From: Stutzerimonas azotifigens | GTDB lineage: Bacteria; Pseudomonadota; Gammaproteobacteria; Pseudomonadales; Pseudomonadaceae | Direction of reading: 5' to 3' | Assembly: GCF_013522725.1 (NCBI RefSeq) | Contig: NZ_JAAMRF010000002.1 | Location: 496,001 to 560,000 of the forward strand | Length of the DNA stretch: 64,000 nt | Position numbers and translations under genes: made by a program | In this document: positions 1 through 64,000 of the stretch, in pieces | Numbering within the stretch: position 1 is the stretch's first letter | How the letters are laid out: the number at the start of each line of letters is the position of its first letter | Notes under the pieces: model-generated | What the model was told of the DNA's origin: nothing | The model's database searches: none | Seen by the model: only the letters and a program-made list of their open reading frames with translations

Positions 1-1
1 G

Positions 2-52
2 ATCACCACCGTTCAGGAAGCTATCGATTACATCAATGCGCACGCGCAATAA
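2..52 (+). CDS. acpP: Acyl carrier protein, C-terminal end (partial)
   Basis: Only the last 16 codons and the TAA stop are in the window. They read ITTVQEAIDYINAHAQ, which is the typical end of helix IV of bacterial AcpP (E. coli ends in nearly the same way). AcpP carries growing fatty acyl chains on a 4'-phosphopantetheine arm in the cytoplasm. The serine that carries the arm lies outside the window. The gene directly precedes fabF, as in other gammaproteobacterial fab clusters, and a terminator hairpin follows it. The identification rests on a short peptide, but the context makes it firm. Confidence 0.9.
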   Translation: MTTVQEAIDYINAHAQ

Positions 53-75
53 GCTGTAATCCGCTTCGAACCTGG

Positions 76-114
76 AAAGCCGCACTGCCTTGAATGAGGT
101 AGTGCGGCTTTTCT
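76..114 (+). terminator. Rho-independent terminator after acpP
   Basis: A 15-base stem runs from 76-90 to 97-111, with a 6-base loop and one G-T pair, and is followed by a T-rich run. It lies 24 bases after the acpP stop. It probably lets the abundant acpP transcript end before fabF, so that the two genes can be expressed at different levels. Confidence 0.85.
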
Positions 115-236
115 TTGGTATTGATTTGTACGCAGGCGCTGCCGCTTGGTGGCAACTGTAGGGGTGCTGCCCGCGACCGTCCTTCGAGGGGCGCGACACG
201 ACGGCGTCACCAAACGATAATGGTAAGGAGATTGCT

Positions 237-1481
237 GTGTCGCGTAGACGCGTCGTAGTCACCGGGATGGGGATGGTATCGCCTCTGGGTAACGATGTGC
301 CGAGCAGCTGGCAGGGAATTCTGGCCGGCCGCAGTGGGATCGGCCTGATCGAGCACATGGATCTTTCAGCTTATTCGACCCGCATCGGCGGTTCGATCAA
401 GGGCTTTGATGTCGAGCAGTACCTGCCGGCCAAGGAAGCACGCAAGATCGACTTGTTTATTCAGTACGGTCTGGCTGCGAGCTTCCAGGCGTTCAGGGAC
501 TCCGGGCTCGAAGTCACTGACGCCAACCGCGAGCGCATCGGTGTGGCCATGGGTTCGGGCATTGGTGGGCTTACCAATATCGAGAACAACTGCAAATCGT
601 TGTTCGACCAGGGCCCGCGCCGGATTTCCCCCTTTTTCGTCCCCGGCTCGATTATCAATATGGTTTCGGGCTTCCTGTCGATCCACCTGGGTCTGCAAGG
701 GCCCAATTACGCTATTGCGACAGCCTGTACCACGGCGACTCACTGTATCGGCATGGCGGCACGCAACATCGCCTATGGCGAGGCGGACGTGATGATTGCT
801 GGTGGCTCAGAGATGGCTGCGTGTGGGCTGGGTATCGGTGGCTTTGGAGCCGCACGGGCCTTGTCCACGCGCAACGACGATCCGACTGCGGCGAGCCGCC
901 CGTGGGATCGTGGTCGCGACGGTTTCGTCCTGTCCGATGGTGCCGGTGCGCTGGTGCTCGAAGAGCTCGAACATGCCAAGGCGCGCGGTGCGACCATCCA
1001 TGCCGAGCTGATCGGATTCGGCATGAGCGCCGATGCGTTCCACATGACCTCGCCGCCGGAAGACGGCGCTGGCGCCAGTCGCTGCATGCGCAGCGCGCTC
1101 AAGGATGCGGGGATCGATGCGAGCAGCGTCGACTACATCAATGCCCATGGCACCTCCACGCCGGCAGGTGACAGGGCTGAGGCTGCCGCGGTCAAGTCGG
1201 TGTTTGGCGAGCACGCGTATAGCCTATCCGTCAGTTCGACCAAGTCGATGATTGGGCATCTGTTGGGCGCCGCTGGCGCTGTCGAAGCGATCTTCAGCGT
1301 TCTGGCGATTCGCGATCAGGTGGCTCCTCCGACGATCAACCTGGACGATCCCGATGACGGTTGCGACCTTGACTTCGTGCCGTACGAGGCCAAATCGCGC
1401 CGCATCGAGGTCTCGCTGTCCAACTCCTTCGGCTTTGGCGGCACCAACGGCTCGCTGGTGTTCCGCCGGTTCGCCGAGTGA
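237..1481 (+). CDS. fabF: Beta-ketoacyl-ACP synthase II (FabF)
   Basis: A condensing enzyme of type II fatty acid synthesis. It joins malonyl-ACP to an acyl-ACP and releases CO2 in the cytoplasm. The 414 residues are normal for the family. The thiolase-fold signatures are all visible: the catalytic cysteine at position 164 in ATACTTATH, the first histidine in [11 protein letters not shown] near residue 304, and the lysine and second histidine in SSTKSMIGH near 336-341. The start is a GTG with AAGGAG six bases upstream (225-230). The pabC start codon overlaps the stop codon, so the two genes are translationally coupled. The gene lies downstream of acpP, as in P. aeruginosa. Confidence 0.95.
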
Positions 1482-2292
1482 TATCGAGCTGGGTGAACGG
1501 GTATCCCGCCGATGGGGTGGCCGTTCACGATCGGGGTCTGGCCTACGGCGATGGCCTGTTCGAGACGATCCGCGTCGTCGATGGCTCGCCTCGATACGCC
1601 GAGCGTCATCTGCGGCGCCTTGTGCATGGTTGCCAGCGACTGTCGATTCCCTGCGAGCCCGACCTCGTCAGGTCGGAACTGCAGGCTTTTGCTCGGTCGC
1701 TCGGCGACGGTGTCGCCAAGCTGGTCCTGACGCGCGGCGCCGGGCAGCGGGGCTATGGCTCACCTGATCCTTGTCATCCCACTCGTCTGCTGCTTGCCGC
1801 GCCGGCGCCGGCCTATCCCAGTGAAAATGCCGACGAGGGCGTGGCGCTCTACCCCTGCACGACTCGCCTGGCGGAGCAGCCGCTGCTGGCTGGCCTCAAG
1901 CACCTCAACCGCCTCGAACAGGTTCTCGCTCGCGCCGAGTGGCAGGATCGGCGCTATGCCGAGGGCTTGATGTGCGACACTTCCGGAAGGGTCATAGAAG
2001 GGGTGTTCAGCAACCTGTTCATGGTTATCGATGATCGACTGACGACTGCGAGCCTGGCGCGCTGCGGCGTGGCGGGCATCATGCGCGAGCGAATCCTAGA
2101 TATCGCCGGTCAGCAGGGCTGGCAGGTCGAACAGGAAGATATCGACCTGGGGCAGTTGTGGCACGCCAGCGAGGTGTTCTGCTGCAACAGCCAGTACGGT
2201 ATCTGGCCGGTGCGATCGCTGCAGTCGCACGCCTGGCCTGTCGGGCCGATGACCCTTAAACTTCAATCCCTTATTGCCGAGCCTGACATCCC

Positions 2293-2296
<4 letters not shown>
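1478..2296 (+). CDS. pabC: Aminodeoxychorismate lyase (PabC)
   Basis: A PLP enzyme of fold type IV that splits 4-amino-4-deoxychorismate into p-aminobenzoate and pyruvate for folate synthesis. The N-terminal block [20 protein letters not shown] followed by DGLFET is typical of the PabC/IlvE/DAAT family. The segment [12 protein letters not shown] carries the expected PLP lysine. At 272 residues it has the normal length. The GTG start overlaps the fabF stop by four bases, and the stop overlaps the mltG start. This fabF-pabC-mltG-tmk-holB order is conserved in gammaproteobacteria, which separates it from the similar branched-chain aminotransferases. Confidence 0.93.
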
Positions 2297-4968
<2,672 letters not shown>

Positions 4969-5000
4969 AATCCTTGCAAATCGTACGCTAGGTACATCGA

Positions 5001-5357
5001 ATGAATTTGCCACCGAATCTGGGGCCGCGTAACGGGATCATGTCCTTGACCATCAAGGATAAATCCGTGCTGTATGCGGCCTATATGCCCTTCATCAAGC
5101 ATGGCGGGCTGTTCATACCCACCAACAAGAGCTACAAGCTCGGCGACGAAGTGTTCATGCTGCTCAACCTGATGGACGAGCCGGAAAAGATCCCGGTCGC
5201 AGGCAAGGTCGTCTGGATCACCCCCAAGGGGGCCCAGGGGAACCGCGCCGCCGGGGTAGGCGTCCAGTTCAACGAGGGCGACAATACCGCTCGCAACAAG
5301 ATCGAGACCTACCTGGCCGGTGCGCTGAAGTCCGATCGTCCGACCCATACGATGTAG
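5001..5357 (+). CDS. pilZ: Type IV pilus assembly protein PilZ
   Basis: A small cytoplasmic protein (118 residues) needed for type IV pilus assembly and twitching. It is the founding member of the PilZ fold. The conserved block SLTIKDKSVLYAAYMPFIK and the following GGLFIPTN and WITPKGAQGNRAAGVGVQF are almost diagnostic. In line with P. aeruginosa PilZ, I find no RxxxR plus (D/N)xSxxG pair, the residues that bind cyclic di-GMP in other PilZ domains. It therefore probably acts through protein partners (PilB and FimX in related bacteria) and not as a direct sensor. It lies 32 bases after holB, in the classical holB-pilZ order. Confidence 0.95.
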   Translation: MNLPPNLGPRNGIMSLTIKDKSVLYAAYMPFIKHGGLFIPTNKSYKLGDEVFMLLNLMDEPEKIPVAGKVVWITPKGAQGNRAAGVGVQFNEGDNTARNKIETYLAGALKSDRPTHTM

Positions 5358-5412
5358 ATCTCATGCAAACGCAGCCGCCATTTACATCCTCTCTGAGATT
5401 CCCGCACTTTCG

Positions 5413-6213
5413 ATGCTCGTAGACTCGCATTGCCACCTCGATCGACTCGACCTCACCGCTCACGATGGCTCCCTCGATGCTGCGCTGCAGGCGGCTCGCC
5501 AGCGTGGGGTGGGGCATTTCCTGTGTATCGGCGTGAGCGCCGACAACGCTGCGGCGGTCAAGGCGCTCGCCGATAGCCATGATGATGTGGACTGTTCGGT
5601 CGGGGTTCATCCGCTTGACCTGGAGCCCGGTGCCGAGCCGGCGCTGGGCTGGTTGGTGGGGGAGCTCGCGCACCCGCGGGTGGTCGCCATTGGCGAGACC
5701 GGGCTGGATTATCACTATGAGCCGGAGGCGGCGCAGCTGCAGCAGCAATCCTTTCGACTGCATCTCGAGGCTGCCCGGATTACCGGCAAACCGGTGGTCA
5801 TCCACACCCGCGCGGCTCGCCTGGACACTCTGGCACTGCTGCGCGAGGCCGATCTACCCCAGGCTGGCGTGCTGCACTGCTTCACCGAGGATTGGGAGAT
5901 GGCTCGGTCTGCGCTGGACATGGGCTACTACATCTCGTTGTCGGGCATCGTCACGTTCCGCAATGCCGAAGCCCTGCGTGAAGTGGCGCGCCAAGTTCCG
6001 GCCGACCGACTGCTGGTGGAAACCGACTCGCCCTATCTGGCGCCGATACCGCACCGTGGTAAGCCGAACCTGCCGGAATACGTGCGCGACGTGGCGGAGT
6101 TTCTCGCCCAGCTGCGAGGCGTCGGCTTCGATGAGCTGGCTGCGCAGACCACGGCCAATTTCCAGCGGCTGTTCCCCCTGGCGCGGGTTCGCAAGGCATC
6201 CGCGACGCCATGA
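5413..6213 (+). CDS. TatD-family metal-dependent hydrolase (YcfH type)
   Basis: A 266-residue TIM-barrel metal hydrolase of the TatD/YcfH family, whose members act as 3'-5' DNA exonucleases or deoxyribonucleases. The metal ligands are all visible: HCHLD near the start, AIGETGLDYHYE, VIHTR, LHCFTEDW and ETDSPYLAP. It lies 55 bases after pilZ and is the last gene of the acpP-tatD run, in the same position as in P. aeruginosa. The natural substrate is not shown by the sequence. P. aeruginosa annotations name the equivalent gene simply TatD-like. Confidence 0.9.
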   Translation: MLVDSHCHLDRLDLTAHDGSLDAALQAARQRGVGHFLCIGVSADNAAAVKALADSHDDVDCSVGVHPLDLEPGAEPALGWLVGELAHPRVVAIGETGLDYHYEPEAAQLQQQSFRLHLEAARITGKPVVIHTRAARLDTLALLREADLPQAGVLHCFTEDWEMARSALDMGYYISLSGIVTFRNAEALREVARQVPADRLLVETDSPYLAPIPHRGKPNLPEYVRDVAEFLAQLRGVGFDELAAQTTANFQRLFPLARVRKASATP

Positions 6214-6342
6214 CGTCTCGGGCGTCGTGCCCGCCATGTACAATGCGCGCCTCCTGACCCGTAGCCCCGTTTCTCCATGAGTTCCAGACCCTTCGCGGCA
6301 GCGCGGCGGGCTTGCGTCATGTTCCGTATCGAAGGTTGATCG

Positions 6343-7743
6343 ATGAACGATAGTTTGCACACCGGTCCGCTCAAGCGTGGATTGAAAAACCGGCACATCC
6401 AGTTGATCGCCTTGGGCGGCGCCATCGGCACGGGCCTGTTCCTAGGCTCGGCCGGAGTGCTCAGGAGTGCCGGGCCGTCGATGATTCTGGGATACGCCAT
6501 CGGCGGGTTCATCGCCTTCCTGATCATGCGCCAGCTCGGCGAGATGATCGTCGAGGAGCCGGTGGCCGGCTCGTTCAGTCATTTCGCCCATCGCTACTGG
6601 GGCCGCTATGCAGGCTTCCTGTCGGGCTGGAATTACTGGGTGTTGTACGTGCTGGTGGGCATGGCCGAGCTGACTGCGGTCGGCAAGTATGTCCAGTATT
6701 GGTGGCCCGAGATCCCGACCTGGGTGACCGCGGCGGCCTTTTTCATACTTATCAATCTGATCAACCTGAGCACGGTCAAGGCTTTCGGCGAGGCCGAATT
6801 CTGGTTCGCCATCATCAAGGTTGCCGCGATCGTCGGGATGATCCTGCTCGGTCTGTTTCTGCTGTTCGGTGGGGCAGGGGGCGAGCAGGCCAGCGTCAGT
6901 AACCTGTGGAGCCATGGAGGATTCTTTCCCAATGGCATCAGCGGGATGGTGATGGCGCTGGCGTTCATCATGTTCTCGTTTGGCGGGCTTGAGCTCGTTG
7001 GCATCACTGCCGCCGAGGCGGAGAACCCGCGGGAAGTCATTCCCAGAGCCATCAATCAGGTGGTCTACCGGATCCTGATTTTCTACATCGGGGCCTTGAG
7101 CGTGCTGCTCGCACTGTATCCCTGGGACAGCCTGTTGCAGACTCTTGGTGCGGCTGGCGACCCTTACAGCAGCAGCCCCTTCGTGCAGATCTTCTCTCTG
7201 ATCGGTAGCGACACCGCCGCGCACGTGCTCAATTTCGTCGTGCTGACGGCGGCGCTGTCGGTCTACAACAGCGGCGTGTACTGCAACAGCCGCATGCTTT
7301 ACGGGCTGGCCGAGCAGGGCGATGCGCCGAGAGCGCTGATGAAGATCAATCGCCGGGGCGTGCCGGTCCTGGCGCTAGGGGTTTCGGCACTGGTCACCTT
7401 CCTCTGCGTGCTGGTCAACTACCTGTTGCCGCAGGGAGCCTTGGAATTGTTGATGTCGCTGGTGGTGGCCTCGCTGGTGATCAACTGGGCGATGATCAGC
7501 CTGACGCATCTGCGCTTTCGTCGCAGCATGCAACAGCAGGGCCTGGAGCCTGGGTTCAAGGCGTTCTGGTTCCCCTTCACCAACTACCTGTGCCTGGCCT
7601 TCGTAGTGCTGATCGCCGGCATCATGCTGCTGATTCCGGGCATTCGCCTGTCGGTCTACGCGATACCCCTGTGGATTCTCTTTCTCTGGTTCTGCTTTTG
7701 CCTGCGCCGCAAGGCGATCCGCTCAAGCACGGCGGCCAGCTGA
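6343..7743 (+). CDS. Amino acid permease, AroP/PheP-like (APC superfamily)
   Basis: A 466-residue inner-membrane permease with about twelve hydrophobic segments. The N-terminal GLKNRHIQLIALGGAIGTGLFLGS is the amino acid permease signature of the AAT family. EPVAGSFSHFAHRYWG and NYWVLYVLVGMAELTAVGKY fit the AroP/PheP/ProY/GabP branch. The likely substrates are aromatic or other neutral amino acids taken up with protons, but the sequence alone does not fix them. A TACAAT -10 element lies about 100 bases upstream (6239-6244). The gene stands alone. The terminator-like hairpin just after it belongs to the opposite-strand small RNA. Confidence 0.8.
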   Translation: MNDSLHTGPLKRGLKNRHIQLIALGGAIGTGLFLGSAGVLRSAGPSMILGYAIGGFIAFLIMRQLGEMIVEEPVAGSFSHFAHRYWGRYAGFLSGWNYWVLYVLVGMAELTAVGKYVQYWWPEIPTWVTAAAFFILINLINLSTVKAFGEAEFWFAIIKVAAIVGMILLGLFLLFGGAGGEQASVSNLWSHGGFFPNGISGMVMALAFIMFSFGGLELVGITAAEAENPREVIPRAINQVVYRILIFYIGALSVLLALYPWDSLLQTLGAAGDPYSSSPFVQIFSLIGSDTAAHVLNFVVLTAALSVYNSGVYCNSRMLYGLAEQGDAPRALMKINRRGVPVLALGVSALVTFLCVLVNYLLPQGALELLMSLVVASLVINWAMISLTHLRFRRSMQQQGLEPGFKAFWFPFTNYLCLAFVVLIAGIMLLIPGIRLSVYAIPLWILFLWFCFCLRRKAIRSSTAAS

Positions 7744-7753
7744 ACCGGGACCC

Positions 7754-7785
7754 AAAAAAAACCCGGAAGCCAAAGGGATCCGGGT
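7754..7785 (-). terminator. Rho-independent terminator of the minus-strand small RNA
   Basis: A seven-base perfect stem at 7761-7767 and 7779-7785 has a CTTTGG-containing loop and an eight-T tail on the minus strand. On the plus strand the tail would be upstream of the stem, so it does not fit termination of the permease gene. Confidence 0.8.
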
Positions 7786-7860
7786 CAAGACCATTAGGAG
7801 TCGAAGACGCATTCCTAGCGACTTCAGCTGGCTTCGCATCGGGGGATTGCGTTGCCAGTT
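7754..7860 (-). ncRNA. rgsA: Probable RgsA-like small RNA
   Basis: On the minus strand, a stem ACCCGGA/TCCGGGT (7761-7785) is followed by eight Ts (7754-7761), a strong Rho-independent terminator with no minus-strand protein gene ending there. About 80 bases upstream, CAATACT (7866-7872) resembles a sigma-S type -10 element, which predicts a start near 7858-7860 and an RNA of about 105 bases. In P. aeruginosa the RpoS-dependent small RNA RgsA (about 120 nt) lies between tatD and a TetR gene neighbourhood, and the same genes flank this locus. The name rests on synteny and structure, not on an alignment. The exact 5' end is a guess. Confidence 0.65.
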
Positions 7861-7950
7861 GATGAAGTATTGGCGCGAATGGACGGCTTTGCAGGGTGAT
7901 CGCTGGCTAATTTTTAAACAAATTTGGAATAGCTTTCCCGACGTTGATCG

Positions 7951-9084
7951 CTAGCCGTTGGCCAGTCGGTGAACGATGGCCAGGGTCTCCTCGATTACCG
8001 ATGCCGGAGTATAGAAGTGCGGCGACAGCCTGACGCCGCCGCCACGTTGTGCGCATACCACCTGCTCGGCCTTGAGCTGAGCGAACAGCTCGTTGCTATC
8101 CAACTGCTCGACCCTGAAGGTCAGGATGCCCGAGCGCCTCGATTGCGCGTGCGGGCTGAGCAACTCGACACCGTCAATTACGTCGAGGCCGCTGCGCAGC
8201 CACTCGATACGCTCGAGCACTAGCTTGGCCACCTGATCCATGCCTACCTCTTCGAGCAGTGACAGGCTGGCCTCGAGCGCCATGCAGCCGAGCATGTTGG
8301 GGCTGCCGCATTCGAAGCGCCTGGCGCTGCGTGCGGGCTGCCAGTCGTTGCGGTCGTAGTTGCCGGCATCCTCGAGCATGTGCCAGCCGTATTCGTGGAG
8401 CTTCAACTGGCTGCGCAGATCGCTGCGGCAATAGAAGACGCCCAGGCCTTCCGGCCCCAACATCCACTTATGTCCATCAGCCATCGCGAACGCGCAGCGC
8501 GCGGCCTGCACATCCAGGGGCAAGGCGCCCAGCTGCTGAATGGCATCGATGCACAACAGTACGCCTAGTTGCTCGCAGGCGAGGCCAAGGCGTTCGAGAT
8601 CCAGACGCAGGCCGCTGGCGTACTGCACGGCGCTGATGGCCATCAGCCGTGTCCTGGGTCCGCAGGCAGCGAGCAGGTCGGCTTCCGGGTCTTGCCCTTT
8701 GAGGCTGACCTGGATCACCTCCACGCCTTGCGGAGCAAGCGCCTCCCATACGACGCGATTGGATGGGAACTCTTCGTCGCTGATGACGATCTGGTCGCCG
8801 GAACGCCAATCCAGCCCGAAGGCCACGAACGAAAGTGCCTCAGAGGTATTCTTGACCAAGGCGATGTCGGCTCTGCTCGGCGCGTTCAGGAGGCGGGCCA
8901 GACGTTCACGCAAGCGTAATTCCACATCAAGCCACTTGGGGTAGTCGCGCGCGCCGATGGTGTGGTTCTCCTTGGCGAAAGCCATTACCGCATCGCTTGC
9001 CCGCTTGGGCCAGGGCGCGACCGCAGCATGGTTGAGGTAACGCAGGCCGGCGGGGTGCGGGAATTGCTCGTCGAAGGTATTCAT
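7951..9084 (-). CDS. Class V aminotransferase (cysteine desulfurase-like fold)
   Basis: A 377-residue PLP enzyme of the class V aminotransferase/cysteine desulfurase fold. The PLP lysine is K206 in ADGHKWMLGPEG. The aspartate that pairs with the pyridine nitrogen is D180 in IDAIQQLGA. LNHAAVAPWP is the usual N-terminal substrate loop. I chose the ATG whose product begins MNTFDEQFPH, because upstream in-frame codons run into the divergent TetR promoter. I see no NifS/IscS-type mobile cysteine loop at the expected place, so sulfur transfer is not supported. The substrate is unknown. It is divergent from the TetR gene with a 79-base gap. Confidence 0.78.
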   Translation of the reverse strand: MNTFDEQFPHPAGLRYLNHAAVAPWPKRASDAVMAFAKENHTIGARDYPKWLDVELRLRERLARLLNAPSRADIALVKNTSEALSFVAFGLDWRSGDQIVISDEEFPSNRVVWEALAPQGVEVIQVSLKGQDPEADLLAACGPRTRLMAISAVQYASGLRLDLERLGLACEQLGVLLCIDAIQQLGALPLDVQAARCAFAMADGHKWMLGPEGLGVFYCRSDLRSQLKLHEYGWHMLEDAGNYDRNDWQPARSARRFECGSPNMLGCMALEASLSLLEEVGMDQVAKLVLERIEWLRSGLDVIDGVELLSPHAQSRRSGILTFRVEQLDSNELFAQLKAEQVVCAQRGGGVRLSPHFYTPASVIEETLAIVHRLANG

Positions 9085-9163
9085 AGGCTGATGTTCCGTG
9101 CATTTCTGGGCTAGATAGGCATAATATCCCGCTTCGATTTTCCACCCCGCAGTCTTCTCACCT

Positions 9164-9784
9164 ATGCAGAATGAACCTCGAAAAGTCCGCGAGTTTCGGC
9201 GGCGCGAACAGGAAATCCTCGATACCGCGTTGCAGCTTTTTCTCGAACAAGGAGAAGACAGCGTCACCGTGGAGATGATCGCCGACACGGTGGGCATCGG
9301 CAAAGGCACGATCTACAAGCACTTCAAGTCCAAGGCCGAGATCTACCTGCGGCTGATGCTTGACTACGAGCGCGACCTGAACGAACTGCTCCACTCTCCG
9401 GACGTCGACCGTGACAAGGAAGCGCTTTCGCGCGCCTATTTCGAGTTCCGCATGCGCGATCCACAGCGCTACCGCCTGTTCGACCGCCTCGAAGAAAAGC
9501 TGGTGAAGGGCAATCAGGTGCCGGACATGGTCGAAAACCTGCACAAGATCCGCGCGTCCAACTTCGAACATCTGACCCAGCTGATCAAAGGACGCATCGC
9601 CGAGGGCAAGCTCGAGGACGTGCCGCCTTATTTCCATTACTGCGCGGCTTGGGCGCTGGTGCACGGTGCCGTGGCGCTGTATCACTCTCCCTTCTGGAGC
9701 AGCGTGCTCGAGGATCAGGAGGGGTTCTTCCAGTTCCTCATGGATATCGGCGTACGCATGGGCAACAAGCGCAAGCGCGATTGA
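9164..9784 (+). CDS. TetR-family transcriptional regulator
   Basis: A 206-residue one-domain repressor type protein. The N-terminal helix-turn-helix spans about residues 30-60 (TVEMIADTVGIGKGTIYKHF), with the TetR signature GIGKGTIYKHFKSK. The rest is a helical ligand and dimer domain with no strong similarity that I can name. It faces the class V aminotransferase gene across 79 bases and may control it, itself, or both. An equivalent TetR gene sits near tatD and etfD in P. aeruginosa. The effector is unknown. Confidence 0.85.
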   Translation: MQNEPRKVREFRRREQEILDTALQLFLEQGEDSVTVEMIADTVGIGKGTIYKHFKSKAEIYLRLMLDYERDLNELLHSPDVDRDKEALSRAYFEFRMRDPQRYRLFDRLEEKLVKGNQVPDMVENLHKIRASNFEHLTQLIKGRIAEGKLEDVPPYFHYCAAWALVHGAVALYHSPFWSSVLEDQEGFFQFLMDIGVRMGNKRKRD

Positions 9785-9884
9785 TCCTCACGGCCTCGCA
9801 GGTGCGTTGCTTGTGCCGATGATGGCCTGGATGCTGCATTGCCTCGGGAATTGCCGGTTTTCCGTCACCGGCCTGGAGACGATG

Positions 9885-10487
9885 ATGAAGTATCTGAGCG
9901 CGCTATTGGCGCTGGTGCTGTTGAGCGGCTGCATGAACGTCAGCGACATGGCCGAGGGCACGCGCTACCACCTGCGTGACGCTGGCATTCTCGACCACAG
10001 CGATACTCAGCGCTCGGCCACCTGGCGCATTCAGCCGGACTCCCTCATCTATATTGCCCAGGGCCACTTCGTACCGCCGGGCCAATTCTATCCGCGGCCG
10101 AACGTGGTGGCCGAAGAGGCGTTCAAGGGGTTCGTCGAGTATTTCCCCATGGTCCGGCGGGCGCCGGAACCTGCCGGTCTCGAAGAGGCATTGAACCAGG
10201 CGGCCGCCAATGGTGCCCATTACCTGTTGTACACGCGATTCGCCGCTGCGGACGACCGCATCGGCACCTATGAGGAATGGGATGATCAGCGTGTGATCGA
10301 TCGGCTGGGCGTGGATACCAGCGTCATCCAGCTGATGCTGATCGAAACCGGGACCCGCTATCAGGTGGACAATGCGCGCATTCGCACCCGTGGCGGCATC
10401 CTGACCCTTTATGACGCCAAGCCGGATCAGTACCTGGGCCCGCCGCTACGCGACTATGCCCGGCGCCTGCTTGGCCTTGGACGTTGA
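9885..10487 (+). CDS. DUF4823-type lipoprotein
   Basis: A small envelope lipoprotein of about 200 residues. The signal peptide MKYLSALLALVLLSGC ends in a lipobox with the lipid-bearing cysteine at 16. The mature part has alternating beta-like segments, including HYLLYTRFAAADDRIGTYEEW. The second of two adjacent ATGs was chosen because GGAG lies six bases before it; the first lies at 9882. It resembles the DUF4823 family, whose function is not known. It is followed ten bases later by the DUF1285 gene, probably in one transcript. Confidence 0.75.
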   Translation: MKYLSALLALVLLSGCMNVSDMAEGTRYHLRDAGILDHSDTQRSATWRIQPDSLIYIAQGHFVPPGQFYPRPNVVAEEAFKGFVEYFPMVRRAPEPAGLEEALNQAAANGAHYLLYTRFAAADDRIGTYEEWDDQRVIDRLGVDTSVIQLMLIETGTRYQVDNARIRTRGGILTLYDAKPDQYLGPPLRDYARRLLGLGR

Positions 10488-10497
10488 GGAAAGCGCG

Positions 10498-11064
10498 ATG
10501 CCCGTTTCAGGCAAGGCCAACGATTTGCTTGGCCAGATTCCGAAAAGCGAGAAGAAAGGACTGCCTCCGGTTCACCTCTGGAATCCGCCGTTCTGTGGCG
10601 ATCTGGATATGCGGATCGCCCGCGATGGCACCTGGTACTACCTGGGTACGCCTATTGGCAGGCCGGCGATGGTACGCCTGTTCTCCACCGTGATCAGGCG
10701 CGACGGCGACGACTATTTTCTGGTGACGCCGGTGGAGAAGGTCGGTATCCAGGTCGAGGATGCACCCTTCGTGGCAGTGCGCCTGGACGTCCTGGGCGAG
10801 GGGGAAGGGCAGGTGCTGCGCTTCATCACCAATGTCGAAGACGAGACAGAGGCTGGTACCGAGCATCCGTTGCGGGTCCTGGTCGATCCCAAGACGCAGG
10901 AGCCGGCGCCCTATGTCCACGTCAGGGCCAACCTCGAGGCGTTGATCAGCCGAAACGTGTTCTACCAATTGGTGGAGCTGGCGGTGCCTCGGGATATCGA
11001 CGGCCAGCCCTGGCTGGGCGTTTGGAGTCACGGCGAGTTTTTCCCGATAGGGCCGCAAGGCTAA
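10498..11064 (+). CDS. DUF1285 family protein
   Basis: A 188-residue cytoplasmic protein. The segments PPVHLWNPPFCGDLDMRI, GTWYYLGTPIGRPAMVRLFS and a conserved EKVGIQVEDAPF are characteristic of the DUF1285 family. No catalytic motif, signal peptide or membrane segment is visible. The ATG is preceded by GAGGAAA at a good distance, and the upstream lipoprotein ends ten bases earlier. A bidirectional terminator follows. The molecular role is not known. Confidence 0.75.
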   Translation: MPVSGKANDLLGQIPKSEKKGLPPVHLWNPPFCGDLDMRIARDGTWYYLGTPIGRPAMVRLFSTVIRRDGDDYFLVTPVEKVGIQVEDAPFVAVRLDVLGEGEGQVLRFITNVEDETEAGTEHPLRVLVDPKTQEPAPYVHVRANLEALISRNVFYQLVELAVPRDIDGQPWLGVWSHGEFFPIGPQG

Positions 11065-11091
11065 CCACTGAAGAACTTCGCACAGTTGTGA

Positions 11092-11115
11092 AAAAGGCTC
11101 CCGAGGGAGCCTTTT
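11092..11115. terminator. Bidirectional terminator between DUF1285 gene and etfD
   Basis: A perfect GGCTCCC/GGGAGCC stem (11096-11102 with 11105-11111) is flanked by A-runs on the left and T-runs on the right. It can therefore end transcripts from both strands: the DUF1285 operon and the convergent etfD. Confidence 0.9.
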
Positions 11116-11120
11116 CTGTC

Positions 11121-12773
11121 TTACATGTTGGGATAGTTCGGCCCGCCGGTACCTTCGGGCGCTACCCAGGTGATGTTCTGCGCAGGGTCCTTGATGTCGC
11201 AGGTCTTGCAGTGCACACAGTTCTGCGCATTGATCTGGAAGCGCTTGCTGCCGTCGTCGTTGGCCACCACCTCGTAGACGCCGGCTGGGCAATAGCGCTG
11301 TGCCGGTTCGTCATAGAGTGGCAGGTTCTTGTCGATCGGGATGCTCGGGTCGGTCAGCTTCAGGTGTACCGGCTGATCTTCCTCATGGTTGGTGTTGGAC
11401 AGGAACACCGAGCTGAGCTTGTCGAAGCTGAGTTTGCCGTCCGGCTTGGGATAGCTGATCTTCTCCGCCTCCGAGGCCTTCTTCAGGCAGGTGTGATCCA
11501 TGCGGGTGTCACGCAGCGTGAAGGGGAGCTTTCCGCCCAGCAGGTTGTATTCGACGAAGCTGAACGCCGGACCCATGATCGGGCCGAATTTGTGCATCGC
11601 CGGACCGAAGTTGCGGCTCTGGTAGAGTTCTTCATGCAGCCAGCTCGCCTTGAACCCTTCGACGTAATTGGTCAGTTCGTCGGCTTCCCGGCCTTCGGCC
11701 AGGGCGGCGGCAATGGCTTCGGCGGCCAGCATGCCGGATTTCATGGCGGTGTGGCTGCCCTTGATCTTGGCGGCGTTGAGCGTGCCGAGGTCGCAGCCGA
11801 TGAGCGCGCCGCCCGGAAATACCATCTTCGGCAGGGAGTTGAAGCCGCCCTTGACCAGCGCTCGCGCGCCGTAGGAGATGCGCTTGCCACCCTCGAGGTA
11901 CTGTTTGATGACCGGGTGATGCTTGTAGCGCTGGAACTCGTCGAACGGCGAAAGGTGCGGGTTGCTGTAGGCGAGGTCGACGATCAGTCCGACCACGATC
12001 TGGTTGTTCTCCAGGTGATACAGGAAGGAGCCACCCGGATTTTCCTTGTTCAGCGGCCAGCCGGAGGTATGAACGACCAAGCCCTGTTCATGCTTGGCTG
12101 GATCGATTTCCCAAAGCTCCTTGATGCCGATGCCGTAGTGCTGCGGATCAACATTGGCGCTGAGCTGGAAGCGCTTGATCAGCTGCTTGCCGATGTGGCC
12201 GCGGCAACCTTCGGCGAACAGGGTGTACTTGCCGCGCAGCTCCATCCCTGGCGTGTAAACGCCTTCTTTCGGATTGCCCTCGCGGTCGACGCCAAGGTCA
12301 CCGGTGATGATGCCCCGGACGATGCCTTCTTCGTCGATCAGGGCTTCCTGGGCGGCAAAACCCGGGTAGATCTCGACCCCCAGGTTCTCGGCCTGCTGCG
12401 CCAGCCAACGGCACAGGTTGCCGAGGGAAATGATGTAGTTGCCCTCGTTGTGCATCGGCTTCGGCACGAAGAAGTTAGGTACTTTCGTGGCTTTTTCGGC
12501 ATTGTTGAGCAGGTAGATATCGTCGCGCTTGACCGGGGTGTTCAGCGGCGCGCCAAGGGCTTTCCAGTCGGGAAACAGCTCGTTCAGCGCGCGGGGCTCG
12601 AACACGGCACCGGAGAGAATATGCGCGCCAACCTCAGAACCTTTTTCGACGACGCAGACACTGATCTCTTGGCCAGCGTCGGCGGCTTTCTGCTTCAGCC
12701 GGCAGGCAGCCGATAGGCCCGCGGGGCCGGCACCGACGATGACAACGTCGAATTCCATGTATTCGCGTTCCAT
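11121..12773 (-). CDS. etfD: Electron transfer flavoprotein-ubiquinone oxidoreductase
   Basis: A membrane-associated FAD and [4Fe-4S] enzyme that passes electrons from reduced ETF to ubiquinone, feeding fatty acid and amino acid oxidation into the respiratory chain. The 550 residues match the family. The N-terminal FAD motif is VIVGAGPAGLSAACRL. The C-terminal cluster cysteines lie in CPAGVYEV and QNCVHCKTCDIKDP, the hallmark of ETF-QO. AGGAG lies eight bases before the ATG. A good sigma-70 promoter is present upstream and the gene is divergent from etfB-etfA, its partner genes, across a 317-base gap. Confidence 0.95.
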   Translation of the reverse strand: MEREYMEFDVVIVGAGPAGLSAACRLKQKAADAGQEISVCVVEKGSEVGAHILSGAVFEPRALNELFPDWKALGAPLNTPVKRDDIYLLNNAEKATKVPNFFVPKPMHNEGNYIISLGNLCRWLAQQAENLGVEIYPGFAAQEALIDEEGIVRGIITGDLGVDREGNPKEGVYTPGMELRGKYTLFAEGCRGHIGKQLIKRFQLSANVDPQHYGIGIKELWEIDPAKHEQGLVVHTSGWPLNKENPGGSFLYHLENNQIVVGLIVDLAYSNPHLSPFDEFQRYKHHPVIKQYLEGGKRISYGARALVKGGFNSLPKMVFPGGALIGCDLGTLNAAKIKGSHTAMKSGMLAAEAIAAALAEGREADELTNYVEGFKASWLHEELYQSRNFGPAMHKFGPIMGPAFSFVEYNLLGGKLPFTLRDTRMDHTCLKKASEAEKISYPKPDGKLSFDKLSSVFLSNTNHEEDQPVHLKLTDPSIPIDKNLPLYDEPAQRYCPAGVYEVVANDDGSKRFQINAQNCVHCKTCDIKDPAQNITWVAPEGTGGPNYPNM

Positions 12774-12849
12774 TAGCTATCTCCTACTCAAGGCTTGATA
12801 TTTTATAAGATGGAGGGCCAGGCTGGTCCCTTCGCTGGCCGAGCGGCAG

Positions 12850-12878
12850 ATTATATCTACACCCCAAGGCAGGTCCAA
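12850..12878 (-). promoter_or_regulatory. Sigma-70 promoter of etfD
   Basis: On the minus strand TTGGAC (12873-12878) and TATAAT (12850-12855) are separated by 17 bases, a near-consensus promoter pointing at etfD about 75 bases away. A PsrA-type operator begins three bases upstream of the -35 element. Confidence 0.8.
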
Positions 12879-12880
12879 TA

Positions 12881-12894
12881 CAAACGTTTGTTTG
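12881..12894. promoter_or_regulatory. PsrA-type operator between etfD and etfB
   Basis: CAAACGTTTGTTTG fits the published Pseudomonas PsrA consensus (G/C)AAAC-N2-4-GTTT(G/C) with a four-base spacer. PsrA is a TetR-family regulator that senses long-chain fatty acids and controls beta-oxidation genes; etf genes are reported PsrA targets in P. aeruginosa. The site abuts the etfD -35 and overlaps the etfB -35, so one bound protein could repress both directions. The 317-base gap holds this operator and the promoters; I see no other gene in it. Confidence 0.7.
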
Positions 12895-12918
12895 AATTTG
12901 CTGGAAGCCTGATAGAAT
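12891..12918 (+). promoter_or_regulatory. Probable promoter of etfB-etfA
   Basis: TTTGAA (12891-12896) and TAGAAT (12913-12918) are separated by 16 bases, and the first overlaps the PsrA-type site. The untranslated leader would be about 165 bases. A second candidate with TTGACC near 12955 and CAAGAT 17 bases on is weaker. Confidence 0.5.
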
Positions 12919-13090
12919 CGAGGATCTGTGGTTTATGACGGGGTATTTGCGTTGTTGACCCCTCTATAGGCACCCGTCAAGATACGAGCGGTTTTGCGCG
13001 CGCAGACGGTGCTGGCCACAGTTTGGGGTGCCATGCAGGGCCCGGTTCGCCTCGGCGGAATTCAATTCACCGGAGAGTAACGAGGAATCC

Positions 13091-13840
13091 ATGAAGGTTC
13101 TTGTAGCTGTCAAACGAGTGGTCGATTACAACGTCAAAGTCCGCGTCAAGGCGGACAACTCCGGCGTCGACCTCGCCAACGTCAAGATGTCGATGAACCC
13201 CTTCTGCGAAATCGCCGTGGAAGAAGCCGTGCGCCTGAAAGAGAAGGGCGTGGCCAGCGAAATCGTTGTCGTCTCCATTGGCCCGACCGCTGCCCAGGAG
13301 CAGCTGCGCACCGCGCTGGCGCTGGGCGCTGACCGTGCCGTACTGGTCGAGTCTGCTGACGAGCTGAACTCCCTGGCTGTGGCCAAGCTGCTCAAGGCCG
13401 TCGTCGACAAGGAACAGCCGCAGCTGATCATTCTCGGCAAGCAGGCCATCGACAGCGACAACAATCAGACCGGACAGATGCTCGGCGCCTTGACTGGTTA
13501 CGCCCAGGGCACCTTCGCTTCGAAGGTTGAAGTGTCGGGCGACAAGGTCAGCGTGACCCGCGAGATCGATGGTGGTCTGCAGACCGTTGCACTGAACCTG
13601 CCGGCGATCGTCACCACCGACCTGCGTCTGAACGAGCCGCGCTACGCTTCGCTGCCCAACATCATGAAGGCCAAGAAGAAGCCGCTGGAAGTGCTGACGC
13701 CCGATGCGCTCGGCGTTGCCACCAGCTCCACCCTCAAGACCCTCAAGGTCGAAGCGCCTGCCGCCCGCAGCGCAGGCATCAAGGTCAAGTCGGTAGCCGA
13801 ACTGGTCGAGAAACTGAAGAACGAGGCGAAGGTAATCTAA
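13091..13840 (+). CDS. etfB: Electron transfer flavoprotein, beta subunit
   Basis: The AMP-binding subunit of the soluble electron carrier ETF, which accepts electrons from acyl-CoA and other dehydrogenases. The 249-residue product begins [20 protein letters not shown], which is the standard EtfB N-terminus. The ETF beta signature region ([43 protein letters not shown]) is complete. An upstream in-frame start exists, but the ATG preceded by GAGGAAT fits all known family members. The stop is directly followed by etfA. Confidence 0.95.
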
Positions 13841-14770
13841 ATGACTATCCTGGTTATCGCTGAACACAACAATGCGGTCCTGGCGGCTGCGACCCTGAAC
13901 ACTGTCGCGGCAGCCAAGGCCATTGGCGGTGACATCCATGTGCTGGTAGCCGGCGCCGGTTGCGCTGCCATCGGCGAAGCAGCTGCCAAGATCGAAGGCG
14001 TGTCGAAGGTGCTGGTCGCCGACGATGCGGCCTATGCTAATCAGCTGCCGGAAAACGTCGCGCCGCTGATCTCCGATCTGGCCAAGCAGTACAGCCATGT
14101 TCTGGCGGCCGCCACCACCAACGGCAAGAACTTCCTGCCCCGCGTCGCCGCCCAGCTGGACGTCGACCAGATTTCCGAGATCGTCGCGGTCGAGAGTCCG
14201 GACACCTTCAAGCGTCCGATTTACGCCGGCAACGCCATCGCCACCGTGCAGTCCAGCGCTCCGGTCAAGGTCATCACCGTGCGCACAACCGGTTTCGACG
14301 CGGTGAATGCCGAAGGCGGCTCGGCTGCCATCGAGCAGATCGCCGGTCCAGGCGATGCCGGCAAGTCGGCCTTCGTCGGTGAAGAGCTGGCCAAGTCCGA
14401 TCGGCCCGAACTGGCTGGCGCCAAGATCGTGGTTTCCGGCGGTCGCGGCATGCAGAACGGCGACAACTTCAAGTACCTGTACTCGCTGGCCGACAAGCTC
14501 GGCGCTGCCGTCGGCGCCTCGCGCGCTGCCGTCGACGCCGGCTTCGTGCCGAACGACATGCAGGTCGGCCAGACCGGCAAGATCGTCGCGCCGCAGCTGT
14601 ACATCGCGGTCGGCATCTCCGGTGCCATCCAGCATCTGGCGGGCATGAAGGATTCCAAGGTGATCGTCGCGATCAACAAGGACGAAGAAGCACCGATCTT
14701 CCAGGTAGCCGACTACGGCCTGGTCGGCGATCTGTTCGAAATCGTGCCGGAGCTTGAACGCCTGGTCTGA
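13841..14770 (+). CDS. etfA: Electron transfer flavoprotein, alpha subunit
   Basis: The FAD-binding subunit of ETF, 309 residues. The C-terminal FAD domain shows [34 protein letters not shown] and the final [20 protein letters not shown], all typical. The ATG follows the etfB TAA with no gap, so the subunits are coupled and made in equal amounts. A terminator ends the operon. Together with etfD across the divergent promoter, this completes the ETF electron route to ubiquinone. Confidence 0.95.
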
Positions 14771-14787
14771 TCGACCGGCGCGTTACG

Positions 14788-14817
14788 AAAAACCCGCTTC
14801 CAGGAGCGGGTTTTTTC
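14788..14817 (+). terminator. Rho-independent terminator after etfA
   Basis: An eight-base stem AACCCGCT/AGCGGGTT (14791-14798 and 14805-14812) runs into six Ts. It lies 18 bases after the etfA stop. Confidence 0.9.
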
Positions 14818-14883
14818 ATGGGCGAGCGATCGTGCCGCCAATGGTAAGATTCGCCGCATCGTCCTACAGGCCAAGAGGTATTC

Positions 14884-15705
14884 ATGGGGTTTCCCAGGCT
14901 AAAGCCGGCGTTGCTCCTCATCATGCTCAGCGTGACGGGGCTTGCGAGCGCGGCGGGCAAGTGCGATCGGGTGATTGCCACCGGCGCTGCCGACAACCCG
15001 CCGTTCCTCTGGCGTGACCCACAACATCCGGAGCGGCTGATCGGTGCCAGTGCAGACCTGCTCAGGCAGATCACTGACGCGATCGACCTGAAACTGGAAA
15101 TTCTCTACACCGGCGATGCGGACAAGGCGCTCGACGAAGTTCGCAGCGGCAGGGTCGATATTTTCGCCGGGGCGCCGCTCAGTATCGAGCGGCTCGAGGA
15201 GCTGGACTTCGTCCACCCGGCCGTCGCCGAGCTGGAAACGCTGCCCTGGGTGCGTCGGGATCATGTCTGGTTCTATGGCAGCCGTGAGGACCTCATCGGG
15301 CGAGCCGGTGCTTATGTGTCGAGCTCGCGCTTCGGTAGCCAGTTCGACGCGTTCGCCAGGGACAGCCTGCGCTTGCAGTCGACGCCTAATCTGACGCAGG
15401 CCTTGCAGAACCTCCTGGTGGGCGAGAGCGACTACGTGCTGCATGAGCGCTATTCGGCCATGGCACAGGCCGACACGCTGGGGCTGCTCGATGATTTGCT
15501 GCCCCTCGACCCGCCGGTGCTGAGCCAGGGTCTGCATCTGGCAGTGTCCCACGATTCGGCTTGTAATGACGCCTGGCTGCGCGGGAAATTGGCGCTGCAC
15601 ATGACGCAGTTGCGCGCTGCTGGCGTGCCCCGCGCACTGCTGATGAAAAACGTCGATCTCTGGAAAAGCCAACAGCTGGCACCTGCCAGCGCAGGTCAAG
15701 ATTAG
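14884..15705 (+). CDS. Periplasmic solute-binding-like protein (SBP family 3)
   Basis: A 273-residue exported protein. Residues 1-23 form a signal peptide ending in ASA. The rest resembles bacterial extracellular solute-binding family 3: NPPFLWRD, LLRQITDAIDLKLEIL, DEVRSGRVDIFAGAPLSIERLEELDFVHP and VWRD-like lobe switch regions. No ABC permease or ATPase gene is adjacent. Two envelope lipoprotein genes follow in close succession, so it may work with them and not in transport. I cannot assign a ligand. Confidence is moderate for the fold and low for the function. Confidence 0.7.
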   Translation: MGFPRLKPALLLIMLSVTGLASAAGKCDRVIATGAADNPPFLWRDPQHPERLIGASADLLRQITDAIDLKLEILYTGDADKALDEVRSGRVDIFAGAPLSIERLEELDFVHPAVAELETLPWVRRDHVWFYGSREDLIGRAGAYVSSSRFGSQFDAFARDSLRLQSTPNLTQALQNLLVGESDYVLHERYSAMAQADTLGLLDDLLPLDPPVLSQGLHLAVSHDSACNDAWLRGKLALHMTQLRAAGVPRALLMKNVDLWKSQQLAPASAGQD

Positions 15706-15715
15706 GAAATCTGTC

Positions 15716-16069
15716 GTGAACGCTTTCTCCCCCTGCCTTTTGCTGTCGGCGCTGTTGATCGCCGGCTGTGCTACCGACCCGGCTCCCACCGAGCAACTTC
15801 GCCTCTCCGAACAAGCCGTGGCGCAGGCGCGCGCTGTCGGTGCCGACGAAACGCTGGCCGAGCTACCGCTGGCCGAGGCAAAGCTCGCCCGGGCTCAAGC
15901 CGCCACGGCGCGCGGCGATAACCGGGCGGCGCGGCTGCTGGCCGAGCAGGCCGAGCTGGACGCTCGCCTGGCCGAGACCCGTGCTCTAAACCGACGCAGC
16001 GAGGAGCAACTGGCTGAGTTGACCGCGCGTATCGGCCGGTTGCGCCAGCAATTGGGAGCCCTGCAATGA
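15716..16069 (+). CDS. Small DUF4398-type lipoprotein
   Basis: A 117-residue lipoprotein starting at GTG. The signal peptide ends in LLIAGC, with lipidation at residue 18. The mature part is one long alanine, arginine and glutamate-rich helix, almost certainly coiled coil, with the repeated pattern AxAxLARAQAA and LAEQAELDARLAE typical of DUF4398. The next gene overlaps its stop by four bases and encodes an OmpA-type lipoprotein, so the two are probably a functional pair at the outer membrane. The role is unknown. Confidence 0.75.
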   Translation: MNAFSPCLLLSALLIAGCATDPAPTEQLRLSEQAVAQARAVGADETLAELPLAEAKLARAQAATARGDNRAARLLAEQAELDARLAETRALNRRSEEQLAELTARIGRLRQQLGALQ

Positions 16070-16869
16070 AGCGCTTCGGATGCGGTTGGCTGGTGTTCAT
16101 CGGCCTCTCGATCGGCGGCTGCGCCAGTCAGTCGCAAGGCCCGGCGCTGGATGACGCGTTGGCGGCGTACACACGGGTCAAGACGGATCCGGATGTGCTG
16201 CGCAGCGCGCCCAAGGATGTGGTTCGCGCCGGTGAGACCCTGGCGCGTGCCGAGCGTTTTTCCAGCTACCTGGGCAGCGGCGAGGACGTCGCGCATTATG
16301 CCTATCTCAGCCAGCGCTACAGCGATATCGCCACCCAGCACAGCGAACTGGAAAAAGCGCAGCAGCGTATCGCTCTGCTCGAGCGTGAGCGCGACCGGCT
16401 GCGCCTTGCCTTGCGTGAGGGCAGGATGCTCAGTTCGCAGCAGGAGAACCGGTGGGTCGAAGACCAGATGATGAGCCTCGCGGCCAGCGAGACCGATCGC
16501 GGGCTGGTGATGACGCTCGGCGACGTGCTGTTCGAGACGGCCAGCGCGACCCTGAGCCCGTCGGCCAACCGTACGCTGCTCAAGCTGGCGCAGTTTCTCC
16601 AGATCAACCAGCGACGCAACGTCAGGATCGAGGGCTACAGCGACAGTCTCGGCAGTGCCGAACAGAACCTGGCGCTATCGAAAGCACGTGCGCAGGCGGT
16701 TGGCGATCTGCTGGTCGACCTGGGTATCGAGGCTCGCCGGATCGAGGTCGTGGCATACGGCGAACGTTATCCGATCGCTGAAAACGCCTCGGCGCAGGGG
16801 CGAGCGCAAAATCGACGCGTCGAGATTCTGTTTTCCGACGACCAGGGGCGGATAGCGCCTCCCCGGTAA
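16066..16869 (+). CDS. OmpA-family peptidoglycan-binding lipoprotein
   Basis: A 267-residue outer-membrane lipoprotein. The lipobox IGGC places the lipid cysteine at 19. A helical DUF4398-like part (to about residue 140) precedes an OmpA-C/Pal-type domain with the core pattern NVRIEGYSDSLGSAEQNLALSKARAQAV and GRAQNRRVEI, which contacts diaminopimelate in peptidoglycan. It overlaps the preceding lipoprotein gene by four bases. The pair probably tethers the outer membrane to the wall. It is distinct from the main porin OprF because it is short and lacks a beta-barrel. Confidence 0.82.
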   Translation: MKRFGCGWLVFIGLSIGGCASQSQGPALDDALAAYTRVKTDPDVLRSAPKDVVRAGETLARAERFSSYLGSGEDVAHYAYLSQRYSDIATQHSELEKAQQRIALLERERDRLRLALREGRMLSSQQENRWVEDQMMSLAASETDRGLVMTLGDVLFETASATLSPSANRTLLKLAQFLQINQRRNVRIEGYSDSLGSAEQNLALSKARAQAVGDLLVDLGIEARRIEVVAYGERYPIAENASAQGRAQNRRVEILFSDDQGRIAPPR

Positions 16870-16913
16870 CAGGCGAAGGCTTTGGCGCGACTGTTTCGCG
16901 CACTCTGCTCACA

Positions 16914-16956
16914 ACTGTTATGGTGAAATACCGCTCCGCTGAGCTACTGTTATGGT
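16914..16956 (+). promoter_or_regulatory. Direct repeat, probable operator of the MocR gene
   Basis: ACTGTTATGGT occurs at 16914-16924 and again, identically, at 16946-16956. The 32-base period is about three helix turns, so both copies face the same side of DNA. Direct repeats upstream of the gene are usual for MocR-type autoregulators. A poorer third copy, ACTGTTTCG, lies near 16890. Confidence 0.55.
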
Positions 16957-16978
16957 TCAGTTAGCGGAGGCCGACGGA

Positions 16979-18409
16979 ATGACCAATCTGTTGCTTTATC
17001 AGCGTATCGCGCACCAGCTTGCCGAAGACATTCGTCGCGGCGTCTATCGCCCCGGCGAGCGAGTGCCTTCGGTGCGCAAGATGAGCGTCCAGCTCAATGT
17101 CAGCCACGCCACCGTGCTTCAGGCCTATGCGAATCTAGAGGATCAGGGGCTGATCCGCGCCCGCCCGCAATCGGGATTCTATGTTCATCAGACGCCTGCG
17201 CTGACCGCGCCGACCCCGGATATCGCACGGGTCGAGAAGCCGACGCTGGTAACGCGCAGCAGCATCATCCATCAGGTGCTACGTGAGGCCCGGCGCGAGG
17301 GTGTCATCCCGCTCGGTGCGGCGGTACCCCATGTCGATTATCTGCCTGTGCGGGCACTGCACCAGCAGCTGGCCAAGGTCACCCGGTTCCAGAGCGCCGA
17401 AGTCTTCGCCTACATGTTCAGCCCCGGATACGAGCCGTTGCGGCGCCAGGTTGCGATTCGCATGCGCGATGCGGGCGTCGTGGTCAGCCCTTCGGACATC
17501 GTCATCACCCATGGCTGTGTGGACGCTCTGCAGATGGCGCTGCGGGTCCTGACCAAGCCAGGCGACCTGATCGCCGCCGAGTCGCCTACGTACTATGGGC
17601 TCCTGCAGCTGGCCGATCTGTTGGGCCTGAAGGTCATCGAGATTCCCAGTGATCCGGCAACCGGAATCAGTCTTGAGGCATTGCAGCTGGCGGCCAGTCA
17701 GTGGCCAATCAAGGCGCTGGTGCTGACTGCGCGACTGAGCAACCCCTTGGGCGGATGCATCCCCGAGATGCGCCAGCGGCAGCTCCTGACGCTGGCCGAG
17801 ACCTTCGACATCCAGATCATTGAGGACGATATCTACGGCGAGCTGATGTTCGAACAGGGGCTGTCAAAGGCTCTCAAAGCCAATGACCGGCACGACCGGG
17901 TGATCTATTGCTCGAGCTTTTCCAAGACCCTTTCGCCGGGCGTGCGCATCGGCTGGATGATCGCTGGCAAACATCAGGAAGAAATCCAGCGCATGCAGAC
18001 CTTCAGTACTCACTCAGCCTGCAGCGTGACTCAGATGGGGGTTGCCGCCTATCTGGAAAATGGCGGCTACGACCGACATTTGCGCTATATCCGCCAGGAG
18101 TATCGCAAGAACCTCAGCGCGTTCCAGTTGGCCGTACAGCGCTATTTTCCCGAAGGGACACAAATGACCCGGCCGATCGGGGGGTTCATTCTCTGGGTTA
18201 GCCTGCCGGTCAAGGTCAACACCAAGGAGTTGCATGCCAAGGCGCTCCTGCAGGGTGTGAGTATCGCGCCGGGGCTGATTTTCAGTAACACCGAGCAGTT
18301 CAATCACTGCGTGAGACTCAACTGTGCATTTCCCAGGGGGCGTGACGCGGAGCAAGCGGTGCGAACCCTCGGGGCGCTGGCCGGCCAGTTGTGCCAACAG
18401 GCGCAATAG
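16979..18409 (+). CDS. MocR-type regulator (GntR helix-turn-helix fused to aminotransferase domain)
   Basis: A 476-residue transcription factor of the MocR/PdxR subfamily of GntR. Residues 1-70 form a winged helix (RVPSVRKMSVQLNVSHATVLQAYANLEDQGLI). From about residue 110 an aspartate aminotransferase fold type I domain follows, with SPTYYG, EDDIYGEL and the PLP lysine in YCSSFSKTLSPGVRIGWM. The ATG was chosen because GGAGG lies eight bases upstream; an ATG nine codons earlier lacks a ribosome site. MocR proteins usually bind PLP and control vitamin B6 or amine metabolism genes. Here no such gene is adjacent. Two direct repeats lie in front of it. Confidence 0.88.
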   Translation: MTNLLLYQRIAHQLAEDIRRGVYRPGERVPSVRKMSVQLNVSHATVLQAYANLEDQGLIRARPQSGFYVHQTPALTAPTPDIARVEKPTLVTRSSIIHQVLREARREGVIPLGAAVPHVDYLPVRALHQQLAKVTRFQSAEVFAYMFSPGYEPLRRQVAIRMRDAGVVVSPSDIVITHGCVDALQMALRVLTKPGDLIAAESPTYYGLLQLADLLGLKVIEIPSDPATGISLEALQLAASQWPIKALVLTARLSNPLGGCIPEMRQRQLLTLAETFDIQIIEDDIYGELMFEQGLSKALKANDRHDRVIYCSSFSKTLSPGVRIGWMIAGKHQEEIQRMQTFSTHSACSVTQMGVAAYLENGGYDRHLRYIRQEYRKNLSAFQLAVQRYFPEGTQMTRPIGGFILWVSLPVKVNTKELHAKALLQGVSIAPGLIFSNTEQFNHCVRLNCAFPRGRDAEQAVRTLGALAGQLCQQAQ

Positions 18410-18456
18410 CCGAGATTTCATGGTCTAACCGAGGGTGGGTGTTTGGAGAGGCTGAC

Positions 18457-19026
18457 ATGAAGCGCTGGATTTTTTTTCTGCTGCTGGTGCCGATGCTTGT
18501 CGCCTGTGACAACGCCGATGAGCCGATGTCCCGGGAGGCCGTATCCGAGGCGGCATCGCAGCCGCCGGCCTTGGAACCGGTTGAGTCAGAGCCAGAGGCT
18601 CAACCGGCGCCGACAGCGCCCGCCGATCCGGCAGGCGAAACGGCTCCAACCTCGATGCCCCCAGCGATCGAGATCGAATCGCCATCCTTACCCGACCCCC
18701 AGGCCGACACGCCACCGGCTGTGGCGATTCGCTTGCCGGATCCGGATAAACCGACCCCGCCGGTTGCCACCGCCAAGTCAGCGAAGCAGGCGGTGAAGGA
18801 CGTTGAGCTCGCCGCGTCGCGGTTGGACCTCAGCTTGCCTGACGATTGGGTGGACGAGTTCGTCTTCGCCGAGGAAGAAGTCGCCGATGGTAACCGCGTC
18901 CTGCCGCCGCTGTTCACCGAGCCTCGCCCACAGCTTCAGATGAGCGGGCGGCTGCTGTCTGGCAGCACCTATGAGGACAACGACAAATTTGACGGCGCCG
19001 AGATTCAGTTCGAGCTCAAGCGCTGA
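18457..19026 (+). CDS. Pro/Glu/Ala-rich lipoprotein of unknown function
   Basis: A 189-residue lipoprotein. The signal peptide MKRWIFFLLLVPMLVAC has a lipobox with lipidation at residue 17. Residues about 20-115 form a proline, alanine, glutamate and threonine-rich stretch that is likely disordered, like periplasm-spanning linkers. A compact C-terminal part (about 120-189) includes LSLPDDWVDEFVFAEEE and QMSGRLLSGSTYEDNDKFDGAEIQFELK. That end looks like the conserved part. The gene follows the MocR gene by 47 bases. I do not recognise a family. Confidence 0.7.
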   Translation: MKRWIFFLLLVPMLVACDNADEPMSREAVSEAASQPPALEPVESEPEAQPAPTAPADPAGETAPTSMPPAIEIESPSLPDPQADTPPAVAIRLPDPDKPTPPVATAKSAKQAVKDVELAASRLDLSLPDDWVDEFVFAEEEVADGNRVLPPLFTEPRPQLQMSGRLLSGSTYEDNDKFDGAEIQFELKR

Positions 19027-19224
19027 GTCTGGGTCATGTCTGTCGAGTCCGTCGGGGGCGGCACCAGACTCGTGAACGGCCCCGTCTGTTCCTTTTGTAC
19101 GAGGCGGGCACCCTGGACGGATAGCAGGTGCGAATCGTATTGACGGCTGGGTGCGAGCGGCGCGACGCCGATTGCTCGGATGCGCCGTCCATCTATTTCT
19201 GCAACCAGGGATGCGCCGGAGGGG

Positions 19225-19392
19225 TCAGCGGTATTTGGCGTCTTCGGCATCAGCCTGGGCATTGCGTTTGGCAATGCGCTCTTTCTGTTCTTCGGTCAGC
19301 GGAATCTTGCGCGCCGTCTTGAGCAGCATCATCAGGCTGGCCACGATCGAGCCGAGCACAATCGCGATCAGCAACCATACGTACCAGGGCAT
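19225..19392 (-). CDS. DUF2897 small membrane protein
   Basis: A 55-residue protein beginning MPWYVWLLIAIVLGSIVASLMML, one membrane helix, followed by a charged tail (KIPLTEEQKERIAKRNAQADAEDAKYR). This is the DUF2897 pattern found in Pseudomonas. AGGAG lies six bases before the ATG, which shows that this short start is the real one. The gene is divergent from pyrF with a 164-base gap. The role is not known. Confidence 0.75.
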   Translation of the reverse strand: MPWYVWLLIAIVLGSIVASLMMLLKTARKIPLTEEQKERIAKRNAQADAEDAKYR

Positions 19393-19556
19393 GAAATTCT
19401 CCTTTCGCTGGGCAGCCTTCAACAGGCCGGGTCCGCTAACGATAACGGCTGCGCGGTGGCGCAGCATCTACTCTTGTTGGACAGGCGCGGTTCGGTTTCG
19501 TCGCGCAGGTTGATTTCTGCGACAATGCGCGCCGAAATTTTAGCCGAGGAGCCGCC

Positions 19557-20252
19557 ATGTCCTGCCAGACCCCCATCATCGTCGCGCTCGACTTTCCGAC
19601 CCGCGATGCCGCGCTGGCACTGGCTGGCCGGCTGGACCCGTCGTCGTGCCGCGTCAAGGTTGGCAAGGAGCTTTTTACCCGTTGCGGCCCGTCAATCGTA
19701 GAAGACCTCCAGGCCAAGGATTTCGAGGTGTTTCTGGATCTGAAATTCCACGACATCCCCAATACCACGGCGATGGCCGTCAAGGCGGCGGCGGAGTTGG
19801 GCGTGTGGATGGTCAACGTGCATTGTTCCGGCGGTCTGCGGATGATGCAGGCCTGCCGCGAGGTGCTGGAGCAGCTCGCGGGTGCTCGCCCGCTGTTGAT
19901 CGGTGTGACCGTCCTGACCAGCATGGAGCAGGCCGACCTTGCCGACCTGGGTCTCGACATCGACCCCCGCCAGCAGGTGCTGCGTCTGGCCGCGCTGGCC
20001 GAGCGTGCCGGGCTCGACGGCCTGGTGTGTTCGGCCCAGGAAGCCTCCGCCCTGAAGGACCAGTCGCCGGGTCTGCAGCTGGTGACTCCGGGCATTCGTC
20101 CGGCCGGCAGCGCAGCCGACGATCAGCGCCGCATCCTCACACCCGGCCAGGCCATGGCGGCAGGCTCCGACTTCCTGGTGATCGGCCGTCCGATCAGCCA
20201 GGCCGCCGACCCTGCGGGTGCGCTGGCGCAGGTGCTGACTGAGCTGGGCTGA
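19557..20252 (+). CDS. pyrF: Orotidine 5'-phosphate decarboxylase
   Basis: Converts OMP to UMP, the last step of de novo pyrimidine synthesis. The 231-residue TIM barrel carries the [10 protein letters not shown] motif with catalytic D61, K63 and D66. The barrel ends VTPGIRPAG and VIGRPIS bind phosphate. The start ATG has CCGAGGAG close upstream. It stands alone on the plus strand and is followed 27 bases later by the end of a convergent reductase gene. Confidence 0.95.
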
Positions 20253-20279
20253 CGTCGCGGTCGAATGGTGCTCGCCTGC

Positions 20280-21281
20280 TCAGACCTTGAGTATGAGCTT
20301 GCCGAAGTTGCCGCCGGTGAAGAGCTTCATCAGGGTTTCGGGAAAGGTTTCCAGTCCTTCGACGATGTCTTCTTTGCTCTTGAGTTCGCCGCTGGCGAGC
20401 CAGCCGGCCATGTCGCGCATCGCCTCGGGGTAGCGCGACATGAAGTCGGTGACCACCATGCCCTCCATCCGGGCGCGGTTGACTAACAGCGAGAGGTAAT
20501 TGGACGGACCCTTGACCGCTTCCTTGTTGTTGTACTGGCTGATGGCGCCGCAGAGCACCACCCGTGCCTTGACGTTGATGCGAGTAAGCACGGCGTCGAG
20601 GATGTCTCCGCCGACGTTGTCGAAATACACGTCCACCCCCTTGGGGCACTCGCGTTTGAGGGCTGCGTGGAGGTCCTCGTTCTTGTAGTCGATGGCGCCG
20701 TCGAAGCCGAGCTTCTCGATGAGGAAGCGGCACTTGTCTGCGCCACCGGCAATGCCTACGACGCGACAGCCTTTGATCCTGGCGATCTGCCCGGCCACGC
20801 TGCCCACTGCGCCGGCGGCGCCGGACAGCACCACGGTCTCACCAGCCTGGGGTTGGCCGACGGCGAGCAACGCAAAGTAGGCGGTCATGCCGGTCATGCC
20901 CAGCGCTGACAAATAGCGCGGCAGCGGTGCCTGAGCAGGGTCTACCTTGTAGAAGCCCTTGGGTTCACCCAGGTAATAGTCCTGAATGCCCAGCGCTCCG
21001 TTGACGTAATCCCCTTCGGCAAAGCCCGAGTGGTTGGAGGCGATGACCTTGCCGACGCCGAGCGCACGCATCACCTCGCCCAGACCGACCGGGGCGATAT
21101 AGGACTTGGCATCGTTCATCCAGCCACGCATCGCCGGGTCCAGCGACAGGTATTCGACCTTCACCAGAATCTGGTTTGGCCCGGGCTCGCCGAGCGGCGT
21201 CTCGGCAAAGCTGAAAGTCTCGCGAGTGGGTGCGCCAACCGGGCGCTGGGCGAGCAGGAACTGGCGATTGGTCTGTGTCAT
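20280..21281 (-). CDS. NADP-dependent oxidoreductase, CurA/alkenal reductase-like (zinc-independent MDR)
   Basis: A 333-residue member of the medium-chain dehydrogenase/reductase superfamily. It lacks the zinc-binding cysteines of alcohol dehydrogenases. The nucleotide-binding loop is SGAAGAVGSVAGQIARIKG. SLDPAMRGWM and VDVYFDNVGGDILDAVL are typical of the leukotriene B4 dehydrogenase/CurA group, which reduce alkenal or enone double bonds with NADPH. The start MTQTNRQFLLAQRP fits family N-termini; an in-frame start further upstream adds no conserved sequence. The physiological substrate is not known. It is divergent from the SDR gene. Confidence 0.83.
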   Translation of the reverse strand: MTQTNRQFLLAQRPVGAPTRETFSFAETPLGEPGPNQILVKVEYLSLDPAMRGWMNDAKSYIAPVGLGEVMRALGVGKVIASNHSGFAEGDYVNGALGIQDYYLGEPKGFYKVDPAQAPLPRYLSALGMTGMTAYFALLAVGQPQAGETVVLSGAAGAVGSVAGQIARIKGCRVVGIAGGADKCRFLIEKLGFDGAIDYKNEDLHAALKRECPKGVDVYFDNVGGDILDAVLTRINVKARVVLCGAISQYNNKEAVKGPSNYLSLLVNRARMEGMVVTDFMSRYPEAMRDMAGWLASGELKSKEDIVEGLETFPETLMKLFTGGNFGKLILKV

Positions 21282-21489
21282 GGCAGCCTCGATCTGTCGA
21301 AAGCTCAGATGTAGTCCCGCTGGTACACGTGGGCAAGGACGTTCGGCACGTTGGAATGCAGCGGCATCCAGGTGGGTGATAGTCCTGTCGGCGCACTTAA
21401 GGCCGCAGCATGAAAACCGGTATAACCGTGACCAGAACAAGAACTGTAGTCACAACGGCTGCGGAACCCATCTGGCAGAGGATGTTTCG

Positions 21490-22251
21490 ATGAGCATGAC
21501 GTTTTCCGGAAAGGTCGCCCTGGTGACCGGTGGCGCGGCGGGTATCGGGCGGGCGACTGCCCAGGCGTTCGCCCAGCAGGGGCTGCAGGTAGTGGTCGCC
21601 GATCTCGATGTCAACGGCGGCGAAGCCTGCGTCGAAGCCATCCGCGGCGCGGGCGGCCAGGCAACGTTCGTGCGTTGCGATGTCACCCGCGAGGCAGACG
21701 TCAAGACGATGATCGAGCAGACCCTGGCGAGCTACGGCCGGCTCGATTACGCGTTCAATAACGCGGGCATCGAGATCGAGAAGGGCCGCCTGGCCGAGGG
21801 TAGCGAGGCGGAGTTCGACGCGATCATGGGCGTCAACGTCAAGGGTGTCTGGCTATGCATGAAGCACCAGCTGCCAGTCATGCTGGCGCAGGGCGGAGGT
21901 GCGATCGTCAACACCGCCTCGGTGGCGGGGCTGGGCGCGGCTCCGAAGATGAGCATCTATGCCGCATCCAAGCATGCGGTGATCGGGCTGACCAAGTCGG
22001 CCGCGATCGAATACGCCAAGAAGCGGATTCGCGTAAACGCGGTGTGCCCGGCGGTGATCGACACCGATATGTTCCGCCGCGCCTATGAGGCCGACCCGCG
22101 CAAGGCCGAGTTCGCCGCCGCGATGCACCCGGTCGGGCGCATCGGCAAGGTCGAGGAAGTCGCTGGGGCCGTACTTTACCTCTGCAGCGACGGCGCCGCG
22201 TTCACCACCGGTCAGGCGCTGGCGGTCGACGGCGGCGCCACTGCCATCTGA
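21490..22251 (+). CDS. SDR-family oxidoreductase (glucose 1-dehydrogenase-like)
   Basis: A 253-residue classical short-chain dehydrogenase. The cofactor motif TGGAAGIG lies at about 14-21, NNAG near 91, the catalytic serine in NTASVAG, and YAASK for the tyrosine and lysine. DLDVN after beta-2 suggests NAD preference. It carries the C-terminal GQALAVDGGATAI end. Substrate is not evident. AGAGGA precedes the ATG. It ends one base before the end of the convergent benE-like gene. It may share a control region with the divergent CurA-like reductase. Confidence 0.85.
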   Translation: MSMTFSGKVALVTGGAAGIGRATAQAFAQQGLQVVVADLDVNGGEACVEAIRGAGGQATFVRCDVTREADVKTMIEQTLASYGRLDYAFNNAGIEIEKGRLAEGSEAEFDAIMGVNVKGVWLCMKHQLPVMLAQGGGAIVNTASVAGLGAAPKMSIYAASKHAVIGLTKSAAIEYAKKRIRVNAVCPAVIDTDMFRRAYEADPRKAEFAAAMHPVGRIGKVEEVAGAVLYLCSDGAAFTTGQALAVDGGATAI

Positions 22252-22252
22252 T

Positions 22253-23446
22253 TCAGGCGCGGTGGCGGGCGTTGAGGATCAAAAGCGTCAGGATCCCGGC
22301 GATCAGCCCCCACAACGCCGATCCGACTCCCAGCAGCGTTAGCCCCGATGCCGTCACCATGAAGGTGATCAGCGCGGCTTCGCGCTCGTTCGGCTGTTGC
22401 ATGGCCTGGGTCAGGCCGCTGGCGATGGAGCCGAGCAGGGCCAGGGCGGCAATCGACAGCACCAGTGCCGCAGGGAAGGCCGCGAACAGTGCCGCCAGGG
22501 TCGCCCCGAACAGCGCCGCCACGCCATAGAACAGACCACACCAGACTGCCGCGGTGTAGCGCTTGGCGGGATCGGGATGCGCCTGCGAGCCTGCGCAGAT
22601 CGCCATGGTGATGGCCGCCAGGTGAATGCCATGGGAGCCGAACGGCGCCAGCAGAACCGATGCGATACCCGTAGTGGAAATCAGCGGCGAGGCCGGCACC
22701 TGGTAACCCTCGGCACGCAACACCGCAAGGCCGGGCGTGTTCTGCGAGGCCATCGCCACGACGAACAGCGGAATGCCGATGCTGATCATCGCCGCGAAGG
22801 AAAATGCCGGCGTTGTCCAGACCGGAACGGCGAGTTCCAGGCTCAGCCGCTCGAAATCGAGCAGCCCGAGCAGCGCGGCCAGCACGCAGCCCACCAGAAG
22901 GGCGCAGAGCACCGCATAACGCGGCGCCAGCCGCTTGGCCAGCAGGTAGCCGAAGAACATCGATAGCACCAGCAAGGGCTGGAATTCGATGGCGCTGAAC
23001 ATCTCGATGCCGATGCGGAACAGGATACCGGCCAGCAGCGCGGCAGCCAGCGAGCCGGGCAGATGGCGCATCAGCCGCTCGAAGCTGCCGGTCAGCCCGC
23101 ACAGAGCGATCAGCGCCGAGGCCATGATGAATGCACCGATGGCCTCGCCATAGGGAACCCCCGGCAGACTGGTGATCAGCAACGCTGCGCCGGGTGTCGA
23201 CCAGGCGACCACCACCGGTGTGCGATAGCGCAGCGAAAGGCCGATGCTGCAGATCGCCATGCCGATCGACAGCGCCCAGATCCAGGACGCGATCTGTCCC
23301 TCGCTGAGGCCTGCCGCCTGGCCTGCCTGGAACATCAATACGATGGAGCTGGTATAGCCGGTGAGCATCGCCACGAAGCCGGCGACGATGCTCGAAGGGG
23401 AACTGTCTGCGAGCAGGCGCAACGGATGGGAGGTTGCCTGGGTCAT
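22253..23446 (-). CDS. BenE-family benzoate/H+ symporter-like transporter
   Basis: A 397-residue inner-membrane protein with about eleven or twelve hydrophobic segments. The BenE features SSPSSIVAGFVAMLTGYTSS, TPVVVAWSTPGAALL, PLFVVAMASQNTPG and LLAPFGSHGIHLAAITMAICAG are present. BenE proteins take up benzoate or related aromatics with protons. No ben or cat catabolic genes are nearby, so the substrate is open. The ATG giving MTQATSHPLRLL was chosen. Its 3' end abuts the SDR gene. Confidence 0.83.
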   Translation of the reverse strand: MTQATSHPLRLLADSSPSSIVAGFVAMLTGYTSSIVLMFQAGQAAGLSEGQIASWIWALSIGMAICSIGLSLRYRTPVVVAWSTPGAALLITSLPGVPYGEAIGAFIMASALIALCGLTGSFERLMRHLPGSLAAALLAGILFRIGIEMFSAIEFQPLLVLSMFFGYLLAKRLAPRYAVLCALLVGCVLAALLGLLDFERLSLELAVPVWTTPAFSFAAMISIGIPLFVVAMASQNTPGLAVLRAEGYQVPASPLISTTGIASVLLAPFGSHGIHLAAITMAICAGSQAHPDPAKRYTAAVWCGLFYGVAALFGATLAALFAAFPAALVLSIAALALLGSIASGLTQAMQQPNEREAALITFMVTASGLTLLGVGSALWGLIAGILTLLILNARHRA

Positions 23447-23553
23447 TGTTATAGGGTCTCGGTCCTTGTGCAGGTGCGCATAGACTAGCCGGAGCGGCCA
23501 GGCTACGTCGCCGTACAGCCGGCCACGCGATGGCAATAACAGTGGAGGGGGCG

Positions 23554-24198
23554 ATGCAGCCAGAGGATCCATACCGCGTGCCCGAAGCCGAGCTGTTGGA
23601 CAGCGCGCCGGCGGAACGGCTCGCGGGTTGGACGGCCGGACAGTTGCGGCTGTTGGCCATGTTCTGTTTGCTGCTCGTGCTCGGCACCTTGCTGCTCATC
23701 GCTCTGGTGCTGGGCGAATCCTTCAGCGGCGTGGCGCTGCCGCTCTGGTATGAAACCTGGTTCGGCCTGGTGCTCGATCTGCTGGGTTGCTATCTGCTGA
23801 TCAGCTTCAAGCGTTTTGCCGAGGCGCGCTTCGCTGCTCGAGGCCTCGGTTGGCCGGTATGGTTGCTGGTGGGCGTCAATCTTTTGCTCGAGCCGGCCGA
23901 ATATTGGGCCTCGACTTACGTGGCCGCAGGGCTTTGGCCTATGCGGCTTTACCTGGGCCTGTTGCTGGCTGTCGGGCTTCTGCTGGTCTGGCTAGGCGGG
24001 CGCCTGCTGCTTATGCGCAGCGACTGGCACTGCTTTCGCATGATGGGCTGGCTGTATCTGATCGGTGGCGCAGCCTTCGCTTCCCAGGTGTTGATGCCAT
24101 TGGCAGCGTTACTGCTGATCAGCGCGCAGCTGGCGATGATGCGGGTTTTCCTGCGCGGCTGTTCGGAAGTTCTGACGCTACGCCCTCGCTCTCCTTGA
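23554..24198 (+). CDS. Hypothetical five-helix membrane protein
   Basis: A 214-residue protein with the N-terminal MQPEDPYRVPEAEL and about five hydrophobic helices. It ends in a short basic tail. The ATG at 23554 was chosen because GGAGGG lies six bases before it; the ATG eight codons earlier has no ribosome site. I recognise no domain. It lies between the benE-like gene and the fliE promoter, in the place where P. aeruginosa keeps fleQ-fleSR, and is not itself a flagellar regulator. Confidence 0.6.
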   Translation: MQPEDPYRVPEAELLDSAPAERLAGWTAGQLRLLAMFCLLLVLGTLLLIALVLGESFSGVALPLWYETWFGLVLDLLGCYLLISFKRFAEARFAARGLGWPVWLLVGVNLLLEPAEYWASTYVAAGLWPMRLYLGLLLAVGLLLVWLGGRLLLMRSDWHCFRMMGWLYLIGGAAFASQVLMPLAALLLISAQLAMMRVFLRGCSEVLTLRPRSP

Positions 24199-24260
24199 GC
24201 ACCTGCGCCGGCGCTACGTTTTTCCGAACGGAATCAGTTGGATAGCGGATTTCGAAAAAC

Positions 24261-24276
24261 TGGCACCCTTGTTGCT
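24261..24276 (+). promoter_or_regulatory. Sigma-54 promoter of fliEFGHIJ
   Basis: TGGCAC-N5-TTGCT matches the RpoN consensus exactly at the GG (-24) and GC (-12) positions. It lies 57 bases before the fliE start. In P. aeruginosa this operon is an RpoN class III unit activated by FleR; the regulator genes are not in the window. Confidence 0.88.
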
Positions 24277-24332
24277 ATATCCCTCTTGCTTGCTGCGTAC
24301 GCGTCAAAATTTTCGCGGCTGTTGGAGGAAAG

Positions 24333-24665
24333 ATGAGCCAGGGTGTCGAATTCAATCGCTTGATGCTGGAAATGCGCTCCATGCAAATGGACGCAATGGC
24401 CCGTGCCAAATCGGCTGCCGCCCCGCAGGAAGTCGCGGGTGCACCGAGCTTTTCCGACATGCTCGGCCAGGCCGTCAACAAGGTCCACGAGACACAACAG
24501 ATTTCCAGCCAGATTTCTTCGGCTTTCGAAATGGGGCAGGGCGGCGTCGACCTGACCGAGGTAATGATCGCCTCGCAGAAAGCCAGCGTTTCCTTCCAGG
24601 CCATGACCCAAGTGCGCAACAAGCTGGTCCAGGCTTATCAAGACATCATGCAGATGCCGGTTTGA
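24333..24665 (+). CDS. fliE: Flagellar hook-basal body protein FliE
   Basis: Joins the MS ring to the rod of the flagellum. The 110-residue protein shows the family C-terminal half: [40 protein letters not shown]. It has no signal peptide, as expected for a rod protein exported by the flagellar type III system. It is the first gene after the sigma-54 promoter. fliF follows 14 bases later. Confidence 0.95.
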
Positions 24666-24679
24666 GGCAGGGTTGAATC

Positions 24680-26467
24680 ATGGCTGAAGCGTTGTCCACC
24701 TCCGTTCCTGTCCCTGCCGCATCGGGCGAGCCGAAAAAGCCGCTGTTCGGCCTGTCGGTTCTGGAAAACCTCTCCGAAATGTCGATGCTGCGCCAGATCG
24801 GCCTGCTGGTCGGTCTCGCCTCGAGTGTGGCGATCGGCTTCGCCGTGGTGCTCTGGTCGCAGCAGCCCGACTACCGTCCGCTGCTCGGCAGCCTGGCGGG
24901 CATGGACACCAATCAGGTGCTGCAGGCCTTGGGCGAAGCGAACATTTCCTACACCGTCGAACCCAATTCCGGCGCGCTGCTGGTCAAGGCGAGCGACCTC
25001 GGCCGTGCGCGGCTGAAGCTCGCCGGGGCGGGCCTGGCGCCGGCCGATACCAATATCGGCTTCGAGATCCTCGACAAGGAACAGGGTCTGGGTACCAGCC
25101 AGTTCATGGAAGCAACCAATTACCGGCGCGGCCTGGAAGGCGAACTGGCGCGGACGATCTCCAGCCTGAACAATGTCAGGGCTGCCCGTGTTCACCTGGC
25201 CATTCCGAAGAGTTCGGTATTCGTGCGCGACGAGCGCAAGCCGAGCGCCTCGGTATTGGTCGAACTCTATCAAGGGCGTGGCCTGGAGCCGAGCCAGGTG
25301 ATGGCGATCGTCAACCTGGTCGCCACCAGCGTGCCGCAGCTGGGCAAGTCGGAAATCACCGTGGTCGACCAGAAGGGCAACCTGCTCTCCGACCAGCAGG
25401 AGCTGTCCGAGTTGACCATGGCTGGCAAGCAGTTCGACTACAGCCGACGCATGGAAACCCTGTTCACCCAGCGCGTGCACAACATCCTGCAACCGGTGCT
25501 TGGCAGCGGTCGCTACAAGGCCGAGGTGTCGGCCGACGTGGACTTCAGCGCTGTGGAGTCGACCTCCGAGACCTTTAACCCGGATCAGCCGGCGCTGCGC
25601 AGCGAGCAGAGCGTCAATGAACAGCGCCAGAGCAGCCTGCCGCCGCAAGGCGTACCCGGCGCGTTGAGCAATCAGCCGCCCGGCGCCGCGACCGCTCCCG
25701 AGCAGGCCGGTGCAGGGCAGGCCGCTGCCGGCGCGATCGCTCCCGGCCAGCCACTGCTCGACGCCAACGGCCAGCAGATCATGGATCCGGCCACCGGCCA
25801 GCCGATGCTGGCGCCGTTCCCGGCCGACAAGCGCGAGCAGGCTACCCGTAACTACGAGCTGGACCGTTCGATCAGCTATACCAAGCAGCAGCAGGGCCGC
25901 CTGCGCCGGTTGTCGGTGGCGGTGGTGGTGGACGATCAGGTGCGCGTGGGCCCGAACGGTGAAGTCGTCCGTACGCCCTGGAGCGCCGATGATCTGGCGC
26001 GCTTCACCCGCCTGGTGCAGGACTCGGTCGGTTTCGATGCCAGCCGTGGCGACAGCGTCAGCGTAATCAACACGCCGTTCATGGCCGACAACGTCGAGCA
26101 GTTCGTGGACATTCCGTTCTATTCGCAGCCGTGGTTCTGGGACGTGGTCAAGCAGGTGCTCGGCGTACTGTTCATCCTGGTGCTGGTGTTCGGCGTGTTG
26201 CGCCCTGTGCTCAACAACCTGACCAATGCCGGCAAGAACAAGGACCTGGCCAGCGCGGGCGGCGATCTGGAATTGGGAGACATGGCCGGTGGCCTGGACG
26301 GCGACCTTGCCAGTGATCGGGTAAGCCTCAGCGGTCCGCAAAGCATCCTGCTGCCGAGTCCGACCGAGGGGTATGATGCCCAGCTGAACGCAATCAAAGG
26401 CTTGGTAGCCGAAGATCCGGGTCGTGTGGCCCAGGTGGTAAGAGAGTGGATCAACAGCGATGAGTGA
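24680..26467 (+). CDS. fliF: Flagellar MS-ring protein FliF
   Basis: Forms the membrane MS ring on which the flagellum is built. The 595-residue protein has two membrane helices at about 37-59 and 487-508, with a large periplasmic ring-building region between them. An alanine, proline and glycine-rich insert lies around 320-370. The C-terminal YDAQLNAIKGLVAEDPGRVAQVVREW is the FliG-binding end. It overlaps fliG by eight bases, which suggests coupling of the two partners. Confidence 0.95.
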   Translation: MAEALSTSVPVPAASGEPKKPLFGLSVLENLSEMSMLRQIGLLVGLASSVAIGFAVVLWSQQPDYRPLLGSLAGMDTNQVLQALGEANISYTVEPNSGALLVKASDLGRARLKLAGAGLAPADTNIGFEILDKEQGLGTSQFMEATNYRRGLEGELARTISSLNNVRAARVHLAIPKSSVFVRDERKPSASVLVELYQGRGLEPSQVMAIVNLVATSVPQLGKSEITVVDQKGNLLSDQQELSELTMAGKQFDYSRRMETLFTQRVHNILQPVLGSGRYKAEVSADVDFSAVESTSETFNPDQPALRSEQSVNEQRQSSLPPQGVPGALSNQPPGAATAPEQAGAGQAAAGAIAPGQPLLDANGQQIMDPATGQPMLAPFPADKREQATRNYELDRSISYTKQQQGRLRRLSVAVVVDDQVRVGPNGEVVRTPWSADDLARFTRLVQDSVGFDASRGDSVSVINTPFMADNVEQFVDIPFYSQPWFWDVVKQVLGVLFILVLVFGVLRPVLNNLTNAGKNKDLASAGGDLELGDMAGGLDGDLASDRVSLSGPQSILLPSPTEGYDAQLNAIKGLVAEDPGRVAQVVREWINSDE

Positions 26468-27476
26468 TAATCGAGTCCCTGCCAAGCTGAACAAAGTCGA
26501 CAAGGCCGCCATTCTGCTGCTTTCGCTCGGCGAAACCGACGCCGCCCAGGTGTTGCGTCACCTGGGGCCCAAAGAGGTCCAGCGCGTTGGCACCGCCATG
26601 GCGCAGATGCGCAACATCCAGCGCGAGCAGGTCGAGAAGGTGATGAGCGAGTTCGTCGAGATCGTCGGCGACCAGACCAGCCTCGGCATCGGTTCCGACG
26701 GCTATATCCGCAAGATGCTCACCCAGGCGCTGGGCGAGGACAAGGCGGGCGGCCTGATCGATCGCATCCTGCTGGGCGGCAACACCAGCGGCCTGGACAG
26801 CCTCAAGTGGATGGAGCCGCGCGCCGTTGCCGATGTGATCCGCTACGAACACCCGCAGATTCAGGCCATCGTGGTGGCCTATCTGGACCCGGACCAGGCC
26901 GGCGAGGTGCTGTCGCACTTCGACCATAAGGTGCGTCTGGATATCGTCTTGCGTGTGTCTTCGCTCAACACCGTGCAGCCGGCTGCGCTCAAGGAACTCA
27001 ACCTGATCCTGGAGAAGCAGTTCTCCGGCAGCTCCAATACCACCCGCGCCAGCCTGGGCGGCGTGAAGCGGGCGGCCGACATCATGAACTACCTCGACAG
27101 CTCCGTCGAAGGCGCGCTGATGGACGCCATCCGCGAGGTGGACGAGGACCTCTCCAGCCAGATCGAAGACCTGATGTTCGTCTTCGACAACCTCGCCGAC
27201 GTCGACGACCGGGGCATCCAGGCGCTGCTGCGCGAAGTCTCCTCCGAAGTGCTGGTGCTGGCGCTCAAGGGTTCGGACGAAGCGATCAAGGAAAAGGTCT
27301 TCAAGAACATGTCCAAGCGCGCCGCCGAACTGCTGCGCGACGACCTGGACGCCAAGGGACCGGTACGTGTCAGCGACGTGGAGACGGCGCAGAAGGAAAT
27401 CCTTACCATTGCCCGCCGCATGGCCGAAGCCGGAGAAATCGTTCTCGGTGGCAAAGGCGGCGAAGAAATGATCTAA
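26460..27476 (+). CDS. fliG: Flagellar motor switch protein FliG
   Basis: The rotor protein that interacts with stators and sets torque and direction. The 338 residues match the family. The EHPQ motif (RYEHPQIQAIVVAYL) sits in the middle domain, and the C-terminal torque helix is complete, with RGIQALLREVSSEVLVLALKGSDEAIKEK. The ATG overlaps the end of fliF by eight bases. It is followed by fliH after 11 bases. Confidence 0.95.
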   Translation: MSDNRVPAKLNKVDKAAILLLSLGETDAAQVLRHLGPKEVQRVGTAMAQMRNIQREQVEKVMSEFVEIVGDQTSLGIGSDGYIRKMLTQALGEDKAGGLIDRILLGGNTSGLDSLKWMEPRAVADVIRYEHPQIQAIVVAYLDPDQAGEVLSHFDHKVRLDIVLRVSSLNTVQPAALKELNLILEKQFSGSSNTTRASLGGVKRAADIMNYLDSSVEGALMDAIREVDEDLSSQIEDLMFVFDNLADVDDRGIQALLREVSSEVLVLALKGSDEAIKEKVFKNMSKRAAELLRDDLDAKGPVRVSDVETAQKEILTIARRMAEAGEIVLGGKGGEEMI

Positions 27477-27487
27477 GCAGGTACCCC

Positions 27488-28258
27488 ATGGCGAAGGAAA
27501 ACCCCAGCGACCTGATCCGAGCGAAAGACGCCAGCGTCTTCGATCGCTGGGCCTTGCCGAGCTTCGATCCGGACAAGGCCGATCTGGTCGAGCTGGAGCC
27601 CGAGCAGGCGCCGGTCGAGGAAGTCCCACAGATCGAGGACGTTCCGGTCGAAGACGTCAAACCTCTGACGCTCGACGAGCTGGAGGCGATCCGTCAGGAG
27701 GCCTACAACGAAGGCTTCGCCACGGGCGAGAAGGATGGTTTCCATGCAGGCCAACTCAAGGCACGGCAGGAGGCCGAGCCGGTGCTGGCAGCCAAGGTCG
27801 CCAGCCTCGAACAGATAATGGGCCAGTTGCTCGAGCCGATCGCCGATCAGGACCGAAACCTCGAGCACGCGATCGTCACCCTGGTCAGCCATCTGTCGCG
27901 GGAAGTCATCCAGCGCGACCTGCTGATCGATTCGAGCCAGATCCGCCAGGTACTTCGCGAGGCGTTGAAGCTGCTGCCTATGGGCGCCGAAAACGTACGC
28001 ATCCACATCAACCCTCAGGACTTCGAACAGGTCAAGGCGCTGCGTGAGCGCCATGAGGAAAGCTGGCGGATTCTCGAGGACGAAGGCCTGCTGCCCGGCG
28101 GTTGCCGCGTCGAGACCGAGCATAGTCGCATCGATGCGAGCGTCGAGACGCGTTTGTCCCAGGCGATCAAGCAGCTGTTCGAGCAGCAGCGCGAAAATGC
28201 GACCAACCCGCCGCCGGCCGATCTGACCATTGATACGGACAGCGCCGATGAAGGTTGA
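27488..28258 (+). CDS. fliH: Flagellar assembly protein FliH
   Basis: The regulator and stator-like partner of the export ATPase FliI. The 256-residue protein starts [27 protein letters not shown], with an acidic N-terminus (about residues 30-65), then [28 protein letters not shown], a glycine-containing helical region, and the C-terminal FliI-binding domain ([21 protein letters not shown]). Its 3' end overlaps fliI by 11 bases. Length and place are typical. Confidence 0.92.
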
Positions 28259-29606
28259 TCGGGTCAGCTTCGGGCGGCGTTTCGACACCTACGTCGAGGC
28301 GATCAAACTTCCGGGCCAGCCGGTTCTGGAAGGCCGGCTGCTGCGCATGGTCGGGCTGACCCTGGAGGCTGAAGGCCTGCGCGCGGCCATTGGCAGCCGC
28401 TGCCTAGTCATCAACGACGACGACTACAGCCCGTCCCAGGTCGAGGCTGAGGTCATGGGCTTTTCCAGCGGCAAGCTGTTCCTGATGCCGGTCGGCAGCC
28501 TCGCGGGCATCGCGCCCGGCGCACGGGTCGTGCCGCTGCCCAATACCGGCCGCCTGCCGATGGGCACCTCGATGCTGGGTCGCGTGCTAGACGGCGCCGG
28601 CCGTGCTCTGGACGGCAAGGGCGGAATGAAGGCCGAGGACTGGGTACCGATGGACGGTCCGGTGATCAACCCGCTCAAGCGCCATCCGATCAGCGAGCCG
28701 CTGGATGTGGGCATTCGCAGCATCAACGGTCTGCTCACGGTTGGCCGTGGCCAGCGCCTCGGGCTGTTCGCTGGCACCGGCGTGGGCAAGAGCGTGCTGC
28801 TCGGCATGATGACCCGCTTCACCGAGGCCGACGTCATCGTCGTCGGCCTGATCGGCGAGCGGGGCCGCGAGGTCAAGGAATTCATCGAGAACATTCTTGG
28901 CGAGGAAAGCATCAAGCGCTCGGTAGTGGTCGCCTCACCCGCTGACGAGGCGCCGCTGATGCGCCTGCGCGCCGCCATGTATTGCACGCGCATCGCCGAA
29001 TACTTCCGCGACAAAGGCAAGAACGTTCTGTTGTTGATGGATTCGCTGACGCGCTTCGCCCAGGCCCAGCGCGAGATCGCACTGGCCATCGGCGAACCTC
29101 CGGCGACCAAGGGCTATCCGCCGTCGGTGTTCGCCAAGCTGCCGAGCCTGGTCGAGCGTGCCGGCAACGCCGAGGAGGGCGGCGGATCGATTACCGCCTT
29201 CTACACCGTGCTATCGGAAGGTGACGACCAGCAGGACCCGATCGCCGATGCCGCCCGCGGTGTGCTCGACGGCCATATCGTGCTGTCACGTCGGCTCGCC
29301 GAGGAAGGGCATTACCCGGCGATCGACATCGAGGCCTCCATCAGTCGGGTCATGCCGCAGGTGGTCAGTGCCGACCACGTGCGCGCCTCGCAGCGTTTCA
29401 AGCAGCTCTGGTCGCGTTACCAGCAGAGCCGCGATCTGATCAGCGTTGGCGCCTATGTGGCCGGCGGTGATCCGGAAACCGACCTGGCGATTGCACGGCA
29501 GGCCGACATGGTTGCCTATCTGCGACAGGGTCTCAATGAAAGCGAAGGCCTGAGCCAGAGCGCCGCAAGCCTCGCTGCGGTATTTGCCGGCCGCCAGGGT
29601 AGCTGA
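28248..29606 (+). CDS. fliI: Flagellum-specific ATP synthase FliI
   Basis: The hexameric ATPase of the flagellar type III export gate. The 452-residue product starts [15 protein letters not shown]. An in-frame TTG six codons upstream is a less likely start. The Walker A motif [15 protein letters not shown] is at about 172-186 and Walker B is in [19 protein letters not shown]. The [15 protein letters not shown] and [23 protein letters not shown] blocks are typical of F1-like export ATPases. It overlaps fliH by 11 bases. Confidence 0.95.
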
Positions 29607-29608
29607 GC

Positions 29609-30061
29609 GTGACGGCCAGCCGCGCCGCCCGCCTGGGGCCGGTCATCGAAATGGCCGAGCGTGCCGAGCGCGACGCCGCGCGAATGCTCGGTCAGGGCCA
29701 GGCGCAACTGACCCAGGCACAGAGCAAACTTGGCGATCTGGAACAGTACTTCGGGGACTACCAGCAGCAGTGGATCAGCGAAGGCAGTCGCGGTGTTTCC
29801 GGCCAGTGGCTGATGAACTATCAGCGCTTTCTTTCCCAGCTCGAGTCGGCCATCGCCCAGCAGCGGCGTAGCGTGGGTTGGCACAGTGACAACCTCGACA
29901 AGCTGCGCGCCCAATGGCAGCAACGCCACGCGCGGCTGGAAGGTTTGCGCAAACTGGTCGAGCGTTATCTGCAGGAAGCGCGGGTGGCCGCCGACAAGCG
30001 TGAACAGCGTCTGCTCGATGAGTTCTCGCAGCGACTCGCCGGTCGGGTCAAGAACGATTGA
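29609..30061 (+). CDS. fliJ: Flagellar protein FliJ
   Basis: A 150-residue, strongly helical coiled-coil protein (start GTG), beginning MTASRAARLGPVIEMAERAERDAARML. FliJ acts as the central stalk-like partner of FliI and FlhA. The pattern of Gln, Arg, Leu and Glu repeats with few hydrophobic stretches and its place two bases after fliI identify it. It closes the fliEFGHIJ operon; a 90-base gap separates it from hsbA. Confidence 0.9.
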   Translation: MTASRAARLGPVIEMAERAERDAARMLGQGQAQLTQAQSKLGDLEQYFGDYQQQWISEGSRGVSGQWLMNYQRFLSQLESAIAQQRRSVGWHSDNLDKLRAQWQQRHARLEGLRKLVERYLQEARVAADKREQRLLDEFSQRLAGRVKND

Positions 30062-30151
30062 GTTGCCGCTCCGGAGGTTGAGTGCTAAATCTTCAGGGGC
30101 GTGGCGTATTTGTCGTCGCTGCGCAGTTCGTTAAGGATCAGGGAGCGCTAC

Positions 30152-30457
30152 ATGACCATCACTTCGCAGCCTTCGGCAGATGGACAGGAACTGACCATCA
30201 ATATCCAGGGCCGCTTCGATTTCAGTACCCATCAAGCTTTCCGTGATGCCTACCAGCGCGTCAGCGAGACGCCCAAGCGCTACGTGATCGACCTCAAAGA
30301 AACCACCTATCTGGACAGCTCTGCCCTGGGCATGCTGCTCCTGCTACGCGACCATGCGGGCGGCGAGGGCGCCGTGATCCGCCTGGTCAATTGCAGCCCG
30401 GAAGTTCGCAAGATCCTGTCGATCTCCAATTTCGAACAGCTGTTCGCGATCGACTGA
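30152..30457 (+). CDS. hsbA: Anti-sigma factor antagonist HsbA (STAS domain)
   Basis: A 101-residue STAS protein, MTITSQPSADGQELTINIQGRF and on. The phosphorylatable serine lies in TTYLDSSALGMLLLL; counting gives S56 directly after D55, the position known in P. aeruginosa HsbA. HsbA binds the anti-sigma factor FlgM when unphosphorylated and the diguanylate cyclase HsbD when phosphorylated. I chose the ATG with GGGAG upstream, because the longer frame has no ribosome site. It overlaps hsbR by one base (TGATG). In P. aeruginosa this set lies elsewhere in the genome. Confidence 0.88.
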   Translation: MTITSQPSADGQELTINIQGRFDFSTHQAFRDAYQRVSETPKRYVIDLKETTYLDSSALGMLLLLRDHAGGEGAVIRLVNCSPEVRKILSISNFEQLFAID

Positions 30458-32157
30458 TGGCCCGCGGCCTGACGATACTCATCGCTGAGGACAATCCGGC
30501 CGATCGGATGCTTCTCTCGGCGATCGTCAGTCGCCAGGGGCACCGCGTTCTCACCGCGGGGAACGGCCTGGAGGCCGTGGCGATGTTCGAGCAGGAGCGG
30601 CCGCAGCTGGTCCTGCTCGATGCCCTGATGCCGGTGATGGACGGTTTCGATGCTGCTCGCCGCATCAAGACGCTGGCCGGCGACGAGCTGGTACCGATCA
30701 TCTTTCTCACCTCGCTCACCGAGAACGAGGCGCTGGTCAAATGCCTGGATGCCGGTGGCGACGACTTCGTCGCCAAGCCCTATAACCCGATTATCCTCGA
30801 AGCGAAGATCCACGCCATGGGCCGCCTGCGGCAGCTGCAGGCGACAGTGCTGGAGCAGCGCGACCTGATCGCCCGGCAAAACCGACAGTTGCTCGACGAG
30901 CAACGCCAGGCCAAGGCGATCTTCGACAAGGTGGCGCATGCCGGCTGCCTTGCGGCGCCGAACATTCGCTACCTGCAGTCGCCGCTGGCACTGTTCAACG
31001 GCGACCTGCTGCTCGCCGCGCAGGCGCCCACCGGCAGCATGTTCGTCCTGCTCGGCGATTTCACCGGACATGGGCTACCTGCCGCGATTGGCGCCATGCC
31101 CCTGGCCGAGACCTTTTACGGCATGACCGCCAAGGGCTATTCGAGCCAGGACATCGTTCGCGAGCTGAACACCAAGCTCAAGCGCATCCTGCCGGTTGGA
31201 GTGTTCTGTTGCGCCACGCTGCTGGACATCAACCTGGCACAGCGAATCCTGCAGGTGTGGGCTGGTGGGCTTCCCGACGGCTATCTGATCAGGTCGGCCG
31301 AGGGGGGCCATGTGGCGCTGCGTTCGCGACATCTGCCGTTGGGGGTTCTCGACGCGCAGGTGTTCGACGATCGCTTCGAAAGCTATTCGCTGACGCTCGG
31401 CGATCGCCTGCTGCTGGTGTCCGATGGCGTGGTGGAAAGTCGCAACCCCCAGGGCGAGCTGTTCGGCGAGGAACGCTTGCTCGCATTGATAGCCAGCCGC
31501 GACCCGTCCAGCCTGTTCGACGAGACCCGTGCCGCGTTGATGGCTTTCCATGGCGAACTCCAGGATGACCTCAGCATGGTCGAGGTTCATCTGGTCGAAG
31601 GGGTCGAGAACGGCATCTTGCCCGCAGCGCCGGCGCCGAGCGGGACGCTGCAGCCGAGCCCGCTGGACTGGTCGGCGAGTTTCGAGTTGCGCGCCGAATC
31701 CCTGCGCGACTACAACCCGCTGCCGTTGCTGTTGCAGCTGCTGCTGCAGGTGCAACCGCTCAGGCCGCAGGCCGGCACCATCTCTACGGTACTGGCGGAG
31801 CTCTACTCCAATGCGCTGGAACATGGAGTGCTCGGTCTGGACTCTTTCCTCAAGAGCGACGCCCAGGGTTTTGCCCGTTATTACGAGCTCAGGCAGCAGC
31901 GCTTGCAGGCTCTCGAAGCGGGGCACGTGAGGTTTCACTTCCAGCTGCAGCCAACGCCGGATGGCGGCCGCCTGTGCATCACCGTGGAGGACAGCGGGGG
32001 CGGCTTCGATGCCGCCCGGGTATGTGCGCTTCGCTACGATACCAAGGGGCTTGCGGGTCGAGGGTTGCGCCTGGTGGAAGAATTGTCCGACCGATGCGAG
32101 TGGGGGGCCGACGGTAGGAGCGTACACGTGGAGTTCAGCTGGTCGCTCGGCGCATAA
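30457..32157 (+). CDS. hsbR: HsbR, response regulator with PP2C phosphatase and kinase domains
   Basis: A 566-residue three-part protein. Residues 1-125 form a receiver domain (acceptor D55 in LVLLDALMPVMDG, K in AKPYNP). A SpoIIE-type PP2C phosphatase domain follows (about 185-385; GDFTGHGLPAAIGAMPLAET, LVSDGVVE). A GHKL ATPase domain forms the end (about 420-566; LAELYSNALEHGVL, VEDSGGGFD, GLAGRGLRLVEELSD). In P. aeruginosa HsbR, HptB phosphorylates the receiver, and the phosphatase and kinase activities then act on the serine of HsbA. One-base overlap with hsbA shows tight coupling. Confidence 0.9.
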   Translation: MARGLTILIAEDNPADRMLLSAIVSRQGHRVLTAGNGLEAVAMFEQERPQLVLLDALMPVMDGFDAARRIKTLAGDELVPIIFLTSLTENEALVKCLDAGGDDFVAKPYNPIILEAKIHAMGRLRQLQATVLEQRDLIARQNRQLLDEQRQAKAIFDKVAHAGCLAAPNIRYLQSPLALFNGDLLLAAQAPTGSMFVLLGDFTGHGLPAAIGAMPLAETFYGMTAKGYSSQDIVRELNTKLKRILPVGVFCCATLLDINLAQRILQVWAGGLPDGYLIRSAEGGHVALRSRHLPLGVLDAQVFDDRFESYSLTLGDRLLLVSDGVVESRNPQGELFGEERLLALIASRDPSSLFDETRAALMAFHGELQDDLSMVEVHLVEGVENGILPAAPAPSGTLQPSPLDWSASFELRAESLRDYNPLPLLLQLLLQVQPLRPQAGTISTVLAELYSNALEHGVLGLDSFLKSDAQGFARYYELRQQRLQALEAGHVRFHFQLQPTPDGGRLCITVEDSGGGFDAARVCALRYDTKGLAGRGLRLVEELSDRCEWGADGRSVHVEFSWSLGA

Positions 32158-32181
32158 TCACCATTTTCCCGGAGCGGGCCC

Positions 32182-32538
32182 GTGTCCCTACCACATCTCG
32201 ACAGTGCCGTACTGGCCACGCTGCAGGACGTGATGGAAGGCGAGTACCCGGTACTGCTGGATACTTTCCTCAACGACTCGGACGAGCGCTTGCGCTCGTT
32301 GCACCTTGCCTACGAGGCGAACGATGCCGACGCTCTGCGGCGGGCCGCCCACAGCTTCAAGGGCAGCTGCAGCAACCTGGGCGCGCCGGCCCTGAGCGAC
32401 TTGCTGCGCAGGCTCGAGGAGCAGGCGAGCGAAGGGCGGCTGAGCGATGCCGCAGGGCTCATTGAACAGGTGGAGCGAGAGTTCGCCATCATCCGTATCC
32501 TGTTTCGCGCCGAGCGGCAGCGTCATAGTCCTGACTGA
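32182..32538 (+). CDS. hptB: Histidine phosphotransfer protein HptB
   Basis: A 118-residue single Hpt domain. The phosphorylatable histidine is H57 in AAHSFKGSCSNLGA, the same number as in P. aeruginosa HptB. It relays phosphate from hybrid sensor kinases (such as RetS-linked kinases in P. aeruginosa) to HsbR. Start is GTG. The preceding gene hsbR ends 24 bases upstream. The gene makes the relay complete: HptB to HsbR to HsbA, placed between fliJ and fliK. Confidence 0.9.
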   Translation: MSLPHLDSAVLATLQDVMEGEYPVLLDTFLNDSDERLRSLHLAYEANDADALRRAAHSFKGSCSNLGAPALSDLLRRLEEQASEGRLSDAAGLIEQVEREFAIIRILFRAERQRHSPD

Positions 32539-32562
32539 TGCCAAGTCTCTGACGGTTTTCGC

Positions 32563-32578
32563 TGGCCCGGAATTTGCT
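32563..32578 (+). promoter_or_regulatory. Sigma-54 promoter of fliK
   Basis: TGGCCC-N5-TTGCT has the RpoN GG and GC dinucleotides at correct spacing; only the fifth base of the left element deviates. It lies 37 bases before the fliK ATG and starts 25 bases after the hptB stop, so fliK can be expressed apart from the hsb genes. Confidence 0.75.
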
Positions 32579-32614
32579 CTGGTAGCGGTACGACCCATCA
32601 AAGCGGAAATAACG

Positions 32615-33919
32615 ATGTCCGTTTCCCCTGATCTGCTACTGAAGCTCACGCCACCTGACCTGCGCGCCAAGGCGCTGTCCCAGGGGCAGAGCGCGCCCGT
32701 CAATAATGCAGGCGCCAGCACGGCCCCTAATACGGGCAAGGCCGCCAGCCGAAGCGATGCAGCCAGCTTTGCCCAGGTCTTCGCGCAAGAACGCCAGGCC
32801 AAGCCGGCGCAGCCGTCCAAGCCCGCCGAGCGCAGCGAAAGCACCGCAGCCAAGCCGCAGCGGGACAAGCCGGCTGACGCCAAGCCCAAGGCCGATTCGC
32901 GAGATGGCGCGGCCGCCGCACCGGCAGAGGCGCCTGGCGCAGCACCAGCCAACGTTGCCGCTAGCGGCAACGATTTGCCTTCGACAGAGACCGAGCAAGC
33001 GCCTCCGCAGGAAAGCGACCTCGATCCGCTGCTGATGCTTGGCCTTTCCGGTCAGTTCCAGCCTGCGCTCGATCCACAGGCCACTCAGCAGGCGTCGCAG
33101 TTCGGCCTCGGTGGTCTGCTGTCGCAGGCGTTCGACGGTGCGCCGGAAGGCGAAGCTGGCGACTCGACGCTGTCGCTGGCCGGCTTGAGCACCGAACCTG
33201 CCGTTGACGAACTTGCCCTACAAAAGACGCTGTCGGCAGCCGTCGAAGGCGAGGCCGAGCCTGACGTCTTGCAGTCCTTCGCTAGCGCGCTGCTGGGCGC
33301 TTCACAGAACGCCGAAACCGAATCCTCGGTCGAGCTGGATGCGGACCTCGAAGAGCTGTTGGGCGGGGCGGTGAGCCTCAAGGACAGCCGCGCTCTAGCC
33401 AGCGAATCCCAAGACAATCGCGTCAATGCGCTGACTCAGCCGGCCGCCGCTCAGGTCCAACCCCACCGACCGACGCTGGCACCAGGACAGCCGGTGCAGA
33501 TGCAGCAGGAGGGCTGGAGCGAGGCAGTGGTCGATCGGGTGATGTGGCTGTCCAGCCAGAATCTCAAATCGGCGGAGATCAAGCTCGACCCCGCCGAGCT
33601 CGGCCGCATGGAAGTGCGGATCGAAATGAACAAGGATCAGACCCAGGTGACCTTCCTCAGTCCGCACGCCGGCGTGCGCGATGCACTCGAAGGGCAGCTG
33701 TCACGCTTGCGCGACATGTTCGCCCAGCAGGGCATGAACCTTGTGGACGTGAATGTCTCGGACCAGTCGCGCGGCTGGCAAGGCCAGGGCGAGGGCGGCG
33801 GGCGCAACGCAGGTCGTACCGGCAGCGGCTCGCAGGAAGATGAAACCGTATTGGGCGTCAGTGAAATCAGCAGCTCCCGAACCTCCGGCGATCGCGGCCT
33901 GGTGGATTACTACGCCTGA
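32615..33919 (+). CDS. fliK: Flagellar hook-length control protein FliK
   Basis: Controls hook length and the switch of the export gate from hook to filament substrates. The 434-residue protein has an alanine, proline and lysine-rich N-terminal ruler part and the conserved Flg_hook C-terminal domain: MWLSSQNLKSAEIKL, DPAELGRMEVRIEM, THVTFLSPHAGVRDAL-like sequence. Only the C-terminal part is well conserved in the family. The ATG after a sigma-54 promoter was chosen; a longer frame would start inside hptB. fliL follows after 155 bases. Confidence 0.9.
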   Translation: MSVSPDLLLKLTPPDLRAKALSQGQSAPVNNAGASTAPNTGKAASRSDAASFAQVFAQERQAKPAQPSKPAERSESTAAKPQRDKPADAKPKADSRDGAAAAPAEAPGAAPANVAASGNDLPSTETEQAPPQESDLDPLLMLGLSGQFQPALDPQATQQASQFGLGGLLSQAFDGAPEGEAGDSTLSLAGLSTEPAVDELALQKTLSAAVEGEAEPDVLQSFASALLGASQNAETESSVELDADLEELLGGAVSLKDSRALASESQDNRVNALTQPAAAQVQPHRPTLAPGQPVQMQQEGWSEAVVDRVMWLSSQNLKSAEIKLDPAELGRMEVRIEMNKDQTQVTFLSPHAGVRDALEGQLSRLRDMFAQQGMNLVDVNVSDQSRGWQGQGEGGGRNAGRTGSGSQEDETVLGVSEISSSRTSGDRGLVDYYA

Positions 33920-34074
33920 TTGCAGCTGGCGACTCGCCGTACTTCGCGACTGGCTTGGTAATACGGTGGGCTTCGCCATTTACGGCATCGCTGGCGTGCC
34001 CGATACTTCGACCTATCAAGTTCCTGTCCAGCATTTGACGCTCGGCATGGCGCGCTTAACGACGGATTTTTGTC

Positions 34075-34602
34075 ATGGCTAAGAAACAGGCACCTGCCGC
34101 TGCGGCAGGGCCGGACGCTTCCCCCGGCGGCAAGAGCAAACTCAAACTCATCATCATCATGGTTCTGGCGCTGTTACTGGCAGTGGGAGCCTCGGTCGGC
34201 GCGACTTGGTTTCTGATGAAAAAGGATGGTGCAGACACCCCCGAGCGTGACGAGGTGGCCTCCACGGCACCGGCCGTCAGGCCGGAGGCGGTGTACGAGG
34301 TACTGGCGCCTGCTTTTGTTGTCAATTTCAATCACAAGGGCCGCCAACGCTACATTCAGGTGAGCATCGCGCTGATGTCGCGTGACCAGGTTGCGCTCGA
34401 CGCGCTCAAGGAACAAATGCCGCTGTTGCGCAATCGCTTGGTGATGCTCCTGTCCAGCCAGGACTTCGCGGCGCTGATGACGCCGGTCGGCAAGGAGATG
34501 TTGCGCCAGCAAGTGACCGCGGGCGTGCAGGAGCTGGCCCAGAAAGAAACCGGCAAGCTTGCCGTCGAGCAAGTGCTGTTCACCAACTTCGTACTGCAAT
34601 AG
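34075..34602 (+). CDS. fliL: Flagellar basal body-associated protein FliL
   Basis: A 175-residue single-pass inner-membrane protein (helix about 22-45: LKLIIIMVLALLLAVGASVGATWFLM) with a periplasmic domain that supports the stator complex. The lead residues MAKKQAPAAAAGPDASPGGKSK are usual for Pseudomonas FliL. The C-terminal part EVLAPAFVVNFNHKGRQRYIQVSIALMSR and VEQVLFTNFVLQ is the FliL family signature. I see no strong ribosome site, and no clear sigma-54 promoter in the preceding 155 bases, so it may be read through from fliK. fliM follows after 15 bases. Confidence 0.92.
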   Translation: MAKKQAPAAAAGPDASPGGKSKLKLIIIMVLALLLAVGASVGATWFLMKKDGADTPERDEVASTAPAVRPEAVYEVLAPAFVVNFNHKGRQRYIQVSIALMSRDQVALDALKEQMPLLRNRLVMLLSSQDFAALMTPVGKEMLRQQVTAGVQELAQKETGKLAVEQVLFTNFVLQ

Positions 34603-34617
34603 AAGGGCTTGCCCCAG

Positions 34618-35589
34618 ATGGCCGTTCAAGACCTGCTCTCACAAGACGAAATCGACGCGCTCCTGCACGGGGTCGATGACGGTCTGGTCGAGACCGAAAA
34701 CGATGCCGAGCCGGGGAGCATCAAGAGCTACGACCTGACCAGCCAGGATCGCATCGTCCGTGGACGCATGCCGACGCTGGAAATGATCAACGAACGTTTC
34801 GCCCGTTACACCCGCATCAGCATGTTCAACCTGTTGCGGCGCTCGGCCGATGTATCGGTCGGCGGTGTGCAGGTGATGAAGTTCGGCGAGTACGTGCATT
34901 CGCTCTACGTGCCGACCAGCCTGAATCTGGTGAAGATGAAGCCGATGCGCGGCACGGCGTTGTTCATCCTCGACGCCAAACTGGTGTTCAAGCTGGTGGA
35001 CAACTTTTTCGGTGGAGACGGCCGCCATGCCAAGATCGAAGGTCGTGAGTTCACCCCCACGGAGCTACGCGTCGTGCGCATGGTGCTGGACCAGGCCTTC
35101 GTCGATCTGAAAGAAGCCTGGCATGCGGTAATGGACGTCAACTTCGAATACATCAACTCCGAAGTGAACCCGGCGCTCGCCAATATCGTCAGCCCCAGCG
35201 AAGTGGTGGTGGTCTCCACCTTCCATATTGAGCTGGACGGCGGCGGCGGCGATCTGCATATCACCATTCCCTATTCGATGATCGAGCCGATCCGCGAAAT
35301 GCTCGACGCCGGCTTCCAGTCCGATGTCGACGATCAGGACGAGCGCTGGATCAAGGCGCTGCGCGAGGACATCCTCGACGTCAGCGTGCCGCTCGGGGCC
35401 ACGGTCGTGCGCCGCCAGCTCAAGCTTCGCGACATCCTGAACATGCAGCCGGGCGACATCATTCCGGTTGAAGTACCTGAAGACATGATCATGCGTGCCA
35501 ATGGGATGCCGGCTTTCCGGGTCAAGCTCGGCGCGCACAAGGGCAACCTGGCCCTGCAGGTGCTGGCGCCAGTGGAACGGCCACGCTAA
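34618..35589 (+). CDS. fliM: Flagellar motor switch protein FliM
   Basis: The C-ring protein that binds phospho-CheY. The 323 residues equal the known Pseudomonas length. The extreme N-terminus MAVQDLLSQDEIDALLHG carries the conserved CheY-binding helix. The middle domain (TLEMINERFARYTRISMFNLLRRSADVSVGGVQVMKF) and the C-terminal SpoA-like domain follow. A start three codons upstream at a TTG is less likely. It lies between fliL and fliN. Confidence 0.95.
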   Translation: MAVQDLLSQDEIDALLHGVDDGLVETENDAEPGSIKSYDLTSQDRIVRGRMPTLEMINERFARYTRISMFNLLRRSADVSVGGVQVMKFGEYVHSLYVPTSLNLVKMKPMRGTALFILDAKLVFKLVDNFFGGDGRHAKIEGREFTPTELRVVRMVLDQAFVDLKEAWHAVMDVNFEYINSEVNPALANIVSPSEVVVVSTFHIELDGGGGDLHITIPYSMIEPIREMLDAGFQSDVDDQDERWIKALREDILDVSVPLGATVVRRQLKLRDILNMQPGDIIPVEVPEDMIMRANGMPAFRVKLGAHKGNLALQVLAPVERPR

Positions 35590-35633
35590 AGCAACTTTTT
35601 CATCTTTAATTTCGCGCCAGTCGAGGATTTGCA

Positions 35634-36110
35634 ATGGCAGACGAGAACGAACAGTCCCCTGAAGAGCAGGCGCTTGCCGACGAATGGGCGGCCGCGCTGG
35701 CCGAGGCCGGCGATGCCAGTCAGGACGACATCGATGCGCTGATGAACGGGGGCGCTGCCGCGGCTACTGCTGCTGCTCCGGCAGCACCGCGCGCGCCGAT
35801 GGAAGAGTTTGGCGGAATGCCAAAGCCCAGCGGACAGGTGAGCCTGGATGGACCGAACCTGGATGTGATTCTGGATATCCCGGTGTCGATCTCGATGGAA
35901 GTCGGCAGTACCGAAATCAGCATCCGCAACCTGCTGCAGCTCAACCAGGGTTCGGTGGTGGAGCTGGACCGTCTGGCGGGCGAGCCGCTCGACGTTCTGG
36001 TCAACGGAACCCTGATCGCCCATGGCGAAGTGGTGGTGGTCAACGAGAAGTTCGGCATCCGCCTGACCGACGTGATCAGCCCCAGCGAACGCATCAAGAA
36101 GCTGCGCTGA
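35634..36110 (+). CDS. fliN: Flagellar motor switch protein FliN
   Basis: C-ring protein with the SpoA (FliMN_C) domain, 158 residues. The C-terminal half (LDVILDIPVSISMEVGSTEISIRNLLQLNQGSVVELDRLAGEPLDVLVNG) is the FliN core. The N-terminal part, longer than in E. coli, has an acidic segment with SQDDIDALMNGG, a FliM-like helix motif. An alanine-rich linker follows. fliO starts one base after the stop. Confidence 0.95.
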   Translation: MADENEQSPEEQALADEWAAALAEAGDASQDDIDALMNGGAAAATAAAPAAPRAPMEEFGGMPKPSGQVSLDGPNLDVILDIPVSISMEVGSTEISIRNLLQLNQGSVVELDRLAGEPLDVLVNGTLIAHGEVVVVNEKFGIRLTDVISPSERIKKLR

Positions 36111-36111
36111 T

Positions 36112-36540
36112 ATGCGAATCCTCCGACTTTTCGCCTCGCTGGCGTCCCTCGCCGCGTTGCCCGCTTTCGCCGCTGAACCCGCGGCTACCATGAGCAGCGC
36201 GAGCATGGGTTCGCAAGTGACCAAGCTGCTGCTCGGGTTGCTGCTGGTCATCGGTCTGATCTTCCTGCTGGCCTGGCTGTTGCGCCGCGTCCAGCAGCTC
36301 AACCCGCGTGGCGCTCAGGTCATCAAGCTGATCTCCACCCAGGCCCTGGGACCACGGGATCGCCTGGTGCTGGTACAGGTTGGTGGCGAGCAGGTGTTGC
36401 TGGGCATCAGCGCCGGGCGGATCACGCCGCTGCACGTACTCAAGGAACCGGTGCATCTGCCCGATGCGGAGCCGGCCAATCCGGAATTCGCTCAGCGCCT
36501 GATGGAGTTGCTGGGCAGGGACAACAAGGACAAGCTTTGA
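36112..36540 (+). CDS. fliO: Flagellar export apparatus protein FliO
   Basis: A 142-residue membrane protein that helps assemble the FliP-FliQ-FliR export gate. A leader-like N-terminus ([20 protein letters not shown]) precedes one membrane helix ([23 protein letters not shown]) and a cytoplasmic domain with [28 protein letters not shown], the FliO/YhjO pattern. The ATG of fliP overlaps its stop by one base. The family is short and variable, so this order is important support. Confidence 0.92.
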
Positions 36541-37316
36541 TGCCGCGTATTCTGCTGGCGATTTTCCTGGCGCTGGTCGCGCCCTTCGCGCTCGGCCAGG
36601 ACGCCGGCGGGCTGCTTTCCCAGGGCGACAGCCCATTGTCGATCCCTGCGATCACCCTGAGCACCAACGCGGAGGGGCAGCAGGAGTATTCGGTCAGCCT
36701 GCAGATCCTGCTGATCATGACGGCGCTGAGCTTCATTCCGGCGTTCGTCATGCTGATGACCAGCTTCACCCGGATCATCATCGTGTTTTCCATCCTGCGT
36801 CAGGCGCTGGGGCTGCAACAGACGCCGTCGAACCAGATCCTGGTCGGCCTGACTATCTTCCTGACGCTGTTCATCATGGCGCCGGTGTTCGACCAGATTA
36901 ACCGCGACGCCCTGCAGCCCTACCTGAACGAGCAGTTGCCGGCCCAGGAGGCCATCGCGCGTGCCGAGGGGCCGATGAAGAACTTCATGCTGGCGCAGAC
37001 CCGCGAGAGCGATCTGGAACTGTTCGTGCGCCTGTCGCGGCGTACCGACATCCAGAGTCCCGACGCCACGCCGCTGACGATCCTGGTTCCGGCTTTCGTG
37101 ACTTCCGAACTCAAGACCGCGTTCCAGATCGGCTTCATGATCTTCATTCCATTCCTGATCATCGACATGGTGGTTGCGAGCGTGCTGATGGCCATGGGCA
37201 TGATGATGCTGTCCCCACTGATCATCTCGTTGCCGTTCAAGATCATGCTGTTCGTGCTGGTCGATGGCTGGGGGCTGATCATCGGTACCCTGGCCGGCAG
37301 TTTCGGAACCCTTTAG
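36540..37316 (+). CDS. fliP: Flagellar export gate protein FliP
   Basis: A multi-helix inner-membrane component of the flagellar type III export gate, 258 residues. It has a signal peptide at its start ([19 protein letters not shown]). Hallmark sequences include [48 protein letters not shown] and [22 protein letters not shown]. The ATG overlaps the fliO stop (TGATG); a TTG one codon earlier is less likely. fliQ starts 11 bases later. Confidence 0.95.
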
Positions 37317-37327
37317 GAGGCTCGACC

Positions 37328-37597
37328 ATGACACCCGAAGTCGCAGTCGACCTTTTCCGCGAAGCCCTCTGGATGACCGCCATGATGGTCGGCATCCTGG
37401 TGGTGCCGAGCCTGCTGATCGGCCTGGTGGTCGCGATGTTCCAGGCCGCGACCCAGATCAACGAGCAGACCTTGAGCTTTCTGCCGAGACTGCTGGTCAT
37501 GCTGTTGACCCTGATCTGGGCGGGGCCTTGGCTGGTCCGTGTGTTCATGGAATACACCGAGACGCTGGTCCGCAACATTCCCATGCTGATCGGCTGA
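37328..37597 (+). CDS. fliQ: Flagellar export gate protein FliQ
   Basis: An 89-residue two-helix membrane protein of the export gate. It starts MTPEVAVDLFREALWMTAMMVGILVVPSL; the second helix includes FLPRLLVMLLTLIWAGPWLVRVF. A good ribosome site AGGAGG precedes the ATG. Length and order (between fliP and fliR) agree. The fliR ATG lies one base after its stop. Confidence 0.95.
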   Translation: MTPEVAVDLFREALWMTAMMVGILVVPSLLIGLVVAMFQAATQINEQTLSFLPRLLVMLLTLIWAGPWLVRVFMEYTETLVRNIPMLIG

Positions 37598-37598
37598 C

Positions 37599-38375
37599 AT
37601 GCTCGAGCTGAGCAATGCGCAGATCGGCGGTTGGGTGGCGCAGTTCCTGTTGCCGCTGTTTCGTATCGCCGCCTTGCTGATGACCATGCCGATCATCGGT
37701 ACCCAGCTCGTGCCGGGGAGGGTGCGGCTGTACCTGGCGTTGGCGATTACCGTGGTGCTGGTACCGGCTCTGCCGCCGATGCCGGTGGTCGACGCGCTGA
37801 CCCCGCGGGCGCTGTTGCTGATTGCCGAGCAGATCCTCATCGGGGCGATGCTGGGGTTCGCGCTGCAATTGTTCTTCCAGGTGTTCATCGTCGCCGGTCA
37901 ATTGCTGGCGATGCAGATGGGCCTTGGCTTCGCCTCGATGGTCGACCCCGCCAACGGCGTCTCGGTGGCGGTGATCGGGCAGTTCTTCAACATGCTGGTC
38001 GTGCTGCTGTTCCTGGCGATGAACGGCCACCTGGTGGTGCTCGAAATCATCACTGAGAGTTTCGTCACCCTGCCGGTGGGCGGCGGGCTGAGCAGCAATC
38101 ATTTCTGGGAGCTGGCCGGCAAGCTGGGCTGGGTGCTCGGCGCCGGCCTGTTGTTGGTGTTGCCGGCAATCACCGCGCTGCTGGTGGTCAATCTGGCGTT
38201 CGGCCTGATGACCCGCGCCGCGCCACAACTGAATATCTTCAGCATCGGCTTTCCGTTGACGCTGGTGCTGGGGCTGTTCATCGTCTGGGCCGGCATGGTC
38301 GATTTTCTTGCGCAATACCAGCAGTTCGCTACCGAAGCGCTACAACTGCTGCGCGAGCTGGTCGGCGCGCGATGA
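37599..38375 (+). CDS. fliR: Flagellar export gate protein FliR
   Basis: A 258-residue protein with about six membrane helices that completes the FliPQR gate. RIAALLMTMPIIGTQLVPGRVRLYLALAITVVL, FVAGQLLAMQMGLGFASMVDPANG-like sequence and FGLMTRAAPQLNIFSIGFPLTLVLGL are characteristic. The two-base separation from fliQ implies shared translation. flhB starts 27 bases after the stop. Confidence 0.95.
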   Translation: MLELSNAQIGGWVAQFLLPLFRIAALLMTMPIIGTQLVPGRVRLYLALAITVVLVPALPPMPVVDALTPRALLLIAEQILIGAMLGFALQLFFQVFIVAGQLLAMQMGLGFASMVDPANGVSVAVIGQFFNMLVVLLFLAMNGHLVVLEIITESFVTLPVGGGLSSNHFWELAGKLGWVLGAGLLLVLPAITALLVVNLAFGLMTRAAPQLNIFSIGFPLTLVLGLFIVWAGMVDFLAQYQQFATEALQLLRELVGAR

Positions 38376-38402
38376 GCAGCCCATCAACAGAGGCGATTTC
38401 GC

Positions 38403-39539
38403 ATGGCTGAAAGCGAAAGCGGTGCCGATAAAAGCGAGGAACCCACGGAGAAACGGCTCCGTGAATCCCGTGAAAAAGGCCAGATCGCGCGCTCGCGCGA
38501 TCTCACCACCGTCGCTGTCACGCTTGCCGGCGTAGGCGGGTTGCTCGCTTCTGGCGGCAGCCTCGGCCAGGCCATGATGGGAATGATGCGCGGCAATTTC
38601 GCCTTGAGCCGGGAAACCCTGCTCGAAGAGGGCGCCATGGCGATGATGCTGATGAGCAGCGGCATGATCGCGCTCAAGGCGATCATGCCGTTATTGATGG
38701 TGCTGCTCGTGGCTTCGATCGTCGGCCCGATCGCCCTGGGTGGCTGGCTGTTCTCGGCCAAGGCGATGGCGCCGAAATTCAGCCGGATGAACCCCGGCGC
38801 GGGGCTCAAGCGGATGTTCTCGACCAAGGCGCTGGTCGAGTTGCTCAAAGCGCTGGGGAAGTTCCTGGTGGTGCTGCTGGTGGCGCTGGTGGTGCTCTCT
38901 GCCTACCAGGACGACCTGTTGTCCATCGCCAAGCAGCCGCTGGATCTGGCGGTCATGCACAGCGCGGAGATTGTCGGCTGGTGTTCCCTGTGGATGGCGT
39001 GTGGCCTGATCCTGATCGCGGCGGTGGATGTGCCGTTTCAGCTCTGGGACAACAAGCAGAAGCTGATGATGACCAAGCAGGAGGTGCGCGACGAATACAA
39101 GGACACCGAGGGCAAGCCCGAGGTCAAGGCGCGTATTCGCCGCATGCAGCGTGAAATGGCCGACCGGCGGATGATGCAGGCGATCCCCGAGGCCGACGTG
39201 ATCATCACCAACCCGACCCACTTCGCGGTAGCGCTCAAATACGACGCCGAACGCGGCAACGCGCCGATGCTGCTGGCCAAGGGCGGTGACTTCCTGGCCC
39301 TGAAGATCCGGGAGATCGGCCAGGAGCACAAGATCACGGTCTTGGAATCACCGGCACTCGCCCGTGCGGTGTATTACTCAACTGAAATCGATCAGGAAAT
39401 TCCCGCAGGGCTGTACCTGGCGGTTGCGCAGGTACTGGCCTATGTCTACCAGTTGCGCCAGTACCGCTCGGGCAAGGGCCGGAGGCCCGACCCGCTGCCG
39501 GACCTACCGATTCCGCCGGACTTGCGCCGCGACGAATAG
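38403..39539 (+). CDS. flhB: Flagellar export switch protein FlhB
   Basis: A 378-residue export protein with four N-terminal membrane helices and a cytoplasmic domain that self-cleaves at NPTH; the site is visible in ITNPTHFAVALKY. The N-terminus SGADKSEEPTEKRLRESREKGQIARSRDL and the C-terminal IPAGLYLAVAQVLAYVYQLRQYRSGK are typical. Cleavage switches export to filament substrates together with FliK. The gene ends the fliKLMNOPQR-flhB unit. Downstream lie heptamer repeats and the opposite-strand sodC. Confidence 0.95.
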   Translation: MAESESGADKSEEPTEKRLRESREKGQIARSRDLTTVAVTLAGVGGLLASGGSLGQAMMGMMRGNFALSRETLLEEGAMAMMLMSSGMIALKAIMPLLMVLLVASIVGPIALGGWLFSAKAMAPKFSRMNPGAGLKRMFSTKALVELLKALGKFLVVLLVALVVLSAYQDDLLSIAKQPLDLAVMHSAEIVGWCSLWMACGLILIAAVDVPFQLWDNKQKLMMTKQEVRDEYKDTEGKPEVKARIRRMQREMADRRMMQAIPEADVIITNPTHFAVALKYDAERGNAPMLLAKGGDFLALKIREIGQEHKITVLESPALARAVYYSTEIDQEIPAGLYLAVAQVLAYVYQLRQYRSGKGRRPDPLPDLPIPPDLRRDE

Positions 39540-39600
39540 CGGCCAGCGCTGCAAGCGGAGGCTGGAAGACTTGCACAGTGGCTCGACAACCACATCCTGC

Positions 39601-39632
39601 CCAGCTTCCAGCTTCCAGCTTCCAGCTTCCAG
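39601..39632. repeat. Heptamer tandem repeat between flhB and sodC
   Basis: The unit CCAGCTT occurs four times without change, followed by CCAG. On the minus strand it begins just after the sodC stop. GCTGGAAG at 39561-39568 is the reverse complement of a repeat segment, so a hairpin is possible. It has only four units, so a structural or slippage role is uncertain. Confidence 0.85.
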
Positions 39633-39634
39633 CC

Positions 39635-40156
39635 TTATTCAATCACCCCGCAGGCGACGCGGGCTCCGCCACCACCAAGCGGCTCGGGATGGTCGGAGTG
39701 GTTGTCGCCGCCCTTGTGGACCATCAGCGCGAGGCCCTTGAGATCGCCCAGGCTCTTGAGTCGCGGTGCCTGCACGGGTTGGCTAGCAGTACCGTCGCTC
39801 TCGACCGTCAGGCCCGGCAAATCGCCCATGTGGCCGTCGCCCCAGGGCTCGCCGTGCTTGCCGGTGTTCTGGGGATCCCAATGGCCGCCCGCAGCTCCGG
39901 CCGGTACCGTTTTGCCATCTTGTTCTGCGGTGCCGCAATTGCCCTTGGCATGAACGTGAAAGCCATGAATACCGGGCTCAAGCCCTTTTAGTTCGGGGCG
40001 GAACACCAGGCCGTATTCGTTGCTTTCGATCTTTACCGTGCCGACCGATTGGCCGACGCCTTCCTGGTTGACCATGTTCATCGGGACCGAGAGCGTTTCG
40101 GCGTGCAGGCCCGCGGCCGTGCAACTGGCCAGCGCGGCGATTATCCATTGCTTCAT
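39635..40156 (-). CDS. sodC: Periplasmic Cu,Zn superoxide dismutase
   Basis: A 173-residue exported enzyme that converts superoxide to oxygen and hydrogen peroxide in the periplasm. The signal peptide is [19 protein letters not shown]. The metal ligands are all seen: [35 protein letters not shown] and [25 protein letters not shown]. The two cysteines for the conserved disulfide are present. It stands alone on the minus strand between flhB and flhA. The ATG after TCTCC/GGAGA-type sequence (GGAGACGAG on its strand) was chosen over longer frames. Confidence 0.93.
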
Positions 40157-40296
40157 GTCTCGTCTCCTGTGCGAAGGGGGAAGGGTGGCGTGGCCACCGT
40201 TGAGTTCTGACTGCGACATGGCAGTCAGGTTCGCCCTTGGGCTCCACGCCCCGGCCCCGCAGGGTGGGCGCGAGTTTCGCGCCAGCCCAAAAAAGT

Positions 40297-40312
40297 TGGA
40301 CCCCTTCTTGCT
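40297..40312 (+). promoter_or_regulatory. Sigma-54 promoter of flhA
   Basis: TGGACC-N5-TTGCT keeps the essential GG at -24 and GC at -12, with a variant TGGACC in place of TGGCAC. It lies 57 bases before the flhA GTG. In P. aeruginosa flhA and its followers form an RpoN and FleQ controlled unit. Confidence 0.78.
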
Positions 40313-40368
40313 ATAGCTCATGCGAGACGCAGATAGCGTCAAAAGATTGTTATGCCGGTGGGGGCTCC

Positions 40369-42489
40369 GTGGATCGCACGCAACTAGTCAATATGCGCAA
40401 CAACCTGGCGGGACTCAGCCGCGGCAACCTCGGGGTGCCACTGCTGTTGCTGGTCATGATGGGCATGATGATGCTGTCGGTGCCGCCGTTCCTGTTGGAT
40501 CTGCTGTTCACCTTCAACATCGCTCTGTCGATCGTGGTGTTGCTGGTTAGCGTCTATGCGCTGCGCCCGCTGGATTTCGCGGTGTTTCCAACGATCCTGC
40601 TGGTCGCGACCCTGATGCGTCTGGCGCTGAACGTGGCGTCGACCCGCGTGGTGCTTATCAACGGTCACGAGGGCGGTTCTGCGGCCGGTCACGTGATCGA
40701 AGCCTTCGGCAACGTGGTGATTGGTGGCAACTACGTCGTCGGTATCGTCGTTTTCGCGATCCTGATGATCATCAACTTTGTCGTGGTCACCAAGGGTGCC
40801 GGCCGTATCTCGGAAGTGAGCGCACGTTTCACCCTCGATGCGATGCCCGGCAAGCAGATGGCAATCGACGCCGACCTCAACGCCGGCCTTATCGATCAGG
40901 CCGAGGCCAAGAAGCGGCGTGTCGAGGTGTCGTCCGAGGCAGACTTCTACGGCTCGATGGACGGTGCCAGCAAATTCGTGCGCGGCGATGCCATTGCCGG
41001 CTTGCTGATTCTCTTCATCAACCTCATCGGTGGTGTCGCCATCGGTATGGCACAGCACGCGATGAGCTTCTCCGAAGCCGGCAAGGTCTACGCATTGCTG
41101 ACCATCGGTGACGGCCTCGTGGCTCAGATCCCGTCGTTGCTGCTGTCCACAGCCGCGGCGATCATGGTTACCCGTGTCACCAGCTCCGAAGACATGGGGC
41201 AGCAGGTCCAGCGCCAGATGTTCGCCTCGCCCAAGGCGCTGGCGGTCTCGGCGGCCATCCTGATCGCCATGGGTCTCGTCCCAGGCATGCCGCACATGTC
41301 CTTCCTTAGCCTGGGTGGCGTCGCCGCTGGTGGAGCCTATTGGATCTGGCACCGCCAGAATCAGGTCAAGGTACAGGCCGAACAGGAAGTCCAGAAGCAG
41401 CAGGAACTGCTGCCAGCCCAGCGCGCGTCCGAAACCAAGGAGCTGGGCTGGGATGACGTGACGCCGGTCGACATGGTCGGACTGGAAGTGGGCTACCGGC
41501 TGATTCCGCTGGTCGATCGCAACCAGGGTGGTCAGCTGCTGGCGCGAATCAAGGGCGTGCGCAAGAAGCTCTCCCAGGAACTCGGTTTCCTGATGCCGTC
41601 GGTTCACATCCGCGACAACCTGGATCTGATGCCCAACGCCTATCGCCTGACATTGATGGGGGTGAGCCTGGCCGAGGCGGAGGTGTATCCGGACCGGGAG
41701 CTGGCAATCAACCCGGGCCAGGTGTTCGGCACGCTCAACGGCATCGCCGCCAAGGATCCGGCGTTCGGCCTGGAGGCGGTCTGGATCGAAGCCAGCCAGC
41801 GCGATCAGGCGCAGTCGCTGGGCTACACGGTGGTGGATGCCAGTACCGTGGTCGCGACCCATCTGAACCAGGTATTGCACAAACATTCCCACGAGCTGCT
41901 GGGGCACGAGGAAGTGCAGCAGTTGATGCAGCTGCTGGCCAAGAGTTCGCCCAAGCTCGCCGAAGAGCTGGTGCCGGGAATGATTTCGCTGTCGACGCTG
42001 CTCAAGGTGCTGCAGGCGCTGCTGCAGGAGCAGGTGCCGGTTCGTGATATTCGCACCATCGCCGAGGCGATCGCGAACGTTGCGCCGCGGAGTCAAGATC
42101 CCGCCGCGATGGTTGCTGCGGTCCGTGTCGCGCTATCCCGTGCAATCGTGCAAAGCGTTGTGGGACTAGAGCCCGAGCTGCCTGTGATCACGCTCGAGCC
42201 AAGGTTGGAACAGATATTGCTCAACAGCCTGCAGAAGGCCGGACAGGGCTCCGACGACGGAATTTTGCTGGAACCCGGAATGGCCGAGAAGTTGCAACGT
42301 TCCCTGATAGACGCCGCACAGCGTCAAGAAATGTTCGGCAAGCCAGCGATCCTGCTGGTAGCCGGTCCGATCCGCGCGATGCTCTCGCGGTTCGCCCGGC
42401 TCTCGGTTCCGAACATGCATGTGCTGGCGTACCAGGAAATACCGGACAACAAGCAGGTCACCATCGTTTCGACGGTGGGTCAGAATTAA
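40369..42489 (+). CDS. flhA: Flagellar export protein FlhA
   Basis: The largest export gate protein, 706 residues. About eight membrane helices lie in the first half, with [60 protein letters not shown] and the FHIPEP-like [23 protein letters not shown]. The cytoplasmic half binds chaperones. The GTG encoding MDRTQLVN was chosen because it matches known family N-termini; longer frames overlap the promoter. flhF starts 15 bases later. The gene is followed by the flhF-fleN-fliA line. Confidence 0.95.
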
Positions 42490-42504
42490 TCGAGGGTGTA
42501 GGCC

Positions 42505-43791
42505 ATGCAGGTCAAACGTTTCTTCGCAGCCGATATGCGTCAAGCCATGAAAATGGTGCGTGACGAGCTGGGCGCCGATGCCGCGATCCTCGGCAACCGC
42601 AAGGTTGCCGGCGGGGTCGAGCTGACCGCTGCGCTGGACTACCCCGTGCAGGCGCCGGCACCGCGCCAGCCGAACCCGGCACTTGAGGCAGAACTGCGCA
42701 AGACGCAGTCGCGTATCGCGGCCGCACACGCCGAGCTGAGCAGTCGTGCCCAGGCCGATGCCGTGAGCAATCGCCAACTGCAAAGCGAGCAGAAGCCTGC
42801 CGCTCCGGCCATGCCCGCGCCCGCTGCTGCCCCGGTTGCCGCCGTCGATCCGCGCGCCTTCGATGCGATGCGTTCCGAGCTGCACGGTCTGCGCGAGCTG
42901 ATCGAAGTCCAGCTCGGCTCGATCGCCTGGGGGCAAATGCAAAGCCGCAAGCCGCAGCAGGCCAACCTCTGGCGCCGCCTGCAGCGCATGGGCCTGCCGG
43001 CCGAGCTTTCGCGCGCGCTGCTGGAAAAGGTGGCCGGCATCGACGAGCCACGCAAGGCCTGGCGCATGGTCCTGGCCTACCTGGCCCAGGCGATCAAGAC
43101 CACCAAGGAAGAGCCGCTGGAGGAGGGCGGGGTGATCGCTCTGGTCGGCCCGGCAGGCGCCGGCAAGACCACGACGCTGGCCAAACTGGCCGCCCGTTAT
43201 GTTCTCAAGTACGGCGCGCGCAACATTGCGCTGGTGAGCATGGACAGCTACCGCATCGGTGCCCAGGAGCAGCTCAAGACCCTCGGACGGATTCTTGACG
43301 TGTCGGTGACCCCGGTGGATGCCGGCCAGTCGCTGACCCAGGCGCTCGCGCCGCTGGCGCGCAAGCGTGTGATCCTGATCGATACCGCCGGTTTGCCGGC
43401 GAGCGATCCGGCCCTGCGCATGCAGCTCGAAGCCCTGGCCAGCCGTGGCATCAAATCCAAGAACTATCTGGTGCTGGCGGCAACCAGCCAGAGTCAGGTC
43501 CTCAAGGCTGCATGGCACAGCTACAAGCGTTGCGGCCTGGCCGGCTGTATCCTGACTAAACTGGATGAAGCCAGCAGCCTTGGCGAAGTGCTGGGGCTGG
43601 CCATAAGCCAGCGTCTGCCGGTAGCCTATCTCGCTGACGGCCCGCGGATACCGGATGACCTGCATCTGCCGCGCAGCCACCAGTTGGTCAGCCGGGCGGT
43701 AAGCCTGCAAAGTGCCGAAGATCCCAGCGAGGAGACGATGGCTGATATGTTCGCAGGGCTGTACAACGACTCTTCGCGTCGGGTCGGGTGA
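42505..43791 (+). CDS. flhF: Flagellar GTPase FlhF
   Basis: An SRP-type GTPase that sets the polar site of the flagellum. The 428-residue protein has a basic N-terminal B-domain (MQVKRFFAADMRQAMKMVRDELGADAAIL), an alanine and proline-rich linker, an N-domain, and the G-domain with P-loop LVGPAGAGKTTTLAKLA, DTAGL and TKLDEASS. In Pseudomonas it is required for polar placement. FleN counts and limits flagella and is encoded next. Confidence 0.95.
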   Translation: MQVKRFFAADMRQAMKMVRDELGADAAILGNRKVAGGVELTAALDYPVQAPAPRQPNPALEAELRKTQSRIAAAHAELSSRAQADAVSNRQLQSEQKPAAPAMPAPAAAPVAAVDPRAFDAMRSELHGLRELIEVQLGSIAWGQMQSRKPQQANLWRRLQRMGLPAELSRALLEKVAGIDEPRKAWRMVLAYLAQAIKTTKEEPLEEGGVIALVGPAGAGKTTTLAKLAARYVLKYGARNIALVSMDSYRIGAQEQLKTLGRILDVSVTPVDAGQSLTQALAPLARKRVILIDTAGLPASDPALRMQLEALASRGIKSKNYLVLAATSQSQVLKAAWHSYKRCGLAGCILTKLDEASSLGEVLGLAISQRLPVAYLADGPRIPDDLHLPRSHQLVSRAVSLQSAEDPSEETMADMFAGLYNDSSRRVG

Positions 43792-43885
43792 ACGTTGCCC
43801 GCACCGTCCAGACAAAAACAGAGGTGTCCCGCCGGGACGCATCTATGGCCGACAGGCCTCAGCGAGACAAAGGTGTTTAATTAAA

Positions 43886-44713
43886 ATGGGTATGCATCCC
43901 GTACAGGTGATTGCGGTGACCGGCGGCAAGGGTGGCGTCGGCAAGACCAATGTGTCGGTCAATCTGGCGCTCGCCCTGGCCGACCTCGGTCGCCGGGTGA
44001 TGCTGCTCGATGCCGACCTCGGGCTTGCCAACGTCGACGTCCTGCTCGGGCTGAGCGCCAAGCGCACCCTGGCCGACGTGATCGAAGGCGACTGCGACCT
44101 GCGCGACGTCATCCTGCAGGGGCCTGGCGGTATCCGCATCGTTCCGGCCGCATCCGGCACGCAGAGCATGGTGCAGCTGTCGCCCATGCAGCATGCCGGC
44201 CTGATCCAGGCATTCAGCGACATCAGCGAGAACCTCGATGTGCTGATCGTCGACACCGCGGCCGGCATCGGCGACTCGGTGGTCAGCTTCGTTCGCGCCG
44301 CCCAGGAAGTGCTTCTGGTGGTGACCGACGAGCCGACGTCGATCACCGACGCCTACGCCCTGATCAAGCTGCTCAACCGGGATTACGGCATGAGCCGGTT
44401 CCGCGTGCTGGCCAACATGGCTCACACCCCGCAGGAAGGGCGCAACCTTTTTGCAAAGCTCACCAAGGTGACCGAGCGTTTCCTCGACGTGGCCCTGCAG
44501 TATGTGGGTGCCGTGCCGTACGACGAGACGGTGCGCAAGGCGGTACAGAAGCAACGCGCCGTTTATGAAGCCTATCCTCGTTCCAAATGCTCGCTGGCCT
44601 TCAAGGCCATCGCGCAGAAGGTCGATACCTGGCCGCTGCCGGCAAACCCCCGCGGCCATCTCGAGTTCTTCGTGGAACGCCTCGTTCGACCAACCGCAGA
44701 TAACTCCGTATGA
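43886..44713 (+). CDS. fleN: Flagellar number regulator FleN (FlhG)
   Basis: A MinD/ParA-type ATPase that keeps the flagellar number at one and antagonises FleQ. The 275-residue product starts MGMHPVQVIAVTGGKGGVGKTNVSVN, with deviant Walker A GGKGGVGKT. The LLDADLGLANVDVLLGL switch and VDTAAGIGDSVVSFVRAAQEVLLV are classic. I chose the first ATG after the 94-base gap; another ATG two codons later is possible. The fliA start overlaps its stop by four bases. Confidence 0.94.
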   Translation: MGMHPVQVIAVTGGKGGVGKTNVSVNLALALADLGRRVMLLDADLGLANVDVLLGLSAKRTLADVIEGDCDLRDVILQGPGGIRIVPAASGTQSMVQLSPMQHAGLIQAFSDISENLDVLIVDTAAGIGDSVVSFVRAAQEVLLVVTDEPTSITDAYALIKLLNRDYGMSRFRVLANMAHTPQEGRNLFAKLTKVTERFLDVALQYVGAVPYDETVRKAVQKQRAVYEAYPRSKCSLAFKAIAQKVDTWPLPANPRGHLEFFVERLVRPTADNSV

Positions 44714-45456
44714 CAGCAGCCGGACTTCGTATGTATGAAAACAAGGCACAAGCGAAGGACTCGCAGTACCAGCTGATTGACCAGTACGCCCCCTTGGTTA
44801 AGCGCATCGCCTATCACTTGCTGGCCCGTCTGCCGGCCAGCGTTCAGGTCGATGATCTGATGCAGGCCGGCATGATCGGTCTGCTCGAGGCATCCAAGAA
44901 GTACGACGCCGGCAAGGGCGCCAGTTTCGAGACCTATGCAGGGATTCGAATACGCGGTGCCATGCTCGACGAAGTGCGCAAGGGCGACTGGGCTCCCCGT
45001 TCGGTACACCGTAATTCGCGTATGGTCAGTGACGCGATTCGCTCGATTGAAGCGAAAACCGGACGTGACGCTAAAGATCACGAGGTTGCTGCCGAACTTA
45101 AATTGAGTCTCGATGAGTACTACGGCATCCTTGGCGACACTTTGGGCAGCCGCCTGTTCAGCTTCGATGACCTGCTCCAGGAAGGTGAACACGGCGAACT
45201 GAACGAAGACGCCAGCAGCGCCCACCCCGAGCCTTTTCGCGACCTTGAAGACGAGCGTTTCCAGCAGGCTCTGGCCGATGCGATCGCCAATCTTCCCGAG
45301 CGCGAGAAACTGGTGTTGTCGCTGTACTACGACGAAGAGCTGAACTTGAAGGAAATTGGACAGGTGCTCGGCGTCAGCGAATCGCGCGTGAGTCAGCTGC
45401 ACAGTCAATGTGCCGCCCGCTTGCGTGCTCGCCTCGGCGAATGGCGCGCGCACTGA
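44710..45456 (+). CDS. fliA: RNA polymerase sigma factor FliA (sigma-28)
   Basis: The flagellar sigma factor that reads late genes (flagellin and chemotaxis). The 248 residues show sigma-70 regions 2 (VDDLMQAGMIGLLEASKKYDAGKGASFETYAGIRIRGAMLDEVRKGDW), 3 and 4 (LPEREKLVLSLYYDEELNLKEIGQVLGVSESRVSQLHSQCAARLR). It is held inactive by FlgM, which HsbA binds. The ATG overlaps the end of fleN by four bases. The cheY promoter downstream is a candidate target. Confidence 0.95.
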   Translation: MTAAGLRMYENKAQAKDSQYQLIDQYAPLVKRIAYHLLARLPASVQVDDLMQAGMIGLLEASKKYDAGKGASFETYAGIRIRGAMLDEVRKGDWAPRSVHRNSRMVSDAIRSIEAKTGRDAKDHEVAAELKLSLDEYYGILGDTLGSRLFSFDDLLQEGEHGELNEDASSAHPEPFRDLEDERFQQALADAIANLPEREKLVLSLYYDEELNLKEIGQVLGVSESRVSQLHSQCAARLRARLGEWRAH

Positions 45457-45464
45457 ACGGTTTC

Positions 45465-45491
45465 TCAATGGATGACGTGCTCAGCTGCTAA
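45465..45491 (+). promoter_or_regulatory. Probable sigma-28 (FliA) promoter of cheY
   Basis: TCAA-N15-GCTGCTAA matches the sigma-28 pattern TAAA-N15-GCCGATAA at 3 of 4 and 6 of 8 positions. It lies 28 bases before the TTG start and 40 before the ATG of cheY, directly after fliA. In P. aeruginosa the cheYZ-cheAB genes are FliA-dependent. Confidence 0.6.
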
Positions 45492-45518
45492 GGCATTTTG
45501 AGACTTACGGAGGTCGAC

Positions 45519-45905
45519 TTGGACAAGAACATGAAAATCCTCATCGTCGATGATTTCTCGACGATGAGACGGATCATCAAGAACCTCTTGCGTGATCTTG
45601 GCTTCACCAATACTGCCGAAGCGGATGACGGCACCACTGCGCTGCCAATGCTGCAGAGCGGTAGTTTCGATTTCCTCGTGACCGACTGGAACATGCCTGG
45701 CATGACCGGTATCGACTTGCTGCGCGCCGTGCGCGCCGATGATCGCCTCAAGCACCTGCCCGTGCTGATGGTGACCGCCGAAGCCAAGCGTGACCAGATC
45801 ATCGAGGCGGCCCAGGCCGGCGTGAACGGTTATGTGGTCAAGCCGTTCACGGCCCAGGTATTGAAAGAAAAGATCGAGAAGATCTTCGAGCGGGTTAACG
45901 GCTGA
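45519..45905 (+). CDS. cheY: Chemotaxis response regulator CheY
   Basis: Single receiver domain that carries phosphate from CheA to the motor (FliM). The acceptor aspartate is D56 in LVTDWNMPG; the conserved lysine is in VVKPF. Two starts are possible. The TTG at 45519 has GGAGG five bases upstream and gives a 128-residue protein with the N-terminus [12 protein letters not shown], close to E. coli CheY in length. The ATG at 45531 gives the 124-residue form often annotated in Pseudomonas, but its nearest ribosome site is too far away. I favour the TTG. Confidence 0.92.
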
Positions 45906-45924
45906 TGTATGCCGCGAGGGCATT

Positions 45925-46713
45925 ATGGCGCATATCGATTCACAACCAGGTGACCTCGAGTCGACCCTGAAAAACCATGCCCGCGAGCTGACGGAACACC
46001 TGGAAAAAGGCCAGTTCAGCGATGCGGCGCAATTGATTCACGCAATGGCGCAGGTTCACGACAACGGCCTGTACCGTGAGGTCGGCAAGCTGACCCGCGA
46101 ACTGCACACCGCCATCGTCAATCTCCAGATCGACCCCCGGACTCCGCACGCGACGGAGGTATCGCAGATTTCCGATGCCACCGAGCGGCTTTCGTACGTC
46201 GTCCAGATGACCGAACGCGCCGCCAACCGGACCATGGATCTGGTGGAGGAGTGCGCGCCGCTGGTCAACGATCTGAACGACGAGGCCAAGTTGCTCAGTG
46301 TCGAATGGGGCAAGCTGCTGCGCCGCGAGATTGGCCTGGAATCGTTCCGTGAGCTGGCCAAGCGCATCGAACTTTACTTGGCACGCAGCGAGCGCGACAC
46401 GCAAAAGCTGTCCTCTCACCTGAACGACATCATGCTGGCGCAGGACTATCAGGACCTGACTGGGCAGGTGATCAAGCGCGTTACTCAACTGGTGACCGAA
46501 GTCGAGGGGAACCTGGTCAAGCTGGTGCTCATGGCCAGCCAGGTCGACCGCTTCACCAACGTGACGCATGACCATGAACAGATCAAAAAAGAGCAAGAAC
46601 TACAAAAAGGTCCTTCCAAAGGTGAAGGTCCGCAGATTCATGCCGATAAGCGTGAAGACGTCGTATCCGGACAGGACGATGTCGACGATCTGCTTTCCAG
46701 TCTTGGTTTCTAG
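45925..46713 (+). CDS. cheZ: Protein phosphatase CheZ
   Basis: Removes phosphate from CheY-P. The 262-residue four-helix bundle contains DIMLAQDYQDLTGQVIKRV, which holds the catalytic Asp and Gln pair of the family. The C-terminus GQDDVDDLLSSLGF is the CheY-binding tail, similar to the ends in E. coli CheZ. It lies 19 bases after cheY. cheA begins 12 bases after its stop. The gene order cheY-cheZ-cheA-cheB is that of Pseudomonas. Confidence 0.94.
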   Translation: MAHIDSQPGDLESTLKNHARELTEHLEKGQFSDAAQLIHAMAQVHDNGLYREVGKLTRELHTAIVNLQIDPRTPHATEVSQISDATERLSYVVQMTERAANRTMDLVEECAPLVNDLNDEAKLLSVEWGKLLRREIGLESFRELAKRIELYLARSERDTQKLSSHLNDIMLAQDYQDLTGQVIKRVTQLVTEVEGNLVKLVLMASQVDRFTNVTHDHEQIKKEQELQKGPSKGEGPQIHADKREDVVSGQDDVDDLLSSLGF

Positions 46714-46725
46714 GGGTATGCCAAT

Positions 46726-48930
46726 ATGAGCTTCGACGCCGATGAAGAAATCCTCCAGGATTTCCTAGTTGAGGCTGGCGAGATTCTTGAGTTGTTATCC
46801 GAACAGTTGGTCGAGCTGGAAAGCAGCCCTGACGATACGGCACTGCTCAATGCCATTTTTCGCGGTTTCCATACGGTTAAGGGCGGCGCCGGTTTCCTCC
46901 AGCTGAACGAGCTGGTCGAGTGCTGCCACATCGCCGAGAACGTGTTCGACATCTTGCGCAAGGGCGAACGACGCGTCGATTCGGAGTTGATGGACGTCGT
47001 GCTTCAGGCACTCGACGCCGTCAACGAGATGTTCGGCCAGGTCCGCGAGCGGACCGACATGACGCCTGCCTCGCCCGAGCTGCTCGCAGCCCTTGCACGG
47101 CTGGCCGAGCCGGCTTCCGCCGCGGCACCTGTTGCGGCAGCACCGGCGCCGGTCGTCGCTGCTCCGGTGGCCGCCCCACGGCCCGCTTCCGGTGACATCA
47201 CCGAAGAAGAATTCGAGCAGATGCTCGACTCTCTGGGCCAACCGGACACTGCTACCGAGCCGTCCGCCGCGGGAGCGGCTTCGGACGAAATCAGCGACGA
47301 CGAATTCGAATCGTTGCTCGATCAGTTGCACGGCAAAGGTCAGTTTTCCACAGCGCCGGCGGCCCAAGCGCCAGCGGCCGCTCCGTCGGCCAATGCCGCG
47401 GCAGGCGATGAAATCAGCGACGACGAATTCGAGGCCCTGCTTGATCAGCTGCACGGCAAGGGCAAGTTCGAGCCGGCCGTGGCCGCTGCCGAAGATAAGC
47501 CCGCCGCACCGGCACCGGCACCGGTGGCGGCCTCGGGCGATGAAATTACTGATGACGAATTCGAAGCCCTGCTCGATCAGCTGCATGGCAAGGGCAAGTT
47601 CGTCGAGCCCGTTGCAGCGTCCAGCGCGCCAGTTGCTGCGCCAAAGCCCGCCGCTGCTCCTGCCCCGGTAGCTGCCGCGCCGGTCAAGGCTGCGGCCGCT
47701 GCTGCCGAAGCGCCCAAGCGCGCCGCGGCTGCAACAGCCGAGAAGCCGGCTGCGGCCAGCGAGGCGGAGACAACCGTTCGGGTCGACACGGCGCGCCTCG
47801 ACGAGATCATGAACATGGTCGGCGAGCTGGTGCTTGTGCGTAACCGTCTGGTGCGCCTGGGTTCCAACAGCGGCGACGAGGCGATGTCCAAGGCCGTGTC
47901 GAACCTGGATGTTGTGACCGCCGATCTGCAGACCGCGGTCATGAAGACCCGCATGCAGCCGATCAAGAAGGTCTTCGGACGCTTCCCCCGGCTGGTTCGC
48001 GACCTGGCGCGCAACCTGAAGAAAGAAATCAATCTGGAGCTGGTCGGTGAAGAAACCGACCTGGACAAGAACCTCGTCGAGGCGCTGGCCGATCCGCTGG
48101 TGCACTTGGTGCGCAACGCGGTCGACCATGGCATCGAGTCGCCGGATGAGCGCGAGGCCGCCGGCAAGCCGCGCACCGGTCGAGTGGTGTTGTCCGCCGA
48201 GCAGGAGGGTGACCACATCCTGCTGATGATCACCGATGACGGCAAAGGGATGGACGCCGCGGTCTTGCGTGCCAAAGCGGTCGAAAAAGGCCTGTTGGAC
48301 AAGGATGCTGCCGATCGTCTGAGCGAGCTGGAGTGCTACAACCTGATTTTCGCGCCTGGCTTCTCGACCAAGACCGAAATCTCCGACGTCTCCGGGCGCG
48401 GCGTGGGCATGGACGTGGTCAAGACGAAGATTTCCCAGCTCAACGGCACGGTCAACGTGTTCTCCACCAAGGGCAGCGGATCGAAGATCGTGATCAAGGT
48501 CCCGCTGACACTGGCGATCATGCCGACCTTGATGGTGATGCTGGGCGAACAGGCCTTCGCCTTCCCGCTGGTCAACGTCAACGAGATCTTCCACCTCGAC
48601 CTGTCGCGCACCAACGTGGTGGACGGCCAGGAAGTGGTCATCGTCCGCGACAAGGCTCTGCCCCTGTTCTACCTCAAGCGCTGGCTGGTCCGGGGCGCCG
48701 CCCACGAAGAGCAGCACGAAGGGCACGTGGTGATCCTCAGCATTGGCAACCAGCGCATCGGCTTTGTCGTCGATCAGTTGGTCGGCCAGGAAGAAGTGGT
48801 CATCAAGCCGCTGGGCAAGATGCTGCAGGGCACGCCCGGCATGTCTGGCGCGACTATCACCGGCGACGGACGCATCGCTTTGATCCTCGACGTGCCGAGC
48901 ATGCTCAAGCGTTACGCGCGCAAGATCTGA
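46726..48930 (+). CDS. cheA: Chemotaxis histidine kinase CheA
   Basis: Core kinase of the chemosensory array, 734 residues. P1: phospho-acceptor histidine H49 in [15 protein letters not shown]. Residues about 125-345 form an alanine and proline-rich linker that replaces a recognisable P2 domain and carries four copies of an acidic [13 protein letters not shown]-type motif (157-172, 188-207, 229-248, 273-292). P3 dimer domain: [20 protein letters not shown]4 ATPase: [12 protein letters not shown] and DDGKGMD. P5: the CheW-like regulatory domain. It is the main flagellar CheA. Confidence 0.93.
47194..47601 (+). repeat. Fourfold peptide repeat in CheA linker
   Basis: Four in-frame copies of the motif (D/E)I(T/S)(D/E)(D/E)EFExxLD(Q/S)L start at 47194, 47287, 47410 and 47542. 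The last three are nearly identical and also share HGKG(Q/K)F. The spacing is 31, 41 and 44 codons, with alanine and proline-rich spacers between. The copies differ at synonymous positions, which suggests selection on the peptide and not recent duplication. Confidence 0.9.
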
Positions 48931-48939
48931 TTCAGCGAG

Positions 48940-48962
48940 GCAGTGGCCGCACGGCCGCTGCC
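48940..48962 (+). other. Inverted repeat between cheA and cheB
   Basis: GGCAGTGGCCG and CGGCCGCTGCC can form a GC-rich hairpin in the 47-base gap between cheA and cheB, with one G-U pair and no T-run. It may slow transcription or protect RNA ends, or play no role. Confidence 0.5.
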
Positions 48963-48977
48963 GCTAGGAGTTGTTCA

Positions 48978-50072
48978 ATGGCAGTCAAGGTCCTGGTGGT
49001 AGACGATTCCGGCTTTTTCCGCCGGCGCGTCTCCGAGATCCTCTCATCCGATAAAAATATCCAGGTTGTTGGCACCGCGACCAATGGTCGTGAAGCCATC
49101 GATCAGGCGCTGGCGCTCAAGCCGGACGTCATCACCATGGACTACGAGATGCCGATGATGGACGGCATCACGGCGGTTCGGCAGATCATGCAACGCTGCC
49201 CGACGCCGGTCCTGATGTTTTCCTCGCTTACCCACGAAGGGGCCCGAGTCACTCTCGATGCGCTCGACGCCGGTGCGGTCGATTATCTGCCGAAGAATTT
49301 CGAGGACATCTCGCGCAACCCCGAGAAGGTCAAACAGATGCTCTGCGAGAAGGTCCATACCATCGCGCGGAGTAATCGACACTACGGCAGTTTCTTGAGC
49401 ACTGCTGCTTCGGCAACGACTTCCACCGCAGCCCCGGCTTCGCGCTCCGCTGCCGCTCCGGCGCCGCGGCCGAACGCCACGCCAACGACCAGCGCGGCGC
49501 CCAAGCGCAAGAACTACAAGCTCGTTGCCATTGGCACGTCCACCGGCGGCCCGGTCGCGCTGCAGCGCGTTCTGACGCAGCTGCCGGCCGGCTTTCCGAC
49601 GCCGATCGTGCTGATCCAGCACATGCCTGCGGCCTTCACCAAGGCTTTTGCCGAGCGCTTGGACAAGCTCTGCCGGATCAACGTCAAGGAGGCCGAGGAC
49701 GGCGATCTGCTACGTCCCGGCCTGGCGCTGCTGGCGCCAGGCGGCAAGCAGATGATGATCGACGGGCGCGGATCGGTACGCATCCTGCCCGGCGACGAAC
49801 GCCTGAATTACAAACCCTGTGTCGACATCACTTTCGGCTCGGCCGCCAAGTCGTTCAATGACAAGGTGCTGGCCGTCGTGCTGACCGGCATGGGCGCCGA
49901 CGGCCGTGAAGGCGCGCGCCTGCTCAAGCAGTGCGGAAGCCAGGTCTGGGCTCAGGACGAGGCCAGTTGCGTGATTTACGGAATGCCGATGGCGATCGTC
50001 AAGGCCAATCTCAGCGACGCCATCTACAGCCTCGACGACATCGGCCGTCACATCGCCGAGGCATGCAGCTAG
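48978..50072 (+). CDS. cheB: Chemotaxis methylesterase CheB
   Basis: Receiver plus methylesterase/deamidase that adapts chemoreceptors by removing methyl groups. The 364-residue product has D55 in [13 protein letters not shown] as phospho-acceptor. After a Ser/Thr/Ala/Pro-rich linker, the esterase domain shows the catalytic Ser, His and Asp in [21 protein letters not shown] and [14 protein letters not shown]. The ATG has AGGAG seven bases upstream; an in-frame upstream extension would fall in cheA. motC starts inside the stop codon region. Confidence 0.94.
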
Positions 50073-50812
50073 TGGATGTACTGAGCCTCATTGGGCTTGC
50101 CTTGGCGTTCATCGCCATCGTCGGCGGTAACTTCCTGGAAGGCGGTCACATTTCGGCCCTGCTCAACGGCCCGGCTGCGCTGATCGTGCTCGGCGGTACG
50201 CTTGGCGCGGTGCTGCTGCAGACGCCGATCACGGTGTTCAAGCGTGCCATGGTGATAGGCCGCTGGATATTGTTCCCGCCGCGTATCGATCTGGCCCGGG
50301 GCATCTCCGATGTGGTTGGCTGGAGCATGACGGCGCGCAAGGAAGGCCTCCTAGGATTGGAGCCGGTCGCCGACAGCGAAGCCGATCCCTATGCGCGCAA
50401 GGGGTTGCAACTGCTCATCGACGGTGCCGAGCCCGAGGCGATCCGTAGCATCCTCGAAGTCGATCTTTACACTCAGGAAGGGCGAGATCTGCGCGCGGCC
50501 AAGGTGTACGAAAGCATGGGCGGCTATTCGCCGACCGTCGGTATCATCGGCGCGGTGATGGGGCTGATTCACGTCATGGGCAATCTCGCCGACCCCAGCC
50601 AGCTCGGCAGCGGTATCGCCGTGGCCTTTGTCGCGACCATTTACGGGGTTGCCTTCGCCAACCTTCTGGTGTTGCCCATTGGCAACAAGCTCAAGTCCGT
50701 CGTGCAGAAACAGTCGGCCTATCGGGAAATGATCCTCGAAGGTGTGCTGTCGATCGCCGAAGGAGAAAATCCACGCTCGATCGAACTCAAGCTGCAAGGC
50801 TTCATGGACTGA
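50072..50812 (+). CDS. motC: Flagellar stator protein MotC (MotA-like)
   Basis: Proton channel subunit of the second Pseudomonas stator (MotCD). The 246-residue protein starts MDVLSLIGLALAFIAIVGGNFLEGG, at a GTG overlapping the cheB stop by one base. It has about four membrane helices, the cytoplasmic loop (with RKEGLLGLEPVAD) and the GYSPTVGIIGAVMGLIHVMGNLADPSQLGSGIAVAFVATIYGV signature. A longer frame, MQLVDVLS, is less likely. motD starts three bases downstream. Confidence 0.93.
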   Translation: MDVLSLIGLALAFIAIVGGNFLEGGHISALLNGPAALIVLGGTLGAVLLQTPITVFKRAMVIGRWILFPPRIDLARGISDVVGWSMTARKEGLLGLEPVADSEADPYARKGLQLLIDGAEPEAIRSILEVDLYTQEGRDLRAAKVYESMGGYSPTVGIIGAVMGLIHVMGNLADPSQLGSGIAVAFVATIYGVAFANLLVLPIGNKLKSVVQKQSAYREMILEGVLSIAEGENPRSIELKLQGFMD

Positions 50813-50815
50813 GCG

Positions 50816-51652
50816 ATGGCACGACGCAGGCGTGAGGAAGAGCATGAAAACCACGAGCGTTGGCTGGTCTCCTATGCCGACTTCATTACGCTGTTGTTCG
50901 CATTCTTTGTGGTGATGTATTCGATTTCGTCGGTGAACGAAGGCAAATACAAGATTCTTTCCGAGTCGCTGGTTGGCGTATTCAGCAGCCAGGATCGCGC
51001 GATCAAGCCGATCCCGGTCGGCGAGGAGCGTCCGCGCACGACTGAGCCGATTCGCCTGGACATCGACCAAGGCGCCACAAACGACCAAGCCGAAGCGCCT
51101 GAAGACCCGCTGAAAAGCATCGCACGGAGCATGCGCGAAGCGTTTGGCGATCTGATCGGCGACGGTCAGTTGACGGTTCGGGGCAACGAATTGTGGATCG
51201 AGCTGGAGCTGAGCTCGAGCCTGCTGTTTCCCAGTGGCGATGCGATTCCCAATGACCGTGCGTTCGAGCTGATCGAAAAGGTCGCCGCCATTCTCGCGCC
51301 GTATCAGAACCCGATCCATGTCGAAGGCTTTACCGATAACCTGCCGATCAGTACCGCCAGCTACCCGACCAATTGGGAGCTGTCTGCCGCCCGTGCCGCC
51401 AGTGTGGTGCGCATGTTGGCCGCCCAAGGCGTCGACGCCGACCGGCTGGCTGCCGTCGGTTATGGGGAATTCCAGCCGGTGGCCGACAATGCGACGGCCG
51501 AAGGGCGCGCGCGCAACCGGCGCGTCGTGCTGGTGGTCTCGCGCAATCTCGATGTGCGCCGCAGTGTGACGAGCGCCGGCAGTGCCAATACCGAGGCGGA
51601 CGCGACGCTGCAACGCGCTGGCACGCAAACTGCACCACGTGCCGACAGGTAG
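50816..51652 (+). CDS. motD: Flagellar stator protein MotD (MotB-like)
   Basis: A 278-residue stator subunit. One helix (about 20-40, including WLVSYADFITLLFAFFVVMYSISSVN) holds the proton-carrying aspartate of the family (SYADF), and the C-terminal OmpA-type domain (NDRAFELIEKVAAIL, SAARAASVVRMLAAQGVDADRLAAVGYGEFQPVADNATAEGRARNRRV) binds peptidoglycan. Together with MotC it supports swarming in P. aeruginosa. An inverted repeat overlaps its 3' end. Confidence 0.93.
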   Translation: MARRRREEEHENHERWLVSYADFITLLFAFFVVMYSISSVNEGKYKILSESLVGVFSSQDRAIKPIPVGEERPRTTEPIRLDIDQGATNDQAEAPEDPLKSIARSMREAFGDLIGDGQLTVRGNELWIELELSSSLLFPSGDAIPNDRAFELIEKVAAILAPYQNPIHVEGFTDNLPISTASYPTNWELSAARAASVVRMLAAQGVDADRLAAVGYGEFQPVADNATAEGRARNRRVVLVVSRNLDVRRSVTSAGSANTEADATLQRAGTQTAPRADR

Positions 51653-51669
51653 TCTGCCCGTGTCGGCAC
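51639..51669 (+). other. Inverted repeat at the 3' end of motD
   Basis: GTGCCGACA (51639-51647) and TGTCGGCAC (51661-51669) form a perfect nine-base stem with a 13-base loop. It covers the motD stop and has no T-run. It may help protect the RNA end or reduce read-through to the ParA-like gene. Confidence 0.55.
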
Positions 51670-51742
51670 CGTCAAATCACCGTCGTGCCTGTTCGGGGCG
51701 ACGCCAGTTCCCGATCCGTATCGGTCCGGGAGGAAGAACGTC

Positions 51743-52531
51743 ATGAGAGTCTGGGCTGTAGCCAATCAAAAAGGTGGGGTAGGCAAGACCACCACCTCTG
51801 TCGCGCTGGCAGGCTTGCTGGCCGACGCGGGCAAGCGCGTGGTCGTGGTCGATCTGGATCCACATGGGTCGATGACCAGCTATTTCGGCCAAGACCCCGA
51901 TAGCCTCGAGCACAGCGTCTTCGAGCTGTTCCAGCATCAAGGCAGCGTGCCGGAGGGTTTGCCGCGCCAGCTGCTACTGCCGACCAGCCACGAGCGCATT
52001 TCCCTGCTGCCATCCAGCACCGTGCTGGCGACGCTCGAGCGGCAATCGCCGGGCCAGAATGGCCTTGGGTTGGTGGTTGCCAAAAGTCTGACACAGCTCT
52101 GGCAAGACTATGATCACGCGATCATCGACAGCCCGCCGCTACTCGGCGTGCTGATGGTCAATGCCCTGGCGGCCAGCCAACAGCTGGTGATACCCGTGCA
52201 GACGGAGTTTCTGGCAGTGAAAGGACTCGAGCGGATGGTCAGCACGCTGGCGATGATCAACCGTTCACGCAAGCAGGCGTTGCCATACACCATCGTGCCG
52301 ACGTTGTTCGATCGGCGTACCCAGGCGTCGATGAACACGCTCAAGGTGCTGCGTCAGGGTTATGAGGCGAACCTATGGCAGGCGTTCATCCCGGTCGATA
52401 CCCGTCTGCGCGATGCGAGCCGTGCGGGTCTGGTGCCATCACAGTTCGATTCGGGTAGCCGCGCGGTGATTGCCTATCGTGCGCTGCTCAAGCATTTGCT
52501 GGCCTACCAGGCTACCCCACAGGTAGCCTGA
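51743..52531 (+). CDS. parC: ParA-like ATPase of the chemotaxis cluster (ParC)
   Basis: A 262-residue ParA/MinD-family ATPase with deviant Walker A QKGGVGKTTTSVAL and VDLDPHGSMTSYFG. In Vibrio and Pseudomonas the equivalent ParC places chemotaxis arrays at the cell pole. It lies 90 bases after motD, 87 bases before the ParP-like gene. It is a chromosome-borne cluster gene, not a plasmid partition gene, since no parB is next to it. The name rests on synteny. Confidence 0.85.
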   Translation: MRVWAVANQKGGVGKTTTSVALAGLLADAGKRVVVVDLDPHGSMTSYFGQDPDSLEHSVFELFQHQGSVPEGLPRQLLLPTSHERISLLPSSTVLATLERQSPGQNGLGLVVAKSLTQLWQDYDHAIIDSPPLLGVLMVNALAASQQLVIPVQTEFLAVKGLERMVSTLAMINRSRKQALPYTIVPTLFDRRTQASMNTLKVLRQGYEANLWQAFIPVDTRLRDASRAGLVPSQFDSGSRAVIAYRALLKHLLAYQATPQVA

Positions 52532-52618
52532 GATGTACGCAACTAATTGCGGTCGGGGCTCAAGTCCGCGGCGATGCCAGCCGATAGCCTGTTCAGATAT
52601 TTCCTACGAGTGCGTTTC

Positions 52619-53506
52619 ATGAGTCGCTCTGTTCTCGCCGCAACCCGCCCTCAGCTGGCTCTCCAGTCCTATCTCGACGCGCTGCTTCAGGATGCGGCGA
52701 TCGAGCTGGCCGACTCGGTCACGCTCGACGAGTTTCAGGCTGCCGTGCTCGAAGAGCAGCAGCGCGACGCGGTGCCGAAGGTGCCCGTGGTCGCATCGCC
52801 TGCGGTGGCCCCGGCACCTGTTGCGGCAGTGCCGGCTGCGCCTGTGCTTGTCGCGCCGGGTGCGGAAAGGCCTGTGCTGGTTCCGCCGGTACCTGCGGTC
52901 GTGCCCGCTGTTGCGCCTGTACTGGACATCGGTTCGCCTGTGGTCGAGCTGGTGCCGAAGAGCGAGCCGCCGCTGACACCGCCATTGCAGTTCGATGGAC
53001 AGCCTGCGTGGGGTGAAGAGCCGTTCGAGTGCCTGCTGTTCGATGTCGCGGGGCTGACATTGGCCGTCCCGCTGGTCAGTCTGGGCTCGATTTATCCGTT
53101 GGCAGGACAGGAGCTGACGCCGTTGTTTGGTCAGCCCGACTGGTTTCTCGGAATCCTGCCGTGCCAGGCGGGCAATCTCAAGGTGCTCGATGCGGCGCGC
53201 TGGGTAATGCCGGACCGCTACCGTGACGATTTCCGCGAGGGCCTGCAGTATGTGATTTCGGTAGAGGGTTACGAGTGGGGTTTGGCGGTGCATCAGGTCA
53301 GCCGTTCGATCCGGCTCGATCCGCGGCAAGTCAAATGGCGTTCCCAGCGCAGCCAGCGTCCCTGGCTCGCTGGAACGGTGATCGAACACATGTGCGCACT
53401 GCTCGATGTGGCCGCGCTGGCCGAGTTGATCGCAAGCGGTGCGGCCAAGCGCGCCGAGCATGAGCAAGCGTCGGCGGCGAAGCCAGCAGGGCGCAAGCGA
53501 AACTGA
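52619..53506 (+). CDS. parP: CheW-like protein ParP
   Basis: A 295-residue protein with an N-terminal segment RPQLALQSYLDALLQDA, a proline, valine and alanine-rich linker (about 55-130) and a C-terminal CheW-like domain (FECLLFDVAGLTLAVPLVSLGSI, DWFLGILPCQAGNLKVLDAARWV). In Vibrio ParP links ParC to CheA and helps array inheritance. The ATG giving MSRSVLAATRPQ was chosen. cheW follows 72 bases later. The gene order parC-parP-cheW supports the name. Confidence 0.85.
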   Translation: MSRSVLAATRPQLALQSYLDALLQDAAIELADSVTLDEFQAAVLEEQQRDAVPKVPVVASPAVAPAPVAAVPAAPVLVAPGAERPVLVPPVPAVVPAVAPVLDIGSPVVELVPKSEPPLTPPLQFDGQPAWGEEPFECLLFDVAGLTLAVPLVSLGSIYPLAGQELTPLFGQPDWFLGILPCQAGNLKVLDAARWVMPDRYRDDFREGLQYVISVEGYEWGLAVHQVSRSIRLDPRQVKWRSQRSQRPWLAGTVIEHMCALLDVAALAELIASGAAKRAEHEQASAAKPAGRKRN

Positions 53507-53578
53507 ATGGAAACCCGGGCGTGTCTTGCTCCCGGTATGGATAATCGACCGTCACAGCGGTAACTGAGAGGCTGGGCT

Positions 53579-54058
53579 ATGAAAATGACGTCTTCACAGG
53601 GTTCGGAAGATCCCATTCTGCAATGGGTGACCTTCCGCCTGGACAACGAGACCTACGGCATCAACGTGATGCAGGTTCAGGAAGTGCTGCGTTACACCGA
53701 GATCGCCCCGGTACCGGGTGCGCCGAGCTACGTGCTGGGGATCATCAACCTGCGTGGCAACGTGGTGACGGTGATCGACACGCGCCAGCGTTTCGGTCTC
53801 GATCCCGCGCCGGTCAGCGACAATACCCGTATCGTCATCATTGAGGCCGATCGCCAGGTCGTCGGCATTCTGGTCGATAGCGTTGCCGAAGTCGTTTACC
53901 TGCGGCAATCGGAGATCGAAACCGCGCCCAACGTGGGCAACGATGAGTCGGCCAAGTTCATCCAGGGCGTCTGCAACAAGAACGGCGAACTTCTGATCCT
54001 GGTCGAACTCGACAAGATGATGACCGAAGAAGAATGGTCGGACCTGGAGAACATCTGA
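53579..54058 (+). CDS. cheW: Chemotaxis coupling protein CheW
   Basis: A 159-residue adaptor between chemoreceptors and CheA. The CheW core shows QWVTFRLDNETYGINVMQVQEVLRYTEIAPVPGAPSYVLGIINLRGNVVTVIDTRQRFGL and NGELLILVELDKMM. It is a single domain with no linker, unlike the ParP-like protein upstream. A second ATG lies two codons after the chosen start. A DUF2802 gene starts three bases after the stop. Confidence 0.95.
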   Translation: MKMTSSQGSEDPILQWVTFRLDNETYGINVMQVQEVLRYTEIAPVPGAPSYVLGIINLRGNVVTVIDTRQRFGLDPAPVSDNTRIVIIEADRQVVGILVDSVAEVVYLRQSEIETAPNVGNDESAKFIQGVCNKNGELLILVELDKMMTEEEWSDLENI

Positions 54059-54061
54059 TCC

Positions 54062-54466
54062 ATGCTGATCGCTGCGGTGGCTGTGCTGGCGGTGTGCTGC
54101 GTCGGCCTGTTGGGTCTGCTGCTTTGGCTGATGCAGAGCCACAAGTTGCAGGCACAACTACAGGCCGAGCGCGACGCCATGCGCGACCAGCGCATCAAGG
54201 AGCTGGGCAAGCGCCTGGATGCCTATCTTGAAGGCAGCGTCCGCATCGGCGAGGAGCTGCATGAGGTGCGCCGTCTTGTTGCGCCGCTGCCTGACAAGCT
54301 GACCCAGCTCGAGCAGCGCGATCCAGGCAGCCTGTCGTTCACCCAGGCCGCCCGGCTGGTGGGCATGGGCGCCAGCGTCGATGATCTGACCCAGTCCTGC
54401 GGCCTGACCCAGGCCGAAGCGGAGTTGATGAGCAAGCTGCACCAGAGTCGGCGCCCGCAGCGCTGA
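54062..54466 (+). CDS. DUF2802 protein of the chemotaxis cluster
   Basis: A 134-residue protein with one N-terminal membrane helix (LIAAVAVLAVCCVGLLGLLLWLMQS), a coiled-coil segment (about 30-80) and a C-terminal part with SFTQAARLVGMGASVDDLTQSCGLTQAEAELMSKLH. This end is the DUF2802 signature and looks like a small helix-turn-helix-like fold. It lies three bases after cheW, as in P. aeruginosa. The function is unknown; context suggests motility. A 14-base palindrome follows. Confidence 0.8.
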   Translation: MLIAAVAVLAVCCVGLLGLLLWLMQSHKLQAQLQAERDAMRDQRIKELGKRLDAYLEGSVRIGEELHEVRRLVAPLPDKLTQLEQRDPGSLSFTQAARLVGMGASVDDLTQSCGLTQAEAELMSKLHQSRRPQR

Positions 54467-54476
54467 CTTTCCTGAT

Positions 54477-54490
54477 GCCGGCATGCCGGC
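54477..54490. other. Perfect GC-rich palindrome after the DUF2802 gene
   Basis: GCCGGCATGCCGGC is a 14-base perfect palindrome just past the DUF2802 stop. It has no T-run. It could be part of a weak terminator or a chance GC-rich site. Confidence 0.4.
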
Positions 54491-54639
54491 TCCGAGTCCC
54501 TTCCACCCGCCAGCGCGATGCCTGGCCGATCCCCTCGACATCAGGTCGATTGAACCCCGCGCGACTTCCTGCTCTCCAAGGTTAAGGAATGACCCTTCGG
54601 TCATTCGGGCTCCGCATGGCTCAGGCCGGGGAGGGCGTG

Positions 54640-55080
54640 ATGTTGCGCATTCTGGTTCTCATCCTGTTCAGCGTTCCCGCCTGGGGGCAAGCCGAAGAAG
54701 CGCCGCTTGAAGTCGAAGGCGCGATGACAGTCAACGTCTATCAGGCCAAGCGTCTCTACGACCTGGGGGCAGTATTCGTTGACGTCAGGCCGACGCGAGA
54801 GTGGAGCTGGGGGCATATCCATGGCGCCGTTCATCTCGACCTGCACGGTCGCTTTCCGGGACTGTCCCAGGGGCAGTGGCCGCGCGAGGTGCCGCTGGTG
54901 CTCTATTGCGACAGCGAAGTCTGTCCCAGTGGCGCGGCCGCGGCGCGGCGCGCGGTGGCATGGGGCTACAAGCAGGTGTTCTATTTTCGCGAGGGCTACT
55001 TCGCCTGGCAGCTGGCGGATTTCCCCCAGGGCAAGAGTATGGCGGGCGAACTCTCCGCCCTTAGCGCTCAGGCCCACTGA
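54640..55080 (+). CDS. Exported rhodanese-like protein
   Basis: A 146-residue protein with signal peptide MLRILVLILFSVPAWGQA. The rhodanese-like domain has FVDVRPTREWSWGHIHGAVHLDL, and the active loop begins LYCDSEVCPSGAAAARR, with a likely catalytic cysteine in LYC. The exact reaction is not shown; periplasmic sulfur transfer is possible. The ATG at 54640 with GGAGG five bases upstream gives a clean signal peptide. An ATG 17 codons earlier is less likely. Its last 20 bases overlap the end of the convergent FlhB-like gene. Confidence 0.72.
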   Translation: MLRILVLILFSVPAWGQAEEAPLEVEGAMTVNVYQAKRLYDLGAVFVDVRPTREWSWGHIHGAVHLDLHGRFPGLSQGQWPREVPLVLYCDSEVCPSGAAAARRAVAWGYKQVFYFREGYFAWQLADFPQGKSMAGELSALSAQAH

Positions 55081-55372
55081 GCAACAGCGGCGCGTCGCCG
55101 TCGTCGCGCTGGCCGAAGCCTACGGGGGCCTTGCCCTTGAGATACCAGGCGAAGGCGATGACTTCGGCGATGCTGCGGTAGAGCGCCTCGGGAATCGCGT
55201 CGCCGAGTTCGAGCCTTGCCAGCAGCCGGACCAGTTCGGCGTTCTCGTAGATCGGCACCTCGTGTTCGCGAGCGATGGCGAGAATTGCCTCGGCCAGCGC
55301 GTCGTCACCCTTGGCGGTCACGCTCGGCGCGTTGCGGCCGTCATAGGCCAGTGCGATGACTTGCTTGCTCAT
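55061..55372 (-). CDS. FlhB C-terminal-domain-like protein
   Basis: A 103-residue soluble protein that resembles only the cytoplasmic domain of FlhB/YscU: VIALAYDGRNAPSVTAKGDDALAEAILAIAREHEVPIYEN and ELGDAIPEALYRSIAEVIAFAWYLK. It has no membrane helices and lacks the NPTH self-cleavage site. Its start overlaps the stop of the FliK-like gene, so the two are made together. FlhB-like soluble proteins occur in many flagellated bacteria, and some can replace the missing FlhB C-terminal part. Confidence 0.8.
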   Translation of the reverse strand: MSKQVIALAYDGRNAPSVTAKGDDALAEAILAIAREHEVPIYENAELVRLLARLELGDAIPEALYRSIAEVIAFAWYLKGKAPVGFGQRDDGDAPLLLSGPER

Positions 55373-56898
55373 GCGGTTTCATCCACGAAACGTTGTTCAA
55401 GCGAGGTTTTTGGCCCTTGCGGTGGCGTGCCCTGGCGACAGGCCAGTTCGGCGACTGCGAGGCCGGCCGCCGTTAATCGTTCGCGAAGATGCGCGAGTTC
55501 TCCATTGATCAGTTGTGCAGTGCCGGCGCGCTCGGCCCATAGCTGGCTCGACAGATTGCCCTGCGCCAGCTGAGCCTGTACCTGCAGCGGGCCGAGGGGC
55601 GACAGGTCGAAGGCGAGCTCCACTCGCCAGACGATTTCCGGCTTTTCCTTGCGTTGTTCGGGTGGGCTTTCCTCGCGCTGCAGCTTGACCTGCAGGGGCA
55701 CGATATCGCGTTGATCGCGCATGGGGATTTCCATCTGCCAGGTCGTCAGCAAGGTGCCTTCCGGGCCGACCTGGGATTGCGCCAAGCTGGACAGTTGATG
55801 CGTCTGCAGGCGAGAGACGGCTGCGGCGGCGAGTTTGAGCAGGGTTTCCAGGTCCGCTTCCTCATCCATGCCTTGAAGCAGCCGGCTCGGTAATGGAAAG
55901 CCCATTGCCGGCTGGCGCGCGCCGTTCTGCCCGAATACACCGAGTGCGTGACGGGCGAAGGCCGGTAGCGCTTGGCCCATGGCTGCGCCGGCCTGGGCGG
56001 AGGCGAGCGGCGTGCTGCCGGGCAGGTTGGGTAGCAGTTGGGCGATGAGCCGCAGCAACGCGGCCTTCATGTCGCCCTGCGCCGCGCCGTGCTGGCCTGC
56101 GAGCAGCCGTGCCTCCAGCAGCGTGCCGCTTTTTTCCAGTGCCTGAGCCAGGGCCTTCGGGTCGGTGAGTTCGCTGACGTCCGGCATGAGACCGAGCAGT
56201 TTTTCCGCGGCGCCCCTCAGGCCCTCCGGCAGCGAGCCTGCATTGCGCAACGCCCCGAGCAGGCCCTCGAGCGAAGCCTGGCGCTCCTGCTGCGAGGCCA
56301 TCTGCTGGCCGAGCGCGAGCTGGTCCAGCCGACCGCTCAGGGGCAGGAAGCTCAGGGCCTGGCTGCCCTTGACCTGGGCAGTGAGCAAGGTGCCCAGGGG
56401 CAACGGTGTGGTGGACTCGATCTCGAGTTTTTCACTGGCCATGGCGGTATTGAGCAGCTGGATCACCATCTTGAATACGGCTTGTTCGCCTTTGGCCGCC
56501 GCGATCTGCTGGCTGGCCACCACCTTGCCCTGCAGCACGGTGCCAATGGGCACTCGCTCCAGATCGATGCTGCCCACTGGCTGACGAGCCAGCGCCTGCA
56601 GACTGGCCATCAACCGATTGTCGGAAAGGGCGGTGACGGCATAGGCGGTGCCGCTGGCCACGGCACGATTGCTGAGGGCTTCGAGGGTGGTTTGGCGACC
56701 GTTGTCGAGCGTCAGGCGCAGGATGAGCTGGAACGCCTGACCGCTTTCCTTGACGCTGACGACCTCCGCCTCGGCGCTCTCGCCAGCGGCGAGCAGGCCC
56801 TGCATCGGCTGGAGCAGCTTGAGCGCCAGATCCGCAGCGGCCGCCGCGGAGCGGGGCGGGGCGGCTGGAAGAGGCTGTGCGGCCTTGATCTCGGTCAT
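55369..56898 (-). CDS. FliK-like protein (second flagellar hook-length control-type protein)
   Basis: A 509-residue protein with a long alanine, leucine and glutamine-rich N-terminal part and a C-terminal Flg_hook-like domain (WQMEIPMRDQRDIVPLQVKLQREES and WRVELAFDLSPLGPLQVQAQL). The start MTEIKAAQPLPAAPP was chosen; longer frames run into the ccmA promoter. Its stop overlaps the start of the FlhB-like gene by four bases. The pair copies the FliK-FlhB partnership of the main cluster but lies elsewhere. Its job is not known. Confidence 0.78.
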   Translation of the reverse strand: MTEIKAAQPLPAAPPRSAAAAADLALKLLQPMQGLLAAGESAEAEVVSVKESGQAFQLILRLTLDNGRQTTLEALSNRAVASGTAYAVTALSDNRLMASLQALARQPVGSIDLERVPIGTVLQGKVVASQQIAAAKGEQAVFKMVIQLLNTAMASEKLEIESTTPLPLGTLLTAQVKGSQALSFLPLSGRLDQLALGQQMASQQERQASLEGLLGALRNAGSLPEGLRGAAEKLLGLMPDVSELTDPKALAQALEKSGTLLEARLLAGQHGAAQGDMKAALLRLIAQLLPNLPGSTPLASAQAGAAMGQALPAFARHALGVFGQNGARQPAMGFPLPSRLLQGMDEEADLETLLKLAAAAVSRLQTHQLSSLAQSQVGPEGTLLTTWQMEIPMRDQRDIVPLQVKLQREESPPEQRKEKPEIVWRVELAFDLSPLGPLQVQAQLAQGNLSSQLWAERAGTAQLINGELAHLRERLTAAGLAVAELACRQGTPPQGPKTSLEQRFVDETA

Positions 56899-56961
56899 GT
56901 TTGCTTCAAATGCCCTTACAACCTGATGACTTTGCGGTCTTCGGCGGTCATGGATGCCATG

Positions 56962-56967
56962 TATAAT
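56962..56967 (+). promoter_or_regulatory. Candidate -10 element of the ccm operon
   Basis: TATAAT lies 88 bases before the ccmA start. A convincing -35 element is missing, so the promoter is uncertain. The 151-base divergent gap holds this and, presumably, the promoter of the FliK-like gene. Confidence 0.4.
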
Positions 56968-57049
56968 CGCGCCCCGGTTCGGCCGGCGCCCGGTGTCAGT
57001 ATAGCGGCCCGTCCATTCCCTTCTTGAATGCCAGCAGGTGTCCACAAGC

Positions 57050-57682
57050 GTGACCGATCCTTTCCTTCAAGCTGTTGCGCTCACCTGCGAGAGGGATTGG
57101 CGGCTGCTGTTCGACGGTCTGGCCTTTAGCCTTGAGCGTGGTCAGATGCTTCAAGTCTCCGGGCCCAACGGCAGTGGCAAGACCAGCCTGCTGCGTGTGC
57201 TGGCCGGTCTGATGCAGCCGACCGCGGGCGAGGTCCTGCTGGACGGCGAGCCGTTGGCGGCGCGCCATGCCGATGTGGCCCGCAATCTGTTGTGGATCGG
57301 CCATGCCGCGGGCATAAAAGGGTTGCTCAGCGCCGAGGAGAACCTTGCGTGGCTCTGCGCGCTGCAGCAGCCGGTCAGTCGCGAGAGCATCTGGCAGGCC
57401 TTGGCGACGGTCGGACTGCGCGGTTTCGAGGATGTTCCTTGCCATACGCTTTCGGCCGGCCAGCAGCGCCGTGTCGCCCTGGCCCGGTTGTACCTCACTG
57501 CCGCACCGCTGTGGATTCTCGACGAGCCGTTCACCGCGCTGGACAAGCATGGCGTGGCCCAGCTCGAAGCGCATCTGGCTGCCCATTGCGAGCAGGGCGG
57601 TGTCGTGGTGTTGACTACCCATCACAGCCTGCAAGTGCGGCCGTCGGAGTTTCGCGACATCGCGCTGGGGCAGGCGGCATGA
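57050..57682 (+). CDS. ccmA: Cytochrome c maturation ATPase CcmA
   Basis: ATP-binding subunit of the CcmABCD transporter that works with heme delivery to CcmE. The 210-residue protein has Walker [10 protein letters not shown], the signature [16 protein letters not shown] and Walker [12 protein letters not shown]. The GTG at 57050 giving [17 protein letters not shown] was chosen because it aligns in length with other Pseudomonas CcmA; a GTG four codons earlier is possible. It overlaps ccmB by four bases. Confidence 0.93.
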
Positions 57683-58350
57683 GTGGCGTGTTCACGCTGC
57701 TGCTCAAGCGCGAGGCGCGCCTGCTCGTTAGGCGTCCTGCGGAGCTGGCCAACCCGCTGGTGTTCTTCGCCATCGTCATTGCGCTGTTTCCGCTGGCGGT
57801 CGGGCCGGAGTCTCAACTGTTGCAAGGCATTTCCCCAGGATTGTTGTGGGTAGCGGCGCTGCTGGCCGTGCTGCTCTCGCTCGACGGGCTTTTTCGCAGC
57901 GATTTCGAGGATGGTTCCCTGGAGCAGTGGGTCGTTTCGCCGCACCCTCTGGCGCTTCTGGTGCTCGCCAAGGTGCTGGCACACTGGTTGTTCTCCGGCC
58001 TTGCGCTGGTTCTGCTGGCGCCCTTGCTCGGGTTGATGCTGGGCTTGCCACTCCAGGCGCTACCGGTGTTGCTGCTGTCGCTTTTGCTGGGCACGCCTGC
58101 CTTGAGTCTACTGGGCGCGGTGGGTGCGGCACTGACCGTCGGCCTCAAGCGCGGCGGCCTGTTGCTGGCGCTGCTGATTCTGCCGCTGTACATCCCGGTG
58201 CTGATTCTTGGCAGTGGGGCGTTGCAGGCGGCCTTGCAAGGATTGCCGACGGCCGGCTACCTGTTGTGGCTGGCCAGCCTCACTGCATTGGCTGTGACCC
58301 TGACACCCTTTGCGATTGCCGCCGGGCTGAAGATCAGCCTCGGTGAATAG
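57679..58350 (+). CDS. ccmB: Cytochrome c maturation protein CcmB
   Basis: A 223-residue permease-type membrane protein with about six helices: [60 protein letters not shown] and [11 protein letters not shown] are typical. It forms the membrane partner of CcmA. ATG overlaps the end of ccmA. ccmC follows after 84 bases. Confidence 0.94.
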
Positions 58351-58434
58351 ACGCAGGTACGGACCGCTGGGGCTCGACGGCGCCCTGGCAGAGCATTCTC
58401 CGGGGGCTTGCCCTCACCGGAAACGAGTCATTCG

Positions 58435-59190
58435 ATGAACTGGACATGGTTTCACAAGCTGGGTTCGCCCAAATGGTTTTACGAAATCAGCGGCCGCTGG
58501 CTGCCCTGGTTAGGCTGGAGCGCCGCCCTTTTGCTGGCGGTGGGCGTGGTCTGGGGCCTGGCATTCGCGCCGCAGGATTACCAGCAGGGCAACAGCTTCA
58601 GGATCATCTACATCCATGTGCCGGCCGCGTTCCTGGCTCAATCGGTCTACGTGATGCTCGCGGTCGCGGGCGTCGTCGGGCTCGTGTGGAAGATGAAGCT
58701 GGCAGACGTCGCACTTCAGCAAGCGGCACCGATCGGCGCCTGGATGACCTTCATCGCACTGCTGACCGGCGCCGTCTGGGGCAAGCCGACCTGGGGCGCC
58801 TGGTGGGTCTGGGACGCGCGACTGACCTCGATGCTGATCCTGCTGTTTCTCTATTTCGGCATCATCGCGCTGGGTAACGCGATCAGTAATCGGGACAGCG
58901 CTGCCAAGGCGTGCGCGGTGCTGGCGCTGGTCGGCGTGGTGAACATCCCGATCATCAAGTACTCGGTGGAGTGGTGGAACACCCTGCATCAGCCAGCCAC
59001 GTTCAAGATCACCGAAAAACCGGCGATGCCGATGGAGATGTGGCTACCGCTACTGGTCATGGTGCTCGGTTTCTATTGTTTCTTCGCTGCCGTGCTGCTG
59101 ATGCGCATGCGCCTCGAGGTACTGCGTCGCGAGTCGCGCAGCAGTTGGGTAAAAAGCGAGATCAAGGGATTGGTAGGGGGCTCACGATGA
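58435..59190 (+). CDS. ccmC: Heme exporter protein CcmC
   Basis: A 251-residue membrane protein of the heme-handling family. It holds heme for transfer to CcmE. The tryptophan-rich [10 protein letters not shown] motif (in [24 protein letters not shown]) and the flanking histidine-bearing helices are visible. The ATG giving [10 protein letters not shown] was chosen over an upstream TTG. It overlaps ccmD by four bases. Confidence 0.95.
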
Positions 59191-59363
59191 ATTTTTCCTC
59201 GTTCGCCGAATTCGTCGCCATGGGTGGCCATGGCGTCTATGTCTGGTCCTCCTATGGCATCAGCCTGGCGGTACTGGCTTTGAACGTCGCGCTGCCTGTA
59301 CTGGCACGTCGGCGTCACCTGCAAGACGAGGCGCGTCGTTTGCGCCGGGAGGAAATGAAGTGA
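59187..59363 (+). CDS. ccmD: Heme exporter protein CcmD
   Basis: A 58-residue single-helix protein ([44 protein letters not shown]). CcmD releases holo-CcmE from the CcmABC complex. The pattern GHGxYVWxSYG is characteristic. It overlaps ccmC and ccmE by four bases on each side. Confidence 0.92.
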
Positions 59364-59824
59364 ATCCGGTACGCAAGAAGCGGCTCTACATCGTCCTGGC
59401 GATTCTCGCCGGTGTCGGTATCGCGGTTGCCCTGGCGCTTTCCGCGCTGCAGCAGAACATCAACCTGTTCTACACGCCGACCCAGATTGCCCGGGGCGAA
59501 GCGCCCGAAGGCACGCGTATACGCGCTGGAGGCCTGGTCGAGGAAGGTTCGGTCAAGCGTGATCGGGACTCGCTGTCGGTCGATTTTCGCGTTACCGACG
59601 GCGCCGAGACTGTCACCATTCGCTTTCAGGGCATCCTTCCCGACCTGTTCCGCGAGGGGCAGGGCATCGTCGCGCTAGGGCGCGTGAATGAGGAGGGCAT
59701 CATGGTGGCCGACGAGGTGCTGGCCAAGCACGACGAAAACTACATGCCGCCCGAGGTCACCCAGGCGCTGGAGCAGAGCGGCATGATGAAGCATTACGAA
59801 GATGGCAAGGGGTACTCGAAATGA
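59360..59824 (+). CDS. ccmE: Heme chaperone CcmE
   Basis: A 154-residue membrane-anchored periplasmic protein that binds heme covalently and passes it to apocytochromes. The heme-binding H124 is in [13 protein letters not shown], with Y128 completing the HxxxY pattern. A basic N-terminus and one helix (about 8-30) anchor it. The start is GTG, and overlaps with ccmD and ccmF are four bases each. Confidence 0.95.
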
Positions 59825-61794
59825 TTCCGGAGCTCGGCCATCTGGCAATGATTCTGGCCCTGTGCCTGGTCCTGGTACAGTCGATCTTCCCGCTGATCGG
59901 CGCCTGGCGCGGTGATCGTCTGTGGATGAGTCTGGCGCAGCCGGCGGCGTGGGGGCAGTTCGCCTTCCTGGCGTTCTCCTTCGCCTGCCTGACCTACGCG
60001 TTCATGGTCGACGACTTCTCGGTCGCCTACGTCGCGAGCAATTCCAACAGCGCATTGCCGTGGTACTACAAGTTCAGCGCCGTATGGGGTGCCCACGAGG
60101 GCTCGCTGCTGCTGTGGGCGTTGATCCTGGCCGGTTGGACCTTTGCCGTGTCGGTGTTTTCCCGCCAACTGCCCGAAGAAATGCTGGCGCGCGTGCTCGG
60201 CGTCATGGGCCTGATCAGTCTCGGCTTCCTGCTGTTCCTGATCGTCACCTCGAACCCGTTCGAGCGCTTGCTGCCGCAGGCGCCGACCGATGGCCGCGAC
60301 CTGAACCCGTTGTTGCAGGACTTCGGTCTGATCGTTCACCCGCCGATGCTCTACATGGGCTACGTCGGCTTCTCCGTAGCCTTCTCCTTCGCCATCGCGG
60401 CCTTGCTCGGCGGCCGGCTGGACGCGGCCTGGGCGCGCTGGTCGCGGCCCTGGACGCTGGTGGCCTGGGCGTTCCTCGGGATCGGTATCGTGCTCGGCTC
60501 CTGGTGGGCCTACTACGAACTGGGCTGGGGCGGCTGGTGGTTCTGGGATCCGGTGGAAAACGCTTCCTTCATGCCCTGGCTGGTCGGCACCGCACTGATC
60601 CATTCCCTGGCGGTGACCGAAAAGCGCGGCGTGTTCAAGAGCTGGACGGTGCTGCTGGCGATCGCGGCCTTTTCGCTGAGCCTGCTTGGGACCTTCCTGG
60701 TGCGCTCCGGGGTGCTGACCTCGGTGCATGCCTTCGCGACCGATCCGGAGCGCGGCGTCTTCATTCTGTGCTTCCTGCTCCTGGTCGTCGGTGGATCGCT
60801 GACGCTGTTCGCTTTGCGGGCCCCGGTGGTCAAAAGCCAGGTCGGCTTTGGACTCTGGTCCAGGGAAACCCTGCTGCTGGTCAACAACCTGCTGCTGGTA
60901 GTGGCTACCTCGATGATCCTGCTGGGCACGCTTTATCCCTTGCTGCTCGACGCGCTGTCAGGGGCCAAGCTGTCGGTTGGCCCTCCCTATTTCAACGCGA
61001 TGTTCCTGCCGCTGATGGCGCTGGTCATGCTGGCGATGGCGGTCGGTATCCTGGTGCGCTGGAAGGACACGCCGGTGAAGTGGCTCACGGGCATGCTGGT
61101 GCCGGTGCTGATTACCAGTGGCGTGCTCGGGGTCGTCGCCGCGTTTGTTTTCGGCGATTTCCACTGGTCGGTCCTGGCGACCTGCTTCCTCGCCGCCTGG
61201 GTGGTGGTCGCCGGTGTTCGCGACCTGCTCGACAAGACTCGCCACAAGGGCCTCTACAAAGGTGCTCGCGGCCTGTCGCGCAGTTATTGGGGCATGCAGG
61301 TCGCCCACCTGGGGATCGCGGTCTGCGCGCTCGGCGTCGTGTTGTCCAGTCAGCAGAGCGACGAGCGCGACCTGCGCATGGCGCCGGGCGACTCGCTGCA
61401 GATGGGGGGCTACAGCTTCATATTCGAGGGTGCCATCCATCATGATGGCCCCAACTTCACTTCGGACAAGGCCACCATCCGCGTGCTCAAGGGCGACCGC
61501 CAAATCGCCGTGCTGCATCCGGAAAAGCGGCTCTACACCGTTCAGCAGATGCCCATGACCGAGGCCGGTATCGATCCGGGCTTCACCCGCGACCTCTATG
61601 TCGCCCTGGGCGAGCCCCTGGAAGATGGCGCCTGGGCCGTGCGCGTGCACATCAAACCCTTCGTCCGCTGGATCTGGCTGGGCGGCTTGCTGATGGGGCT
61701 CGGCGGTGTGCTGGCGGCCTGCGATCAGCGCTACCGGGTCAAGGTCAAGACGCGGGTACGCGAAGCCCTCGGCCTGGCTGCCCAAGGAGCCTGA
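59821..61794 (+). CDS. ccmF: Cytochrome c heme lyase CcmF
   Basis: A 657-residue membrane protein that helps ligate heme to CXXCH sites. It carries many helices and the WWD domain ([20 protein letters not shown]). A conserved histidine-containing first domain ([18 protein letters not shown]) and the C-terminal periplasmic domain are present. Its stop overlaps the ccmG start by one base. Confidence 0.96.
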
Positions 61795-62327
61795 TGATGA
61801 AAAGAGTGCTGCTGCTGTTGCCGCTAGTGATCTTCCTCGGCATCGCTGTCTTTCTCTACCGTGGGCTGTTTCTCGATCCGTCCGAGCTGCCCTCGGCGCT
61901 GATCGGCAAACCCGTACCGCAATTCTCGCTGCCTTCGGTTGAAGATGAGCAGCGCCTGATCAGCGAGGCCGACCTCAAGGGCAAGCCTGCGTTGGTCAAT
62001 GTCTGGGCGACCTGGTGCGTGGCCTGCAAGGTCGAACATCCGGTGCTCAACGCGCTGGCGGCGCAGGGCGTGAACATCCACGGGGTCAACTACAAGGACG
62101 ACAACGCCGCGGCGCAGAAATGGCTTCGCGAGTTTCACGACCCCTACCAGCTGAATATTCGCGACGAACACGGCAGCCTGGGCCTGGACCTTGGTGTCTA
62201 CGGCGCGCCCGAGACTTTTCTGATCGACAAGCACGGCGTGATTCGGCACAAGTTCGTCGGCGTCATCGACGAGCGTGTCTGGCGCGAAAAACTCGCCGTG
62301 CTCTATCAGGAGCTGGTGGACGAATGA
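61794..62327 (+). CDS. ccmG: Thiol:disulfide interchange protein CcmG (DsbE)
   Basis: A 177-residue membrane-anchored thioredoxin-like protein that reduces apocytochrome c or CcmH. The active site WCVAC is at 74-78. GIxxxNYKDD (in HGVNYKDDNAAAQKWLRE) and the cis-proline region YGAPETFLIDKHGVI are typical. Two adjacent ATGs are present; the first overlaps the ccmF stop. It overlaps ccmH by four bases. Confidence 0.95.
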   Translation: MMKRVLLLLPLVIFLGIAVFLYRGLFLDPSELPSALIGKPVPQFSLPSVEDEQRLISEADLKGKPALVNVWATWCVACKVEHPVLNALAAQGVNIHGVNYKDDNAAAQKWLREFHDPYQLNIRDEHGSLGLDLGVYGAPETFLIDKHGVIRHKFVGVIDERVWREKLAVLYQELVDE

Positions 62328-62797
62328 ACAGATTTCTTTGCGCCTTGCTGTTCGGATTGACGCTAAGCACGGCTGTCTTCGCTGCGATCGATACCTATGA
62401 GTTTCGCGACGAGACCGAGCGTCAGCGCTACCGCACGCTGACAGAGGAGCTACGGTGTCCGAAATGCCAGAACCAGAACATCGCCGATTCGAACTCGCCG
62501 ATCGCGATGGACTTGCGCCAGGAAATCTTCCGCATGCTCGAGGAGCAGAAGAGCGACGACCAGATCGTCGACTATCTGGTCGCCCGCTATGGTGATTTCG
62601 TTCGTTACAAGCCGCCAGTCAACACCAAGACCCTGGTCCTCTGGTACGGCCCGTTCGTGCTCCTGGCGATCGGTTTTGGCACTGTAGCGATGATCCTCTT
62701 GCGCCGTCGCCGTCGTGTCGATGGCCCCACCTCAAACACCCTTTCCGAGGCCGAGCGCGAACGGCTCGCCACGCTGCTGGATAACAAAGACCCATGA
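62324..62797 (+). CDS. ccmH: Cytochrome c-type biogenesis protein CcmH
   Basis: A 157-residue exported oxidoreductase with signal peptide (to about residue 20) and one C-terminal membrane helix. The motif [17 protein letters not shown] holds C45 and C48. It works with CcmG in reducing apocytochrome c. Only the short form is encoded here, with CcmI separate as in Pseudomonas. Overlaps with ccmG and ccmI are four bases each. Confidence 0.95.
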
Positions 62798-64000
62798 TCG
62801 ATTTCTGGATTGGCGCCGGCCTGCTGTTGATGGCGGCGCTGCTGTTTCTGCTGCTGCCCATCATGCGCGGTCGCCGCGCCCAGACGGAGGAGGATCGCAC
62901 CTCCCTCAACGTCGCGCTCTATCAGGAGCGGCTCGATGAACTGCAGGCTCAACATGCCTCGGGTACGCTCACGTCCGAGCAGCTCGAGGCGGGACGGGCA
63001 GAGGCCGCCCGCGAACTGTTGAATGACACCGAAGGCGGCGAAGCGCATCGGGTCTCGCGCCTGGGTCGAGGTGCGCCGCTGGTGGCCGCATTGCTGGTGC
63101 CGCTGATGGGCTATGGCCTGTATCTGCATTGGGGCGCCAGCGACAAGGTGGAGCTGGCGCGCCAGTTCGCCCAGCAGGCCGGCTCGATCGGAGAAGTCAC
63201 CCAGCGCCTCGAGCGCGCCGTCGAGGCCCAGCCGGAATCTGCCGAAGGTTGGTATTTCCTCGGCCGCGCCTACATGGCCCAGGAGCGTGCCGCCGATGCG
63301 GCCGTGGCCTTCGAGCGTGCTACCAATCTGGCGGGGCGCCAGCCCGAACTGCTGGGGCAATGGGCCCAGGCGTTGTATTTCGCGGGCGACAAGCAGTGGA
63401 CCGAGCAGCTTCAGGCGCTGACCGACGAGGCGCTGAAAGCCGATCCGGCAGAAGTCACCAGCCTTGGGCTGCTAGGCATCGCCGCCTATGAAGAAGGTCG
63501 CTTCGCCCAAGCGATCGCCTTCTGGGAGCGGCTGGTGGCAGTGCTGGGTGACCAGGATCCGTCTCGCGCCGCCATCGAAGGTGGCATCGCTCGCGCCCGC
63601 GCCGAACTCGGTGAGTCCGCGGTTGAATCGCAGGCGGCTGTCTCGGGCGGATCGGCCCCTTCGGTAGAAGTGAAGGTAAGCGTTCAGCTGAGTCCTGAAC
63701 TCGCCGACGAGGTGCAGCCGGATGACAGCGTTTTCGTCTTCGCCCGTGCCGTATCGGGTCCGCCGATGCCTCTGGCGGTGAAGCGGTTGAGCGTTGCCGA
63801 TCTTCCCGCCGAGGTCACGCTAGCAGATGCCGATGCAATGATGCCGCAACTGAAGTTGTCCAACTTCGAACAGGTGCAACTGGTTGCCCGGATTTCCCGC
63901 GATGGCGATGCCACCCGGGGCGAATGGACCGGGCAGAGCGATGCGCTGGACCTCGCTGCGAGCGCCGAGCGTCCGGTTCAGCTGACCATCGACAAGCCGG
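62794..64000 (+). CDS. ccmI: Cytochrome c maturation protein CcmI (partial, cut by window end)
   Basis: The first 402 codons are present, with no stop in the window. CcmI is an apocytochrome chaperone. Two N-terminal membrane helices (about 2-22 and 92-112) border a leucine-zipper-like loop ([34 protein letters not shown]). A periplasmic TPR region follows ([35 protein letters not shown]), and a C-terminal beta-rich domain begins. Start overlaps ccmH. Confidence 0.94.

Follow-up and report, generated by a model that had tools for sequence, protein, structure and literature searches.

The CheA kinases of E. coli and T. maritima dock CheY and CheB through a dedicated domain, P2. A CheA from Stutzerimonas azotifigens in which no P2 can be recognized raises the question of how such a kinase passes phosphate to CheY efficiently. 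The gene lies in a flagellar and chemotaxis cluster in the window, i.e., the whole 64,000-nucleotide stretch of DNA that was analyzed. Gene order in the cluster is cheY-cheZ-cheA-cheB, with parC-parP-cheW downstream, and is that of a polar-flagellum (F6-type) system. The genes relevant to this analysis are as follows:

34618-35589 (+): fliM; N-terminal CheY-binding peptide LSQDEIDALLHG at about 34636-34671
35634-36110 (+): polar fliN; peptide SQDDIDALMNGG near the N-terminus, at about 35718-35753
45498-45905 (+): cheY, the proposed ligand; first in-frame start TTG at 45498, likely start ATG at 45531
45925-46713 (+): cheZ; C-terminal CheY-binding peptide QDDVDDLLSSLGF at about 46672-46710, in a tail that is near-invariant in relatives
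46726-48930 (+): cheA, encoding 734 amino acids (open reading frame, translation, Pfam and AlphaFold)
48978-50072 (+): cheB, whose product is a possible second ligand
51743-52531 (+): parC, a ParA-like polar anchor
52574-53506 (+): parP, CheW-like with a Pro-rich N-terminus; its product is an alternative ligand of the CheA linker

The CheY encoded here matches a solved CheY homologue at 223 bits and the 2che/2fka CheY chains at 171 bits. Its C-terminal part, which includes the surface where the peptides of FliM and CheZ bind (1F4V, 1KMI), is well conserved with respect to solved CheYs. The window also holds a superoxide-dismutase-like gene on the opposite strand (39635-40342, -), situated between flhB and flhA and apparently of the Cu/Zn type.

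Domain layout of CheA

Pfam identifies the protein as a histidine kinase with Hpt, H-kinase_dim, HATPase_c and CheW-like domains, in that order. An AlphaFold model built with 61 relatives agrees, and is confident for P1, P3, P4 and P5. The resulting layout, in amino acids, is:

8-100: P1 (Hpt), from Pfam and AlphaFold
about 128-345: disordered, motif-bearing linker between P1 and P3
349-408: P3
456-595: P4
602-729: P5/CheW-like

The absence of a recognizable P2 had been noted from the sequence, and this was borne out. A Pfam scan of all 734 residues gave no P2 or other CheY-binding domain, and the AlphaFold model shows no folded domain in the P1-P3 region, so that the canonical five-domain CheA architecture is short of its P2. 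None of 105 linkers from relatives matched P2 in Pfam either, a count to be read with the insensitivity of these models, which also missed a non-F6 CheA (L139) whose linker apparently holds a P2. Pfam alone has been described as insensitive for P2 in a survey of CheA architectures, which reports that >50% of CheAs are without P2 and are unstructured between P1 and P3 (PMC10782961), as is the Stutzerimonas protein.

A repeated motif in the linker

The linker contains four copies of the motif (D/E)(D/E)I(S/T)(D/E)(D/E)EF(E/D)xLLDxLHGxGK, spread over positions 47197-47592 and separated by Ala/Pro-rich spacers. They are listed below with their AlphaFold helices (in amino acids), their identity among congeneric proteins, and their scores with a profile of FliM peptides that is described further on:

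47197-47244 (+): copy 1, degenerate; helix 160-169; conservation 46%; FliM-profile score 1.5
47290-47337 (+): copy 2; helix 191-201; conservation 92%; FliM-profile score 9.7
47413-47460 (+): copy 3; helix 232-242; conservation 93%; FliM-profile score 13.9
47545-47592 (+): copy 4, the best conserved; helix 276-287; conservation 99%; FliM-profile score 10.8

Copies 2-4 are almost identical to one another. A profile of the motif recovers them from the whole genome with E-values of 2e-14 to 5e-14, and the degenerate copy 1 with 1e-8, so the repeats are not a product of chance. Translation and profile E-values thus bear out the four copies and the Ala/Pro-rich spacers as originally described. The four short helices modeled at the motifs have pLDDT values of about 67-78 (in ten-residue blocks), and the stretches between them fall below 50.

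Conservation was measured in 30 congeneric CheAs, in which P1, P3, P4 and P5 are 93-98% identical to the window protein. It had been suggested that motif copies would be conserved and spacers variable. This is true of copies 2-4 (92-99% identity, versus 42% for the spacers, with gaps) but not of copy 1, which is degenerate and only 46% conserved.

Across the Gammaproteobacteria, 282 copies of the motif were found in 109 CheAs of this type, with one to four per protein. Most related gammaproteobacteria have a CheA of this kind, in which the motif is present and a P2 is not recognizable. The E-F and L-L positions are near-invariant in this collection, the leucines at F+3 and F+4 (counted from the Phe) being conserved in 84% and 97% of copies, respectively. 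Mean column identity of 105 linkers is only 21%, and the near-invariant linker columns lie within the motif. Hosts include Stutzerimonas, Pseudomonas, Marinobacter, Alteromonas, Shewanella, Vibrio, Photobacterium, Aeromonas, Colwellia, Allochromatium, Dyella and Stenotrophomonas, and all strong matches among 349 genomes of the phylum fall within the Gammaproteobacteria. Every strong match in the sets of 114 and 349 genomes was a CheA or a CheA fragment, and none of these natural proteins combined the motif with a receiver domain. The motif matched none of the PDB chains searched.

Two individual loci may be mentioned. One CheA (L323, from genome G033), with an open frame of 1073 amino acids, carries seven copies of the motif. 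In another locus (L093, genome G320), CheA, ParC and ParP are disrupted by stop codons or frame changes; all are intact in the relatives G103 and G220.

Resemblance to CheY-binding peptides

The tail of CheZ is a known CheY binder, and FliM begins with ...LLSQDEIDALLHG in the species compared. Peptides of this kind had been noted in FliM, CheZ and FliN of the window, and all three are present, but the one in polar FliN is not a general feature; in a comparison with FliN N-termini from 30 other genomes, it recurred only in a close relative (L213).

Likeness of the CheA motif to these peptides was evaluated with a profile made from 27 FliM ten-mers only, which was run on 1,881,907 peptide windows (13,746 open frames around 120 cheA loci), 282 of them being copies of the CheA motif. 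A score of at least 10 was reached by 222 peptide windows, comprising 119 CheA motifs, 72 CheZ peptides, 2 FliM peptides and 29 others. In other words, a profile of FliM alone retrieves large numbers of peptides from two protein families, the CheZ tail and the CheA motif, where the 282 CheA copies count as one match because they belong to one homologous family. A helix of FlhA reaches a score of 7.4. The median of the true CheA motifs was attained in 2 of 5000 trials with column-permuted FliM profiles and by 58 of 14,100 letter-shuffled CheA motifs, and the motif fits the FliM profile in one register only. The resemblance first noted from the sequence is position-specific and far above background, and the motif matches FliM/CheZ-type CheY-binding peptides in the right register and better than chance. 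A profile made solely from the CheZ tail, which is near-invariant, was too restrictive to pick out the CheA motif.

The CheA motif and the FliM and CheZ peptides share a Hydrophobic-(D/E)-x-L-L core that follows S-x-x-(E/Q) in the same register. The CheA motif differs from those of FliM and CheZ in having Phe in place of Ile/Val, a longer helix with an LHGxGK tail, several copies, and a location on the kinase. The LHGxGK part has no counterpart in FliM or in the lateral FliN considered next.

A lateral FliN with a CheA-type peptide

When the CheA-motif profile was run against the whole genome, it gave one further match below an E-value of 0.01 (0.006). The protein concerned belongs to the FliMN_C family, is 121 amino acids long, and begins with MNGDISDNEFESLLNEG. 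Its gene lies around 80427-80789 of another contig of the same genome (C33; locus L326:8925-10174, -), and adjoins a lateral FliM gene. Apparent secretion, FliF and FliG genes, recognized by eye, are nearby, and the cluster looks like a second flagellar cluster of the lateral type.

A lateral FliN is encoded in 69 of the 248 genomes from this family. In 29 of 30 lateral loci, its N-terminus reads L/I-(S/T)-(D/E)-N-(E/D)-F-(E/D)-x-L-(I/L), ahead of a variable Ala/Pro-rich stretch; the remaining locus was read from a wrong start. The lateral FliMs of the loci that were read are without the usual LSQDEIDALL CheY peptide. With a profile of lateral-FliN N-termini, just 1 of 1,794,179 background peptide windows reaches the median of the CheA motifs, and 52 reach that of FliM. 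Because lateral FliN N-termini keep the motif, a motor-switch protein carries a CheA-type peptide at the usual site of a CheY peptide. This suggests a possible way of coupling the lateral flagella of Pseudomonadaceae to chemotaxis. The lateral motor of Shewanella putrefaciens has been reported to be unresponsive to chemotaxis (PMC8203827), which weakens the argument unless the FliN of that species is without the motif.

Alternative roles of the motif

The rival that fares best, at roughly one chance in five by our estimate and hence improbable, is that the CheA-LID is made up of the motifs, or of the final copy together with its LHGxGK tail. The LID is where ParP binds CheA, and via ParC it anchors arrays to the cell pole. 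In the Vibrio system, this region is reported to lie between P2 and P3 and to be restricted to CheAs with ParC/ParP (PMC7534058; PMC5706961). Linker and gene neighborhood are alike in the two systems: parC and parP share a cluster with cheA here and in most relatives. Moreover, the P1-P3 linker of two Vibrio species consists of three motif copies and spacers with no other obvious domain, so LID may include a motif. What speaks against this reading is that the motif is not confined to CheAs with ParC/ParP. Eight genomes (G192, G297, G010, G170, G022, G025, G172 and G154) have neither a ParC above the Soj-like background nor a ParP above the CheW-like background. Linkers could be read in seven of these, and six contain the motif (L071, L126, L096, L128, L132 and L068); the seventh (L135) has degenerate copies. 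The motif is also found on lateral FliN. Since it persists in genomes without ParC/ParP, it is not solely a ParP-binding LID, and LID as the only role was rejected.

A ParP-binding role could nevertheless exist beside CheY docking, and one copy could serve both ligands. The LHGxGK tail occurs in 84 of 87 CheAs with ParC versus 4 of 7 without, a hint, no more, that this tail may have a second role. Two loci of family f55 that are without ParC/ParP (L071 and L126) retain the core of the motif and have lost the tail.

A less probable alternative, to which we would give about one chance in ten, is that the peptides contact another domain of CheA (P1, P4 or the CheW layer), in cis or in trans, and so adjust the activity of the kinase instead of docking CheY. 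Helices that are acidic and amphipathic and sit in a flexible linker could make contacts of this kind, but these would leave the likeness to the N-termini of FliM and lateral FliN and to CheZ unexplained.

Least probable of all is that the motifs are SHOCT-like short helices serving oligomerization or another contact unrelated to CheY: Pfam SHOCT (PF09851) does match window CheA in four stretches and 87 of 105 linkers, but its score of 37.1 bits clears the cut-off of 27 by summing repeats over the whole protein, and only the second half of the model is matched (positions 11-25 of 28 in the best stretch). The two have an ITxEEF helix start in common, and the CheA profile gives a SHOCT-type consensus text a score of 16.9. 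With the FliM profile, the same text scores -0.7, and it has K-K at F+3/F+4, where CheA, FliM and CheZ have leucines. The half-length match and the different hydrophobic pattern led to this reading being judged unlikely.

Proposed CheY docking by the linker

The explanation that best accommodates these observations is that the CheA linker is a multivalent array of short docking peptides for CheY, and perhaps CheB, that replaces P2; we consider it likely, at about two chances in three. CheY binding by the motif is what we infer from its similarity to the peptides of the motor and phosphatase. CheAs of this type would have lost, or never had, a folded P2, and their P1-P3 linker would act as a disordered tether bearing one to four (rarely more) amphipathic helices of the form I(S/T)(D/E)(D/E)EF(E/D)xLLDxL. 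Each helix would hold CheY, and possibly CheB, with low affinity by the alpha4-beta5-alpha5 face, to which the peptides of FliM and CheZ bind. With several such weak sites on one flexible linker, the local concentration of unphosphorylated CheY near phospho-P1 may be raised. CheY-P would then be handed on from CheA to FliM and CheZ, presumably because both bind the phosphorylated form more tightly.

The proposed array is comparable to the P2 of E. coli and T. maritima CheA in its placement between P1 and P3 and in its putative job, that of concentrating CheY near P1. In contrast to P2, which is one folded domain, the Stutzerimonas linker presents repeated helices of about 16 residues in a disordered context. 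As the CheA peptides resemble those of the motor and of CheZ, the kinase, the phosphatase and the motor probably compete for CheY by means of a peptide code common to all three.

In one locus (L058), cheY and cheA lie in one frame, and no cheZ was found between them. An artificial read-through chain of CheY, P1 and linker from this locus, with stops replaced by Gly, was modeled with AlphaFold; the motif helices have pLDDT values of about 76-85, pLDDT being the one measure taken from the model.

Other lineages and significance

A term search of the text of the CheA architecture survey (PMC10782961) found no mention of a motif in the P1-P3 region, and the literature searched, subscription papers aside, contained no description of a CheA linker motif or of short linear motifs in CheA.

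Conserved elements are also seen in P2-less CheAs of other lineages. Those of Campylobacterota (L284, L293 and L298) have a linker helix of their own, (N/H)(M/L)SxxEVEAEIxRLL, which occurs twice in Sulfuricurvum. Betaproteobacterial linkers (L303, L311, L312, L313 and L315) contain DWxxL(H/Y)xx(V/L)(T/S), after which most have a GRR element. A broader proposal is that Gammaproteobacteria share one CheY peptide code, spanning the multivalent CheA array, the CheZ tail, the N-terminus of polar FliM and, with a CheA-type peptide shifted to FliN, the lateral motor, and that other P2-less lineages, such as Campylobacterota and Betaproteobacteria, evolved linker peptides of their own. This is conceivable, at somewhat below even odds; if it is true, linear motifs would have taken the place of a folded P2 on more than one occasion.

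More than half of CheAs have no P2, and a repeated, shared peptide would be a concrete and testable answer to how they pass phosphate to CheY efficiently. That answer would cover many gammaproteobacteria, including relatives of Pseudomonas, Vibrio, Shewanella and Aeromonas. If CheY docking by the motif is true, kinase and motor would compete for the same face of CheY, and the number of motif copies could tune the hold of the kinase on CheY.
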